This document shows positions 1 through 64,000 of a stretch of DNA of 64,000 nucleotides, one piece after another (within the stretch, counting starts at the first letter, position 1; each line of letters begins with the position of its first letter). The stretch covers positions 2,728,001 through 2,792,000 of the forward strand of contig NC_006177.1 in the NCBI RefSeq assembly GCF_000009905.1. The letters run 5' to 3'. The translations under genes were made by a program, and so were the position numbers. This DNA comes from Symbiobacterium thermophilum IAM 14863 (GTDB taxonomy: Bacteria; Bacillota; Sulfobacillia; Symbiobacteriales; Symbiobacteriaceae). The notes under the pieces are model-generated. The model ran no database searches, was not told where the DNA came from, and saw only the letters and a list, made by a program, of their open reading frames with translations.

Positions 1-8718: not shown

Positions 8719-9678
8719 TTGAACGCCAAGGAAGCCGTGTCCCGAGTCATCGGAAACATCGAGCTGGTGGTCGTCGGCAAGCGGCGCGAGATCCAGTACG
8801 TGCTCGTCGCCCTGCTCTGCCAGGGGCACGTGCTCATCGAGGACGTGCCCGGCGTCGGCAAGACCACACTGGTCCGAAGCCTGGCCCGGTCGCTGGGCTG
8901 CGAGTTCCGGCGCATCCAGTTCACCCCCGACCTGCTCCCTTCCGACGTCACGGGGGTGTCGATATACAACCAGAAAACCGGGGAGTTCGAGTTCCGCCCC
9001 GGCCCCATCATGGCTCAGATCATCCTGGCCGACGAGATCAACCGCACCTCGCCCAAGACCCAGTCCGCGCTGCTGGAATGCATGGAGGAGGGGCAGCTGA
9101 CCGTCGACGGCGTCACGCGCCGCCTGCCCCGGCCGTTCCTGGTGCTGGCGACGCAGAACCCCATCGAGTACGAGGGTACCTTCCCGCTGCCGGAGGCGCA
9201 GCTCGACCGGTTCCTGCTGAAGCTGCGGCTCGGCTACCCCTCCCTCCGGGATGAGATGACGGTCGTCGAGCGCTCGCGGCGGCCGCCGCTGGAGGAGCTG
9301 CAGCAGGTGCTCACGGCCGACGAGGTGCTGCGGCTGCAGCAGGCCGTCAAGGACGTACACGTGGACGAATCCGTCCTGGAGTATATCGTGCGGCTCGTAC
9401 AGGCGACCCGGGAGCATCCGGACGTCTACCTGGGCGCCTCGCCCCGGGGCTCCATCGCCCTGTACCGCACCAGCCAGGCCCTCGCCCTGATGCGGGGCCG
9501 CAGCTACGTCACGCCGGACGACGTGAAGGAGATGGCGCCGCTGGTGCTCTCCCACCGGATCATCCTGCGGCCCGAGGCGCAGCTCCGGAGCGGCGGTGCG
9601 GAGGCGCTGGTGAGCGCGCTCCTGCACCAGGTCCCGGTTCCCGCCGGGGTGAGCGGCCATGCAGCCCGGCGGGCATGA
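8719..9678 (+). CDS. moxR: MoxR-family AAA+ ATPase
   Basis: 319 aa from TTG at 8719, placed eight bases after AAGGAGAGG; an earlier TTG at 8713 is too close to that site. Walker A is [10 protein letters not shown] (about residues 42-51), Walker B is ILADEINR, and the sensor-1 and Arg-finger regions follow ([23 protein letters not shown]). MoxR ATPases act as chaperones for vWA/DUF58 partners. The next two genes are DUF58 and a transglutaminase-like membrane protein, overlapping end to start, the standard three-gene module. Confidence 0.93.
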
Positions 9679-10987
9679 GGGGGGCGCGCGGCCCCTGCGC
9701 CGAGCGCGGGAGTGGCGGTTGCCGGCCATGGTCCTGGTCGCTTTCATCGTGGCCCGGCTCGGCGGCGGCCGCCTCCCCTACTTCGTCTTCTACCTCTCGC
9801 TCCTGCTCTGGGCGGGGGCGTGGCTTTACGTCCGGCGCGTGGCCGGGCGCGTCACGGGCTCCGTCACCGTCGACCGACGGAGCCTGGAGGTGGGCGACGA
9901 GATCCCCGTGAAGCTGCGCCTGGAGAACGAGAGCCTCCTTCCCGTCTCCTGGGTCGAGGTGGAGGACGACACGCCGGCGCACCTGCTGGCCAGCGACCGG
10001 CCGCGCCTGGGCACGACCCTGCCCTGGGTGGGCACCTGCATTGTCCACCTCACCCTGACCGCCCGGCGCAGGGGGAAGTGCCGGGTGGGCCCGTTCCGCG
10101 TCCGCATCCGGGACTGGCTGGGGCTCTTCGTGCGGGAGGTCGTGGTGGCGTCCAAGGCGCCCGTGACCATCTACCCCCGGGTCCACCCCATCGACGAGCT
10201 GCCCGTGCCGCTGGCCCAGCCCTTCGGCCCGGTGCGGACCCAGGAGCGGGCGTTCGAGGACCCGTCCAACCCCGCCGACATCCGGCGCTACGTGCCCGGC
10301 GACAACCCCCGCCACATCCACTGGCGCACCTCGGCCCGGATGGGGACGCTCATGGTCCGGCAGCACGAGCTGAACGCCACGACGCAGCTCATCCTGTTCC
10401 CGGACTTCAACCGGGAGGCCAACGTCGATGCCTGCGAAGCCGGCGGCGGCTCCACCGCGGACACGGCCGCGGAGATCGCCGCCTCGCTGGCCGCGCTGGG
10501 GGTCAGGCGCAGGATGGAGACCGGCCTCTTCTGCGTGGGCCAGACCCGCTTCGCCGTCAGCCCCGGCAAGGGCGAGCGGGTGTTCCTGGAGATCATGGAG
10601 GCCCTGGCGCAGGTGGACGCGGCCGGCGACGTCCTGCTGGAGCAGGTGCTGCAGGCGGAGGCCGGGCACCTGGGCGAACGGGCCACGCTGGTGGCCATCA
10701 CCCCGCGCCTCACGCCGGGGCTGGCCGACCGGCTCGTGGCGCTGCGCGCCCGCCACCGGGTCACGCTGATCCTGCTGGACGCCACGACCTTCGCCCCGCC
10801 GGGCTTGGCGCGGAGGCAGATCCGGCGGTCAGATCCGGCGCTGGTCGACCTCCTGGCCCGACGGGGCGTGTGGGTGTACGTGGTGCCGGCGGGCGCCGAT
10901 CTGCGGCGGCTCGATGCCCTGCGCGTGCGTGTGGGAGAGGGGGTGGGTCCGTGGCAACCGCTCGCCCGTCCGCAGGCTACCAGCTAG
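9659..10987 (+). CDS. DUF58 (vWA-like) protein of the MoxR module
   Basis: 442 aa. Two N-terminal membrane helices (about residues 22-60), a beta-sandwich region, then the DUF58 signature [18 protein letters not shown] followed by [10 protein letters not shown]. Its start lies 20 nt inside the end of moxR and its end runs 37 nt into the next gene, so all three are translationally coupled. Thought to be the client or adaptor of MoxR in cell-envelope functions. Confidence 0.9.
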
Positions 10988-13218
10988 CGCTGCTCACGTT
11001 CTCGGCGGGGCTGGTGGCCCTGAGCCTGCACTCGCTCAACCAGTTCTGGCGCATGGAGATGCCCGCGGAGCAGATCCTGTTGGTGACGCTGGCCAGCGTG
11101 CTCTGGGGCTGGCTCTGGTGGCGGAGCCGCCCGGCGGGGCTCCTCAGCGCCGCCGGACTGGCGCTCGGCGCGCTCATCGCCGCCCGGAAGATGCCGGCGG
11201 TGGGCCGCTGGGCGATCCGGGCCGCCCAGGAGGGAATCTTCCTGGTCCGGGAACTGGCCGAGGGCAACCTGGGCGCCAGCTTCGGGCCCGCCGTGGGCGT
11301 CGTGCTGATGGTCCTCGCCGGAGTCGGCGCCGGCCTGGTGGTGACCGGTGAGGCGCTGCAGCGCGGCCGTGCCTTCTGGGCCATTGCACTGGGCTTTCTG
11401 CTCTTCGGCACCCAGTGGGCTTGGTACTTCGATCCAGCCCTGAACTACTTCCACGCCTACGTCGTGCTCGCGCTCCTGCTCTGGGTCCTGGCCCAGGCCG
11501 CCCTGCGAGACGCCCGCTGGCGGGCGGAGGCCCGCCACCTGGTGCGGCGTTCCTCGCTGGCCGCGCCGATGGCGGGGGTGCTGAGCGTCGCAATGCTCGC
11601 GGCGGTGCTTCCCGGCGACTTCAAACCGCTGAGCCTGGGGACGCTGGGGCAGCAGCTGCAGAGCGCCATCCCGTCCCTGGAGCAGTTCCGGGGCGGGGGA
11701 GTCGCGTCCGGAGGCGACTTCACGCTGGCCGTCACCGGCTTCTCGCCGGAGATCGGCCGTCTCGGCGGCGCGGTGACCCTGGACGACCGGGTGGCCCTGC
11801 GCATCGCCGTGAGCGGGCCCCTGAGCCAGGCACTGTACGTGCGGGGCGCGGTCTTCCTCACGTACACCGGCGCCACCTGGGAGCCGGGGGACTCGCCGGC
11901 CGTGGCACCCCAGGACGGGCTGCTGCCCTCGCAGATGGGCGAGGAGACCCTGCGGCGCGCTTTCGTCGCGGAGATCACCCCCGTGTTCGGGTTCGGTCGG
12001 ACGATCTTCCACGTGCTGGAGCCCGCCCGGGTCGACGGGCTCGCGCGGTACACCGCCGACGCGGAGGGCAACCTGCGCTCGGCCGCGCCCATCCTGCCCG
12101 GCGTGACGTACGCCGTGACCGCCCGGCTCCCGCTCTACAGCGCCGCGCAGATCCGCGAGACCCCCCGCTTCGACCCCCGAGGCCCGGACACCCCCGAAAT
12201 GGCCCGCTACCTGCAGCTGCCCGAGTTGCCGGAGCGGGTGCACCGGCTGGCCCGGGAGATCGCGGCCGGCCAGGAGCACGCCTACGACCAGGCGGTGGCG
12301 ATCGAGTCCTACCTGCGCCGGATGCGCTACACGCTCACGCCTCCCGCCACGCCGCAGGGGCGCGACTTCGTGGACTACTTCCTTTTCGACCTGCAGGAGG
12401 GCTACTGCACCTACTACGCCTCGGCCATGGTGGTGATGCTGCGCTCCCTGGGCATCCCCGCCCGGTTCGTGGAGGGCTACGCCATCCCCGCCTCCGCGCC
12501 GTTCACCGTCGACGACCGGGGCTGGCGCACGTACGAGGCCCGCAACTCCCAGGCCCACGCCTGGGTGGAGGCCTACTTCCCCGGTTACGGGTGGGTCACG
12601 TTCGACCCGACGCCCCGGGCGGACCTGCCCGTAATCTCCCGGAATGCCTCCCTCGGATCGCCGGGGCTTGACGATCCCGGCCTCACCGACGAGTTCGAAC
12701 CCGGCAACGACACGCTGCCCCAGGCGCCGCGGGCCGAGCAGGAGGTGCCCGAGGCCCCCGACTTCAGCGGGATGACCCCGGGCGACGCCCGGCGGCCCCG
12801 GACCTGGTGGGCCCTCGCGGCCATCGCCGCAGCCGGCCTCGCCCTGCTGGCCGCCCGCGTCCTGGGTCTCCAGGAGCGCTTCCGCTACGCCGACGCCCGG
12901 TCGGTGGTGCAGGAAGCGTGGGAGAAGACCGCCTGGCTCCTGGGCCGGTTCGGACTCGGACGACAGCCGTACCAGACGCCCCTGGAGTACGCGGAGCAGG
13001 TGGCGGCTGCCTTGCCATCGCTGGGGCAGGAGGCCCGGCAGGCGGCCGCGGACTACACCGCCGCCCGCTACGGTCCGCCCGACGACCCGGTGCCCGCGGA
13101 GCACGCACAGCGGGCCCGCGCCTTCTGGCAGCGGGCCAAGGAGGCGCTGGCCGAGGAGTACGGCTGGCGGGTCTACCTCCGGCGGCGGCTGGTGGGGCGA
13201 CGCGGAGGCCGGCCCTGA
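10951..13218 (+). CDS. Membrane transglutaminase-like protein (TgpA family)
   Basis: 755 aa from GTG at 10951 after GAGAGGGGGTGGG. About five membrane helices fill the first 220 residues, followed by an extracytoplasmic region and a transglutaminase core: Cys about 486 in EGYCTYYASAMVVML, His about 536 in NSQAHAWVEAYF, Asp about 552 in VTFDPTP, so the catalytic triad is intact. A further helix near residue 615 is followed by a cytoplasmic DUF4129-like tail. It forms the terminal partner of MoxR-DUF58, probably acting in envelope protein or peptidoglycan processing. The downstream intergenic space carries repeat copy A. Confidence 0.9.
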   Translation: MATARPSAGYQLALLTFSAGLVALSLHSLNQFWRMEMPAEQILLVTLASVLWGWLWWRSRPAGLLSAAGLALGALIAARKMPAVGRWAIRAAQEGIFLVRELAEGNLGASFGPAVGVVLMVLAGVGAGLVVTGEALQRGRAFWAIALGFLLFGTQWAWYFDPALNYFHAYVVLALLLWVLAQAALRDARWRAEARHLVRRSSLAAPMAGVLSVAMLAAVLPGDFKPLSLGTLGQQLQSAIPSLEQFRGGGVASGGDFTLAVTGFSPEIGRLGGAVTLDDRVALRIAVSGPLSQALYVRGAVFLTYTGATWEPGDSPAVAPQDGLLPSQMGEETLRRAFVAEITPVFGFGRTIFHVLEPARVDGLARYTADAEGNLRSAAPILPGVTYAVTARLPLYSAAQIRETPRFDPRGPDTPEMARYLQLPELPERVHRLAREIAAGQEHAYDQAVAIESYLRRMRYTLTPPATPQGRDFVDYFLFDLQEGYCTYYASAMVVMLRSLGIPARFVEGYAIPASAPFTVDDRGWRTYEARNSQAHAWVEAYFPGYGWVTFDPTPRADLPVISRNASLGSPGLDDPGLTDEFEPGNDTLPQAPRAEQEVPEAPDFSGMTPGDARRPRTWWALAAIAAAGLALLAARVLGLQERFRYADARSVVQEAWEKTAWLLGRFGLGRQPYQTPLEYAEQVAAALPSLGQEARQAAADYTAARYGPPDDPVPAEHAQRARAFWQRAKEALAEEYGWRVYLRRRLVGRRGGRP

Positions 13219-13250
13219 GCTGCCCCGGGAGGCGCGCGGGCACGTTGCGG

Positions 13251-13538
13251 GCGAAATGTGCGCCCCCCGCCTCGGCCCCCACGCACATTTCGCCTCGAAC
13301 GAGGGTGTGCCCGCCAGCAAACCTACCCCCCAGGGGTATTACTGAGAGCCCGGGAGGACCGCAAATCCGGGTTCCGCTCGCCTTATCCTGCCCCCGTCTT
13401 CACGAAAGGGGCTCATCACGCGCGAAATGTGCAGTCGTCGGGTCAGTTCCGGTGCACAATGTGCTTCGAACGGCCGCGTGCAGTCGCCATGGGAACCTCT
13501 GGATTGAGCCCGAGTTACCCCTAGGGGTATATTCGCGG
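13251..13538. repeat. Structured intergenic repeat, copy A (two tandem modules)
   Basis: Module A1: GCGAAATGTGC at 13251 pairs with GCACATTTCGC at 13283, then CTCGAACGAGG, then TACCCCCCAGGGGTA at 13324. Module A2: GCGAAATGTGCA at 13422, partner arm TGCACA at 13453, CTTCGAACGG, then the perfect 14-bp palindrome TACCCCTAGGGGTA at 13516. Copy B (43160-43440) has the same four blocks at offsets 0, +31, +73, +172, +203 and +266 against 0, +31, +73, +171, +202 and +265 here, while the spacer sequence differs. The whole of 13219-13644 contains no convincing gene; open frames crossing it are not shared between copies. The function is unknown. Confidence 0.8.
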
Positions 13539-13644
13539 CGCACAGCCCCTCCTGGACCCGCCCCAGAAGGGGAAGGCGCTGCCCAGATGACGGCCCGGCA
13601 CGCAAGGGAGCGGCGCACGTGTGCCCCGGGCAGTCCCCGCCATC

Positions 13645-13688
13645 ATGCGACGAGTCCAGGGTGCCCACGCACCCTGGACTCGTCGCAT
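13645..13688. terminator. Very long perfect hairpin at the thrB 3' end
   Basis: A 20-bp perfect stem (arms 13645-13664 and 13669-13688) closed by CCAC, 18 nt past the thrB stop. There is no T-run on either side, so it may be a terminator/processing stem for thrB and the end of the opposing tgpA transcript. Confidence 0.6.
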
Positions 13689-13705
13689 CCGTTCGTCCCG
13701 TCTCC

Positions 13706-14680
13706 TCAACCCCAGTGCGGCGGCCGGTCCAGCATGTCCTGCTCACGGCCCGGCCCGGACAGCACCCGGGCCCCTTCCCGGGCCAGGTCCATCGTCAGCG
13801 ACCGGGCGTTGCTGCCCGCCCACTGGAAGGCGGCCTCCATCGCCAGCGCCACCGGCTCGGCGGACTCGGCGACGAGGGCGATGACGCTGGGCCCGGCGCC
13901 CGAGAGCGCTACGCCCAGCGCCCCGGCGCTGAGCGCGGCCTCGAAGACCGACCGCATGCCGGGGACCAGCGCGGCCCGGTAGGGCTGGTGCAGCCGGTCC
14001 TGCATCGCCACCCGGAGCAGGTCCGTGCGCCCCTGGGCCACCGCCGCCACCAAGAGGGCGGTGCGGTTCAGGTTGTAGACGGCGTCCCGGAGGCTCACCT
14101 GCGCGGGCAGGACGCCCCGGGACTGCTCGGTCTTCCGGCCCTTGATCTGCACCTCGGGCATGACGACCACGGCCCGCAGCCCCCGGGGCGGCGGAAAGCA
14201 CAGGTACAGCGGCCCCCGGTCCGGGTCCATGCACGACACGGTGAAGCCGCCCAGCAGCGCTGGCGTTACGTTGTCCGGGTGGCCCTCGATGGCCACCGCC
14301 ATGCGCAACAGCTCCTCCCGGTCGAGCCCGGGACCGCCGGTCCGCTTCTGCACCAGGGCGTTGGCGGCCACCAGCCCGCCGACGATCGCGGCGGCGGAGG
14401 AGCCCATGCCCCGCGCCACCGGGATGGCCACCTTCTCCCGGATGAGCAGCCCGTTGGGCTCGTAGCCCAGCCGCTGAAAGACCAGGCGGGCGGCCTGGTA
14501 GACCATGTTGCGCCCCGGGTCCTCCAGGGCGCCCGCCCCGGCCCCCTCCACCTCGATGACCACGTCGTCGATGCCCGTCTCGTCCATCTCGATCACGTTG
14601 CGAAGCTCCAGCGCCACGCCCAGGGTGTCGAACCCCGGCCCCAGGTTGGCGCTGGTCGCCGGCACGCTGACCCTGACCAT
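13706..14680 (-). CDS. thrB: Homoserine kinase
   Basis: ATP-dependent phosphorylation of L-homoserine, the step before threonine synthase. 324 aa, GHMP superfamily: N-terminal VPATSANLGPGFDTLGVAL (motif 1), the ATP loop IPVARGMGSSAAAIVGG (about residues 88-104), and C-terminal motif 3 GVALSGAGPSVIALV. Starts 7 nt after the thrC stop, so thrC and thrB are one operon in the reverse of the common thrB-thrC order. Confidence 0.95.
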   Translation of the reverse strand: MVRVSVPATSANLGPGFDTLGVALELRNVIEMDETGIDDVVIEVEGAGAGALEDPGRNMVYQAARLVFQRLGYEPNGLLIREKVAIPVARGMGSSAAAIVGGLVAANALVQKRTGGPGLDREELLRMAVAIEGHPDNVTPALLGGFTVSCMDPDRGPLYLCFPPPRGLRAVVVMPEVQIKGRKTEQSRGVLPAQVSLRDAVYNLNRTALLVAAVAQGRTDLLRVAMQDRLHQPYRAALVPGMRSVFEAALSAGALGVALSGAGPSVIALVAESAEPVALAMEAAFQWAGSNARSLTMDLAREGARVLSGPGREQDMLDRPPHWG

Positions 14681-14687
14681 GGCGGGC

Positions 14688-15887
14688 TCAGCTCCCGGAG
14701 AGGATCAGCCGCTCCAGCCGGCCGTAGTCGGCGGGCAGCTTCTCAGGCAGCGGCGAAACCCGGATGGCCGTGTCGGGGTCCTTGAGCCCGTGTCCGGTCA
14801 GTACGGCGACGACCTTGGGCCGGCCGCCCCGGCCAGTGAAGGGCCGGTGGGTCGGCACCGGGGCGGGCACGCCGTCGATGAAACCGCCGACCCCGGACAC
14901 ATCGCCGGCACTGCCGGTGCGCCCCTCGAAGTACCCGAGCCGGCACAGCTTGATCAGCCCGGCCACGGAGGCGCAGGAGGCGGGCTCAGCGAAGATGCCC
15001 TCGGTCGCCGCCAGCCGGCGGTAGGCCGCCAGCATCTCCTCGTCCGTCACCGCCCAGAACGCCCCGCCCGACTCCCGGGCCGCGGCCAGCGCCCCGGCGC
15101 GGCTGGCTGGGCGGCCGATCCTGATGGCCGTGCCCACCGTCTGCGGGTCCTCCACCTCGCCGCCGTGCACCAGCGGCGCCGCCCCTGCCGCCTGGAAGCC
15201 CAGCATGCGGGGCAGGAGGGCCCCCGCAGGCGCCCCGCTGGAGCTACAGGACTCGACGGCGCCCACGCCGGCGGCGGCGTACTCCTGGAAGCCCATCCAG
15301 TAGGCGGTGATGTTGCCGGCGTTGCCCACCGGGATCGCCAGGAAATCGGGGTAGCCCCCCAGGGCGTCCACCACCTCGAAGGCGGCGGTCTTCTGCCCCT
15401 GGAGCCGGTACGGGTTGACCGAGTTGACCAGCGCGATCTCCGGGTGCTCCTGGGTCAGGCGGCGCACCAGCCGGAGCCCGTCGTCGAAGTTGCCCTCGAT
15501 CTGAATCGTGCGGGCGCCGTACATCAGCGCCTGGGCGAGCTTGCCCATGGCGACCGCGCCGTCGGGGATGACGACGTAGCAGGGCAGCCCCGCCCGGGCG
15601 GCGTAGGCCGCCGCGGAGGCGCTGGTGTTGCCGGTGGAGGCGCAGATCACCGCCTTCGCCCCCGCCTCGACCGCCTTGGACATGGCGAGGGTCATCCCCC
15701 GGTCCTTGAAGGAGCCGGTGGGGTTCAGCCCCTCGAACTTCAGGTAGAGATCGAGCCCCAGCTCCGCCCCCAGCCGGGGCGCCGGCACCAGCGGGGTGTT
15801 GCCCTCCAGCAGCGTCACCACCGGGGTCCTCTCGCTCACGGGCAGAAAACGTTGGTACTGCCGGATGACACCGTGCCAGCGGGCCAT
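14688..15887 (-). CDS. thrC: Threonine synthase
   Basis: PLP enzyme that converts O-phosphohomoserine to threonine; 399 aa from ATG at 15887, seven bases after GGAGG. A GTG two codons upstream touches the Shine-Dalgarno site and is less likely. The PLP lysine is in [11 protein letters not shown] (about residues 57-67), the phosphate-binding loop is [18 protein letters not shown], and [14 protein letters not shown] follows. Fold type II, class found in Bacillus-like species, without the long N-terminal extension of the E. coli type. About 200 nt separate it from thrS, with no visible T-box of its own. Confidence 0.93.
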
Positions 15888-16089
15888 GCGCACACCTCCG
15901 TCCAGAACGATCCCATCCCCACAGACTGCGCCCGAATCCGCTTCAGGCCTGCGCCCATTCCCGCCGCAGGACGGCGTACATGGTGTGGTCCGTCAGAAAC
16001 CTCCGCCCAACCGCCGCAGGACGGACGGGATGGCTGGGCCCGGACCCGTGTGACCCGGCCCGGGCCCCATCTGACAAGCCGCCCCGGTC
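15888..16089. other. Gap between thrS and thrC, no gene seen
   Basis: About 200 nt. It contains two copies of CCGCCGCAGGACGG 49 nt apart and, on the minus strand just past thrS, GGGCCCGG and CCGGGCCC arms that could form a terminator stem with a 16-nt loop. No T-box motif, promoter or open frame that I can defend. Confidence 0.4.
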
Positions 16090-18045
16090 CTAGTCCCTCG
16101 TCCCGGAGGCCGCCTTGCGGCAGGCCTCATCCATGGCCTTGGAGGCGATCTCCGACTGCGCCAGTGCCAGGAAGTCGGCCAGCGGCATGGGACCCAGGTC
16201 CTTCATGCCCCGGCGGCGCACCGCCACGGCGCCCGCTTCGGCCTCCTTGTCGCCGACGACCAGGATGAAGGGGATCTTCAGCAGCTCCGCCTCGCGGATC
16301 TTGTAACCCACCTTCTCGTTGCGGTAGTCGCCCTCGACCCGCAACCCGGCCTCCTGCAGCTTCGCCACCACCTCGCCCGCGTACGCGTGGTGCCGGTCCG
16401 TGATGGGCAGCACCCGGGCCTGCACCGGGGCCATCCACAGCGGGAAGTTGCCGGCGTAGTGCTCGGTGAGGATACCGATGAACCGCTCCAGCGTGCCCAT
16501 GATCGCCCGGTGGATCATCACCGGCCGGTGCTCCTTGCCGTCCTCGCCGATATAGGTAAGGTCGAACTTGATGGGAAGCTGGAAGTCCAGCTGCACCGTG
16601 GCGCACTGCCACTTGCGGCCCAGGGCGTCGGTGACGTCGAAGTCCAGCTTCGGCCCGTAGAACGCGCCGTCGCCGGGGTTCAGCTTGTAGCTGCGGCCCA
16701 TGCCGTCCAGCGCCCGGGCGAGGGCGGCCTCGGCCTCGTTCCACAGCTCGATGTCGCCCATGAAGTCCTCCGGCCGGGTGGAGAGCTTGATCTCGTACTC
16801 CAGCCCCAGAGTGCCGTAGATGGTGTCCACCAGGCCGATGACCTCCCGGATCTGCTCCTCGATCTGATCCGGCCGCACGAAGAGGTGGGCGTCGTCCTGA
16901 TGGAAGCCCCGCACCCGCAGCAGACCGTGGAGCGTGCCCGAGGCCTCGAAGCGGGAGAGCGGACCGTACTCGGCGATCTTCAGCGGCAGGTCCCGGTAGG
17001 ACCGGATCTGGCTCTTGTACAGCACGCAGTGGCACGGGCAGTTCATCGGCTTGGTGGCGAAGTCCTGGTCCTCCGCCCGGATCTCGAACATGTTCTGCCG
17101 GTAATGCTGCCAGTGGCCCGACGTCTCATACAGCTTGGACGAGACGATCCACGGCGTGCTGACCTCCTCGTACCCCCGGGCCTCCTGCAGCTTCCGGCTC
17201 CAGTTCTCCAGCTCCCGGTAGAGCCGGTAGCCCTTGTCGAGCCAGAAGGCGAAGCCGGGAGCCACCTCCTCGAACCGGTACAGCCCCAGCTCCGGGCCCA
17301 GTCTGCGGTGGTCGCGCCGCCTGGCCTCCTCCAGCCGGAACAGGTAATCCTCCAGGTCTTTCTTCGACTCGAAGGAGGTACCGTAGACCCGCTGGAGCTG
17401 CTTGTTGGCCTGGTTCCCCTCCCAGTAGGCGCCGGCGACGCTCAGCAGCTTAAACGCCTTCACCCGGCCGGTGGAGGGCAGGTGCGGGCCCACGCACAGG
17501 TCGGTGAACTCGCCCTGGGTGTAGATCGACACCACCTCGTCCTCGGGGATCTTGTCGACCAGGAGCACCTTGTAGTCCTCGCCGCGCTCGGCGAAGAACC
17601 GCTTGGCTTCCTCCCGGTCCACCTCCTGGCGGACGATGGGGTAGTCGGCCTCGACGATCTTGGCCATCTCGGCCTCGATCTTCTCCAGGTCCTCCGGCGT
17701 CAGGGGCCGGGGCAGGTCGAAATCGTAGTAGAAGGAGTTTTCCAGGGGCGGGCCGACGGTCAGCTTGGCCTCCGGGAAGAGCCGCTTCACCGCCTGGGCC
17801 ATGATGTGGGTGGAGGTGTGGCGGAAGACCTCGCGGCCCTCCTCATCCTTGAAGGTCAGGACCTGCAGGGTGCAGTCCTTCTCGAGTCGGGCGGACAGGT
17901 CGACGAGCCGGCCGTCCACCTTCGCGGCGAGCGCGGCCTTCGCCAGCCGCGGCCCGATCTGGGCCACCGCCTCGGCAATGGTGATTCCCTGCGGGTACTC
18001 CCGCACGCTGCCGTCCGGCAGGGTCACGTGCACGACGCTGGACAT
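16090..18045 (-). CDS. thrS: Threonyl-tRNA synthetase
   Basis: Charges tRNA-Thr; 651 aa from ATG at 18045 behind AAAGGAG. Layout: TGS domain (about 1-62), editing domain with HTSTHIMAQAVKRLFP, the class II catalytic core with PMNCPCHCVLYKS, SRFEASGTLHGLLRVRGF (motif 2) and PVMIHRAIMGTLERFIGIL (motif 3), and a C-terminal anticodon domain. The open frame reads upstream into the intron because no stop intervenes, but the true start is clear. Expression should be controlled by the T-box leader at 19964-20211, from which the coding start is now separated by a 1.9-kb group II intron. Confidence 0.97.
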   Translation of the reverse strand: MSSVVHVTLPDGSVREYPQGITIAEAVAQIGPRLAKAALAAKVDGRLVDLSARLEKDCTLQVLTFKDEEGREVFRHTSTHIMAQAVKRLFPEAKLTVGPPLENSFYYDFDLPRPLTPEDLEKIEAEMAKIVEADYPIVRQEVDREEAKRFFAERGEDYKVLLVDKIPEDEVVSIYTQGEFTDLCVGPHLPSTGRVKAFKLLSVAGAYWEGNQANKQLQRVYGTSFESKKDLEDYLFRLEEARRRDHRRLGPELGLYRFEEVAPGFAFWLDKGYRLYRELENWSRKLQEARGYEEVSTPWIVSSKLYETSGHWQHYRQNMFEIRAEDQDFATKPMNCPCHCVLYKSQIRSYRDLPLKIAEYGPLSRFEASGTLHGLLRVRGFHQDDAHLFVRPDQIEEQIREVIGLVDTIYGTLGLEYEIKLSTRPEDFMGDIELWNEAEAALARALDGMGRSYKLNPGDGAFYGPKLDFDVTDALGRKWQCATVQLDFQLPIKFDLTYIGEDGKEHRPVMIHRAIMGTLERFIGILTEHYAGNFPLWMAPVQARVLPITDRHHAYAGEVVAKLQEAGLRVEGDYRNEKVGYKIREAELLKIPFILVVGDKEAEAGAVAVRRRGMKDLGPMPLADFLALAQSEIASKAMDEACRKAASGTRD

Positions 18046-18081
18046 CGTGTCAAGCTCCTTTCGCAACAAGTGGTCAGAAAA

Positions 18082-19961
18082 ATCGAGTAGGAGGGGGCGG
18101 CTAGCCCCCGTCCTCTCACACCACCGGACATGCGGGTCCGCATCCGGCGGTTCGCCAGGATTGACGAGTCGCTTCATAGCATTCGGTCAGGCTTATCAGC
18201 CCCTGGGCACGCCAGTAGGCGTCGCCCAGGGCGCTGTTTAGTGGGCCACCTGCCATCCGCCACGGGCCTTTGCGGCTGTTGGCGAGTTGGTGGACTACCC
18301 ATTCGGGCAAACCGAGGGCGCGCAACTCCCGAAAGCGCGTGCGTACACGCTTCCACTGCTTCCATACGCATGCTCGCAGCCGACGCTTCAGCCATCCTTC
18401 GAGTCTTTCAAAGGCTGACCTGGCATCGGAGAGCGCATAGTACCCAACCCAGCCCCGCAAGTAAGCATTCAGGCGCCGGATTCGGTCCTCCATGCTCTGG
18501 CTGCGGTTGCGGTCCGTCAGCGTGCGGAGCTTGTCCTTCACGCGCTTCAGGCTCTTCGGGGCCAGCCGGATGCGCACTCCCCGGTGCTTGTAGAAACTAA
18601 ACCCGAGGAACTGCCGCTTCCACGGCCGGTCCACTGCGCTCTTCTCCTCGTTGACCTTCAGCCGTAACCGCTCCTGCAGGAAGTGGCGCACGCTCCTGTA
18701 GACCCGTTCTCCCGCCCGCTTGCTGCGGACGTAGATGTTGCAGTCATCGGCGTACCGGACGAAGTGGTGCCCGCGGCGCTCCAGCTCCTTGTCGAGGTCA
18801 TCCAGCAGGATGTTCGCCAGCAGCGGGCTCAGCGGACCGCCCTGCGGCGTCCCTTCCTCCGTCGCCACGACTACCCCGTTCAGCATGACCCCAGCCTGTA
18901 AGTACCGCCGGATCAGCCGCAGCACACGCTTATCCGTTACCCGCCGCGCCACGCGGGCCATCAGCACGTCGTGGTTGACCCGGTCGAAGAACTTCTCCAG
19001 GTCCATGTCCACGACCCAGTCGTACCCTTCCTCCACGTACTGACGTGCCTTCCTGACCGCATCATGACCCCGCCGCCCCGGCCGAAAGCCGTAGCTGGAT
19101 TCGGAGAATGTCGGGTCAAAGATCGGCGTCAGTACTTGCAGGAGTGCCTGTTGGATCAGGCGGTCCATCACGGTGGGAATCCCCAGCATCCGCTTGCCGC
19201 CGCCCGGTTTCGGGATTTCGACCCGGCGGACTGGCTGCGGTCTGTAGGTCCCCTGGAGCAGTCCCTCACGGATGCGGCTCCACTCCACGCGAATCTGGTC
19301 CCGCAGCCGTTCGGTGGGGACACCGTCCACGCCGGGAGCGCCTCCGTTCCGCTCCACCCGTTTCAGGGCGGCCAGCATGTTCTCCCTGGCCACCACCTGC
19401 TCCATCAGGTTGCTGTGCTCCCCGCGGGGTAACGTTCCGTCTTGTGCCGGCTGCCCACTCCGCCCTCTCGCCGTCCCTTGCGGCTTCACCGCTACCTCCG
19501 GCGAGCAGGTCCCGTTCGGGGTCTTCTGCGTTTGTCGCGGGCTGCTCGAACGCAACGGGTTCACCCCTTTCCTGACGTTCGGCCCTTCCCGGTTGGGGCG
19601 TCCCCCTGCCGGTACTATGGCCTTTGCTGACTTCTGCCGGTTCAGCTGCGTCTCCCGACGCAGGTTACCAGCGTTGCTGGCGTTCCCGGCAGATCTCCCC
19701 GGGTAAGAACGCTGACCTTCACCCCGCACCCGCCCCATCTACCGCACCGCCCTTTGGCAGCTTCGGGTTTTGCTGTGTTCGGCCAGCTCACCCGAGCGGC
19801 ACAGCCTCCTATGGGGTTCGTGTTCCTCGGGTCGTGGCTTTGCCTCGGGCTTCCTTCAGATTCCGCCTCACGACGGACACCCTTGCCTTTGGCTAACGGG
19901 CTGGTGCTGCCTCGCCCGTAGCGGACTTTCACCGCCAAGTCAGCGCCCATGCCGGGCACAC
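18082..19961 (-). mobile_element. Group IIC intron inserted after the thrS T-box terminator
   Basis: 1880 nt. The 5' end reads GTGTGCCCGGCATGGGCG (from 19961), matching the group II GUGYG start. The 3' end reads CCTACTCGAT (last base 18082), matching the terminal AY. Domain V lies at about 18120-18153 with CGC in the triad position, and a domain VI-like stem follows. The 5' exon ends in the T-box terminator stem plus TTTTCC and the 3' exon starts TTTTCTG. Class C introns are known to insert just past intrinsic terminator stems. It encodes its own maturase. Boundaries are inferred from consensus, not from an empty site. Confidence 0.88.
18116..19564 (-). CDS. ltrA: Group II intron reverse transcriptase/maturase
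   Basis: About 482 aa if started at GTG 19564, 429 aa if started at ATG 19405 (MEQVVARENMLAALKRV). RT blocks run in order: GAPGVDGVPTERL, IPKPGGGKRMLGIPTVMDR, SSYGFRPGRRGHDAV, VVDMDLEKFFDRVNHD, GTPQGGPLSPLLANILLDDL, and the catalytic FVRYADDCNIYVRS, so the YADD active site is intact. A maturase (X) domain follows, with LNAYLRGWVGYYALSDARSA. No HNH endonuclease domain, which agrees with class IIC. The last codons lie within intron domain V. Confidence 0.92.
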   Translation of the reverse strand: MNPLRSSSPRQTQKTPNGTCSPEVAVKPQGTARGRSGQPAQDGTLPRGEHSNLMEQVVARENMLAALKRVERNGGAPGVDGVPTERLRDQIRVEWSRIREGLLQGTYRPQPVRRVEIPKPGGGKRMLGIPTVMDRLIQQALLQVLTPIFDPTFSESSYGFRPGRRGHDAVRKARQYVEEGYDWVVDMDLEKFFDRVNHDVLMARVARRVTDKRVLRLIRRYLQAGVMLNGVVVATEEGTPQGGPLSPLLANILLDDLDKELERRGHHFVRYADDCNIYVRSKRAGERVYRSVRHFLQERLRLKVNEEKSAVDRPWKRQFLGFSFYKHRGVRIRLAPKSLKRVKDKLRTLTDRNRSQSMEDRIRRLNAYLRGWVGYYALSDARSAFERLEGWLKRRLRACVWKQWKRVRTRFRELRALGLPEWVVHQLANSRKGPWRMAGGPLNSALGDAYWRAQGLISLTECYEATRQSWRTAGCGPACPVV

Positions 19962-19963
19962 GG

Positions 19964-20211
19964 AAAACCTCCCGTCCCGCAAGGGACGGGAGGCCATACT
20001 CCCGTGGTTCCACCCTCGTTCCCGGCCTGGGCCGGGCTCTCGTCGCGCGGTACAGGGCGCACCCTCCCGCCTTATCCGCACGGACGGCTTCGGCGGGCAG
20101 CTACGGGGTGGTTTCCCGCGCACAGAGCCCCGGGGCGCTTTCAGCCAGCGGCGCTCCCTCTCTGCAGGGGATGGGCGTGGTCTTGTCCCCGATCATCGCC
20201 GTTCAAACTTG
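19964..20211 (-). promoter_or_regulatory. T-box riboswitch leader of thrS, threonine type
   Basis: On the minus strand the conserved T-box core AACGAGGGTGGAACCACGG lies at 20002-20020. Next comes the terminator, stem CCTCCCGTCCC / GGGACGGGAGG (19968-19993, 4-nt loop), followed by TTTT (19964-19967). Upstream is a Stem I-like region with GATGATCGGGGACAAG and AGAGAGGGAGCGCCG, and the string GGGAAACCACCC in which ACC (20110-20112) is a fitting Thr specifier codon. Uncharged tRNA-Thr should stabilise the antiterminator and allow thrS transcription. The intron begins two bases past the T-run. Confidence 0.9.
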
Positions 20212-20217
20212 TGTGCA

Positions 20218-20246
20218 AGGATAGCACGGCGCTCCCGGCGTGTCAA
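20218..20246 (-). promoter_or_regulatory. SigA-type promoter of the thrS T-box transcript
   Basis: TTGACA (20241-20246) and TATCCT (20218-20223) with a 17-nt spacer, immediately upstream of the T-box leader on the minus strand. Confidence 0.85.
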
Positions 20247-20423
20247 GCGCGTTGTGCAACTGTACGCCGAATTTCGCCGGGCGGACGATCGCGGTGTTCG
20301 TCCACGACCCTGCCGGAGGGGAACGGCCGTTGCCCGGACGGTACGACCGATGCAGACCGGAGGGGAACCGCGGCGGCACGCCGAATGGTACAGGGACCAA
20401 CGCCAACCGCAGGGGGGAATCGG

Positions 20424-20951
20424 ATGCCCCTGTCCGAGATCGACACCGAACGGCTCCTGCTCCGCCCCGTGGGGCCGGGCGACGCGCCGGACCTGCAGGC
20501 GCTGGCCGCCGCGGAGGCCGGAGAGCCGCCGGATCCCGCGGGCGCCCCGTTTCCGACCGCCGACGTCGAGCGCTGGATCGCGGAGCAGCAGGCCGGGTGG
20601 CAGGCAGGAACCCACTGCACCTTCGCCGCCCGCACCCGCGCTGGCGCCTTCGTCGGCGTCGTCCAGTTGCGGCGCAGCCCATCCGCTCCCAGGGCGGAAC
20701 TCGGCTTCGCGACGGCGCCCGGTGCGCGCAGGCAGGGCTACGCCACCGAGGCCTGCCGGGCCGTCCTCCGGTTCGCCTTCGAACACCTCCGCCTGGCCCG
20801 GGTGTCCGCGCTGTGCCTGGAGACCAACCGGGCGTCCGTGAGGGTCCTGGAGAAGCTGGGCTTCCGGCTGGCTGCCCGGCTCGAGCCCGAAGGCGCACAG
20901 GGGGCCGGGGCGGCGCCCCTGCTGTTCTACGTGCGGACGTGCGACCCGTAG
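20424..20951 (+). CDS. GNAT-family N-acetyltransferase (RimJ/RimL-like)
   Basis: 175 aa from ATG at 20424 behind AGGGGGGAA. Starts with the typical IDTERLLLRPVGPGDAPDL, followed by the acetyl-CoA loop TAPGARRQGYATEACRAVLRFAFEH (motif A, RxxGxA) and VLEKLGFRL near the end. Protein or small-molecule acetylation; substrate unknown. Transcribed away from thrS; 170 nt upstream hold no other gene. Confidence 0.85.
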   Translation: MPLSEIDTERLLLRPVGPGDAPDLQALAAAEAGEPPDPAGAPFPTADVERWIAEQQAGWQAGTHCTFAARTRAGAFVGVVQLRRSPSAPRAELGFATAPGARRQGYATEACRAVLRFAFEHLRLARVSALCLETNRASVRVLEKLGFRLAARLEPEGAQGAGAAPLLFYVRTCDP

Positions 20952-21025
20952 ACGCGCGGCCACATCGGCACCGCCCGGGCTGTGGCCTCCCGCACGGCGG
21001 GCTCCTCACCCAAGACCGCAAGGAA

Positions 21026-21051
21026 CCCCCCGTCCCGATCCGGGCGGGGGG
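21026..21051. terminator. Shared terminator hairpin
   Basis: CCCCCCG / CGGGGGG arms with an inner CCCGATCCGGG, followed by TTCTG on the plus strand; lies between the converging acetyltransferase and thioesterase genes. Confidence 0.6.
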
Positions 21052-21069
21052 TTCTGCGTATGTCCTCCG

Positions 21070-21525
21070 CTAATCCTTGTCCAGGAACTTGGCCACCCGC
21101 TCCTCGTCCATCGGGGCGAAGATGCCGCGGGCGCGGGCGACCTGGTTGCCCTCGGCGTCCCGGGCCTCGGCCTTGGCGGCGATGATGCGGGTGTTCTGCT
21201 TGACGATCCACGCGCTGAAGTAGTAGGTCTGCCCCACGCGGATCGGGCGGCGGTAGGTGATCTCGATCTTGCGGGTGACGGCGAGCTGCAGCTGCGCGTA
21301 GATCAGCTGGCTCATCACCTCGTCGAGCACCGTCGCGATGATCCCGCTGTGGGCGACCCCGGGCGGGCCCTGGAACTCCGGGATGGGCGTGAAGGTGCAC
21401 TCGGTCCTGTCGCCGACCAGCCGTATGTTGAGCCGCAGTCCCAGCCGGTTCTCCTGACCGCAGCCGAAGCATTGCCAATGCAACCCCTGGAGGTGATCGC
21501 GCTCTGAGACAAACGGTTCGCTCAT
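21070..21525 (-). CDS. PaaI-like hotdog-fold thioesterase
   Basis: 151 aa. The N-terminal CFGCGQENRLGLRL element and GVAHSGIIATVLDEVMSQL (hotdog central helix with the catalytic acidic residue) identify a 4HBT/PaaI-type acyl-CoA thioesterase. The usual HGG is replaced by AHSG. ATG at 21525. Monocistronic, ending at the shared hairpin. Confidence 0.85.
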   Translation of the reverse strand: MSEPFVSERDHLQGLHWQCFGCGQENRLGLRLNIRLVGDRTECTFTPIPEFQGPPGVAHSGIIATVLDEVMSQLIYAQLQLAVTRKIEITYRRPIRVGQTYYFSAWIVKQNTRIIAAKAEARDAEGNQVARARGIFAPMDEERVAKFLDKD

Positions 21526-21580
21526 AAACTACCGGCCCCTTTCGGCAGGAGATCCTCGCCGACTATTCTACCACGGATCG

Positions 21581-21805
21581 GCATCCGGCGGCGATGCCAA
21601 GCCGGCACCCCGGCTCTGCCCGGGGGCATCCGGCGGGGATGCAGAGCCTGGTGCCCCGGCTCTGCCCGGGGGCATCCGGCGGCGATGCCAAGCCGGCACC
21701 CCGGCTCTGCCCGGGGGCATCCGGCGGCGATGCCAAGCCGGCACCCCGGCTCTGCCCGGGGGCATCCGGCGGCGATGCCAAGCCGGCACCCCGGCTCTGC
21801 CCGGC
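21581..21805. repeat. 45-bp tandem repeat, five copies
   Basis: Copies start at 21581, 21626, 21672, 21717 and 21762; periods are 45, 46, 45 and 45. Units 1, 3, 4 and 5 are near identical (GCATCCGGCGGCGATGCCAA, then a GCCGGCACCCCGGCTCTGCC half); unit 2 is diverged (CAGAGCCTGGTGCC). The period is a multiple of three, so long frames appear on both strands (15-residue repeats), but none has a start site or a conserved protein. The surrounding 21526-21979 shows no other gene. Confidence 0.9.
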
Positions 21806-21936
21806 CGCAACCGCAGCGGGCGCAGCCCGGCCACCGGCCCCGTCCGCCCGACGCAGACGCTCCTCCCCGGACAGGAAGGTTTCGCCGCCCCGGGGCGCGA
21901 TCCCTGTCGCCGACTCGGAAAAGCCCCGGAACGAGC

Positions 21937-21962
21937 AGGCCGCCCCGTCGCCGGGGCGGCCT
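21937..21962 (-). terminator. Terminator of hppA
   Basis: Perfect 10-bp stem AGGCCGCCCC / GGGGCGGCCT, 6-nt loop, 17 nt past the hppA stop. TTTT follows about 15 nt later on the minus strand. Confidence 0.65.
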
Positions 21963-21979
21963 CGGTGAACTCAGTGGCT

Positions 21980-24001
<2,022 letters not shown>

Positions 24002-24026
24002 TGGGATCCGATCTCCTTTCCAAAAC

Positions 24027-24053
24027 ACTAGCATAGACTGACCCAATGCTAGT
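24027..24053. promoter_or_regulatory. Inverted repeat in the hppA 5' region
   Basis: Perfect 8+8 arms ACTAGCAT / ATGCTAGT with an 11-nt spacer, about 25 nt upstream of the hppA start. It could be an operator over the promoter (TATGCT lies inside an arm on the minus strand) or an mRNA 5' hairpin close to the ribosome site. Confidence 0.45.
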
Positions 24054-24233
24054 TATCCAAGGGAGGGGATAATTCCTCCTAAGTCAAACGCGACTAACGG
24101 TGGAAAGCGATTGGGGAACGAATCCGCCCAAACGGACTGGTCTGAAAACAACAAGAGGAGGGTCGCAAACCCTCCCCAAGTGTCAGCCTGTCAGCCCGGG
24201 GGTGCGCCCATTGGGCCAGGGCAGGCCATCCGG

Positions 24234-25151
24234 TCAGTGGTGCAGCGTGGCCTGGGACGGCTCGCAGGCCGCAGCCGTGGCCTGGCTGCAGACGGGGCAG
24301 CCCTCGCACCGCACCGTGCGATCGCCGAACACGCCGAGAATCGTCTCCAGGGCCTCGTCCCGGCCGGGAGGCCGGTCGGCGAGGTGAACCGTGAGGGAAC
24401 GGGGCGCAAGCGTGATCAGCGCGGAGATGAGCAGGTCCTCGTAGCTGACCTCGCTCTCCACCATCTCCACCACAAACTCCTCCAGGGCCTCGCTGCGGAT
24501 GGCGCCGCCGTCGTCATCGAGCAGCCGGAAGGCGTGGCCGGGACCCAGCAGCACGTGCACATGCTCGATGCGGGGCTCCTGAATCTCGACGAAATGCCTC
24601 AGGAGTCGGATGAACTCCCGGTGCTCCCGCTCCATCAGAAACTCATCAACCGCCCGGTCCACGGCGTCTTCCAGCTCCTCGATGTAGTCGCGCAGCCGGA
24701 AGTTGACAAAGCCCTCGAGCACCAGCTCGTCGGCGGTGTCGAAGTAGTCCCGCAGCCGGTGCAGGATCAGGCTCTTGCGGTTGACCTTGTATCCGTTGGG
24801 GGAGTCACTGCCGCCGTTCAGGGTGCGTCCGGTGTAGTCTGCGATGAGATCCTGCTCGTCCCGCGAAAAGTAGGAGTACGAGCCGCGGATGATCTTCCGG
24901 ATGAGATCGCTCTCCCACTTCTCCACGATCACGTCGGACAGGGCGCTGGCGACAGAGTGGCGCAGGAGGGCGTCGGCCTGGGAGGACCGGCCTGCGCCGT
25001 CCACCGCGCAGTCGAGGAAGGCGAAGCTCCCCCGGTGTGACTGGCCGATGCGCACCTGCAGGCCCTCTTCCCGGAGGAACCGGAACTCGTCGTCCAGGCG
25101 CTGGCGAATTTCGTCGATTCCTGCCGCAGTCCCTATCGTGATCGCTTGCAC
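24234..25151 (-). CDS. ytxC: Sporulation protein, YtxC family
   Basis: 305 aa, largely helical, charged. The C-terminal half carries the YtxC-like pattern (DLIADYTGRTLNGG, VNFRLRDYIEELEDAVDRAV, DEFLMEREHREFIRLLRHFV). The precise role in sporulation is unknown. In Bacillus the ytxC homologue sits close to thrS; here thrS is 4 kb away with hppA between, so loose synteny is kept. It ends with a CxxC-type cluster (CEGCPVC), which I do not recall from the family and may be an addition. Confidence 0.8.
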   Translation of the reverse strand: MQAITIGTAAGIDEIRQRLDDEFRFLREEGLQVRIGQSHRGSFAFLDCAVDGAGRSSQADALLRHSVASALSDVIVEKWESDLIRKIIRGSYSYFSRDEQDLIADYTGRTLNGGSDSPNGYKVNRKSLILHRLRDYFDTADELVLEGFVNFRLRDYIEELEDAVDRAVDEFLMEREHREFIRLLRHFVEIQEPRIEHVHVLLGPGHAFRLLDDDGGAIRSEALEEFVVEMVESEVSYEDLLISALITLAPRSLTVHLADRPPGRDEALETILGVFGDRTVRCEGCPVCSQATAAACEPSQATLHH

Positions 25152-25256
25152 GGCCGTTTCACCCCTCTTTGCAAGAAATCGGCTCCGAGGGATCGCACGA
25201 AGCGTCTCGAAGCCGAGGGTATCTGCCGTAGTAGTATATGACCGGCCGCGAAAAAG

Positions 25257-25691
25257 CTATACAGCCTCCTGGAACCGACGCCAGACGACGACCGCCAGGG
25301 TGAAGAGGAACAGCTGGATCACCGCCGACACCGCGCACCACAGGCAGATCGCATGGATCACGAACAGCTCCAGGTAGGTCAGGTACGCCGAGAACAGAAG
25401 CCCCACCAGCGCCGTGCCAAACAGCGCCAGCACCACCCACTCGGCCGGCTGCGAGCCGCGCAGCCCCAGCACCGCCAGCGCCAGGACCATCAGGTACGCG
25501 CCGGCGCCCAGCGTGGGGATCGGGATGCCCAGGATCCAGGCGTAGGGGCTGTACTGCACGGTTTCACAGCCGCCGCTGCCCAGGCAGATCGCCACTCTGT
25601 CCGTGGTGTAGACCCAGGTCAGGTAAAGCGAGATGCCGAGGCCGACCAGGGCGAGGACGCCGATGGTCCGAAGCAGCCGCTGCAAGCTCAC
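25257..25691 (-). CDS. Vitamin K epoxide reductase (VKOR) family membrane oxidoreductase
   Basis: 144 aa, four membrane helices. Two Cys pairs are seen: CLGSGGC in the loop after helix 1 (about residues 36-42) and CLWC in helix 4 (about 115-118), the active CxxC that passes electrons to quinone. In bacteria VKOR re-oxidises a DsbA-like partner. Its start overlaps the stop of the DsbA-like gene by 4 nt, which makes the partnership very likely. Confidence 0.9.
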   Translation of the reverse strand: MSLQRLLRTIGVLALVGLGISLYLTWVYTTDRVAICLGSGGCETVQYSPYAWILGIPIPTLGAGAYLMVLALAVLGLRGSQPAEWVVLALFGTALVGLLFSAYLTYLELFVIHAICLWCAVSAVIQLFLFTLAVVVWRRFQEAV

Positions 25692-26383
25692 TCGCGCTTC
25701 AACTCCTCTCGCACCGCACTCAGGATATCGTCGAAAGAGTCCATCTCCACGGGTTCACCGTTTATGACGAACGTCGGCGTCCCGCGGATCCCGAGATCCT
25801 GCGCGGCCGCGATCTGATCGTTGACCCGGTCGATGTAGCCCTGCACCTTCTCCTCCGAGGCCAGGCACTGGCGGTACGCCGCCATGTCCAGCCCCAGTTC
25901 CTCCGCGTAGCGCGCCAGCAGCGCGTCCAGATCGTCGAGGGTCTGGACGGCGCGGATCCCTCGCGTCTGATCCTCCAGGATGCGGCCGTGCATTGCCCAC
26001 CAGTAGCCCTGCTCGCCGGCGCACTGCACCGCGAAGATGGCCGGGCCGGTCGCCGGGAAGATCGGCAGGTAGTGAACCTCGTAGCGGATCTCGCCCGCCC
26101 TCGCCATGTCCGCCAACTGCGGACCCACGACCTTGTGGGCCGTGGCGCAGCCCGGTCAGGCGTAGTCCATGTACTCGACGACCGTCACCGGCGCGTCGGC
26201 CGGTCCGATGGCGTTGCCCACGGCGCCCAGGTCCGCGTCGCGGACCGCCTCGCCGGCCGGCGCCCGGCCGCTCCTGGCCGACCAGACGCTGGCGCAGATG
26301 AGGACCGCCACCAGGGCGACGGCCGCCGCCGTGACCGCCCAGACGGCAGAGGAACCTCGCTTGCCGTGACCCTTCCTGCTCAC
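25688..26383 (-). CDS. DsbA-like thiol oxidoreductase, selenoprotein (U-P-G-C active site)
   Basis: One 231-aa protein if the in-frame TGA at 26156-26158 is read as selenocysteine (residue 76). The N-terminal part is a signal anchor (AVWAVTAAAVALVAVLICA), a linker, then ADAPVTVVEYMDYA. After the TGA come PGCATAHKVVGPQLADM and the rest of a DsbA fold, with the cis-Pro loop GIRGTPTFVING. TGA sits exactly where the first Cys of CPGC should be, both halves share the frame, and the second half has no start or ribosome site of its own. selA, selD and tRNA-Sec are in the same window. A nonsense pseudogene is the alternative. Confidence 0.85.
26117..26158 (-). promoter_or_regulatory. Candidate bacterial SECIS downstream of the DsbA UGA
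   Basis: Five bases after the TGA, CTGCG pairs with CGCAG and, inside it, CCACGGCC pairs with GGTCGTGG around a CACAA loop, with a 3-nt bulge (GTC) on the 3' side. Position and bulge fit a SelB-binding hairpin. The loop lacks an obvious G-U pair as in the E. coli fdhF element, so this is tentative. Confidence 0.5.
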
Positions 26384-26571
26384 TGTTGTCGCACATCCTT
26401 TGCCCCGTTGTTGCCCTCTCGGTTCTTCGACACGTCGCTCCAGCGGCCGGGATCTGCCCCGGAGACGACCGATGGTCGCTGCCGCATCAGTGGGCCCGTA
26501 ACCTCATATTTTCCCGCGTCCGCCGCTTCTCCTTCCCCTGTGGCGAAGAATCCCCCGCAACGGCGCGAAAC

Positions 26572-26597
26572 GGGCGGGCCGACCGGCGAGCCCGCCC
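26572..26597 (-). terminator. Terminator of the 32-aa basic peptide gene
   Basis: 8-bp stem GGGCGGGC / GCCCGCCC with a 10-nt loop and GTTTCG after it on the minus strand, 36 nt past the stop at 26633. Confidence 0.55.
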
Positions 26598-26632
26598 CAG
26601 CGCACAGGACTTACAAGACTTATGACGTGGTG

Positions 26633-26731
26633 CTAGATGCCCCACGGAGACTTAGAGGACTTCCACCAAGGCCATTTGAAGAAGGGCTTCCAGAACTTGC
26701 CGAAAGGCTTGCCGAACTTCCCGTACAGCAC
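26633..26731 (-). CDS. Short Lys/aromatic-rich peptide, unknown
   Basis: 32 aa from GTG at 26731, eight bases after GCGGAGG; an ATG at 26752 would give 39 aa without a ribosome site. The peptide reads MLYGKFGKPFGKFWKPFFKW, then a PWWKSSK stretch, ending PWGI: about 25% Lys and over 30% aromatic residues, no acidic residue. A terminator follows. Too short for family recognition; a membrane-active or coat peptide is conceivable. It lies between the DsbA-VKOR pair and tRNA-Cys. Confidence 0.5.
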   Translation of the reverse strand: MLYGKFGKPFGKFWKPFFKWPWWKSSKSPWGI

Positions 26732-26850
26732 AGGCCCCACCTCCGCGCCCATGCTATGCCGCGGCCTGACATTATGTTAACTCGACATCCGCCCGGCCAG
26801 CCCGGTGCACGTCCCGTCCGGGTCCACCCGCCGCCCCGAGAACGGACAAC

Positions 26851-26876
26851 GCCCGGCTGGTCGAGACCAGCCGGGC
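26851..26876 (-). terminator. Terminator after tRNA-Cys
   Basis: 12-bp stem GCCCGGCTGGTC / GACCAGCCGGGC around GA, followed by GTTGTCCGTTCTC on the minus strand, 10 nt past the tRNA end. Confidence 0.7.
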
Positions 26877-26886
26877 GAAACCTCCC

Positions 26887-26961
26887 TGGAGGTGGGTGTG
26901 GGATTTGAACCCACGGATAACGGTTTTGCAGACCGCCGCGTTACCACTTCGCCAACCCACC
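26887..26961 (-). tRNA. tRNA-Cys(GCA)
   Basis: 75 nt with encoded CCA. Acceptor GGTGGGT / ACCCACC, anticodon loop TCTGCAAA with anticodon GCA, and T-loop GTTCAAATC. Its DNA has the usual cloverleaf arms throughout. Confidence 0.95.
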
Positions 26962-27057
26962 CTATGGCGGCAACGCACATTCTATCACAGACCCTTCGGC
27001 ACCGTCAACAGGGGGACTGCACGCGCCGAGCCGACGGCCTGTTTCCTCCTTTCGGAC

Positions 27058-27086
27058 TAGACCGTATCAAACCTTTCGTCTATAAT
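27058..27086 (+). promoter_or_regulatory. SigA-like promoter for the 73-aa membrane protein
   Basis: TAGACC (27058-27063, 4 of 6 to consensus) and a perfect TATAAT (27081-27086) with a 17-nt spacer, 59 nt ahead of the start. Confidence 0.65.
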
Positions 27087-27144
27087 TAGGCGACGACAAC
27101 CACCTCTTATCATCATTTCACCTTTCGACGGGGGAGGCGCTCCG

Positions 27145-27366
27145 ATGGGTGTCAACGAACTCATCCTGTGGTGGGTCCTGTTCCTGATCGCCAACGCCAT
27201 CCTCGCCGCGGCCACCGGGATGCTCGTCAAGGCGGGCCCCTTCGCCCGGGTGCGGGTACCGGCGCTCCTGAGCACGTTCCTCTTCATCTGCGGCATGACC
27301 CTCTTCCTGGTGGCGGGCAAGCAGAACCTGCTGCAGGAGACGATCGCCGCAATCTTCGGCAATTAG
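27145..27366 (+). CDS. Small two-helix membrane protein, unknown
   Basis: 73 aa from ATG at 27145 behind GGGGGAGG. Helix 1 is about residues 5-28 and helix 2 about 40-58, linked by a basic loop (FARVRVP). No known family. Good promoter and ribosome site; likely first in the run with the DUF2103 and DUF3243 genes. Confidence 0.75.
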   Translation: MGVNELILWWVLFLIANAILAAATGMLVKAGPFARVRVPALLSTFLFICGMTLFLVAGKQNLLQETIAAIFGN

Positions 27367-27467
27367 GGCCGGAGCGGCCCTTCCTCAGGCGCAGGGGTGG
27401 CGAAGCCGGCCCGATCTGGGGTACAGTGGAGGCAACGAGGCCACTCTATCCGAGGACGGAGACCAGC

Positions 27468-27935
27468 TTGAAGAAGTATCGGGCAGGCAAGATCAAGCGG
27501 GAGCACAGCGTGATCGAACACCTGTGGCCGGTGCTGGAACAGATCGCCGTGTGCGAGCACGTGACCAGCATCATCCCCGGTCCCATTCGCCCCCTGGGCA
27601 CCCAGGGCTTTGAAGTGACCTTCCAGCGGTTCACCGAGACGGGCCTCCGGCTGCTGGCCAAGAACGGCACGGCAGTCCAGGAGGTCTACATCGTTGCGCC
27701 CGACAGGCAGGCGGCCCTGGAATGGCTGGCCGCCGAGGGCATCGTGGAGTGGAAGCCGAAGCGGGAGGGCGAGCCGGCCAGGCGGCGGGACGCGCCGGAA
27801 CCGCTGCAGACGGTTACGCTGCCCTCCGACATGCCCTGCGCCGTCTGCGGGCGGGCGATGCGTGCGGGCACACGGGCAGCGGTGCTGGGCCGGAAGCGGC
27901 ACGTGTACGCGCACGTCCGCTGCGCGCGCAAGTGA
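27468..27935 (+). CDS. DUF2103-like metal-binding protein
   Basis: 155 aa from TTG at 27468 behind CGAGGACGGAG. The N-terminal half (KKYRAGKIKREHSVIEHLWP, then VTSIIPGPIRPLGTQGFEV) fits DUF2103; the C-terminal end has CAVCGRAM followed by VYAHVRC, a zinc-ribbon-like cluster. The role is unknown. An annotation from N-terminal memory only. Confidence 0.65.
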   Translation: MKKYRAGKIKREHSVIEHLWPVLEQIAVCEHVTSIIPGPIRPLGTQGFEVTFQRFTETGLRLLAKNGTAVQEVYIVAPDRQAALEWLAAEGIVEWKPKREGEPARRRDAPEPLQTVTLPSDMPCAVCGRAMRAGTRAAVLGRKRHVYAHVRCARK

Positions 27936-28033
27936 CCGTAGGCGGAAGGGATGATCCGGTGTGCAGATGCGCAGACTACCGGCTGAGACCACGGTTCACA
28001 TCCGATGGAATCGCTACAGGAGGTCTGCGCAGA

Positions 28034-28312
28034 ATGGAAAACGTCTCTTCCGACACCCCGATCCTGGAGTCGTTCGAGCAGTGGAAGCAGTTCCTCTCCG
28101 ACCGGGTCAAGGAGTTCAAGCGGACCGGCGCCTCGCAGCAAACCATCACGAACATGGCGACCAGCATCGGCAACTTCCTGGCGGAAAAGGTGGACCCCCG
28201 CAACCGCGAGCAGCGGCTGCTGAAGGAGCTGTGGGACGTCGGCACGGAAGAGGAGCGCAAGGCGCTGGCGAGCATGGTCACCAAGATGGTGTCGGACGGA
28301 AAGGTACACTGA
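28034..28312 (+). CDS. DUF3243 family protein (YmfJ-like)
   Basis: 92 aa from ATG at 28034 after AGGAGG. Helical and charged, with FEQWKQFLSDRVKEFKRTG, the conserved NMATSIGNFLAEKVDPRNRE, and ELWDVGTEEERKALASMVTK. Known as a short conserved Firmicute protein without a defined job. Ends at a strong hairpin. Confidence 0.85.
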   Translation: MENVSSDTPILESFEQWKQFLSDRVKEFKRTGASQQTITNMATSIGNFLAEKVDPRNREQRLLKELWDVGTEEERKALASMVTKMVSDGKVH

Positions 28313-28322
28313 GGCGAAGCAT

Positions 28323-28363
28323 GGGCTGTCCCCGCGTCCTTCACGGTGGCGCGGGGACAGCCC
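28323..28363. terminator. Strong bidirectional terminator
   Basis: 14-bp stem (GGGCTGTCCCCGCG at 28323-28336 with its complement at 28350-28363), 13-nt loop, then GTTTC. Serves the converging DUF3243 gene and the nitronate monooxygenase-like gene, whose stop is only 3 nt away. Confidence 0.8.
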
Positions 28364-28366
28364 GTT

Positions 28367-29329
28367 TCATACCCCGAGACCCCGGAGCCGCTCGCCGATG
28401 GCGCGGGCCTCGGCCAGGATGCGGGCGAAGAGCTCGGCCACGGTGGGGATGTCGTGGATGAGGCCGACGCCCTGGCCGGCGTAGACGAAGCCCTCCTCCA
28501 TGTCCCCCTCCAGGGCCGCCCTGGCGTTGACCTTGCCGGAGATCAGCGGCAGGAGCTCCTCCAGGGTGGCGCCCCGGGCCTCCGCCTCCAGCACCCGCAG
28601 GGCCCCGCCGGTCCTCAGCACCCGGGCCGGGCGGCCGATGGAGCGCTCCATGATGACCGTCTCGTTCTCCCGAGTCTCCAGGAGCAACTGCTTGTACGCC
28701 TCGTGGGCGGGGCACTCCTGCACCGCGACGAAGCGGGTGCCCATCTCGATGCCGTCCGCGCCCAGGGCCAGGGCGGCCATGAGCCCGCGGCCGTCGACGA
28801 TGCCGCCGCTGGCCGCCACAGGGATCTTCACCGAGTCGACGATGCGGGGGATCAGGGCCATGGTGCCCACGTCGTCCCGCCCCAGGTGGCCGCCGCCGTC
28901 GTAGCCGACGGCGATGACCGCGTCGGCCCCCAGCGCCTCCGCCTTCTGCGCGGCCCGCACGCCGGCCACCAGGATGATCTTCATCACGCCCGGCACCCGA
29001 GCGTCGATGTACTTCATGTACGGCTCGGGGTTCCCGCCGGTGATGGTGACGATGCGCACCCCTTCCTCCAGCGCCGCGTCGATGTATGGCTCCAGGGAGC
29101 GGTAGCCCATCGCGAAGTTGACGCCGAAGGGCTTGCGGGTAAGGGCCCGCACCTTGCGGATCTCCTCCCGGAGCTCCTCGGGGCTGCCCAGCGTCGCGGC
29201 GGTAATCTGCCCCAGGCCGCCGGCCTCGGACACCGCCGCGCAGAGCTCGGCCCGGGCGAGATACGCCAGCCCCCCCTGGATGATGGGGTACTCGATGGAA
29301 AGCAACTCGCACAGACGGGTACACAGCAT
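28367..29329 (-). CDS. Nitronate monooxygenase / FabK-like FMN oxidoreductase
   Basis: 320 aa from ATG at 29329, ten bases after GGAGG. TIM-barrel flavin enzyme: YPIIQGGLAYLARAELCAAV at the N-terminus, the FMN phosphate site VAASGGIVDGRGLMAALALG followed by ADGIEMGTRFV. Belongs to the group that includes enoyl-ACP reductase II (FabK) and nitronate monooxygenases; without fatty-acid genes around it, the choice is open. Alone, with nothing further recognised in the 300 nt upstream except AT-rich stretches. Confidence 0.85.
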   Translation of the reverse strand: MLCTRLCELLSIEYPIIQGGLAYLARAELCAAVSEAGGLGQITAATLGSPEELREEIRKVRALTRKPFGVNFAMGYRSLEPYIDAALEEGVRIVTITGGNPEPYMKYIDARVPGVMKIILVAGVRAAQKAEALGADAVIAVGYDGGGHLGRDDVGTMALIPRIVDSVKIPVAASGGIVDGRGLMAALALGADGIEMGTRFVAVQECPAHEAYKQLLLETRENETVIMERSIGRPARVLRTGGALRVLEAEARGATLEELLPLISGKVNARAALEGDMEEGFVYAGQGVGLIHDIPTVAELFARILAEARAIGERLRGLGV

Positions 29330-29627
29330 GCCCGCCCCACCTCCTCTCCCAAGTATTAACCCGGGGCGGAAGGGAATCCTCCTCACAAGATCAACAATCT
29401 TCAGCAAACAGACGTGCGGGTCCGCCTTCCCGGCACGACCCACACGCCACTGCGCGCAGAAGCCCCCCTTCCCGGGCGGGAGGGAGCCGCTTTTTGGGTG
29501 CAGGAAACCCGAGCAGCCCAGTGGCCGCTTTCTGATTCTAGCTCGGCAGAGCGTGACCAATCAGTCTAGCCATTCAGCCCACGAAAGGTTACGGTGCAGG
29601 CAGGTAGCTGGACGTGGAGGGATGACA

Positions 29628-30055
29628 ATGGCATCTGCGGTATCCGACCGGCCGGACGAGCCCCTCATGAGGGAAGTCCTGCGCCTGAGCCGGGCGCTCT
29701 GCCCGTACCTGCCCGAACCGGAACCGGTGTGGCGCCTGGCGGCGACCGGGCCGGACACGGCCGTCTGCCTGGCGGCGACCAGTCCGCCTGCCGCGACCCC
29801 GGGCAGGCCGACGTTCTGGCGCAGCACTTCACGGGCGTGCACCCCGATCACCGGGGGCTGGGCATCGCCCTGGCACTGAAGTGCCTGGTCACCCGGTATG
29901 CGCAGCAGAACGGATACCGCCGGGTCACCACGGCCACGCAGGAGACCAACGCGGCGATGCTTGCCGTGAACCGCCGCCTCGGCTTCCGGGTCGCGTACAG
30001 CCACCTGCGGCTGGAGCGGTTCCCGGGGCACTCCCGCCGCACGGCGGACGTATGA
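29628..30055 (+). pseudogene. GNAT acetyltransferase, frameshifted
   Basis: The start region (ATG at 29622/29628 behind GGAGGG) reads MASAVSDRPDEPLMREVLRL in frame 3, continuing to LAATSPPAATPG at about 29800. The family-like C-terminal half lies in another frame: LAQHFTGVHPDHRGLGIALA with the acetyl-CoA loop, then YRRVTTATQETNAAMLAVNR and LGFRVAYSHLRLERF. Neither frame alone makes a full GNAT. A frameshift near 29790-29810 explains it, either real decay or a sequencing slip. Confidence 0.7.
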
Positions 30056-30128
30056 TGGGCTGAGCGCGGCCCCTTTCACCTGCCGCCTCCGGCACCCATA
30101 GACTGTGTAGGAGAGGAGGTGCACCGCT

Positions 30129-30374
30129 TTGCATTACGGTGGCTTTGGCAAGATCCCGGCTTTCTCTCCGTTCATCGGCGCGCAGGCCGGCGCTGACGAC
30201 CTGTTCATCGCCCCGGGCGCGGCCGCATACCCGGCCGCCAACGCCACGGTCTACCGCGTCTACGAGTACGCCGTCCCCGTGACGACCGTGGCGACCGTTC
30301 CCTCCGCGTACCCAACCACTGCCGGCATCCCGGGAATCGCAGCCTACCCGGCGGGCAAGGGATTCGGCATCTAA
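30129..30374 (+). CDS. Orphan 81-aa hydrophobic protein, family member 2
   Basis: Paralogue of the gene at 6162. TTG start at 30129 behind GGAGGTG, 81 aa. It opens MHYGGFGKIPAFSPFIGAQA, shares FSPFIGAQAGA, and then NATVYRVYEYAVPVTTVATV and PSAYPTTAGIPGIAAYP match copy 1 nearly residue for residue. It ends GFGI where the other ends WYGI. Conservation of the C-terminal 45 residues over a diverged N-terminal third indicates purifying selection on protein, not a recent duplication. Confidence 0.75.
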   Translation: MHYGGFGKIPAFSPFIGAQAGADDLFIAPGAAAYPAANATVYRVYEYAVPVTTVATVPSAYPTTAGIPGIAAYPAGKGFGI

Positions 30375-30380
30375 ACACGA

Positions 30381-30413
30381 CGAGCGGGGCCCCCGTCAGG
30401 GAGGACCCGCTCG
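30381..30413 (+). terminator. Terminator after orphan small gene 2
   Basis: CGAGCGGG / CCCGCTCG stem with a 17-nt loop, then CTTTCTG, starting 6 nt past the stop. Confidence 0.65.
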
Positions 30414-30474
30414 CTTTCTGTCAGCCGCCCGTGGCCGTTGGCGGGGCCGCTCGGATCCGTGATGCCCGGCCGGC

Positions 30475-31290
30475 TCAGGACAGGGGCACCATCTGGCGCC
30501 GCCGACCGGCAAACCGGGCGGTGTGGGTGAACCCGACCTCCAGGGCCAGCGCCCGCGCCTCTGCGAACCCCCAGCCGACCTCCTCCGGGGCGTGGGCGTC
30601 CGACGAGATGACCACCGGGATCCCGCGGGCGCAGCAGGCTTTCAGCAGGGCCGGGGCGGGGTAATACTCGCCCACGGGCTTGCGCAGCCCGGCGGTGGAC
30701 AGCTCGATCGCGACGCCGGACCGGGCGATGGCATCGGCCAGGGCCGCGTAGGCCTCGCTCTGATCTCCGCGCGGCCGGTGGCCGAACTTCTTGATCAGGT
30801 CGATGTGGGCGAGGATGTCAAAGAGGCCGCTCTCGGCCGCCGCCCGCTCCAGGGCGAAGAACCGGTCGTACAGCACGTCGATGTCCCACTCGGCGTAGCG
30901 GTGCACCAGGTCGGGATGATCGAAGTTCCAGTCGTCCAGGAAGTGGACCGACCCGATCACGTAGTCCCAGGGGTACGGCTCCAGCAGCCGAACCAGCTCC
31001 TCCTCGTGCCCGGGGATGAAATCGGCTTCCAGCCCCAGCCGGATGGGAATCTCGGGGTAGCGCTCCCGGAGGCGCAGGACGTCGGAAACGTACGCCTCCA
31101 GCTCCTCCATCGCCATCGCGCCGGTGGGGTCGCGCCGCTCCTCCGGCAGCCAGTACATGGGCACGTGGTCCGAAAAGCCGATCTCTCCCAGCCCCCGCGC
31201 GATGGCGGTCTCGACATAGGCCTCCATGGCGCCCACGGCGTGGCCGCAGCGCACCGTGTGCATGTGGTAATCCGCGAGCCGGTTCAGCAC
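30475..31290 (-). CDS. hisK: PHP-family histidinol-phosphatase
   Basis: 271 aa. PHP metal motifs in order: DYHMHTVRCGHAVGAM at the N-terminus, GFSDHVPMYWLPE, LEADFIPGHEEEL, IGSVHFLDDW, DILAHIDLIKKFG, and ISSDAHAPEEVGWGF near the C-terminus. This is the HisK/HisJ-type histidinol phosphate phosphatase. No other his gene is visible in the window. ATG at 31290 behind GGAAGGGGG. Confidence 0.88.
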   Translation of the reverse strand: MLNRLADYHMHTVRCGHAVGAMEAYVETAIARGLGEIGFSDHVPMYWLPEERRDPTGAMAMEELEAYVSDVLRLRERYPEIPIRLGLEADFIPGHEEELVRLLEPYPWDYVIGSVHFLDDWNFDHPDLVHRYAEWDIDVLYDRFFALERAAAESGLFDILAHIDLIKKFGHRPRGDQSEAYAALADAIARSGVAIELSTAGLRKPVGEYYPAPALLKACCARGIPVVISSDAHAPEEVGWGFAEARALALEVGFTHTARFAGRRRQMVPLS

Positions 31291-31433
31291 GCTGCATCCC
31301 CCTTCCTGGCCCTGGTGTTCGCCTTGGGGCCCGCGCTCTCCTTCCGGCGCGGCGATTTCGTCCCATGGACTTCCGGTTCCGGCGCGGATGCGGTAGGATG
31401 GAGGGAGAACGAGATCCAGTAGGGGGCTTCATT

Positions 31434-32180
31434 TTGATCAGACTGAAGTCGCAGCGCGAGATCGCGATCATGCGGGACGCCGGGCGCATCGTGGCCGAGT
31501 GCCACGCCGCCCTGGCGGAGAAGATCGAGCCCGGCATCACCACGTGGGAACTGGATCAGTTCGTCGAACAGTTCCTCGCCAGGCACGGCGCCACACCCAG
31601 CTTCAAGGGGTACAACGGCTTTCCCGCCTCCATCTGTGCGTCGGTGGACGACGTCATCTGCCACGGCTTCCCCAGCCGGAAGCGGCTGAAGGCGGGGCAG
31701 GTGGTCACCATCGACATCGGCGCCTACTATAAGGGCTACCACGGCGACTCCGCGTGGACGTACGCCGTGGGGGAGGTGTCGCCCTCGGTCCAGGAGCTGA
31801 TGAAGGTGACCGAGGAGGCGCTCTACGCCGCGATCGCGGTCGCCCTGCCGGGGAACCGCATGGGCGACATCGGCCACGCGATCCAGAGCCTCGCGGAAAG
31901 CCACGGGTTCGGCGTGGTCCGCGAGTACATCGGCCACGGCGTGGGCCAGAAGCTGCACGAGCCGCCCGAGGTGCCCCACTACGGGCAGCCGGGGACGGGC
32001 ATCGCGCTCCGGCCCGGCATGACCATCGCCATCGAGCCGATGATCACCCTGGGGGACTGGCGGTCGAAGCTGGATCCCGACGGCTGGACAGCCCGCACGG
32101 TGGACGGCTCGATCTGCGTGCAGTTCGAGCACACCATCGCGATCACGGACAACGGACCGGAGATCCTGACGAAGCTGTAG
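31434..32180 (+). CDS. map: Methionine aminopeptidase, type I
   Basis: Removes the initiator Met. 248 aa from TTG at 31434 (MIRLKSQREIAIMRDAGRIV), the Bacillus length. The metal ligands lie in VVTIDIGAYYKGYHGDSAWT (two Asp), YIGHGVGQKLHEPPEVPHYG (His), IAIEPMIT (Glu), and QFEHTIAIT (Glu). It stands alone, not in the ribosomal-protein/adk context, so may be a second copy; that cannot be seen from here. Confidence 0.93.
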   Translation: MIRLKSQREIAIMRDAGRIVAECHAALAEKIEPGITTWELDQFVEQFLARHGATPSFKGYNGFPASICASVDDVICHGFPSRKRLKAGQVVTIDIGAYYKGYHGDSAWTYAVGEVSPSVQELMKVTEEALYAAIAVALPGNRMGDIGHAIQSLAESHGFGVVREYIGHGVGQKLHEPPEVPHYGQPGTGIALRPGMTIAIEPMITLGDWRSKLDPDGWTARTVDGSICVQFEHTIAITDNGPEILTKL

Positions 32181-32237
32181 ACCGCGAAACCGACCCGCCG
32201 GCGCGGCGCCCCAGGCCGCGCGCCGCGCGCGATGGGA

Positions 32238-32279
32238 AGGGGGCGTCCCCAAGTCAGCCAGCTGACTCGGGAGCGCCCC
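32238..32279 (+). terminator. Terminator of map
   Basis: Long imperfect stem; outer GGGGCG / CGCCCC and inner AGTCAGC / GCTGACT, 58 nt past the stop, followed by TGTG. Confidence 0.55.
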
Positions 32280-32398
32280 TGTGCGTTTCCGGGGTCTTGC
32301 GGCGCTCTCACGGCCGTCTCCACGGGTAAGGCTGCAGGGGCTGCCCGCCTCGCTGGACGTGTTCGGCGGCGCCAACACCGTTTCCGGGTGAAAGGGGG

Positions 32399-32773
32399 AT
32401 GAACTCGATGAGCCGTGTCATCACGGGATTGGGCGCGCTGGTGATCGTGCTCGGCGTGATCGGTGCAGTGTGGGCCGCACGTGCCACTCCGCCGGGGGCG
32501 ATCAGAGTCGGATTGACCACGGCTGCCGGCCTGGGCGGGGCGTTCGCGGGCGCCGTGCTGCTCGGTCTCGGCGCCATCATCGACCGGCTCGACCTGCTCA
32601 CAGGCCGGGGCGCACAGCGCGCGGCGGAACCGGCCCCGCCGCCCGTCACCCCCGTGACCTGCCCGTCCTGCGGCGAGCGGCAGGACGCCAGGGCGGACAG
32701 GCCGCACCACGACTGCGTGAAGTGCGGCAGGCCCGTCATCCGCGACTGGGTGTACCTCGGTCGGCACGCGTAG
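32399..32773 (+). CDS. Membrane protein with C-terminal zinc ribbon, unknown
   Basis: 124 aa from ATG at 32399 behind AAAGGGGG. Two hydrophobic helices (about 7-27 and 40-62) followed by a cytoplasmic tail with CPSCGERQ and CVKCGRP, two CxxC knuckles likely binding zinc. No family recognised. Confidence 0.75.
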   Translation: MNSMSRVITGLGALVIVLGVIGAVWAARATPPGAIRVGLTTAAGLGGAFAGAVLLGLGAIIDRLDLLTGRGAQRAAEPAPPPVTPVTCPSCGERQDARADRPHHDCVKCGRPVIRDWVYLGRHA

Positions 32774-32821
32774 GTAGACAGAACACGCCCGGCTGCGGGC
32801 CGGCGGAGTCGGTCCCGGCTG

Positions 32822-33433
32822 TCAGCCCGAGCCCCCGGCAGCGAACCACAGGTCGCGCATCTCCGGGCAGGAGTGCAGCAGCTCCTCCAGCCGCCCGCAC
32901 CCCACGACGCGCCCCTCGCGCAGGACGATGATGCGGTGCGCCTGCCGCAGCACCGCGGGCCGATGCGACACGGCCACGCAGGCGGCGCCCCGGGCCAGCA
33001 ACCGCCGCCACAGCAACTGCTCCGTCTCCACATCCAGGGCGCTGGAGATGTCGTCGAACACCAACAGCTCCGGCTCGCGCACCAGCGCCCGGGCCACCGC
33101 CGTGCGCTGGATCTGCCCGCCGGAGAGCCGCACGCCCCGTGTGCCGACAACCGTCTCCAGCCCGTGCGGGAACGACTGGACATCCCGCTCCAAGGCCGCA
33201 TCGCGGATGGCCCGGCGGAGCAGGTCCTCGGCACAGGGCAGACCGAGGCAGATGTTCTCGCGGAGGGTCCCCGACAGCAGCACCGGCCCCTGCGGCACGT
33301 AGGCCGCCCGAGGGGGCGCCAGAAACTCGCCGGGGCGGGCAATCGGGCGGCCGTTCCAGTACCACGCGCCCGCCACCCTACGGTGACGGGACAAGCAAGA
33401 GCCCCGCCCATGAACATGGGCTGGGCTCTCCAC
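32822..33433 (-). pseudogene. Truncated ABC transporter ATP-binding domain
   Basis: Carries the C-terminal two thirds of an exporter-type ABC domain: Q-loop AAYVPQGPVLLSGTLRENI, signature VRLSGGQIQRTAVARAL, Walker B LLVFDDISSALD, and switch His in VAVSHRP. Walker A, its upstream strand, and the whole membrane domain are missing. Family similarity begins near 33370; the first 20 codons look unrelated. A broken remnant, consistent with the patchy surroundings. Confidence 0.8.
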
Positions 33434-33497
33434 CGTATCGCCGTCCTGTCATGACCGGCCGTAGAGGCGCGACTGGGCGCATATCCATGATCGGTGT

Positions 33498-33722
33498 TCA
33501 GGCCCGATCGTCACCGGTGCCGGAGGTGCTCCCCCCGCCTTGCCTCGGTGCTGGAGTAAAGAGCGCGTCGAGCTCCTCCTGGTTGTACCTCGGATCGGCT
33601 ACGCCCGGCAGATAGTACGGGGTGATCCGCCCTTCGCGAACCAGCCGGTAAAAGGTTGATCGTGAGACCTGCAAGTGCTTGATCGCCTGAGCACCCGTCA
33701 ACCATGTGGGCAGAATCACCAC
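33498..33722 (-). CDS. Excisionase/MerR-like small HTH protein
   Basis: 74 aa. TWLTGAQAIKHLQVSRSTFYRL then VREGRITPYYLPG is the helix_turn_helix_17 pattern (first helix, recognition helix, wing). Such proteins act as excisionases or small regulators. A GAGGAGG site overlaps the first GTG, so the exact start is uncertain. It is transcribed divergently from the TPR gene and may control it. Confidence 0.75.
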   Translation of the reverse strand: MVILPTWLTGAQAIKHLQVSRSTFYRLVREGRITPYYLPGVADPRYNQEELDALFTPAPRQGGGSTSGTGDDRA

Positions 33723-33787
33723 CTCCTCGGGTCCATCCTACACCGTCGTGCCTCTATGTGCAAGTGAGTATCCTTGTGTACATCCAG

Positions 33788-33816
33788 TTGACACCGAGGA
33801 GGTGTTGTTGTATTCT
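33788..33816 (+). promoter_or_regulatory. SigA promoter of the TPR/peptide unit
   Basis: TTGACA (33788-33793) and TATTCT (33811-33816) with a 17-nt spacer, 50 nt ahead of the TPR start. The AT-rich patch here stands out from the GC-rich neighbourhood. Confidence 0.85.
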
Positions 33817-33865
33817 GTATTTCACACAAAATACTTAAGCGTACACACCGGCACACAAAGGGACG

Positions 33866-34726
33866 ATGCCGGCAGAGTCTGAAAAGGGGGTGAGGACGTT
33901 GCCGCAAGACGCCAGGATTCTCGGCACCCTGTCGGTCCAACTCGCCGCAGAGGGTCGCTGGCAAGACGCCCTGCATACTGCTCACGCCTGTCTTCGCCTG
34001 GCTGAGCCCGGCAGCGTCCTCTACCTCTGGGCGCTTCACATGCTGGCATGTACGTACGTGGATGCGGGGCTGCCGCAGCGGGCCCGGCCTTACGCTCAAG
34101 CCTACCTGCGCCAGGCGGCCGGCAACCCGCAACTGGCGTCCTACACGCCCTTTGTCGTCCGGGCGATGGGCCATATCGCCTACCAGGAGCACCGCTTCCT
34201 GAGTGCGTTCCGCTGGTACAAGAAGGCGCACGCGCTCTTCTGCCGTCAGGGAGACCACGTTCAGGCCGCGGTCACCAGCCACAACATGGCCTGGGCCCTG
34301 ACACGGGCAGGGCGCCCCCACAGGGCACGGGAAGTCCTGGCGCCTCGGCACGCTTTCCCCGCAGAGCTGGCGTACCTGTTCGATGGCGCCATGGCCGCTA
34401 TTCTGGCCGCAGAGGGCCGGCTGAGCGATACCATCCAGCGCGGCCATGAAGCGCTGTCTGCCGCCGGCCGCCGCGCGCATGACCTCGTAGACGCTGCAGA
34501 GGTCGCCCTTTTCCTGGCGCGCGCCTACTGGCGCCTCCGGGAGCATGGGGCCGCCTCGGCTTGGATAAGCCGCGCCGCAGAGTTTGCAGCCCTCCAGGGG
34601 TGGAGGTTTGTCGACGTCCTCCACCTGAATGAACGGGCGGGGGGAGGTGAAGTCCCTCATGCGGCGTCTCCTCGTGGCAGCGCTAATCTGCATCACCGTG
34701 GCTGCTTCACTACTGGCATCGCCTAG
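33866..34726 (+). CDS. TPR-repeat protein, putative peptide-sensing regulator
   Basis: 286 aa, soluble, all-helical. TPR-like pairs run through the chain: LSVQLAAEGRWQDALHTAHA, LHMLACTYVDAGLPQRARPY, GHIAYQEHRFLSAFRWYKKA, SHNMAWALTRAGRPHRAREV, AAILAAEGRLSDTIQRGHEA. No HTH is visible, as in Rap proteins. The 3' end is overlapped in another frame by a small exported-peptide gene, the gene order of rap-phr pairs. Starts near ATG 33866 or the later GTG 33890 are both possible. Confidence 0.75.
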   Translation: MPAESEKGVRTLPQDARILGTLSVQLAAEGRWQDALHTAHACLRLAEPGSVLYLWALHMLACTYVDAGLPQRARPYAQAYLRQAAGNPQLASYTPFVVRAMGHIAYQEHRFLSAFRWYKKAHALFCRQGDHVQAAVTSHNMAWALTRAGRPHRAREVLAPRHAFPAELAYLFDGAMAAILAAEGRLSDTIQRGHEALSAAGRRAHDLVDAAEVALFLARAYWRLREHGAASAWISRAAEFAALQGWRFVDVLHLNERAGGGEVPHAASPRGSANLHHRGCFTTGIA

Positions 34727-34793
34727 CCAGGCGAGTGCCTGCAATGGCGGGAACGGCAACGGCGGACCCCCTCCGAGCGGGTCCAGGTGCTAG
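34659..34793 (+). CDS. Small exported peptide precursor overlapping the TPR gene
   Basis: 44 aa (or 48 from GTG at 34647), behind GGGGAGG. MRRLLVAALICITVAASLLA is a clear signal peptide with an SPSQASA cleavage region, leaving a short tail CNGGNGNGGPPPSGSRC that begins and ends with Cys. It overlaps the last 68 nt of the TPR gene in a different frame. The architecture matches phr-type signal precursors: short, basic, secreted, coupled to a TPR sensor. No family match can be claimed for the mature part. Confidence 0.65.
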   Translation: MRRLLVAALICITVAASLLASPSQASACNGGNGNGGPPPSGSRC

Positions 34794-34816
34794 ATTAGCA
34801 AACCGTCCAGACGCAA

Positions 34817-34842
34817 GGCCGGGGGTCTCCACACCCCCGGCC
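34817..34842 (+). terminator. Hairpin after the peptide gene
   Basis: Perfect 10-bp stem GGCCGGGGGT / ACCCCCGGCC with a 6-nt loop, 24 nt past the peptide stop; no T-run follows. Confidence 0.55.
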
Positions 34843-34948
34843 CGGGCGGGACGGCACCACGAGGAGCCGCCCTGGCGAAGTACCCCGACTTCGCGCCCAG
34901 ATCCTGTCACGCTTCGTCGGGGCCTCCTTACGAGGGAGGTCTCAGACC

Positions 34949-35191
34949 GTGACCCAGAAAGCGTCCGAGTCCGCGGTTCAGGATAGGGATCGGGCTCTTC
35001 TCTACGTCGCCTCATGGTTCGCGGGGTTGAGCATGAGAGAGCGGATCACCGCGGCTTTGGCGATAGCGGATCGTTTCATGGCACAAGGCAACGCAGTTCT
35101 GGCCGCAAAGTGGGCTGACTGGGCCCTCGAGATGGAACGAGAGCTGGAGGAAAGCAACGGCAACGGACCCGAAGAGGCACAGGCAGAGTAA
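34949..35191 (+). CDS. Small helical protein, unknown
   Basis: 80 aa from GTG at 34949 behind GGGAGG. Acidic and helical (MRERITAALAIADRFMAQGN, AKWADWALEMERELEES). No family recognised. It may belong to the accessory TPR-peptide segment. Confidence 0.6.
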   Translation: MTQKASESAVQDRDRALLYVASWFAGLSMRERITAALAIADRFMAQGNAVLAAKWADWALEMERELEESNGNGPEEAQAE

Positions 35192-35343
35192 CGATGAGGG
35201 CCATTCCACACCCCTCGGCAGCAGTGCCGACTCCAGGCCGCGAAGGCGTCTCGGATACGGTGACGCAGAAGGCCCTGGGTCGCTCGACCGTCACGATGAC
35301 GGCGAACCGATCTGCGCACGCGCTGGAGAGAGAATGAGAAGAA

Positions 35344-35378
35344 GCCGCCCGGAAGGTTGATGCTTTCTTCCAGGCGGC
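35344..35378 (-). terminator. Terminator after tRNA-Val
   Basis: GCCGCC / GGCGGC outer and GGAAG / CTTCC inner stems; on the minus strand the stem is followed by TTCTTCTCATTCTC. The remainder of 35192-35475 contains no gene. Confidence 0.65.
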
Positions 35379-35475
35379 CATCGGATCGGCTCCGCAACGG
35401 GGCACGCGGCCCACGAGACGAGTCAGGGCGCAAGCCCCGGCCAGGGAGCCCGATCCCGTAAACCCTTGTGGCTGT

Positions 35476-35551
35476 TGGTGGTCGCTGAGGGACTCGAACC
35501 CCCGACCCCATGCGTGTAAAGCACGTGCTCTACCAACTGAGCTAAGCGACC
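35476..35551 (-). tRNA. tRNA-Val(TAC)
   Basis: 76 nt with encoded CCA. Acceptor GGTCGCT / AGCGACC, D-arm TAGCTCAGTTGGTAGAGCA, anticodon loop CTTTACACG (TAC), T-loop GTTCGAGTC. Confidence 0.95.
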
Positions 35552-35654
35552 GCTTTGCAAGCAAGCAGCATTATAGCATGCCGCCGAACGAGTGTCCAGT
35601 GCGACGCGCTGCCAACGGGGGCGCCGCTGCTCGAACCGGCAGACTTCCCGTAGC

Positions 35655-35687
35655 GGATCGGGAGGGGACGACGTCCCCTCCCGATCC
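35655..35687. terminator. 15-bp perfect hairpin, terminator of the stalk-domain gene
   Basis: GGATCGGGAGGGGAC pairs with its complement around a 3-nt loop, 22 nt past the stop at 35709. T-runs are weak on the minus side and better on the plus side (CCTTCTTCC). Confidence 0.65.
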
Positions 35688-35708
35688 ACCTTCTTCCACG
35701 CCCCGGCC

Positions 35709-36698
35709 TTACTCCGAGTAGCCGCTGGTCGTATCGATCCCGATGGTGCTGGTGGCCTGGTGCCAGGTCACGCCGAAGTCCATCGCCTTGGCGACGTCCC
35801 TCAGCTTAAAGTAGTTGTACCCGCCGATGTTGTAGGCGGTCAAGTCGACCTGCCGGCCGTTCACGAACACCTTCGAGGCGGTAGGCACGGCCTGCCGGGC
35901 TTCCGGATCGGTGCACACCGTCAGCTCGCCGCCCACCGCGGTGTACGGGTGGCCGGAGACGAGGTTGATCGCGTTGAACTCGCCGTCCCAGGTCACCTGG
36001 AACTGCTTCTCGCTCACGTTCAGGGCCATGGCCAGGTCGCGGAGCTTGAAGTAGTTGTACCCGTCGATGGTGTACGCCTCGAAGGCGACCTCCTTGCCGT
36101 CCACCAGCACGCGGGCGGTCGTGGGGCTCGCGACGACGGACTCGGGCGGAGACTCAGCAGCGGGTTCAGAAGCGGCTTGCCCCGTGTGCCCGGACTCGGC
36201 GGACGAGGACCGGACCTGGATGATGGCCCGGGTCGGCGCGACGGCCAGCGGAGCGGCCACCACGCTGTAGTAACCGGGGGTGGTGAGGACCGCGTAGTTT
36301 CCGCTCACGTAGAAGACCTCATCCATCGGCTCTTCCGTAAGTTCGTCGTGCACCTGGGCCTCTTCGTAGTACGTGTAGTTCTTCACGGCGAATCGCACGG
36401 TATCGCCGGAATCGGGGAGGTACACGAAGCCGTCCTCCACGTACCCCTCGCCCAGGTACTCGATGTCTTCCCAGCTCAGGTTGTCGCCGTGGAAGGTCAC
36501 CGTCACCGGCGCCTCCGCCTCGTAGTAGAACTCCTCCGGGTACGCTGCCACGACGCTGGTAATGGCGAGGTAGGCGTCGAGGGCACCGTCCACAGGCACG
36601 CGCACTTCCGTTCCAGCCAGGGCAACAGAACCGACAGACAGGGATGCCGCGAGTCCGAGGGCCAGGGTTGCCGACAGAGTCCGAGTCCGTTTGCGCAC
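35709..36698 (-). CDS. Secreted protein with stalk (copper amine oxidase N-like) domains
   Basis: 329 aa. The signal peptide is TLALGLAASLSVGSVALAG. A first half of unknown fold is rich in Tyr/Val/Glu; a Ser/Glu linker follows at about 180-200. Then come two stalk-like repeats, each with YxIxGYNYFKLRD: YTIDGYNYFKLRDLAMAL and YNIGGYNYFKLRDVAKAM. Such domains anchor secreted proteins to cell-surface polymers. ATG at 36698 behind GGAGGG. The -10 TATAAT at 36746-36751 has an extended TG. Confidence 0.85.
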   Translation of the reverse strand: MRKRTRTLSATLALGLAASLSVGSVALAGTEVRVPVDGALDAYLAITSVVAAYPEEFYYEAEAPVTVTFHGDNLSWEDIEYLGEGYVEDGFVYLPDSGDTVRFAVKNYTYYEEAQVHDELTEEPMDEVFYVSGNYAVLTTPGYYSVVAAPLAVAPTRAIIQVRSSSAESGHTGQAASEPAAESPPESVVASPTTARVLVDGKEVAFEAYTIDGYNYFKLRDLAMALNVSEKQFQVTWDGEFNAINLVSGHPYTAVGGELTVCTDPEARQAVPTASKVFVNGRQVDLTAYNIGGYNYFKLRDVAKAMDFGVTWHQATSTIGIDTTSGYSE

Positions 36699-36745
36699 GA
36701 GTCCGCCCTCCTAGGTATGTTGTGACTTCGTGGACTACGACAGTC

Positions 36746-36751
36746 ATTATA
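36746..36751 (-). promoter_or_regulatory. Extended -10 promoter of the stalk-domain gene
   Basis: TGATATAAT on the minus strand, 48 nt upstream of the start; no good -35, consistent with extended -10 use. GGTAC GAAA GTACC forms a small hairpin 30-40 nt further upstream. Confidence 0.55.
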
Positions 36752-36832
36752 TCAATAACTACTATAGATAGAAATGGTACTTTCGTACCGACTCTTGCAC
36801 CCAAACGCCGGTGCATCTGCCGCTGCACCCCC

Positions 36833-38446
36833 TCACCCCTCGACCTCCGCCCATACCCGGTCCATGCCCAGCCCCCTCACCGCCGTCCCCGCCACCGTCC
36901 AGGCCGCCGGCAGGTTCCCGCCAGCCCCCTGGCCGTGCCCGTCCTCCGCCGCCTCCCCGCCGGCCTCCCGCTCCGCAACCAGCACCACGTGCCGCAGCCC
37001 GCCGGCGTCCCGCACCAGGCAGCGCAGCCCGTCGGCGCAGGGAGATGCGTCCACCACCCACCGGGCCGGCCCGGCCAGCAGGTGCCATCCCCCGCGGCCC
37101 GTCCCCCGCGGCAGGGGCACTTCCACGCCGCCCCGTGCCGGCCGACGAACCCGCAGTTCCGCCTGCGGGCCGACCGCTGCCAGGCTCACCTGGGCATCCG
37201 CTCCGCCGGGCAGCTCCAGCCGGACCCCGGTGGCAGCGCCGGACTCGGCCCCGAACGGCTCGCCCTGCACCTCCAGGGACGACCGTCCGCAGGTGCGCCG
37301 GATCCGGGCGCGCAGCGCCTTCCAGGGCCCGTGCTGACCCAGGTCCAGCCGTACCCGCCGCCACGGTTCCGTGGGCGCCGATCGCTCCTCCCGGGGAAAG
37401 AGCGGCTCGTCCAGCTGCACCGTCGCCACCGCCTGGCCCACCACCTGCGCCATCCGGTACCACGCACCGCCGATCTCCCGGTGCACCGGCCTGAGGGCGG
37501 TCAGCCCGATCCCCAGAAGCAGCGTCGCCCGCGCCGAAGCCCCCGCCCCCACCCGGGACAGCTGCTCCACCTGGGCCACCGGCTCCAGCTGGTCCCCCTC
37601 GCACAGCCCCGCGAGGGGGACCAGCGCGCTGAAGGGAACCGCCCGGCAGGTCCACCGGCCCCGGCCGGAGCGATCCGCCCAGGCGACGTCCAGCTCCACG
37701 GCGCCGGACACCAGCGCCAGCCCGTCCCGTACCGCCTCCGCCTCCACCCGGGCGATCGCCGCGTCCACCCGGCGCACCGCCACGGGATCCGCCGGGGCCG
37801 CCGCGGCCCCCCCCATCGCCTCCTCGGGTTCGCCCCAGCAGGCCACCGCCACGTGGAGCCAGCCTTCCACCAAGCCGCCCGGCGCCACCCGGAGGTCCAG
37901 TCCCTCCACCGCGGCCCGGGCGCGCCAGCTCAGGTGCGGGTTCAGCGCCACAGCGCGCCCCCGGCAGAAGGGGACGGCGCGGACCAGTCGCTCCGCGGGC
38001 GTCTCGACCGCCACCGCGGCGCGCCCCCGCAGGACCAGCCGCCCCGGCAGGACGGACGGAATGCAGAACAGTTCGACCCGCACACCCGAGATCGCTTCGA
38101 TACCCCATGTCGTCATATGGAGAGGCAGGCGAAACCGGTCCGTCAGGCTCTCCCGCCCCGCCCGGGTCGGGACGGTGGCCAGCGACAGCAGGAGCCCGCC
38201 GTCGTCCTGCTGACAGCCCGCCAGCCGCAGCCGCCGCGCCGGCGGCAGGTCCGTGTGGAGCCAGCCCCGGTGGACCCCGACGGGGCCGGTGCGGGGGCCG
38301 TACCGCACCACCACCCGCACCCGACCGGGAAGGACGGGGGCTTCCGTGAGCGAGGGCAGGACGGCGGTGCGCACCGGGCTCACCGTCACGTGCAGCGCCG
38401 CTGCGGGCCTGTCCAGGGGTGCGCGGTAGAAGAGCACCTGTCCCAC
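36833..38446 (-). CDS. Large beta-rich protein, possibly divergent SPOCS-like
   Basis: 537 aa, no signal peptide, no membrane helices, Arg/Val/Ala-rich and predicted beta. Stretches such as RVEAEAVRDGLALVSGAVEL, VPFSALVPLAGLCEGDQLEP and RATLLLGIGLTALRP follow the SPOCS rhythm (v.v.G.l.., pF...v...G...Gd). The distance between such blocks (about 100 residues) and the nearby SPOCS protein at 39346 support the idea. I do not recognise the family outright. GC is very high, so other frames look open, but this one is the longest with a sensible composition. Confidence 0.55.
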   Translation of the reverse strand: MGQVLFYRAPLDRPAAALHVTVSPVRTAVLPSLTEAPVLPGRVRVVVRYGPRTGPVGVHRGWLHTDLPPARRLRLAGCQQDDGGLLLSLATVPTRAGRESLTDRFRLPLHMTTWGIEAISGVRVELFCIPSVLPGRLVLRGRAAVAVETPAERLVRAVPFCRGRAVALNPHLSWRARAAVEGLDLRVAPGGLVEGWLHVAVACWGEPEEAMGGAAAAPADPVAVRRVDAAIARVEAEAVRDGLALVSGAVELDVAWADRSGRGRWTCRAVPFSALVPLAGLCEGDQLEPVAQVEQLSRVGAGASARATLLLGIGLTALRPVHREIGGAWYRMAQVVGQAVATVQLDEPLFPREERSAPTEPWRRVRLDLGQHGPWKALRARIRRTCGRSSLEVQGEPFGAESGAATGVRLELPGGADAQVSLAAVGPQAELRVRRPARGGVEVPLPRGTGRGGWHLLAGPARWVVDASPCADGLRCLVRDAGGLRHVVLVAEREAGGEAAEDGHGQGAGGNLPAAWTVAGTAVRGLGMDRVWAEVEG

Positions 38447-38570
38447 CTCAGGGCACCTATACGCCCCTTCGGCATCCGCCAGAACCCGGTTTCATCATTC
38501 CTCCTGGAGAGGAAAAAGAAGGAAATCGTAGAAGTAGTCTCCACACCACCCGACAACCGAGGTGAACGGG

Positions 38571-39185
38571 ATGGAACCGTTCGCGGAACACCTCTACCGG
38601 CGCCTGGCGGAGGGGCTCCTGGTTTCGGAGTGCCCCCGGCTGGAGGAGGCCTACGTCCTCTCCCTGTACGTCGATTTCGACGACGGTCCGCAGCGCATGA
38701 AGCTCTGGCTTTACTACAACACCCCGTGGCAGCTGCGGCGGGCCATCAGCCAGGGCGAACAGCCCGACGAGGCCCGCTGGTACTTCGCTCTGTGGGAGCC
38801 GGAGTTCATCACCGCCGTGGGGCTTTCCGAGCAGGAATGCGACCGGATGGCCGACACCGAGAGCCACCGGCTGCTGGCCAGGTGGCTCGCCCGCCGGGGG
38901 CTTTACCGGGCCCCGGAGGAGCTCGACGCCCTGCTGGCGGATCCCGGGCGGTACGACGCCTGGGAGAGCGCCGCCCGCCAGTCGCTGCTGGACCTGGTCA
39001 TCCGCGTGGCCCGGCGTCTGCACGACACGGGAATCATCCTGTGCCGGTTCGGCCGGACGATCCCGCTGCTGGTCCACCAGTGGGAGTATGACCAGTGGTG
39101 CCTGGAGGCCACCCGCAAGGTCAACCCGCCGGGGCTCATCACCGAGTTCGAGCGCTGGTGGTGGCTGGAGTGGTCCTGCGGCTGA
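38571..39185 (+). CDS. Conserved-looking protein, unknown
   Basis: 204 aa from ATG at 38571 behind CCGAGGTG; a GTG at 38562 overlaps that site. Acidic, Trp-rich (ARWYFALWEPEFITAV, FERWWWLEWSCG), mixed alpha/beta. No family recognised. Ends at a strong hairpin. Between two SPOCS-type genes, so a spore-related role is a guess. Confidence 0.6.
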   Translation: MEPFAEHLYRRLAEGLLVSECPRLEEAYVLSLYVDFDDGPQRMKLWLYYNTPWQLRRAISQGEQPDEARWYFALWEPEFITAVGLSEQECDRMADTESHRLLARWLARRGLYRAPEELDALLADPGRYDAWESAARQSLLDLVIRVARRLHDTGIILCRFGRTIPLLVHQWEYDQWCLEATRKVNPPGLITEFERWWWLEWSCG

Positions 39186-39235
39186 GGTCCGGGTGGCTGC
39201 GTGCATCGCGACCGCGCACCGCGGCCGATCGCGCC

Positions 39236-39275
39236 GAGGGCGGCGCCCCCCGCATCCGGCGGGGACGCCGCCCTC
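39236..39275. terminator. Shared terminator
   Basis: Stem GAGGGCGGCG / CGCCGCCCTC with a 20-nt loop containing a further pairing, between the converging 38571 and 39346 genes. Confidence 0.6.
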
Positions 39276-39345
39276 GCTCCGCCCCCGGCGCCAGGACTGC
39301 TGTACAGCCCACCCGGCGCCCTGGCCCCGGTGAGCGGGGCCGGGA

Positions 39346-40683
39346 TCAGCCGGCGGCCAGCCCGGTGAAGGGCGCCTGTGCGATGCGGATGGGGTGCTCC
39401 TGGCTGCCGGTGACGCACAGCAGGATGACGGTGCGCTGCAGGAGGCGCCGGAACACCGGGCGGCCCTCGTCGTCGTCGCAGTCGTCGCCGTGGTGGCTGA
39501 CCCACACCTTGTCGAGCAGGTCGAAGCCGACGTGCTCCACCACCGGGGTGACGGAGATCTCGTCGCCGGGGTTCACCCCGGGCAGGTCGACGAAGGTGGT
39601 GAACGGGATGTCCTCGCCCTGGTGCCGCACGATGTCGTCCTCGCCGACGAAGAAGATCTGCTTGTGCAGCGTGCCGGTGATGATCACCTTGTTGGGGATG
39701 ACCTCCACCGCCACGTCCTCCACCCGGGCCTGGATCTCCTGGATCTTCTGGGCCGGCTTGTTCAGGTCGGTGACGTTCTCCACCAGCACCTGCCGCTCGC
39801 CGGTGGCGATGACCCGGGAGGCCATCACCTGCGGGCCCGTCGGGTCCTCGGCGACGTTGATCTCGCAGGTGCGGGTGACCTTGATGAACAGCGAGAGCAC
39901 CACCCGCTGCCGCAGTTCCACGCCATCGGAGAGCACCTTGTCTACCCGGACGATCTGCGCCTGCAGGGTGACGTTATCCCCCGGCTCGGCGCCGCAGACG
40001 TCGGCGATGCCGGAGAAGGGGATGCGCTCCTCCTGGAACAGCTCGACGTCCTCGTCCGAGATATAGAAGATATTCTTCACCAGGGTTCCCTGGAACATCA
40101 CCTGGTCGCTGGTGGCTTCCGCCTTCACGTCCTCCAGCGAGACCTGGAGGTCGCGGATCTTGATGGCCCGCCGGTCCAGTTCGATGCAGTTCTCGATGGT
40201 CACCGCCTTCGTGGCCTCGCCCACCACGCACTCGGCCTTGACCAGGGGCCCCCGGGGATTGAGGCGCACGTTGACCTGGCAGTCCTCCGAGACCCGGACG
40301 ACGAACTGGACGATCACCCGCTGTACAACTTCCTGCCCCCACTCCAGGTTGAAGTTCACCTTGGCGATGTTCGCCTTGACCTCCGCGATGTCGCCCGCCT
40401 TGGCCCCTGGGCAGTTCACGAAGGTGGTGAACGGTACGTCCTCTGGCACGTGATGTACATGGTGATCTTCGCCGACAAAGAAGATCTGCTTGTGGACCAC
40501 GCCCGAGATGCAGACCTGGTCGTCGATCACGTCCGCTTCCAGGTCCACGATGCGGGCCTGGATCTCGGCGATCTTCTTCGCCTTGCGCGGCAGCTTAAAA
40601 CGAGACTCGATGCAGGCCTCGCCGGTATTCTCGCACACCAGACACTGAAGCTTCAGAAGCTGGGTGCTGAGCAAGTCGGCCAC
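39346..40683 (-). CDS. SPOCS (DUF3794) domain protein, three repeats
   Basis: 445 aa. Three SPOCS-like repeats (about residues 25-150, 160-285, 305-430), each with IxxIQARIVDLEADVI-type strands, KQIFFVGED or KNIFYISDED, then IPFTTFV / IPFSGIADV and the G-D motif (AGDIAEV, PGDNVTL). The family is typical of spore coat or cortex proteins (SafA, SpoVID-like). No LysM is seen. First Met at 40683; GGAAGGGGGAAG stands ahead. A high-confidence family call. Confidence 0.88.
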   Translation of the reverse strand: MADLLSTQLLKLQCLVCENTGEACIESRFKLPRKAKKIAEIQARIVDLEADVIDDQVCISGVVHKQIFFVGEDHHVHHVPEDVPFTTFVNCPGAKAGDIAEVKANIAKVNFNLEWGQEVVQRVIVQFVVRVSEDCQVNVRLNPRGPLVKAECVVGEATKAVTIENCIELDRRAIKIRDLQVSLEDVKAEATSDQVMFQGTLVKNIFYISDEDVELFQEERIPFSGIADVCGAEPGDNVTLQAQIVRVDKVLSDGVELRQRVVLSLFIKVTRTCEINVAEDPTGPQVMASRVIATGERQVLVENVTDLNKPAQKIQEIQARVEDVAVEVIPNKVIITGTLHKQIFFVGEDDIVRHQGEDIPFTTFVDLPGVNPGDEISVTPVVEHVGFDLLDKVWVSHHGDDCDDDEGRPVFRRLLQRTVILLCVTGSQEHPIRIAQAPFTGLAAG

Positions 40684-40985
40684 GCTCGACTTCCCCCTTC
40701 CTTAGCGTTGACCCCAGGGGCGGCGCCGCGAAGGGAAGCTATGTGGCGGACCGCACTCGGGGGTGGAGTGGCGGGACGCGCGCCCGCCTCCTGCTGGCTA
40801 TGATATGAGCCCCCGCGTCAACCGGTGCGAACGGCCGCGCAAAAGCCCCTGCCCTGACCCTGCATGCCCCGCACACACGGCAAGCAGACTGTGTATCAGG
40901 CTCACATCCTACTAGGAATCCTTGCCGTTTCTCGCTATGATTGAGAACGGATGAACAAAGCCGTCGCCCGGTAAGGAGTGTGACT
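40684..40985. other. Divergent intergenic region, no gene found
   Basis: About 300 nt between the SPOCS gene and the hydroxyacyl-CoA dehydrogenase gene. It has a TATGAT at 40936 without a good -35, and a seven-codon frame (ATG at 40950, TAA touching the ribosome site) that may be a chance mini-ORF. Nothing else is defensible. Confidence 0.4.
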
Positions 40986-41876
40986 ATGTCGGTTCGCATC
41001 TGGGGAATCGTCGGCACCGGCCCCAGCGGGCGCGGGATCGCGCAGCTGGTCGCCACCCAGGGTCTGGAAGTGATCATGGTGGGCCGCTCTGAAGAGGAGT
41101 TGGAGCAGGCCCGCCGGCAGCTGGACCTGGCGCTGCAGCACGAGATCGAGAAATGGGCGCTCACCCAGTCCGAGAAGCGGGCGATCCTGGCCCGCATCAG
41201 CATGACCACGGACATCAACGAACTGGCCAAGGCAGACTTCGTCATCGCCACCCTGGTCGTGGAGATCGCGGAGGACAAGGAGATCTTCCGGACGCTGGAC
41301 CAGGTCTGCCGGCGCGAGGTCATCCTGGCCTCCAACACCTCCACCCTCTCCATCACCGAGATGGCCTCGGCCACCAACCGACCCGACAAGGTCATCGGCT
41401 GCCACTTCCTGCAGCCCATCCCCCGGACCCGGGTGGTACAGGTGGTACGCGGTCTGAAGACCAGCGACGAGACCGTCTCCCAGGTCATGGCCCTCATGGA
41501 GCGGCTCGGCCGCACCGGCGTGGAGGTCTTCGAGTCGCCGGGGTACATCACCACCCGGCTGATCGTCCCGCTGATCAACGAGGCCTGCCAGGTGCTCATG
41601 GAGGGCGTCGCCTCGGCCGAGGACATCGACACCGCCATGCGCCTGGGATTCGAGATGCCCCGGGGCCCCCTGGAGATCGCGGACCGCATCGGCCTGGACA
41701 CCGTGCTGGTCATGGCGGAGCGGCTCTGGCGGGAGTACGGCGACCTGAAGTACCGGCCGGCCCCGATTCTGAAGAAACTGGTGCGCGCCGGCCACCTGGG
41801 CGTGGAGACCGGCGAGGGCTTCTTCAAGTACGACGCCGACGGCGCTCGGATCAAGAACGGGAGGACTGGCCGATGA
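40986..41876 (+). CDS. hbd: 3-Hydroxyacyl-CoA dehydrogenase
   Basis: 296 aa from ATG at 40986 behind AAGGAG. NAD-binding loop IVGTGPSGRGIAQLVATQG (residues 8-26); family signature ILASNTSTLSITEMASA and CHFLQPIPRTRVVQVV with the catalytic His, then GYITTRLIVPLINEA. The last residue of its stop is shared with the start of ackA (4-nt overlap), so both enzymes are made together: probably butyrate or beta-oxidation linked to acetate formation. Confidence 0.93.
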   Translation: MSVRIWGIVGTGPSGRGIAQLVATQGLEVIMVGRSEEELEQARRQLDLALQHEIEKWALTQSEKRAILARISMTTDINELAKADFVIATLVVEIAEDKEIFRTLDQVCRREVILASNTSTLSITEMASATNRPDKVIGCHFLQPIPRTRVVQVVRGLKTSDETVSQVMALMERLGRTGVEVFESPGYITTRLIVPLINEACQVLMEGVASAEDIDTAMRLGFEMPRGPLEIADRIGLDTVLVMAERLWREYGDLKYRPAPILKKLVRAGHLGVETGEGFFKYDADGARIKNGRTGR

Positions 41877-43069
41877 AAATCCTGGTGCTCAACTGCGGCT
41901 CGTCGTCCATCAAGTATCAGCTGCTGGACATGGAGACCGAGTCCGTCCTGGCGATCGGCAAGGTCGAGCGGGTCGGCATGGAGGACGCCATCTTTGAGTA
42001 CAAGGGCGCCGGCGAGAAGATCAAGGAGATCGGCACCATCCTCGACCACACCGCCGGCGTGCGCAAGGTCCTGAAGGCGCTGACGGATCCGGTCCACGGG
42101 GTCATCCAGGCACCGGAGGAGATCGCGGCGGTGGGCCACCGGGTCGTCCACGGCGGCGAGGCCTTCGTCAAGTCGGTGATCATCACCGATGAGGTGAAGC
42201 GCACGCTGCGGGAGCTGTTCGACCTGGCGCCGCTGCACAACCCGGCCAACCTCACCGGCATCCTGGCGGCCGAGGCCGCCCTGCCCCACGCCCCCGGCGT
42301 CGCGGTCTTCGACACGGCCTTCCACGCCACCATGCCCCGCAAGGCGTTCCTCTACGCCCTGCCCTACGCCATGTACAAGGGGCACAAGGTGCGCCGGTAC
42401 GGCTTCCACGGCACCTCCCACAAGTACGTGTCGCAGCGGGCCGCGGACCTGCTGGGCCGGCCGCTGGAGGAGGTCAACCTCATCACCTGCCACCTGGGCA
42501 ACGGCTCGTCGGTCACGGCCGTGCAGGGCGGCAAGTCGGTGGACACCTCCATGGGCTTCACGCCCCTGGCGGGCCTGATCATGGGCACCCGCGCCGGCGA
42601 CCTGGACCCTGGGGTCATCCCCTACATCATGGCCCGGGAGGAGATCGGCATCTCCGAGGTCAACTCGATGCTCAACAAGCACAGCGGCATCCTGGGCATC
42701 TCGGGCATCTCCAGCGACATGCGCCAGATCGAGGAGGAGATGGAGAAGGGCGACCCGCGGGCCGTCGAGACCTTCGAGATGATGGAGTACCGGCTGCGCA
42801 AGTACATCGGCGCCTACGCCGCGGTGCTGGGCCGTGTGGACGGCATCGTGTTCACCGGCGGCATCGGCGAGAACTCGCCGCTCTTCCGCAAGGCCGTGTG
42901 CCAGAACCTGGGCTTCCTGGGCGTGACCTTCGACGAGGAGGCCAACAACTGCCGGGGCCAGGAGCGGATCATCTCCGGACCCGACTCGAAGGTGGCGGTC
43001 ATGGTCATCCCCACCAACGAGGAGCTGATGATCGCCCGGGAGACGGCGGAGCTCATCCGCAACCGCTGA
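41873..43069 (+). CDS. ackA: Acetate kinase
   Basis: Makes ATP from acetyl phosphate. 398 aa. N-terminal LVLNCGSSSIKYQL (acetate kinase signature 1), AVGHRVVHGGEAF, YGFHGTSHKYVSQRAADLL (signature 2), HLGNGSSVTAVQGGKSVDT (phosphate loop), and FTGGIGENSPLFR at the C-terminus. No pta is nearby in the window. Downstream lies repeat copy B. Confidence 0.97.
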   Translation: MKILVLNCGSSSIKYQLLDMETESVLAIGKVERVGMEDAIFEYKGAGEKIKEIGTILDHTAGVRKVLKALTDPVHGVIQAPEEIAAVGHRVVHGGEAFVKSVIITDEVKRTLRELFDLAPLHNPANLTGILAAEAALPHAPGVAVFDTAFHATMPRKAFLYALPYAMYKGHKVRRYGFHGTSHKYVSQRAADLLGRPLEEVNLITCHLGNGSSVTAVQGGKSVDTSMGFTPLAGLIMGTRAGDLDPGVIPYIMAREEIGISEVNSMLNKHSGILGISGISSDMRQIEEEMEKGDPRAVETFEMMEYRLRKYIGAYAAVLGRVDGIVFTGGIGENSPLFRKAVCQNLGFLGVTFDEEANNCRGQERIISGPDSKVAVMVIPTNEELMIARETAELIRNR

Positions 43070-43159
43070 GCGGGTCGGGCATAAGCTCCCATAGTTTACG
43101 GCGGTGCACCCCCGGTGCACCGCCTTGCGTTCGTGAAGGGGTGGTTGCGTAAGCTGGAG

Positions 43160-43440
43160 GCGAAATATGCACCGCCTGTCTCAGCATGGGTGCACATTTC
43201 GCCTCGAACGAGGTTATGGGACCCTCGACAGGTACCCCCCAGGGGTAGCGGGGAGGGCCACTGAGGACCCTCATCCTGCTTCCCCCACGCCGTTCACTGC
43301 CCTCATCCCCACGCGAAAGGGCAGGTTGCGCGCGAAATATGCACTGGCCGGCACCTTCCCGATGCACATTCCGCCTCGAACGGCCGGGCGCAGCCCTCCG
43401 CGGAACCCGCACGCCACGCGTATGCTCCCCCTAGGGGTAT
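43160..43440. repeat. Structured intergenic repeat, copy B (two tandem modules)
   Basis: Module B1: GCGAAATATGCA at 43160, partner TGCACATTTCGC at 43191 (one mismatch in 12), CTCGAACGAGG, then TACCCCCCAGGGGTA at 43233. Module B2: GCGAAATATGCA at 43332, TGCACATTCCGC at 43363, CTCGAACGGCC, then CCCCCTAGGGGTA up to 43440. All key spacings equal those of copy A to within one nucleotide while the filler differs, and each first module keeps CCCCCCAGGGG and each second module CCCCTAGGGG. Position 91 nt after ackA and upstream of the IS; the flanks 43070-43159 and 43441-43724 show no gene. Confidence 0.8.
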
Positions 43441-43768
43441 GCACGGCGCGCGGCCCCCTCTCCGCCCCGGCCCCCGGGGGCAAACCGAACGCACCCCGAT
43501 CGGGGCCCGGCCCGACTTCGGGCAGGCTCACAGGTAACACTGAACCTGCCATACGATGGGGCGTCCGATGAGTGGATCCAGCCGGCGTCTGGTCTCTCAC
43601 TCTTGCGAGCCGTGAACGGACCGAAGGCGGCTACCCGGCGCAGCTCCGCAGCCCGTCCTGTCGCGGATCCCACGAGATGGTTGAGTTGATTCCCGCGATG
43701 CCGAACCGGGGAAGAAATCGCACGGGGCTGTCCCAAGCATTGGGACAGCCCTCAGGCTGCAGACAAAG

Positions 43769-43806
43769 GCGCCTCTTGTGGCCGCTCAGCGGCTCACAGG
43801 AGGCGC
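43769..43806 (-). terminator. Terminator of the IS transposase
   Basis: GCGCCTC / GAGGCGC outer stem with an inner pairing TGTG / CACA and CCGC / GCGG, just inside the left end of the IS. Confidence 0.5.
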
Positions 43807-43894
43807 TTCTTGGTATGTACTTCCAGAAATTCGCCTGGATTTGCCTCAGTTGGGTGCTGGGGAAGTGGGAAACGGAGGGTCTTTCCCGGTATCC

Positions 43895-45358
43895 TTAGGC
43901 GCTCAAGGCATACGAAGATCGCCGGCTCTCTAAGAGGGCCAGCTTCTTCAAGTTCTGCGCCAGGGCCGACACCAGGCACTGGTGCTGCACACGTTTTCGG
44001 CCTCTGTATCGCGCATACCGCAGACCGTGCAACTCTTTGGCATCGGCAAAACTGCGCTCTACCGTTTCCCGCCGACGCTGTGCGAGGCGCTGCCCTTCAT
44101 CCGTCTTCACAAACTCCCGCGCCTCTTCCCGCAGGTGCTCGTAGAGGTGGCGATGGATCACTTTCTGCTTCGTGGTGGAGCGAGTACACTGGCCAAGGAG
44201 TGGACACGACGCACAAACCGAAGCATCGGATCGGTAGACTCGGTAGCCGTCACGGTTGGTGGTGACGTACGTCAGCCACTGCTTGGCCGGGCAGCGGTAG
44301 GCATCCCGTGAAGCGTCATACTTGAAGCGCCACTTGCCCATCAGTTCCTTGGGCGAAGGGTGACGGCGATGCGCTACCGCAGCCTGAATCCCTCGCTTGG
44401 ACAGCAGGTGCAGAACCTCCAAGGTGTTGTACCCGGCATCGACTCCAACCTTCTCGACCTTCAGCCCGTGCCGGTCAACACGGGAAAGGCACGTGGGGTA
44501 AACCTGGGCGTCGGTCATCGCCGCCGACGTGACGAGCACGTCGAGGATGAAGCCGTGGCGACCATCGACGGTGCGGTGCTGCAGGTAGTGAAACCCGTCA
44601 GGCTTCCCCTCACGGCGAAGCATCGCCGCTTCCGGGTCCGTCAGGCTGACCGTCATCTCGTCAACCGACAGATCCGGCTGCGGGTCTTCTTTGCGTTCGG
44701 GCAAGGGCTTCAGCCCGTGGGCCTCGCGGTCAGCGTTCACTGCGGCCAGTAAGCCATCCTCCGTATCATCATTTGCCGCACACTCTTCCCGTTCGGCCCG
44801 ACGAGCCGCCAGGTGCCGTTCCCGGGCTCTGGCGATGTCCTCCAGGGTAACGCCTTTCGTACCTTCTTTGGCAATCCGACGCTTGTTGGCGTTTGCCTTC
44901 AGGTGGCTGGAATCGGTGAAGATCATGCGACCATCGATGTATCCGGCATCAATGGCCTGCTTGACGACATGGTCGAACAGTTCCTCAAACAGGCCGGAGT
45001 CCTTCCACCGACGGCTGTAGTTCTTACCTGGCGTGGTGAAGTGCGGGACCGGATCGGTAAGCCCCAACCCCAAGAACCAGCGGTAGGCGACGTTGACCCG
45101 GATCTCCTCGACCAAACGCCGATCCGATCGGATGCCGAAGAGGTATGCGATGAGCTCCATCTTCACCAGCACTACTGGATCGATGGCCGGTCGCCCCCGG
45201 TCGCTGTAGAACCTGGCCGTGCGTTCCCGGATGAAGTCAGTATCAAGTATCGCTTGGATCTTCCGGAGCAAATGATCTTGGGGCACCAAGTCTTCGATCA
45301 GCACGAGCTCATACTTGCGCTGAGCATGTCCATGTTCCCGAAGCACCGCATTCACCAC
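43895..45358 (-). CDS. IS1182-like DDE transposase
   Basis: 487 aa, full length, apparently intact. DUF772 N-terminal domain (YELVLIEDLVPQDHLLRKI, SDRGRPAIDPVVLVKMELI), first catalytic Asp in RMIFTDSSHLKANANK, second in VGVDAGYNTLE, Glu in RRRETVERSFADAKELHGL; Cys-rich region CASCPLLGQCTR between. The start is uncertain among several in-frame GTG codons near 45358-45343. Confidence 0.9.
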   Translation of the reverse strand: MVNAVLREHGHAQRKYELVLIEDLVPQDHLLRKIQAILDTDFIRERTARFYSDRGRPAIDPVVLVKMELIAYLFGIRSDRRLVEEIRVNVAYRWFLGLGLTDPVPHFTTPGKNYSRRWKDSGLFEELFDHVVKQAIDAGYIDGRMIFTDSSHLKANANKRRIAKEGTKGVTLEDIARARERHLAARRAEREECAANDDTEDGLLAAVNADREAHGLKPLPERKEDPQPDLSVDEMTVSLTDPEAAMLRREGKPDGFHYLQHRTVDGRHGFILDVLVTSAAMTDAQVYPTCLSRVDRHGLKVEKVGVDAGYNTLEVLHLLSKRGIQAAVAHRRHPSPKELMGKWRFKYDASRDAYRCPAKQWLTYVTTNRDGYRVYRSDASVCASCPLLGQCTRSTTKQKVIHRHLYEHLREEAREFVKTDEGQRLAQRRRETVERSFADAKELHGLRYARYRGRKRVQHQCLVSALAQNLKKLALLESRRSSYALSA

Positions 45359-45485
45359 CGCCAGATACTGCTTATGTTGCCATTGTACAACAAAATCCGG
45401 GCACCCGCGAGGGGTTACCCGGATTTTGTCTTCAACCTGGGGGCTGTCCCAAGCATTGGGACAGCCCTGCGTGTGTCTTACAGTA

Positions 45486-46742
45486 TCAGCGGTTAAAGAA
45501 CCCGTGTATCCAGAGTTTCAGCGAGTCCCAGATCCGCTTGAAGAAGCCGCCCTGCGGCACGTCCTCCGCCGCCACCAGGTCCAGCCGGGCGACCTCCTGG
45601 CCGTCCGCGGCGAAGATCACCTCGCCCAGCTTCTGCCCCTTGGCGACCGGAGCGGTGACGGACTCCTCCTGCCGCACGGAGGCGGTCAGCGACGACTCCA
45701 GCCCCTTCTCCAGCACCAGGGTCGGCGTCCCGCCGGCGGCCTGGAGGGTCACCTCATTGGCGGCGCCCTTCCAGACCCGCACGGGCTTGACCTCGGGCAT
45801 CTGCGGCTTCACGGTGACGAAGTTGTTGAAGCCCCAGCTCAGCAGAGCCGCGCCCTCGGCCTCCCGCTTGGCCGAGCCCTCGGGGATGGAGTCGGCCTGG
45901 ATGCCCAGCAGCACGCCGACCAGCCGCATGCCGCCCCGCTGGGCCGTGACCGCCAGGTTGAAACCGGCCTCATCCACGAAGCCGGTCTTCAGACCATCGA
46001 CGCCCTCGTAGGTCCAGAGCAGGCCGTTGCGGTTCATCTGCGTGATCGGCTCGTGGGCCTCGGGGGAGGTCACGGCCTGGCGGGCGTCGGAGAGGTTCTC
46101 ATACTGGGGATAGGAGTACTCCTTCTGGCTGTGGAGCATCTCCAGCGACTCGGGGTGGAGCTGGATGTAGAGCCGGGCGAACCGGGCGAACTCGCCCGCC
46201 GTCACCTGGTTCTGCGGCGAGAGGCCATGGGGGTCGACGAAGCGGAAGGTCTTGAACCCCAGGGCCTGCGCCTCGTCGTTCATCATCTTGACGAAGTTCT
46301 CCACCGTACCGCCGATGTGCTCCGCCAGGGCCACGGCGGCGTCGTTGCCCGACACGATGGCCAGGCCCTTCATGACCTCGCCCACCGTCACCTTGTCGCC
46401 GGGCTCCAGGAACATCAGCGACGAGTCGGGGAAATTGGCCGCCCACGCGTTCCGGCTGACGACGACCGGGTCGTCGTAGCTCATCTGCCCGGCCTCGATG
46501 CGCTTGAAGGCCAGGTGCAGGGTCATCAGCTTGGTGAGCGAGGCCGGTGCGATGGGCTCATCCGGGTTCTTCTCGTACAGCACCTGGCCCGTCGCGAAGT
46601 CCAGCAGCACCGCGGACCGCGCCTCCAGGTCCAGGGCGGGTGCTGCCTGCGCGGGTGCGGTGAGCGTTCCGGTGAGCAGCACGGCCACCAGGGCCACCAG
46701 TGCAATGGCCCAAGCGGGGCGAAGTCCCTTGCGATTCAACAA
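45486..46742 (-). CDS. dacF: D-Ala-D-Ala carboxypeptidase (DacF/PBP5-like)
   Basis: Trims peptidoglycan pentapeptides. 418 aa from TTG at 46742 behind GGAGGG. Signal peptide ALVALVAVLLTGTLTAPAQA; SxxK in IAPASLTKLMTLH, SxN in LAIVSGNDAAVALA, KTG in GVDGLKTGFVDEAGF; a C-terminal PBP5_C beta domain and an amphipathic membrane-anchor helix (WDSLKLWIHGFF). Its presumed terminator hairpin is the site where the IS is inserted. 11 nt after the upstream reductase gene. Confidence 0.95.
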   Translation of the reverse strand: MLNRKGLRPAWAIALVALVAVLLTGTLTAPAQAAPALDLEARSAVLLDFATGQVLYEKNPDEPIAPASLTKLMTLHLAFKRIEAGQMSYDDPVVVSRNAWAANFPDSSLMFLEPGDKVTVGEVMKGLAIVSGNDAAVALAEHIGGTVENFVKMMNDEAQALGFKTFRFVDPHGLSPQNQVTAGEFARFARLYIQLHPESLEMLHSQKEYSYPQYENLSDARQAVTSPEAHEPITQMNRNGLLWTYEGVDGLKTGFVDEAGFNLAVTAQRGGMRLVGVLLGIQADSIPEGSAKREAEGAALLSWGFNNFVTVKPQMPEVKPVRVWKGAANEVTLQAAGGTPTLVLEKGLESSLTASVRQEESVTAPVAKGQKLGEVIFAADGQEVARLDLVAAEDVPQGGFFKRIWDSLKLWIHGFFNR

Positions 46743-46753
46743 TGGGCACCCTC

Positions 46754-47452
46754 CTAGTGCGAGACTCGCGAAGCAGCAGTCTCGCCGGCCCCTGCGTGCC
46801 GCCTGATCCCCCTCTCCGCCGCATTGTCCTCACTCAGCGCCATCGCCCTGAGCACGCCGGGCGCCGCCGCGGCGATCGCCGCGGGCACCACGTCGGCCGG
46901 CAGCCCGGCTTCCGCCAGGCGACGGCGGAGTTCGTCGCGGGCCCCGGCCAGCACCTCGGACAGGGCCCGGGCCGCGGCCTCCACGGTCCGCTCGTCGCCC
47001 CGGATCACCGGACCCAGGTCGGCCAGCAGGGCGGTCAACAGCTCCGCATCGGCGGGCCCGACATGGTCCAGAACGACCACGGCCCGGGCGCCCTGCTCCA
47101 GCTCCTGGGGGTGACCGATGATCTTGGCAGCGCCCACGTGCAGCCGATCGTCCGCGAGGTCCGCCGTCGGCACATCGACGGCCGTGTTGACCACCAGGGC
47201 CTCCGGCGAAAGATGCGGCCGGATGTCCGCGAGCGCCTGCGCCACGTCTGGGGTGGGCACGGCCAGGAACACCACGCGGCATCCCCGCACGGCGCTGGCC
47301 TGGTCGGAGGCGATGCCGCCGACCTCATCGGCCAGGGCCACCGCGGCGGCCTTCGGGCGCCCGATGATCACCTTGCGGACGGAGGTGGGAATGCGATGCG
47401 CCAGAATCGACGCCAGCGGTCCGGCGCCGATGATCGCGATCTTGTCGTTCAC
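46754..47452 (-). CDS. NAD(P)-binding protein, F420/P5C-reductase-like
   Basis: 232 aa from GTG at 47452 behind GAGGAGGCAG. Rossmann start KIAIIGAGPLASILAHRI, then GCRVVFLAVPTPDVAQALAD and VVNTAVDVPTADLAD, consistent with the NADP_oxidoreductase F420-like superfamily (ProC-like). The conserved C-terminal dimer domain of ProC is only partly recognisable. Precedes dacF by 11 nt, so possibly co-transcribed. -10 TATAAT lies at 47619-47624 on the minus strand. Substrate unknown. Confidence 0.7.
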   Translation of the reverse strand: MNDKIAIIGAGPLASILAHRIPTSVRKVIIGRPKAAAVALADEVGGIASDQASAVRGCRVVFLAVPTPDVAQALADIRPHLSPEALVVNTAVDVPTADLADDRLHVGAAKIIGHPQELEQGARAVVVLDHVGPADAELLTALLADLGPVIRGDERTVEAAARALSEVLAGARDELRRRLAEAGLPADVVPAAIAAAAPGVLRAMALSEDNAAERGIRRHAGAGETAASRVSH

Positions 47453-47618
47453 CGCGCTGCCTCCTCGCAGAATGCGTACCGGACAATGAAAGTCTGCCCA
47501 TCCATTCCCGGAGGAAACCGCAGCGACGAACGAGACCGCGGTCGGGTGAGAAGCGGTCGGGTCTGCGGGTCGGCGACCGCACGAGCCGGTCAGCAGCACA
47601 CCTGCTTCAACGGCTACC

Positions 47619-47624
47619 ATTATA
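47619..47624 (-). promoter_or_regulatory. -10 element upstream of the reductase-dacF unit
   Basis: Perfect TATAAT on the minus strand in an AT-poor context, 167 nt before the start. No good -35. Confidence 0.4.
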
Positions 47625-47666
47625 CACGAGTAAGACGACGGCCGGGGCAGGGAGGTCGCGGAAAAG

Positions 47667-47692
47667 GGGAGCGGACGGCGCCGTCCGCTCCC
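47667..47692 (-). terminator. Terminator of the selA-selD-bshC operon
   Basis: 26-nt perfect palindrome, arms GGGAGCGGACGGC and its complement, 57 nt past bshC, with CTTTTCC next on the minus strand. Confidence 0.75.
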
Positions 47693-47749
47693 GATGAACG
47701 GTCCGCATCGCGAAGCCGTCCCGGGCCGCGCCGATCGGGTTCCGGGCGC

Positions 47750-49420
47750 CTAGAGGTAGATGGCCCGGTGCGACCAGCCTTCCTCCAGCGGCACCTCGTC
47801 CACCAGGCGGCGAACCAGGTCAGGCCCGTACTTCACCAGGTACGGCAGGATGCTGAAGGCGCGCTCCTGCAGCCCGTTGGGTGTCAGGTTGGCCTTCAAC
47901 CGGTCGAACTGCCTCAGCGCCGTCTCACAGTTCTTCCGGTGCTGCTGCTTCGCCTTCTCCTCCAGCCGGTTGATCTGGTGCTCGATCTGCCGCCGGTTCT
48001 CCTCCACCACCTGGCCGAGCCCCGGATCCAGCTGCAGCACCAGGGCAGCCAGCTCGGCGTGGCGGCGCTCGAAGTCCTGCCGGAAGGACGCGAAGGCCTG
48101 TGCGATCCCCAGGCGGTCCTCCCGCTCCAGCAGCTCCTGGCGGAGGTCGTCCAGCCGGTGGAAGGCGTCGTCCAGGGTGAGCTCGTGCTTCTGCAGGATG
48201 CGCGCGATGGGCGGCTCCACCAGGGTAAAGCCCTCCCGGGGCACGACGACGGGCATCTGCCGGCCCATCGCCCGGTAGACATCGCGCAGCAGCCCGAAGT
48301 AGGAGATCTCGCCCGGCCCGCCGACGTAGAACAGGTCGGGCAGCAGGTACGACTGCACCACGGGCCGCAGCACCACGTTGGTGGAGAAGCGCTCGGGGCT
48401 CCGCAGGGCCAGATCCACCAGCTCGGACCGGCTCCAGGAGAGGTCGGGGCGGCCCCGCACCCAGACCCGGTCCCCCTCCCCCAGCAGGGGCAGCCGCTCG
48501 CCGTCAATATAAATGAAGAGATTCAGGCTGTTCGGCGTCTGCTCAACGGTACACGCAAACCCCAGCTCCCGCTCCCAGCGGTCGACGCCAGCGGCACAGG
48601 CCGCCTCCACCTCCGCCTGCTGCTGCAGCGCACGGGCGAAGAAGGGCGCCTCAATGCGCCGCAGCGCCGGGTCGGACGAGTTGAGGAAGACCAGGCCGGT
48701 GCCCCGGAAGACCCAGGCCATCAGCCGGCCGAACCAGTCGGCCAGCGACGGTGCGCCCCCGGTGGCCTCCGGATCCAGCGCCGGCCCGCCGACCGCCGCC
48801 TCCCGCAGGTGCGCGATGACCTCCTCCTTGAACTCGGTATCCGGCATGAGCTGGGCAAACTCGTCGATCAGGTCGCTCACCGAGGCGGGCATGGGCGCGA
48901 GGGCGACCGAGCGCCGCTCCCCGTCGAACCGTTCGCTCAGGGCGAGCCGGCGGGTCTCGTTCCCCGCCGGCACCATCACCCAACTCACCTCGTGCCAGTC
49001 GTGGTCCTCGCCGGCGATCCAGAACACCGGGACCACCGGCACCCCCAGCCGCTGGCTCTGCTGCCTGGCCAGCCGGATGGTGGTCATGGCCTTGTAGATG
49101 GAGTAGGCCGGCCCGGTGAGGATCCCGGCCTGCTGGCCGGTCACCGCGGCCAGGGTTTCCGGCCGGCCCAGCAGGCGGGCGTTCTCCAGCGAGGCCTCGT
49201 CCGCGCCCAGGGCGCGGTTGTACCGCTCCAGGGCCGCGGCCACCGCGGCCCGGTCGCCGGCGTACCCGCCGCCGGTGAGGTAGGCGGCCCGCCGTTCGAA
49301 GCTCTCCTGCCGGCGCCAGTCGTACTCATACGCAGGAGCCACGCGCGCCCAGTCGCCCAGGTAGGCCGCAACCGCGCCGCTGGGGCTCAGGGCAATACCC
49401 GGCACCCGTTCAATATGCAT
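47750..49420 (-). CDS. bshC: Bacillithiol biosynthesis cysteine-adding enzyme
   Basis: Adds Cys to GlcN-malate in bacillithiol formation. 556 aa from ATG at 49420, sharing one base with the selD stop (TGATG). Typical blocks: TGQQAGILTGPAYSIYKAMT, VPVFWIAGEDHDWHEVSW, then PDLFYVGGPGEISYFGLLR. A C-terminal coiled coil (about residues 440-520) carries HQINRLEEKAKQQHRKN. Coupling to selA-selD places bacillithiol and selenium metabolism in one transcript. bshA and bshB are not seen here. Confidence 0.9.
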   Translation of the reverse strand: MHIERVPGIALSPSGAVAAYLGDWARVAPAYEYDWRRQESFERRAAYLTGGGYAGDRAAVAAALERYNRALGADEASLENARLLGRPETLAAVTGQQAGILTGPAYSIYKAMTTIRLARQQSQRLGVPVVPVFWIAGEDHDWHEVSWVMVPAGNETRRLALSERFDGERRSVALAPMPASVSDLIDEFAQLMPDTEFKEEVIAHLREAAVGGPALDPEATGGAPSLADWFGRLMAWVFRGTGLVFLNSSDPALRRIEAPFFARALQQQAEVEAACAAGVDRWERELGFACTVEQTPNSLNLFIYIDGERLPLLGEGDRVWVRGRPDLSWSRSELVDLALRSPERFSTNVVLRPVVQSYLLPDLFYVGGPGEISYFGLLRDVYRAMGRQMPVVVPREGFTLVEPPIARILQKHELTLDDAFHRLDDLRQELLEREDRLGIAQAFASFRQDFERRHAELAALVLQLDPGLGQVVEENRRQIEHQINRLEEKAKQQHRKNCETALRQFDRLKANLTPNGLQERAFSILPYLVKYGPDLVRRLVDEVPLEEGWSHRAIYL

Positions 49421-50487
49421 CAGTCTATCACCATGATCTTCCCGGGATGCTCGGCCACCGCCTCGCCGATGACGGCAGCGGCCAGCGTCCCGTGTGCTGT
49501 AAGGGCTGAAGCCAGATCCGCGGCCCGCGCGGCCTCCACCGCGATCAGCAGGCCGCCGGAGGTGACCGCGTCGCAAAGGATCATCCGCACCAGCTCAGGC
49601 ACCGACTCGGCGAACTCCACGTGCCCCTCGCCGGTCAGGAACCGGAAGTTGGCCTTGGAGCCGCCGGGGAAGGCGCCCTGTTCGGCGTAGTCATAGGTCG
49701 ACGGCAGCACCGGCACGGCGCCGGCCGAGAGGCGCAGCCCCACGCCGCTGGTGCGGGCCATCTCCGAGGCGTGGCCCAGGAGGCCGAAGCCGGTGATGTC
49801 GGTCATGCCGCGGATGTCGAAGGGCGCGAGTACGTCCACCACGTTGTTCAGCTTCGCCATGACCTGCGTCACCTCGTCGACGTCCGCCGGCCGGGCGAGC
49901 CCCCGCTTGATGGCCGTGGTAATGACGCCGACCCCGATGGGCTTGGTCAGGATCAGCCGGTCCCCCGGCCGCACGCCGGCCTTCGCCCCCACCCGGTCCG
50001 GGTGGACGAGCCCGGTGACCGCCAGCCCGTAGGTGGGCTCGGGGCCGTCGATGGAGTGGCCGCCGATGAGCACCGCGCCCGCCTCAGCCACCTTCTCCGC
50101 ACCGCCCCGCAGGATCTCCGCGAGGATGCGCTTGTCCAGCTTGCTGACGGGGAAGCTGACGAGGTTGAGCGCCGTGACCGGCCGCCCGCCCATCGCGTAG
50201 ATGTCCGACAGGCTGTTGGCTGCGGCGATGGCGCCGAACCAGTAGGGATCGTCGACGATGGGCGTAAAGAAGTCCGCCGTCTGCACCAGGGCCAGGTCGT
50301 CGGTGATGCGGTAGACCCCGGCGTCATCCGGCGTGTCGAGGCCGACGATGACGTCGGCGTTGGTCAGGGACGGAGGCAGGTGCCGGAGCACCTCGGATAG
50401 GTCCGCCGGACCTATCTTGCAGCCTCAGCCGGACTTGGCGGTGTACTGGGTCAGCCGGATGGTGTCGTCGGGACCGGTCAGCCGCAT
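49420..50487 (-). CDS. selD: Selenide, water dikinase, itself a selenoprotein (U21)
   Basis: Makes selenophosphate. 355 aa from ATG at 50487 behind GGGGAGGTG. Codon 21 is TGA (50425-50427), in TQYTAKSG-U-GCKIGPADL, where SelD has Cys or Sec; Lys 24 and the Gly-rich loop follow. Later: DVIVGLDTPDDAGVYRI, FGAIAAANSLSDIYAMGG, LTKPIGVGVITTAIK, and DITGFGLLGHASEMA. Reading from the first ATG after the TGA would miss the catalytic residues. 20 nt after selA; a SECIS-like hairpin follows the UGA. Confidence 0.95.
50397..50427 (-). promoter_or_regulatory. Bacterial SECIS of selD
   Basis: Nine bases after the TGA, ATAGGTCC pairs perfectly with GGACCTAT around GGC (50397-50415). Spacing and the GGTCC tip are as expected for a SelB-binding element directly downstream of the Sec codon. 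Confidence 0.75.
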
Positions 50488-50507
50488 CGGGTTCACCTCC
50501 CCAGCAG

Positions 50508-51908
50508 TTAGACGATGGCGGACCGCAGGGCAGATACCACCACGTCCAGTTCGTCGTCCCAGAGCGTGCGCGGATCGAGGAGCAGGAGCCCCGCCTGGAT
50601 GCGCACCATCACCGGCGGGTCGAAGGCGCGCAGGCGGGCCTCCACCTCCTGCGGCGCCGGGTGGGCGACCGCCACCAGGCGGGTGGGCAGGTCGACGCCC
50701 GGCAGGGCGCCGCCGCCGGCCCGGGAGACGCCGTCGATGACCTCGCAGGCGATGCCGGCCGCCCTCAGCTTGCCGGCCAGGGCCTCGGCCCGGGGGGCGA
50801 TCTGCTCCCGGGAGGCGGTGAGCATGCGCACCGCCGGAATCCGTTCCGCGGCCCGCTCAGGCTCCAGGTACAGCTTCAGGGTGGCCTCTATACCGGCCAG
50901 CGTCAGCTTGTCCACCCGCACGGCGCGGGTGAGCGGGTGCCTGCGGCACCGCTCCACCAGGTCCCGCCGGCCGACGATGAAGCCGCCCTGGGGCGCGCCC
51001 AGCAGCTTGTCCCCGGAGAAGGTGACCAGGTCGGCGCCGGCGGCGATGAGCTCGGGCATGGTCGCCTCGTGCGGCAGCCCGTAGCGGGAGAGGTCCAGCA
51101 TGACCCCCGAGCCCCAGTCCACCAGGCACGGCAGCCCGTGCCGGTGGGCGATCCGGGCCAGCTCCGCCACCGAGACCTCGGCGGTGAAGCCCTCCAGCCG
51201 GAAGTTGGACCGGTGCACCTTCAGCAGCGCGCAGGTCTCCGGACCGATGGCCTCCTCGTAGTCCCGGGGGTGGGTCTTGTTGGTGGTGCCCACCTCCACC
51301 AGCCGGGCGCCGCCCTGCTTCATCACGTCCGGCACCCGGAAGGAGCCGCCGATCTCCACCAGCTCGCCGCGGGAGACGACGACCTCCTTCCCCGCCGCCA
51401 GGGCGGAGAGCATGAGCAGCACCGCGGCGGCGTTGTTGTTCACCACCATGGCCGCCTCGGCGCCGGTAAGCTCGGCCAGCAGCGCCTCCACGTGGGCGTA
51501 GCGGGAGCCCCGCTCGCCGGTGGAGAGGTCCAGCTCCAGGTTGTTGTACCGCCCCGCGATGTCGACGATGGCCGCCACCGCCTCCTCCGCCAGGGGCGCC
51601 CGGCCCATGTTGGTGTGAATCACCACGCCGGTCGCGTTGATCACCCGGCGCAGCCGGGGCCTCAGCCTCCGGCTGAGGCGCGCCGCGGCGTCGGCCGCCA
51701 GCCCCTCGGGGCTGCGGTCCAGGACGGCCAGCTCCTCCTCGCTGGCCGCGGCCGCGATCTTCCTGCGCAGGGCGTCCAGGGCCTCGCCCACCGCGTCCAC
51801 CACCAGGGCGCGGGCGCGCTCGGCCAGCAGCCGCTGGCCGGTGGGCGTCTCCAGAATCTCGTTGACCGGCGGGATGGCGCGCAGCGCCGACTGCTGCCAT
51901 GGCTTCAT
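50508..51908 (-). CDS. selA: L-seryl-tRNA(Sec) selenium transferase
   Basis: PLP enzyme that turns Ser-tRNA(Sec) to Sec-tRNA(Sec). 466 aa from ATG at 51908 behind CGGAGGAACG. N-terminal NEILETPTGQRLLAERARAL, then INATGVVIHTNMGRAPLAEE, YNNLELDLSTGERGSRYAHV, and the PLP Lys in VTFSGDKLLGAPQGGFIVGR. First gene of selA-selD-bshC. Promoter with -10 TATAAT and -35 TTGGCC immediately upstream. Confidence 0.97.
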   Translation of the reverse strand: MKPWQQSALRAIPPVNEILETPTGQRLLAERARALVVDAVGEALDALRRKIAAAASEEELAVLDRSPEGLAADAAARLSRRLRPRLRRVINATGVVIHTNMGRAPLAEEAVAAIVDIAGRYNNLELDLSTGERGSRYAHVEALLAELTGAEAAMVVNNNAAAVLLMLSALAAGKEVVVSRGELVEIGGSFRVPDVMKQGGARLVEVGTTNKTHPRDYEEAIGPETCALLKVHRSNFRLEGFTAEVSVAELARIAHRHGLPCLVDWGSGVMLDLSRYGLPHEATMPELIAAGADLVTFSGDKLLGAPQGGFIVGRRDLVERCRRHPLTRAVRVDKLTLAGIEATLKLYLEPERAAERIPAVRMLTASREQIAPRAEALAGKLRAAGIACEVIDGVSRAGGGALPGVDLPTRLVAVAHPAPQEVEARLRAFDPPVMVRIQAGLLLLDPRTLWDDELDVVVSALRSAIV

Positions 51909-51955
51909 GTTCCGTTCCTCCGATCGCCCGGCATCTGAAGTTCAGGTCGCCTCCA

Positions 51956-51985
51956 ATTATAAGCTGTTGCATGTGCAGGGGCCAA
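51956..51985 (-). promoter_or_regulatory. Promoter of the selA operon
   Basis: TATAAT (51956-51961) and TTGGCC (51980-51985) with an 18-nt spacer on the minus strand, 48 nt before selA; the helicase-like gene diverges from the same gap. Confidence 0.7.
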
Positions 51986-52060
51986 GTCTGGTTGGAAAGA
52001 GGAAGAAAGCCTCATGAGCAGGAATATCCAGTATTAGTTGATTCAGGGGAGGTAGGCTCC

Positions 52061-54997
52061 ATGTCGTCCCTCAGACCACCGCGCCCGTCCACGCCGTTCT
52101 GGACCGCCCTGGTCAAGTACTATCGCAGCTGCCTCGACCGGGAGGTGGAGCTGGGTATACAGGTCCCTGCCGACCCCAACGCGCGGGTGATCCTCCAGGG
52201 GCTGCAGGAGCATCTGATCACCCACAAGGCCACCACCACCATCATCAGCGATCCGGCGCACACCCAGCCGATCCTGGCCTACCTGAACCGCCGCGGGCGG
52301 GGCATCGGGGGCACGTTCTTCTACGGCTACCCCCTCGCCCGGGACGGTGACCGGCTGGTCCCCGTCTGCTGCACCGAGGTCACCCTGGAGCCCGGCACCG
52401 CGCCCCAGACGGTGGTGCTCACCCGGGGCGTCAGCGAACTGCTCTTCAACCGGCGGTTCCTGCGGCAGGCGGCGGGCCTCACCGACGCGGAGATCGCCGA
52501 GCTCACGCGGCTCTGGCTCAGCAGCCGCGGCCCCGAGCCGGCAGAGCTGCTCGGCCAGTACCTGGCCGGTGTCGACCTGCAGTACGACGCCGTGCTCTTC
52601 GGCTCGGAAGGGCTCGGCTCGGCCCGGGGGCCGGCCCGGGAGCTTCAGCTCATGGAGCAGCTGCGCAAGGACCGGCTGCCCGACACCATCCGGATCTTCA
52701 CCGGCGAGCAGGGACTGCCGGTCGCGCGGGAGTCCGACGACTACCTGTCCATCCTGCCCGCCGACGCCGACCAGGTGCGGGTGCTCAGGCGGTGGCGCGC
52801 GCCGTTTCTGACCGTCGCCGGCCCCGCGGGCTCCGGCAAGAGCGCCACGGCGGCCAACCTCATCGCCTGCGCGGCGGCGGCCGGTCAGCGGGTCCTGTTC
52901 GTGACCCCGGACGGCCGGCTGCCCGACGAGTTCCTCGAGGCCTTCCCCGGCGTGCTGTACATCGGCAGCCAGGAGGCCTGGCTCGGGTCGTTGCGCCGCG
53001 CCCTGGAGGTGCTGCAGTCGCTGAAGGCGGAGGGCGAGGCCGCGCCGCCCGAGGCCAGCGCGCTCGCGGCCGAGAGCCGGGCGCTGGCGGAAGAGCTGGA
53101 CCGGCTCCACGCCGAGCACGCCCGCGCCGTGGCCCTGGCGGAGCTGGGCGAGGCAATGGAGCCCGTCTCCGCCCTGGTGGAGGCCAGCCTCAACGACCAC
53201 CCCCGCCGGGCCTGGATGGAGCAGCTGGCGGGGCGCATCACCGCCGCCAACGCCGGCCAGTTCCGGCCGGAGCAGCTGGTCGCCCTGCGCCAGTTGCACA
53301 TGCGCGCCCTGGCCTGGGAGGAAGAGGGCGGCCTGGCCGGCCGGCTGAGCCAGATGCGGCGGATCAGCCAGATCAAGAGCGCCCTCCGCCAGGCGGGCAT
53401 CCCGGAGTTCTGCCATCCCGAGGGCGACCTGAAGGAGCAGGTAGAGGGCCTCGGGCTGCTGGCCCAGGCCTACCCGCTGCTCCTGTCCCGGGCCCGCCGG
53501 ATCCTCGGCGCCGGCGGCGCGGCGGACCATCGGCAGGAGACCGCCGCCCTCGCCGCAGCCACGGCCCGGAAGAAGGCCGAGGTGGACCGCCGCCGGCTGC
53601 GGGCCGCCTGGCTGCGGAAGGCCGCCGAGATCCGGCCGAACCTGGACAAGATCATCGCCTCGGTGACCGGCGAGATCGAGTCCCAGGAGAAGGGCGGCCC
53701 CCGCCTCTCGATCCTCACCCGCCAGCGGTTCGCGGACCTGCTCGCGGCTTTCCCGGTGGTGGTCAGCCCCACCCTGGCCGTGGCCGGCACCGTGCCCAAC
53801 GAGCCGGAGATGTTCGACCTGTTCGTGCTCGACGACGCCGAGCGGGTGCCGATCCCGCCCTTCCTGCCGGTGCTCTACCGGGCGAAGCGGGCGGTGCTGC
53901 TGGGCGACGAGGATGGCGTGATGCCCCCCTCCAGCCTGGGGCCGGACGAGGACTCCCGGCTGCTGGGCCAGGTCGAGGAGCACAATCTGGCTGCGTTTGC
54001 CTACACCGAAGTGTCGCCGCTCCACCGGGGCCTGGCCGTGGCCGGCCCGCAGGCGCAGCGGCTGCGGGGATCGTACTACGCCCCGGAGGACGTGCAGTTC
54101 ATCAACGTGGACGACGGCCAGACGCTGTTCCCGGCGCCGGCGGCCGTCAGCCAGGCGCAGAGCCCGCTGGAGGCCCGCGCCGCCCTGCTGCAGGTGACCC
54201 GGCTCCTCTCCGCCGGCCTGCAGGACGTCGCGCTCTGCAGCCCCTTCAGCGGCCAGGTGCACCTCCTCCGGCAGCTGCTCAGCCGGCTGGCCGACGCCGA
54301 GCAGGACCCCGACCGGTCCGGGGCGCTGCGCCGCATCCCCGTGTACGCCGCCGACGAACCGCTCGGCCGGCACCAGGCGGTGGTGGTCTCCCTGGTCCTC
54401 GGCGCCGGCGCGACCCCCGAGAGCCTGCGGTGGCTGGGCGACCGGAGCCGCGCCGTCCTGCGGGCCCTGGCGTGCGCCTCGCAGCGGGCCGTGCTGGTGG
54501 GCCGCCGGGAAACCCTCGCGCAGATCCCGGCCCTGGCCGGCCTGGTGAACGGCGAGCGGACAGAGGAGGACGTCCAGGCCGCGGGCCTGCAGCCCGGTGC
54601 GCTGGGGCTCCTGCCCTCCGAACGCCCCCAGCACGAGGCGTGTCTCACCGCGCCCGAGGCCGTTGCGGAGGCGCTTCAGGGGGATGAGCGGGAGCTGTAC
54701 AACCGGCTGGCCGCCCTGGCCCGCCAGCGGCAGGCGCTGTTGGCGCCGCGCCTGCCGCTCACGTGGACGCTGGGTCCCGAACGGCTGGCCGCGCTGCCCG
54801 CGCACCTGAGGGAGCAGGCCGTCTCGGCCTATCCGCTGATCACCGTGCTCGACGTGAGCAGCTTCCGACCGCTGGCGGTGGTGGAGCTGGACGCGGGCGA
54901 GCCCGGCCCCGCGGCGCAAGTCTGCGCCCAGGCCGGACTCCCGTATCACGCCGTCAGGCCCGGCGACTGGGAGGGGCTGCGGGAACTGCTCCGGTGA
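52061..54997 (+). CDS. SF1 (Dna2/Upf1-like) helicase-like protein with degenerate motifs
   Basis: 978 aa from ATG at 52061 behind GGGGAGG. About 240 residues of unknown N-terminal domain; Walker A in VAGPAGSGKSATAANL; a coiled-coil insert (about 330-540); motif II FDLFVLDDAERVPI instead of DEA(S/A)Q; motif III LLGDEDGVMPPS; motif IV VALCSPFSGQVHLLRQLL; motif V GRHQAVVVSLVLG; motif VI region LACASQRAVLVG, where the usual TRA arginine is Cys. So the ATP-binding loop is kept but the coupling residues have drifted. Divergent from selA. Confidence 0.75.
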   Translation: MSSLRPPRPSTPFWTALVKYYRSCLDREVELGIQVPADPNARVILQGLQEHLITHKATTTIISDPAHTQPILAYLNRRGRGIGGTFFYGYPLARDGDRLVPVCCTEVTLEPGTAPQTVVLTRGVSELLFNRRFLRQAAGLTDAEIAELTRLWLSSRGPEPAELLGQYLAGVDLQYDAVLFGSEGLGSARGPARELQLMEQLRKDRLPDTIRIFTGEQGLPVARESDDYLSILPADADQVRVLRRWRAPFLTVAGPAGSGKSATAANLIACAAAAGQRVLFVTPDGRLPDEFLEAFPGVLYIGSQEAWLGSLRRALEVLQSLKAEGEAAPPEASALAAESRALAEELDRLHAEHARAVALAELGEAMEPVSALVEASLNDHPRRAWMEQLAGRITAANAGQFRPEQLVALRQLHMRALAWEEEGGLAGRLSQMRRISQIKSALRQAGIPEFCHPEGDLKEQVEGLGLLAQAYPLLLSRARRILGAGGAADHRQETAALAAATARKKAEVDRRRLRAAWLRKAAEIRPNLDKIIASVTGEIESQEKGGPRLSILTRQRFADLLAAFPVVVSPTLAVAGTVPNEPEMFDLFVLDDAERVPIPPFLPVLYRAKRAVLLGDEDGVMPPSSLGPDEDSRLLGQVEEHNLAAFAYTEVSPLHRGLAVAGPQAQRLRGSYYAPEDVQFINVDDGQTLFPAPAAVSQAQSPLEARAALLQVTRLLSAGLQDVALCSPFSGQVHLLRQLLSRLADAEQDPDRSGALRRIPVYAADEPLGRHQAVVVSLVLGAGATPESLRWLGDRSRAVLRALACASQRAVLVGRRETLAQIPALAGLVNGERTEEDVQAAGLQPGALGLLPSERPQHEACLTAPEAVAEALQGDERELYNRLAALARQRQALLAPRLPLTWTLGPERLAALPAHLREQAVSAYPLITVLDVSSFRPLAVVELDAGEPGPAAQVCAQAGLPYHAVRPGDWEGLRELLR

Positions 54998-55059
54998 GGA
55001 CGGGTAGCGGCTGGGCGACCGGTGCAGACGCACGCCCGACGCCGGCGCAGACGCCCGAA

Positions 55060-55737
55060 CTACGCGCCCCCCGGCCAGCGCAGCCGGGCCTCGGCGGCTG
55101 CGGCGTCCCACTCCACCACCAGCCCCAGGGCCTCTGCCAGCGCCCTGAGGGGCACGACGGTGGTGCCGTCCTCCAGCCAGCCGGTGAGAAGCAGCCGCCC
55201 CGCCGGGTCACGCACCGGGATCGGCCTCCGTCCGTCGTTCAAGTTCGCTGCCACGCTGCTCAGAAACGCCTCCCATCCCCCGGGTCTGCCTCGAAGGACC
55301 CGGGGGCAGTCTTTTCCGGACCAGCGGTTGTGCTGCACCACGCATTCGGGGAAGGGCAGGAGCGTGGGCACGGTCTGAATGAGGTAGGCCACCAGGGCGG
55401 CGGCGTTGGCCTCGGCGGCGGCCCGGTTGCCGTCGGCGTTCTCGCAGATCTCAATGGCAATGGACTGCCGGTTGCCGGTGCCGTACCAGCCGTCGCCGGC
55501 GTGCCAGCCGTTGCGGTCCAGCGGCAGGTGCTGCCGGATCTCCCGGTCGTCGACGGTGAAGTGCCACATCACCTCGCGCTCGATGGCCGCCTGGCTGCGG
55601 ATATAGCGGCCGTGCATCGCGGCGTTGGCGCCGGGCGCCGGGTTGCCGGTGTCGTGGATGGTGATATAGCGCGGGGTCATGGGAAGCCGCTCCAGCGGGT
55701 GGTCCTCCGGCAGCATGTCGGGGATGATGGGGATCAC
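55060..55737 (-). CDS. N-acetylmuramoyl-L-alanine amidase with stalk-like C-terminus
   Basis: 225 aa from GTG at 55737 behind GGAGG. Amidase_2: YITIHDTGNPAPGANAAMHG (zinc His), VMWHFTVDDREIRQHLPLD, WHAGDGWYGTGNRQSIAIEI, CVVQHNRWSGKDCPRVLR (zinc His and conserved Cys). The last 55 residues (PVRDPAGRLLLTGWLEDGTT, VPLRALAEALGLVVEWD) look like one stalk domain. No signal peptide, so prophage- or sporulation-type release is likely. Confidence 0.9.
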   Translation of the reverse strand: MIPIIPDMLPEDHPLERLPMTPRYITIHDTGNPAPGANAAMHGRYIRSQAAIEREVMWHFTVDDREIRQHLPLDRNGWHAGDGWYGTGNRQSIAIEICENADGNRAAAEANAAALVAYLIQTVPTLLPFPECVVQHNRWSGKDCPRVLRGRPGGWEAFLSSVAANLNDGRRPIPVRDPAGRLLLTGWLEDGTTVVPLRALAEALGLVVEWDAAAAEARLRWPGGA

Positions 55738-55821
55738 CTGGCGTCGCCTCCTCTCAGCGCCGTCCGGGTCAGGACACAATATGTAAACTAGGAGGACGGT
55801 GTGACATGGAGGCGTGACGGG

Positions 55822-56133
55822 TCAGTCCGACACCTGGAGCAGAAAGAGCCGCCGCCTAAAGCCGCTGCGGGCTTCGCGTTTTTCCCGGCGCACCTGTTCC
55901 AGCTGCTCCGGGCGAACGCCCCTGAACTCGGCGATCGCGTACGCGACCTCCAGCAGGTCCGCCAGCTCCTCCAGGCTGCGGCTGGTCAGGTACTCCTGCA
56001 GCTCCTCCTCCAGCTTCCGGTGCAGGCTGTCGAGGTAGGCCTGGTCGTCGAGCACGCGGACCACGCACCTTCGGCCGGACGCCTCGATGATTTCCGGGAT
56101 CCGGTCCCGGACCAGCTTGTGGTACACGGTCAT
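55822..56133 (-). CDS. MazG-like / phosphoribosyl-ATP pyrophosphohydrolase-like protein
   Basis: 103 aa from ATG at 56133 behind AGGAGGG. VYHKLVRDRIPEIIEASGRR is the hallmark of the house-cleaning NTP pyrophosphatase group (all-alpha NTP-PPase); EEELQEYLTSRSLEELADLL then EVAYAIAEFRG carries the EExxE..D metal ligands. The target nucleotide is unknown. Confidence 0.85.
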   Translation of the reverse strand: MTVYHKLVRDRIPEIIEASGRRCVVRVLDDQAYLDSLHRKLEEELQEYLTSRSLEELADLLEVAYAIAEFRGVRPEQLEQVRREKREARSGFRRRLFLLQVSD

Positions 56134-56234
56134 CCTCTTCCGCCCTCCTGGCATGGATCGCCGTGGTCGGATGCCTTCCGGTACACGGGGTGCGTTGGGT
56201 GAAACGGAAGCTTCTCCGCGCCGAAAGCAAAAGC

Positions 56235-56256
56235 GCTGCAGGGCCAACCCTGCAGC
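56235..56256 (-). terminator. Terminator of tRNA-Sec
   Basis: 9-bp stem GCTGCAGGG / CCCTGCAGC around CCAA, 15 nt past the tRNA end, then GCTTTTGCTTTC on the minus strand. Confidence 0.8.
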
Positions 56257-56270
56257 AACTTCTGGTCTGG

Positions 56271-56369
56271 TGGCGGGAGTATGTGGGAATCGAACCCACC
56301 AGCCGCAGGATCACTACGGCTCAAGCGGTTTTGAAGACCGTGCGGGCCACCAGGACCCGATCTACTCCC
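56271..56369 (-). tRNA. selC: tRNA-Sec(TCA)
   Basis: 99 nt including encoded CCA. Acceptor GGGAGTA / TACTCCC, long D-arm, anticodon loop CTTCAAAA with TCA, long variable arm with AGCCG / CGGCT stem, T-loop GTTCGATTC. The length and long variable arm separate it from a suppressor tRNA-Ser. It completes the Sec set with selA and selD; selB is not in the window. Confidence 0.95.
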
Positions 56370-56419
56370 GTCTGCACCCATGACTATATCACAGCTTGAC
56401 CGCCGCCGCAACGGCCGCC

Positions 56420-57601
56420 TCAGGCCCGGTTCAGCCGGACCGGCGGCAGCGCCAGCGTGAGCAGCAGCGCCGGCAGCACCAGCGATGCGATGCACCGCAT
56501 CACCACGAGCACGCCGAAGTGGTCGGCCACGATGCCGAGCACCGAGGTGCCCACGCCGCCCATGCCGAAGGCCAGGCCCAGGTTGAGCCCCGAGGCCAGC
56601 CCCAGGCTGCGGGGCATGTACTCCTGAGTCATCACCAGCGTCGTCGTGAATGTGGAGACCACCAGGAAACCGGCGGCGAAGAGGCCGATGAGCAGCGGCC
56701 AGCCCCGCAGGGAGGCGAGCACGGCCTGCACCGGCAGCAGCAGGGCGAAGGAGGCGATGAGCACAGGCTTGGTGCCGAACCGGTCCGCCAGCGGCGCGCC
56801 CAGCAGCGTCCCGAGCACCCCGGCGAGCAGGTAGGTCGTCTGCACCAGGCCGGCGGTGGCCGGGGCGTTGCCGAGCACGTCGATCCAGAAGAACGGGACG
56901 TACGTCGTCATGCCCAGGTGGATGATGGAGCGCAGGATCACCACCAGCGTGATCAGGACCGTGCCCCGCCAGTTGGTCTCGCCGGGCTCCGCCTGCTCCC
57001 GCTTCCGGGCCGCCGCCTCCTGCTCGTGGGCCCGCCAGCGGGGCAGGAGCCATATCAGGAAGGCGGCGAGCGCGAGCGGCAGCAGCGCCGCGAGCCCCGT
57101 CCCCCGCAGGCCGAAGGCGGCGATCAGGGCCGCGGCGAAGCCCGGCCCCAGCGCGTACCCCAGGTTGCCGCCGACGCTGTAGATCGCCATCGCCAGGGCA
57201 CGGCGCTCCCCGGCCAGGTTGTGGGCGGCGTGCGCGCCCTCGGGGTGGAAGGCCGCGCTGCCCAGCGCGCTGATCACCACCGCGGCCAGGACCAGCCAGT
57301 AGTTGCTGACGTACCCCACCGCCGCGAGGCCGAGCCCGCCCAGGGCCACGCTGAGCGGCAGGAGCCAGCGCATCTCCGACCGGTCGGAGATGATGCCGAA
57401 GACGGGCTGGGTGAACGTGGACGTCAGGTTGGCAAACAGCGGGATGAGGCCGACCATGGCGTAGGAGAGCGAGTAGGCCTCCCGCATGGCCGGCAGGAGC
57501 GCGACGATCGCGCCGGAGGTCAGGTCAATGACGGCGTGGGTCAGGCTGAGCACCAGCAGGAGGGCGAGGACCGGGCGCCCCGCCGACACGGTGGAGTTCA
57601 A
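56420..57601 (-). CDS. MFS transporter, fosmidomycin-resistance (Fsr) type
   Basis: 393 aa, 12 membrane helices. HAVIDLTSGAIVALLPAMRE, FGIISDRSEMRWLLPL (loop 2-3 motif), GSAAFHPEGAHAAHNLAGER and LGMTTYVPFFWIDVLG are the Fsr-like signatures, the FHPEG block being most telling. Probable drug or metabolite exporter. ATG at 57601 behind GGAGGATC. Confidence 0.85.
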   Translation of the reverse strand: MNSTVSAGRPVLALLLVLSLTHAVIDLTSGAIVALLPAMREAYSLSYAMVGLIPLFANLTSTFTQPVFGIISDRSEMRWLLPLSVALGGLGLAAVGYVSNYWLVLAAVVISALGSAAFHPEGAHAAHNLAGERRALAMAIYSVGGNLGYALGPGFAAALIAAFGLRGTGLAALLPLALAAFLIWLLPRWRAHEQEAAARKREQAEPGETNWRGTVLITLVVILRSIIHLGMTTYVPFFWIDVLGNAPATAGLVQTTYLLAGVLGTLLGAPLADRFGTKPVLIASFALLLPVQAVLASLRGWPLLIGLFAAGFLVVSTFTTTLVMTQEYMPRSLGLASGLNLGLAFGMGGVGTSVLGIVADHFGVLVVMRCIASLVLPALLLTLALPPVRLNRA

Positions 57602-57772
57602 GGGCTTCAGATCCTCCTTGCGCGGCTGATATCATAGAGCGTAGCGAGTTGCCTTCGCTCCGGAACCCCGCGGATCCTTCCTCGGGCCGCTGGAGGAGTC
57701 TGCTGCCCGGAGTCGAACAGAGCGGGAGGGAATCCCGCAGCCCAGCAATCGGACGACGGAAGTGGTGAACTG

Positions 57773-58462
57773 GTGAACAAGACCTACTGGGGACTGGCCG
57801 TGGTGATGCTCTTCCTCGGGCTCCTACTGACGACGCAGTTCCGCATCACCAGCGAGCAGCATATCGATCCCACCCGACTCCGCATGGACGAGCTGGTCGT
57901 CGCCCTCACCGACCGGGAGACGGAGCTGGCGGCCGCGGAGGGGCGCATCAGGGAGCTGGAGCGGGAGGTCTCCGAGCTGCGCCGCTCGCTCAACTCGCCC
58001 TCCCAGGAGGCCGAGCTGGAGCGGCTCCGGCTGCTGGCCGGGACCACGGCGGTGACGGGGCCCGGCGTCGTGGTCACCCTGAGCGAGACCCCCGAGGCCG
58101 TCACCGCCAAGAACCGTGTGGCGGACGAGGACATCTGGCGGGTGGTCAACGAGCTGTACACCGCCGGCGCGGAGGCCATCGCGGTGGGCGGCGTGCGGCT
58201 CACCTCGGTGAGCGGCATCCGCAACGTCGGCGAGCGCATCCTGGTGGGCGAGACGATGATCGCCTCCCCCGTGGAGATCCACGCGATCGGCGACCCCGCC
58301 GTGCTGGACGCCTCGCTCAAGCTGCGGGGCGGCGTCATCGACCTGCTCGCCCGGTGGGGCATCAAGGTCACGGTCGTGAAAAGCGACAGCCTGACGCTGC
58401 CGCCGCTGAAGACACAGCCCGCCTTCAGGTACGCCAAGCCCGCGGAATCCGCGGGGTCATGA
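57773..58462 (+). CDS. DUF881 family membrane protein
   Basis: 229 aa from GTG at 57773. One N-terminal helix (YWGLAVVMLFLGLLLTTQF), a coiled-coil segment (about 35-75), then the DUF881 core: GPGVVVTLSETPEAV, VNELYTAGAEAIAVGGVRLT, and LDASLKLRGGVIDLLARWGI. Known in Firmicutes near division or sporulation genes. Here it stands alone. Confidence 0.9.
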   Translation: MNKTYWGLAVVMLFLGLLLTTQFRITSEQHIDPTRLRMDELVVALTDRETELAAAEGRIRELEREVSELRRSLNSPSQEAELERLRLLAGTTAVTGPGVVVTLSETPEAVTAKNRVADEDIWRVVNELYTAGAEAIAVGGVRLTSVSGIRNVGERILVGETMIASPVEIHAIGDPAVLDASLKLRGGVIDLLARWGIKVTVVKSDSLTLPPLKTQPAFRYAKPAESAGS

Positions 58463-58511
58463 GCGCCCTGGTGCGCCGTCAACAGACCTCGCCGGGCCAC
58501 GGTCGAAGCGG

Positions 58512-59258
58512 CTACGGCAGCAGCCGGCCGCTGCGGGTGTACAGCACCATGTGCTTCGGGCTGCGGGCGTAGCCTACCAGGTCCATGCCCAGGTGCGTGG
58601 CCAGCCTGACCGCCTGGTCGGTGGCCGCCGTCAGCGTGGCGCCGACGGCGATCTGCGCCCGGCCCAGCTTGGTGGCGGCCTCGTAGCTGATGCGGCCCGA
58701 GCTCACCGCCACCACCCGCGTAAAGTCCCACCCCGCCCGCAGGGCGGCGCCGATGGCCTTGTCCAGGGCGTTGTGGCGGCCGATATCCTCCCGCACGATC
58801 ATCTCGCCGGTCGCCAGGTTCTTCAGCCCGGCGCCGTGGACGCCGCCTGTCGCCGCATAGAGCGGCGTGTTGCGCTGCATCTCCTTCACCCAGTCCAGCA
58901 GGTCGGCCACCCGCACCGTCAGCGGGTGGTCCACTTTTTTCAGCAGGAGGGCGTCCTTCAGCGAGCTGAAGGTGACCCCCTTGCCGCAGCCGGCGGTGAG
59001 GTAGCGCTTGCGGGTGGAGGCGTCGGGCAGCTCGGTCAGCCCCGGCAGGTCGACCCAGACCATGCCCCGGTCCTCGTCCACCGAGAGCCGGGCCACCTCT
59101 CCCAGGTCCCGGATGATCCCCTCGCCAAAAAGAAAGCCGACAGCCCAGTCATCAAGATGGCTGGGCGTCGTCTGCAAGGTCACGATCTCCTGATCGTTGA
59201 TGTACAGCGTGGCCGGCCGCTCCACCGGCATGGGCGGCAGCTCTCCGAAGTCGGTCAT
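58512..59258 (-). CDS. fdhD: Formate dehydrogenase accessory sulfurtransferase
   Basis: Passes sulfur to the Mo/W-bis-MGD cofactor of formate dehydrogenase. 248 aa. YLTAGCGKGVTF carries the Cys loop (one Cys, the CxxC second Cys being Gly-replaced), then MQRNTPLYAATGGVHGAGL, VREDIGRHNALDKAIGAALR and AVSSGRISYEAATKLGRAQI. Ends the fdh operon, 14 nt after the AOR-like gene. Confidence 0.95.
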   Translation of the reverse strand: MTDFGELPPMPVERPATLYINDQEIVTLQTTPSHLDDWAVGFLFGEGIIRDLGEVARLSVDEDRGMVWVDLPGLTELPDASTRKRYLTAGCGKGVTFSSLKDALLLKKVDHPLTVRVADLLDWVKEMQRNTPLYAATGGVHGAGLKNLATGEMIVREDIGRHNALDKAIGAALRAGWDFTRVVAVSSGRISYEAATKLGRAQIAVGATLTAATDQAVRLATHLGMDLVGYARSPKHMVLYTRSGRLLP

Positions 59259-59272
59259 CGTCTCCTCCTCCG

Positions 59273-60265
59273 TCAGCTCGCGTCCGCCAGCAGCCCCTTG
59301 GTGGCCGCCAGCGCCGAACGCAGGATCTCACCCGGGCGCTCGCGCCAGACCCGCTGGCAGGTGCCCAGAAGGTCGGCGATCCCGATGCCGCCCCGACGCT
59401 TGCGCGGCGGCAGGAGCGGGAGAAACCGGGCCGCCTCGGGCCCCAGCCTGCGGAGCGCGGCCTCCTCGCCGTCCGAGAACAGCGCGCCCACGCCGCGGCG
59501 GTACGCGATCTCCGTGAGGAGTTCGATGGGCTCGGGCAGCATCCCTGCCTGGATCAGCGCGTCGGCCAGGGCCGCCAGCCGCTCGGCGGTGGGGGCGTCC
59601 AGCCCCAGGTCGCCCGCCCGGCCGGCGTTGGGGGAGAGCTTCGCCGGGCAGGCCAGGTCGCAGCCGGTGCAGCGGGAGGGGATGAGCAGGGTGTCCCGCA
59701 CCATGACCGCCTTGATCCGCGTGCGCCCCAGTGCGGCTGCGACGCCGCTGCCGCCCGCGAAGTGGCCCTCGTGCACCATCGTCGCGAAGGGCACGTGGTG
59801 GTCCGCCGCGGGGCCCAGCACCATGGTCGCCCAGTAGGGGCCCGTCTCCAGGTAGAGCTGCCGGGCCACGTCGGGCACCTCCAGCCCCCAGAGGTGGCCG
59901 CCGTCCAGGATGCGGACCCCTTCCGGCTCCAGAACCAGCACGCCGGGGTGTTCCAGCCGGCCGTCGATCACGACGGCGTCATACCCCGCCCCCTTCAGCG
60001 CCGCGGCCATGCGGCCGCCCATGGAGGAGAAGACCATCCGTCCGTCCACCACGGCGCCCATGGCCAGGCGGCCGGCCATCGCGTCCGAGAGGGGGCCGGT
60101 GGCCAGGACAATCCGCGCCGACGGGGCCTCTGCCAGCAGGCTCGCCACGAACCCGACGCCGCCGATGTAGCCCCGCTTCAGGGCCGTCGGCGTCGGCTCG
60201 ACGCGCGCGGTGCGGCGCCCGAGGTCCACGTAAAGGATCTGCTCGGCATAGGCCCACGTCGTCAC
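59273..60265 (-). CDS. Aldehyde ferredoxin oxidoreductase N-domain-like protein
   Basis: 330 aa from GTG at 60265 behind GGAGGAGGG. It follows the AOR N-terminal domain: ILYVDLGRRTARVEPTPTAL, KRGYIGGVGFVASLL, IVLATGPLSDAMAGRLAMGA, GGRMAAALKGAGYDAVVIDG. RCTGCDLACP is the first two Cys of an Fe-S site. The large C-terminal tungstopterin domains are absent, as about 600 aa is usual. It lies inside the fdh operon between gamma and fdhD, so it probably works as an Fe-S or cofactor partner of formate dehydrogenase. Confidence 0.7.
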   Translation of the reverse strand: MTTWAYAEQILYVDLGRRTARVEPTPTALKRGYIGGVGFVASLLAEAPSARIVLATGPLSDAMAGRLAMGAVVDGRMVFSSMGGRMAAALKGAGYDAVVIDGRLEHPGVLVLEPEGVRILDGGHLWGLEVPDVARQLYLETGPYWATMVLGPAADHHVPFATMVHEGHFAGGSGVAAALGRTRIKAVMVRDTLLIPSRCTGCDLACPAKLSPNAGRAGDLGLDAPTAERLAALADALIQAGMLPEPIELLTEIAYRRGVGALFSDGEEAALRRLGPEAARFLPLLPPRKRRGGIGIADLLGTCQRVWRERPGEILRSALAATKGLLADAS

Positions 60266-60294
60266 GGAAGTTCCCTCCTCCGCTGCCGCAGCAG

Positions 60295-61503
60295 CTAGTC
60301 CCCCACTGCCTCCAGCCCCTCGGTCTCCCGCTCCCGCGGGCCGAGGATGGAGGGCAAGGTTTCCACGAACCAGGTGTAGATGACCACGGTGCCGGCGGTG
60401 GCGCCGACGCTGAACAGGATCTCCGGGACCGACGGCGTGTACTGGGCGCCCAGCGCATCCATCAGGGCCGTGAAGCCCACGTTCAGCCGCAGGGCGATCA
60501 TACCCAGCACGGTGAGCAGGCCGCCGGCGAACAGCCCCTTCTGGGTGAACCGGGCCCGGGAGAAGAGGATGGCGATCGGGGCCACGTAGCCCAGCAGGAT
60601 CTCCGCCCACCAGAGCGCGGTCTCTACCCGGGGCACGAAGATCTGCCCGATCTGCCCCTCGGCGGCCATGGCGCCGAGACGCCAGGCCAGCACGAAGCTG
60701 AGGATGCCGGCGACCCACGGCGCCAGGCGAGCCAGCAGGTCGGTCTCGAACTTGATCTTGTAGTACCGGCTGGTCAGGTGTTCGATGACCATCATCATGC
60801 CCATGCCGGTGGCGATGGAGGTCAGCAGGAAGACGTAGTTCAGCCAGGGGTGGTACCAGAGCGGATCCATCCGCTTGCCGGTGATCATGAACAGGGTGCC
60901 CAGGGACGAGTGGTGCATCGTCGAAAGCATCACGCCCACCAGCACGAACCCCGGCAGGATCTTGTGGAGCAGGTGGTCGGCCTTCTTGACCCAGGGCCGC
61001 TTCTGCTCCTCCGCCACCCGGCTGATGTTCTCGAAGAAGAGCACGATCAGGTAGAGGAACACGCACCAGGCGATCTCAAACAGCGGCGAGTGCAGGTTGC
61101 CGCCCCGCACGATCGGGTAGATGATGCGCCAGGGGATCCCGATGTCGAACGCCAGCCGGACGCCCATGGAGAGGTACATGATGGCCGCCCAGATCACCGC
61201 CCGGCGGTTCAGGTACTCGTACCGCTCGCCGCCCGGCGTGAAGTAGCGGATGAAGGCCATCACGAACCCCGTGGCGCCCAGCGGCACCACCACCACGACG
61301 TCGTAGATCTTCCACAGGCCCCAGGGCATCGAGTCGTTGAGCCCCGTGGCGGCGCCCAGGCCCATGAAGAGGCGCCAGACCGCCACCACCGCCGCCGCAC
61401 CGAAGAGGGCGAGCAACAGCCCCTTGCCCGGCGACATCCGCCAGCGCCACCACTCCATCCGCAGAAGCCTGGTCGGCTTGTGCGTCGCGTTCATGGTGCT
61501 CAC
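60295..61503 (-). CDS. HybB/NrfD-like membrane subunit of formate dehydrogenase
   Basis: 402 aa, about ten membrane helices. HybB-like blocks: MPWGLWKIYDVVVVVPLGAT, FTPGGERYEYLNRRAVIWA, CVFLYLIVLFFENISRV and VMLSTMHHSSLGTLFMITG. This family transfers electrons to quinone without haem, unlike the usual haem b FdnI. Its start overlaps the beta stop by 4 nt. Confidence 0.92.
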   Translation of the reverse strand: MSTMNATHKPTRLLRMEWWRWRMSPGKGLLLALFGAAAVVAVWRLFMGLGAATGLNDSMPWGLWKIYDVVVVVPLGATGFVMAFIRYFTPGGERYEYLNRRAVIWAAIMYLSMGVRLAFDIGIPWRIIYPIVRGGNLHSPLFEIAWCVFLYLIVLFFENISRVAEEQKRPWVKKADHLLHKILPGFVLVGVMLSTMHHSSLGTLFMITGKRMDPLWYHPWLNYVFLLTSIATGMGMMMVIEHLTSRYYKIKFETDLLARLAPWVAGILSFVLAWRLGAMAAEGQIGQIFVPRVETALWWAEILLGYVAPIAILFSRARFTQKGLFAGGLLTVLGMIALRLNVGFTALMDALGAQYTPSVPEILFSVGATAGTVVIYTWFVETLPSILGPRERETEGLEAVGD

Positions 61504-62291
61504 TGCTCGCCACCCCCCTTCGCCAGCGCCTCAAGCTGGGCGCGCCGCCGCGAGTAGGCCATGAGTCCCAGCGACAGGGCTGCGACGCTGCCCACCAGGA
61601 CCGGCAGCTGCCGCATGGCCTTCCAGGTGAAGCCGGGCACCGACTCGGTCGTGACGTCGGTGTTCAGGGCGGTCAGGTCCAGCGGCACGGGGGAGATGTA
61701 CAGGACGGCGGTGCCGCCCGCCTCGTGCTCGCCGTACACGTGGTCGATGTACCGGCCGCCCCCCTCGGCGATGCGCTGCCTGGCGAGCTTCAGCAGCTCT
61801 TCCCGCTCGCCGAAGAGGATGGCGCCGCTGGGGCAGGTGGCCGCGCAGGCCGGCTCCAGGCCCTCCGAGATGCGGTCGTAGCACAGGGTGCACTTCTGCA
61901 TGCGGGGCACCGGCTTGTCGTACTCGTACTTGGGCACACCGAAGGGGCAGCCCAGCTGGCAGTAGCGGCAGCCGATGCACTTGTCGTGGTCGATGGTGAC
62001 CGCGCCGTTCGCCTGCCGCTTGATGGCGCCGGCGATGCAGACCGACTCGCAGGCCGGCTCCAGGCAGTGCATGCAGCCGGACTTGGTGAAGGTGGCCACG
62101 GTGCGGCCGTTCACCTCGGCGGTCACGAAGTCGATGGTGGTCCAGGTGTAGGCCGAGCGCTTCTGCGGGTTGGTGAAGTCGGGCCCCACGCTCGTGTCCT
62201 CACCCGGGAGGTCGTTCCACTGCTTGCAGGCCACCTGGCAGCCCCGGCAGCCCATGCACTTGGACAGGTCGATGAGCATCCCGTAGGTCAT
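61500..62291 (-). CDS. fdnH: Formate dehydrogenase beta (iron-sulfur) subunit
   Basis: 263 aa. Four 4Fe-4S sites: CMGCRGCQVACKQWNDLPG, SGCMHCLEPACESVCIAGAI, DKCIGCRYCQLGCPFG, and KCTLCYDRISEGLEPACAA then CPSGAI. A C-terminal membrane helix (LPVLVGSVAALSLGLMAY) anchors it. Electrons go from alpha to the HybB-like subunit. It starts 4 nt after the alpha stop. Confidence 0.95.
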   Translation of the reverse strand: MTYGMLIDLSKCMGCRGCQVACKQWNDLPGEDTSVGPDFTNPQKRSAYTWTTIDFVTAEVNGRTVATFTKSGCMHCLEPACESVCIAGAIKRQANGAVTIDHDKCIGCRYCQLGCPFGVPKYEYDKPVPRMQKCTLCYDRISEGLEPACAATCPSGAILFGEREELLKLARQRIAEGGGRYIDHVYGEHEAGGTAVLYISPVPLDLTALNTDVTTESVPGFTWKAMRQLPVLVGSVAALSLGLMAYSRRRAQLEALAKGGGEQ

Positions 62292-62295
62292 GAGC

Positions 62296-64000
62296 TTACC
62301 CCCTTACCGGGCCGGAGCCGCCGGCCTTCTTCACGTTGCACAGGAACGCCTTGTACTCGGGGATCTGGGTGTTGGCGTCGCCCACGTGCGGCGTGAGCAC
62401 GTTGGCCGAGGCGCCGGTGAACTTGCCCATGAAGCCCCAGTGCCAGGGCATGCCCACGATCTCGATCTCCCGGCCGTGGACCCGGACCGGCCGCATGCGG
62501 GGCGTGACCATCGCCGGGGCGACCAGCGAGCCGCGGACGGTGGTCACCTCCACCCGGTCGCCCGACTGCACGCCCAGCTTGGCCGCCAGGGTCGGGGAGA
62601 TCTCGACGAACATGTCGGGCATCATCTCGCCCAGCCACGGCAGCGACCGGGTCATGGCGCCGGACTGCCAGTGCTCGGTCACCCGGTAGGTGGTGCAGAT
62701 GTACGGGAACTCGGGGTTCTCGGCCTCGGTGAGGGCGCCGAACTCGCCCTTGCCGGAGATGACGGCCACGGGGTTGAACTGCCGCCGGTTGAACCGGTTG
62801 GACACCGGCGACTCCACCGGCTCATAGTGCTCGGGGATGGGGCCGTCCTTCATCCCGGAGGGCGACCAGAGCGCCCCCACGCCCTCCTGCATCATGATGA
62901 ACGGGTTCTGCGCCGAGACCTCGGGCGGGTTGGTGGCGACGAAGTCAGGCACGTCCTGCGCGATGAACTTCTCGCCGTCCCACCGGAAGAGCGGCCGCTC
63001 CGGATCCCACGGCTGGCCGTGCTCGTCCATCGAGCAGCGGTTGTACAGGATCCGACGGTTGACCGGCCAGGCCCAGGCCCAGCCCAGGTGGGTGCCCAGC
63101 GTCGTGCCCGGCTCGTCCTTCACCCGGCTCCGGCACTTCGGGGTCTCGAAGTTGTCGAAGTAGCCGGCGTAGATCCAGCAGCCGCAGGCGGTGGAACCGT
63201 CGTCCTGCAGGTTGCCGAAGGTCGTGAGCCCCTTCCGGTCGGCCCAGGTGTAGCCGTTGATCTCGAAGGCCACCTTTTCCGCCGAGGGGTGGTCGCCGTC
63301 GTCGTAGTCCCAGTGCAGCTGCAGGATGGGATCGGGGAAGGCGCCGCCCTCGGTGGCATAGAGCTCACGCAGCTTCTTGAAGAGCCGGTCCGCGATCCAG
63401 AGGTCGTCCCGGGAGTCGCCCATGGGCTCCACGGCCTTGTCGCGCCACTGGATCCAGCGGCCGGAGTTGGTGACGGTGCCGCACTTCTCGTAGGAGGCGG
63501 CGGCGGGCAGCAGGAAGACCTCGGTCTGAATCTCGGCCGGATTCATGCCCGGGCCCTTCCAGAAGGCCGCCGTCTCGGTCTCGAAGAGGTCGACCACGAC
63601 CAGCCAGTCCAGGTTCGCCAGGGCCGACCGCTCCTTCGTGACGTTGGGCCCGCCCACGGCGAAGTTCTGGCCCCAGGCAAACAGGCCCTTCAGCTCGCCG
63701 CGGCCCATCGCCTCGAAGATGGACATGTGGGAGTGGTCCCGGTGGTCCAGCTTCGGCAGGTAGTCGTAGGCGAAGTCGTTCTCCGCCGTGGCGTTCTCGC
63801 CCCACCAGGCCTTCAGCAGCGAAACCATGAACTTGGGCCGGTTGGTCCAGTAGCCCGACTTGGGCGTCGACGCCTGGTAGGCCGCCAGGGTCGGGTGCTG
63901 CGCCGCAGACGGCATGGGCATGTAGCCGGGCAGGTTATTCCAGAGCATCGCCATGTCGGTGGAACCCTGCACGTTGGACTCGCCCCGGTGGGCGTTCACG
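62296..64000 (-). CDS. fdnG: Formate dehydrogenase alpha (catalytic) subunit, N-terminal part outside window
   Basis: 567 aa are present, matching the C-terminal half of FdnG-type enzymes: NAHRGESNVQGSTDMAMLW, AWAWPVNRRILYNRCSMDEH, FPYICTTYRVTEHWQ, and GMPWHWGFMGKF at the end. The Mo/W-bis-MGD domains are partly visible; the Fe-S site and the catalytic Sec/Cys codon lie upstream at the far side of base 64000. That they use selenocysteine is likely from the family and the sel genes here, but not seen. Confidence 0.95.
   Translation of the reverse strand, partial: VNAHRGESNVQGSTDMAMLWNNLPGYMPMPSAAQHPTLAAYQASTPKSGYWTNRPKFMVSLLKAWWGENATAENDFAYDYLPKLDHRDHSHMSIFEAMGRGELKGLFAWGQNFAVGGPNVTKERSALANLDWLVVVDLFETETAAFWKGPGMNPAEIQTEVFLLPAAASYEKCGTVTNSGRWIQWRDKAVEPMGDSRDDLWIADRLFKKLRELYATEGGAFPDPILQLHWDYDDGDHPSAEKVAFEINGYTWADRKGLTTFGNLQDDGSTACGCWIYAGYFDNFETPKCRSRVKDEPGTTLGTHLGWAWAWPVNRRILYNRCSMDEHGQPWDPERPLFRWDGEKFIAQDVPDFVATNPPEVSAQNPFIMMQEGVGALWSPSGMKDGPIPEHYEPVESPVSNRFNRRQFNPVAVISGKGEFGALTEAENPEFPYICTTYRVTEHWQSGAMTRSLPWLGEMMPDMFVEISPTLAAKLGVQSGDRVEVTTVRGSLVAPAMVTPRMRPVRVHGREIEIVGMPWHWGFMGKFTGASANVLTPHVGDANTQIPEYKAFLCNVKKAGGSGPVRG

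Follow-up and report, generated by a model that had tools for sequence, protein, structure and literature searches.

A TPR protein gene of Symbiobacterium thermophilum and the short secreted-peptide ORF that overlaps its 3' end probably form an RRNPP-type peptide-signaling cassette (we put the probability at about 0.77), in which a TPR-only receptor would bind an exported and re-imported peptide and act through a protein partner, with both peptide binding and processing being predictions. The pair is located in the window analyzed here, a 64,000-nucleotide stretch covering positions 2728001-2792000 of the 3,566,135-base single-contig genome, and the coordinates below are those of this window unless another contig or a kb position is given.

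The receptor gene (33899..34726, + strand) contains a conserved start and encodes a predicted six-TPR solenoid. The protein comprises 275 aa when translated from TTG 33899, or 286 aa from ATG 33866. The TTG, which is preceded by GGGGGTGA, is more probably the start because a ribosome site and a TTG are kept at this position in the orthologue from a congener (G003) and in one paralogue. A sigma-A-like promoter, TTGACA-17-TATTCT (33788..33816, + strand), is identified by a consensus match only (10/12) and is the sole such site in the region, with 0.2 expected by chance; the alignment with the G003 orthologue begins only at 33840, that is, 3' of this site. Thus, the SigA promoter of a 286-aa TPR gene given in the preliminary description holds with respect to the consensus-like site but probably not with respect to the protein length. 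The propeptide ORF (34659..34793, + strand) starts with ATG downstream of a strong ribosome site, GGGAGGTGA, and overlaps the receptor gene by 68 nt (34659..34726, + strand), a segment that also encodes part of the unstructured C-tail of the receptor. Its 44-aa product consists of MRRLLVAALICITVAASLLASPSQASA, a predicted signal peptide (34659-34739, + strand) with a positive N-end, a 12-residue hydrophobic core and an ASA site, followed after the predicted cut by a 17-residue mature tail, CNGGNGNGGPPPSGSRC (encoded by 34740-34790, + strand). The overlap, the ribosome site, the signal peptide and the Cys-bounded tail are as first noted, with the proviso that a home-made rule, which is no stand-in for SignalP, was used to call all signal peptides. 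The GC content at the locus is lower than just upstream, as originally described, but only slightly (0.64-0.65 versus 0.69-0.73).

Being short and located partly within another gene, the small ORF could be suspected to be a chance ORF in G+C-rich DNA. When 928,000 strand-bases of the S. thermophilum genome are screened with a home-made rule for secreted ORFs (30-60 aa, ribosome site, hydrophobic core and cleavage site), 11 ORFs pass, a density of 0.0119 per kb of strand; the window ORF is among them, and most of the others resemble membrane segments. Hence about 0.003 such ORFs are expected per 270 nt. Of 378 gene ends that were called on the basis of third-position GC, only one carries such an ORF. 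The low expectation per gene end (~0.003), together with the persistence of the ORF, the Cys pair and the tail length in the orthologue and a paralogue, leaves the chance explanation with a negligible probability, and it was discarded on these background counts and conservation.

Further TPR-plus-small-ORF pairs, the search for which had been suggested in the preliminary description, were found in the same genome. At 1133 kb, the 3' end of a gene for a TPR protein 42% identical to the window receptor overlaps a small ORF that starts with GTG and ends in ACNGGSGGPPPPPTGSKC (tail also written ...MACNGGSGGPPPPPTGSKC), and the predicted tails of this pair and the window pair both consist of 17 residues, with Cys in the first and last positions. 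A third, more distant pair (2997.8-2998.9 kb) has the tail EPRSGGPSSF, predicted to be cut off after ALA. In G003, the orthologous pair lies in a syntenic neighborhood and has the tail ...SACNGGNGNGGPPPSESGC, which differs from the window tail in 2 of the 17 residues. In the G003 copy of the second pair (L005 / L061), the propeptide loses its tail at GAC, the start of an apparent IS transposase sequence. In a representative of another genus (G002), two TPR homologues overlap ORFs with the tails GPGGGGGPTPTTVFPAPTT and GPGGGSGPNPTATPTPTK, both Cys-free. The S. thermophilum genome has at least three pairs, and one relative has about eight.

The pairing would be undermined by TPR homologues lacking a small secreted ORF, and therefore such homologues were sought. 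All five close homologues have this ORF (one cut short), and so do 23 of the 30 TPR-only homologues, the window gene included, from Symbiobacteriales and one other family of the class; this set includes TPR-only ORFs of about 300 aa added by wider profile searches, and the count is of SD-plus-signal-peptide ORFs whose starts lie between -82 and +189 nt relative to the receptor stop. With the higher of two background rates, 0.0072 per 370 nt, the binomial figure is 9e-44, which is overstated because related genes are counted as independent. The seven homologues without a peptide gene resemble the peptide-less Rap proteins known in B. subtilis (PMC9765709). Separate branches are formed by related TPR-only genes that lack an accompanying peptide gene (L157, L158, L159 and L160), some of them arranged in tandem, and it is possible that these encode eavesdroppers or receptors with distant signals. 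A phylum-wide profile search retrieved mostly longer generic TPR proteins and added no members to the family from outside the order, and nothing comparable to the peptide gene accompanies XRE-TPR and other generic TPR proteins (e.g. L162-L165, L054, L056-L058). The apparent peptide ORFs of L048, L051 and L052 were rejected, given that the rule caught only the C-terminal membrane anchor of the protein itself.

Two of the propeptides contain repeated units, a feature also seen in pheromone precursors. The propeptide of G011, a member of another family of the class, contains three tandem units, GVYDPPPPRAT GVYDPPPPRST GVYDPPPPRP, and one of the G001 propeptides carries ENGTIWP and ENGSIWP (ENG[TS]IWP twice); multi-copy propeptides have been reported for Rap, NprR, PlcR and AimR (PMC9765709). 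The three-unit propeptide is encoded at L053:1157-1375 (- strand), and its ATG abuts the stop of the TPR gene. A tree built from 29 receptors shows that receptors grouped as sisters with good support have tail motifs in common (CNGG, GPGGG, EPRxxGP and SPNGTVGL), which is expected if receptor and signal are inherited together but is not proof of binding. In G001, a small secreted ORF follows each of two divergent TPR genes (L046:857-3312), and both tails contain IGGVGVKS.

Within the tail, the Cys-to-Pro core differs between the window and G003 only by silent changes at third codon positions, and the two replacements are near the C-end. This conservation of the peptide region is not attributable to the coding role alone because the spacer that follows the peptide ORF (34794-34948) is 89% identical to its G003 counterpart, above the flanking coding genes, whereas the receptor gene is 79% identical. 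Judging by these sequence comparisons, recurrence in distant pairs is a stronger argument than the peptide conservation between the window and G003. The two-Cys tail is a local variant rather than a trait of the family, which makes it less likely that function hinges on a two-Cys loop. The interpretation of the peptide as a lipoprotein was rejected, with the PROSITE lipobox pattern matching none of the three Cys-tailed peptides tested. The same pattern does match a 36-aa lipoprotein-like ORF of G003 (MNKQLCLCLVLCMGLLLSGC...; L114:5188-5298, - strand), whose end lies shortly before the orthologous TPR gene.

The receptor matches Pfam TPR_12 at 7.6e-16. In the 275-aa form this match begins near residue 5, and residues 5-17 make up the first predicted helix. 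The TPRs begin at the N-terminus; no HTH match was detected in the receptor and no three-helix bundle was seen ahead of the TPRs. The structural model (mean pLDDT 86, mostly over 90 for residues 1-237) consists of 12 TPR-type helices, corresponding to six predicted TPRs, and is disordered from residue 238, including the part encoded by the overlap. In VIA-align comparisons, RapJ-CSF (Z 19.9, rmsd 3.4, 237 aligned), NprR-NprX (19.7) and phi3T Rap (19.4) rank highest, tied with the eukaryotic LGN (19.1); in the best structural match the alignment with RapJ begins at residue 95, and the phi3T matches begin at residue 37. For the receptor of the third pair (pLDDT 95.7), LGN leads with 25.7, followed by RapI (24.2), phi3T Rap (22.8) and NprR (22.8). 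TPR solenoids resemble one another, and because LGN and other eukaryotic TPR proteins score as high as Rap, the modeled fold fits a peptide-binding TPR protein without singling out RRNPP. At the sequence level, RapF is the best natural PDB match of a profile of the relatives (1.3e-8).

In the proposed signaling scheme, a single transcript would yield the cytoplasmic TPR-only receptor and the 44-aa propeptide, translationally coupled across the overlap. The propeptide would be exported by Sec and cleaved after ASA, ahead of the Cys, by signal peptidase I, releasing the 17-residue Cys-bounded tail or shorter pieces, possibly with further trimming. The peptide would then accumulate outside the cell, be re-imported by an Opp-type permease and bind to the concave face, or groove, of the TPR solenoid, freeing or capturing a protein partner of the receptor. 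We infer the processing, import, binding and direction of the effect, with the steps after export drawn by analogy from RRNPP systems; the genome encodes about a dozen SBP_bac_5 (OppA-type) proteins. Because the receptor has no HTH, its output most likely goes via a protein partner. A broader and rather doubtful proposal is that Symbiobacteriales hold a large undescribed family of private channels with bare TPR-solenoid receptors (no HTH, no three-helix bundle), and that one Symbiobacterium branch uses an intact 17-residue macrocycle, closed by a first-to-last disulfide, as the pheromone for a cytoplasmic receptor. In known RRNPP systems the ligands are short and linear; by comparison, a 17-mer with a Cys at each end would be an unusual ligand for a TPR receptor in the cytoplasm.

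The flanks of the pair are those originally described, a divergent gene for an excisionase-like HTH protein (74 aa; 33498..33722, - strand; HTH_17 1.7e-7) and a truncated ABC gene of which only the ATPase end is left (32822-33433, - strand; Pfam and NCBIfam matches). This context raises the question of whether the pair is a quorum switch left over from a decayed integrative element at a tRNA-Val gene, with the HTH protein as the former output and the same biochemistry as in the RRNPP-type cassette. Mobile elements are known to carry quorum switches, such as RapI-PhrI in ICEBs1 and AimR-AimP in phages. The tRNA-Val gene (35476-35551) adjoins the pair, an integrase C-terminal fragment (PF00589, 3e-9) lies beside the G003 orthologue and is encoded in a stretch to which the window DNA is 79% identical, and the 1133-kb paralogue is near a tRNA-Arg gene. 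However, the tRNA-end (att) repeat was not found elsewhere in the window, the HTH gene is missing from the congener, the third pair has no tRNA gene nearby, and the window receptor has no relatives in phage and plasmid records. A decayed integrative element at this locus is possible, but we consider it unlikely that the pair is its control module. The integrase relic of G003 is an ORF fragment (L114:3387-3683, - strand) that matches the C-terminal end of the tyrosine integrase family, and its counterpart in the window (35192-35475) is broken; the tRNA-Arg gene (L113:6848-6924, - strand) lies a short distance downstream of the paralogous pair, separated from it by an unassigned 170-aa ORF. The HTH protein fails to reach the cut-off of the NCBIfam model 'excise' and has no homologue at E <= 1e-3 in any of the four other genomes of the family; it is a possible, non-conserved partner of the receptor and, given this absence, a candidate target in this genome only.

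A Gly/Pro tail bounded by Cys could also belong to a small antibacterial peptide or toxin, with the TPR protein providing immunity or regulation, and the neighboring ABC ATPase fragment has matches among peptide-exporter models. This interpretation is improbable, considering that the tails are wholly different between receptor clades, some being only 10 residues long, that the leader is of the Sec type rather than the ABC type, that adjacent modification enzymes were not seen, and that the repeated motif units better suit a signal; none of the NCBIfam bacteriocin models scored above its cut-off, although peptides this short do not permit a firm test. The ABC fragment itself is probably a gene remnant because it is an isolated exporter ATPase end without a membrane domain, closest to NHLP-type peptide exporters. 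Still less credible is a role of the TPR protein as a chaperone or export helper of the nascent propeptide, the peptide itself being structural or surface-associated. Tight translational coupling and the ability of TPRs to bind extended peptides are compatible with such a role, but the fold is close to peptide receptors, and we know of no dedicated helper that a peptide of this size would need for export by Sec. Furthermore, the tails diversify while the form of the signal peptide stays constant, and therefore the tail appears to be the specific part. A known defense system was also considered and rejected: the receptor and the peptide have no match, and the HTH protein matches MADS mad1 weakly.

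Downstream of the pair, a G+C-rich hairpin, GGCCGGGGGTCTCCACACCCCCGGCC (34817..34842, + strand), recognized by sequence and fold and without a U-tract, is a possible terminator or mRNA end. The conserved spacer folds into several G+C-rich hairpins; a known RNA was sought there and dropped, with no match near an Rfam cut-off except tRNA. The spacer could be a structured leader of the following 80-aa ORF (34949..35191, + strand), which has a clear relative in G003 only (52% identical) and no match in a Pfam search, and whose involvement in the signaling system is uncertain. Elsewhere in the window, ARAGORN predicts a selenocysteine tRNA gene (56271-56369, - strand).

Symbiobacterium-type bacteria grow poorly alone, and with named receptor and signal genes now given, peptide signaling becomes directly testable in these organisms. 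The bare TPR-solenoid receptors bear on the origins of RRNPP receptors and on signal relay without an output domain. The literature search yielded no paper that ties Symbiobacterium to TPR-peptide signaling or explains its cell-cell sensing, and the main texts of three surveys (PMC10075063, PMC9765709 and PMC12700828) do not name Symbiobacterium; the novelty, which rests on these main texts, is provisional.

RRNPP_detector, with its candidate subfamilies (Bernard et al. 2023, PMC10075063), employs five criteria, namely, a propeptide of 10-100 aa, a Sec signal, a receptor of 250-500 aa, TPRs and direct adjacency. The window pair satisfies all five, with a propeptide of 44 aa, a Sec signal according to the home-made rule, a receptor of 275 or 286 aa, TPRs detected by both TPR_12 and the model, and an overlapping gene arrangement, the peptide gene being a neighbor in 23 of the 30 homologues. 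NprR-NprX, PlcR-PapR and AimR-AimP similarly combine a small secreted peptide with a TPR receptor, and multi-copy propeptides occur among them, but their receptors, like most RRNPP receptors, carry an HTH domain, located at the N-terminus, which is lacking in the receptors of this family. The closest likeness is to Rap-Phr of Bacillus, where the receptor gene is followed by a short Sec-exported propeptide, often overlapping, and the receptor is a TPR protein without a DNA-binding domain; in fold, the window solenoid is near RapJ, RapF and phi3T Rap. The receptors of the Rap-Phr system are directed at response regulators of the Spo0F or ComA type. The Rap-Phr-like quorum system initially proposed is accordingly borne out in its gene architecture, common to Rap-Phr and RRNPP pairs, and in the recurrence of such pairs, but the receptor is not a Rap because the N-terminal three-helix bundle of Rap is missing. 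Additional differences are the six predicted TPRs of the window protein and the tails of the family, which are unlike Phr, some with two Cys. The best reading, then, is that this family works like Rap-Phr, with TPR-only receptors that are not Rap proteins.
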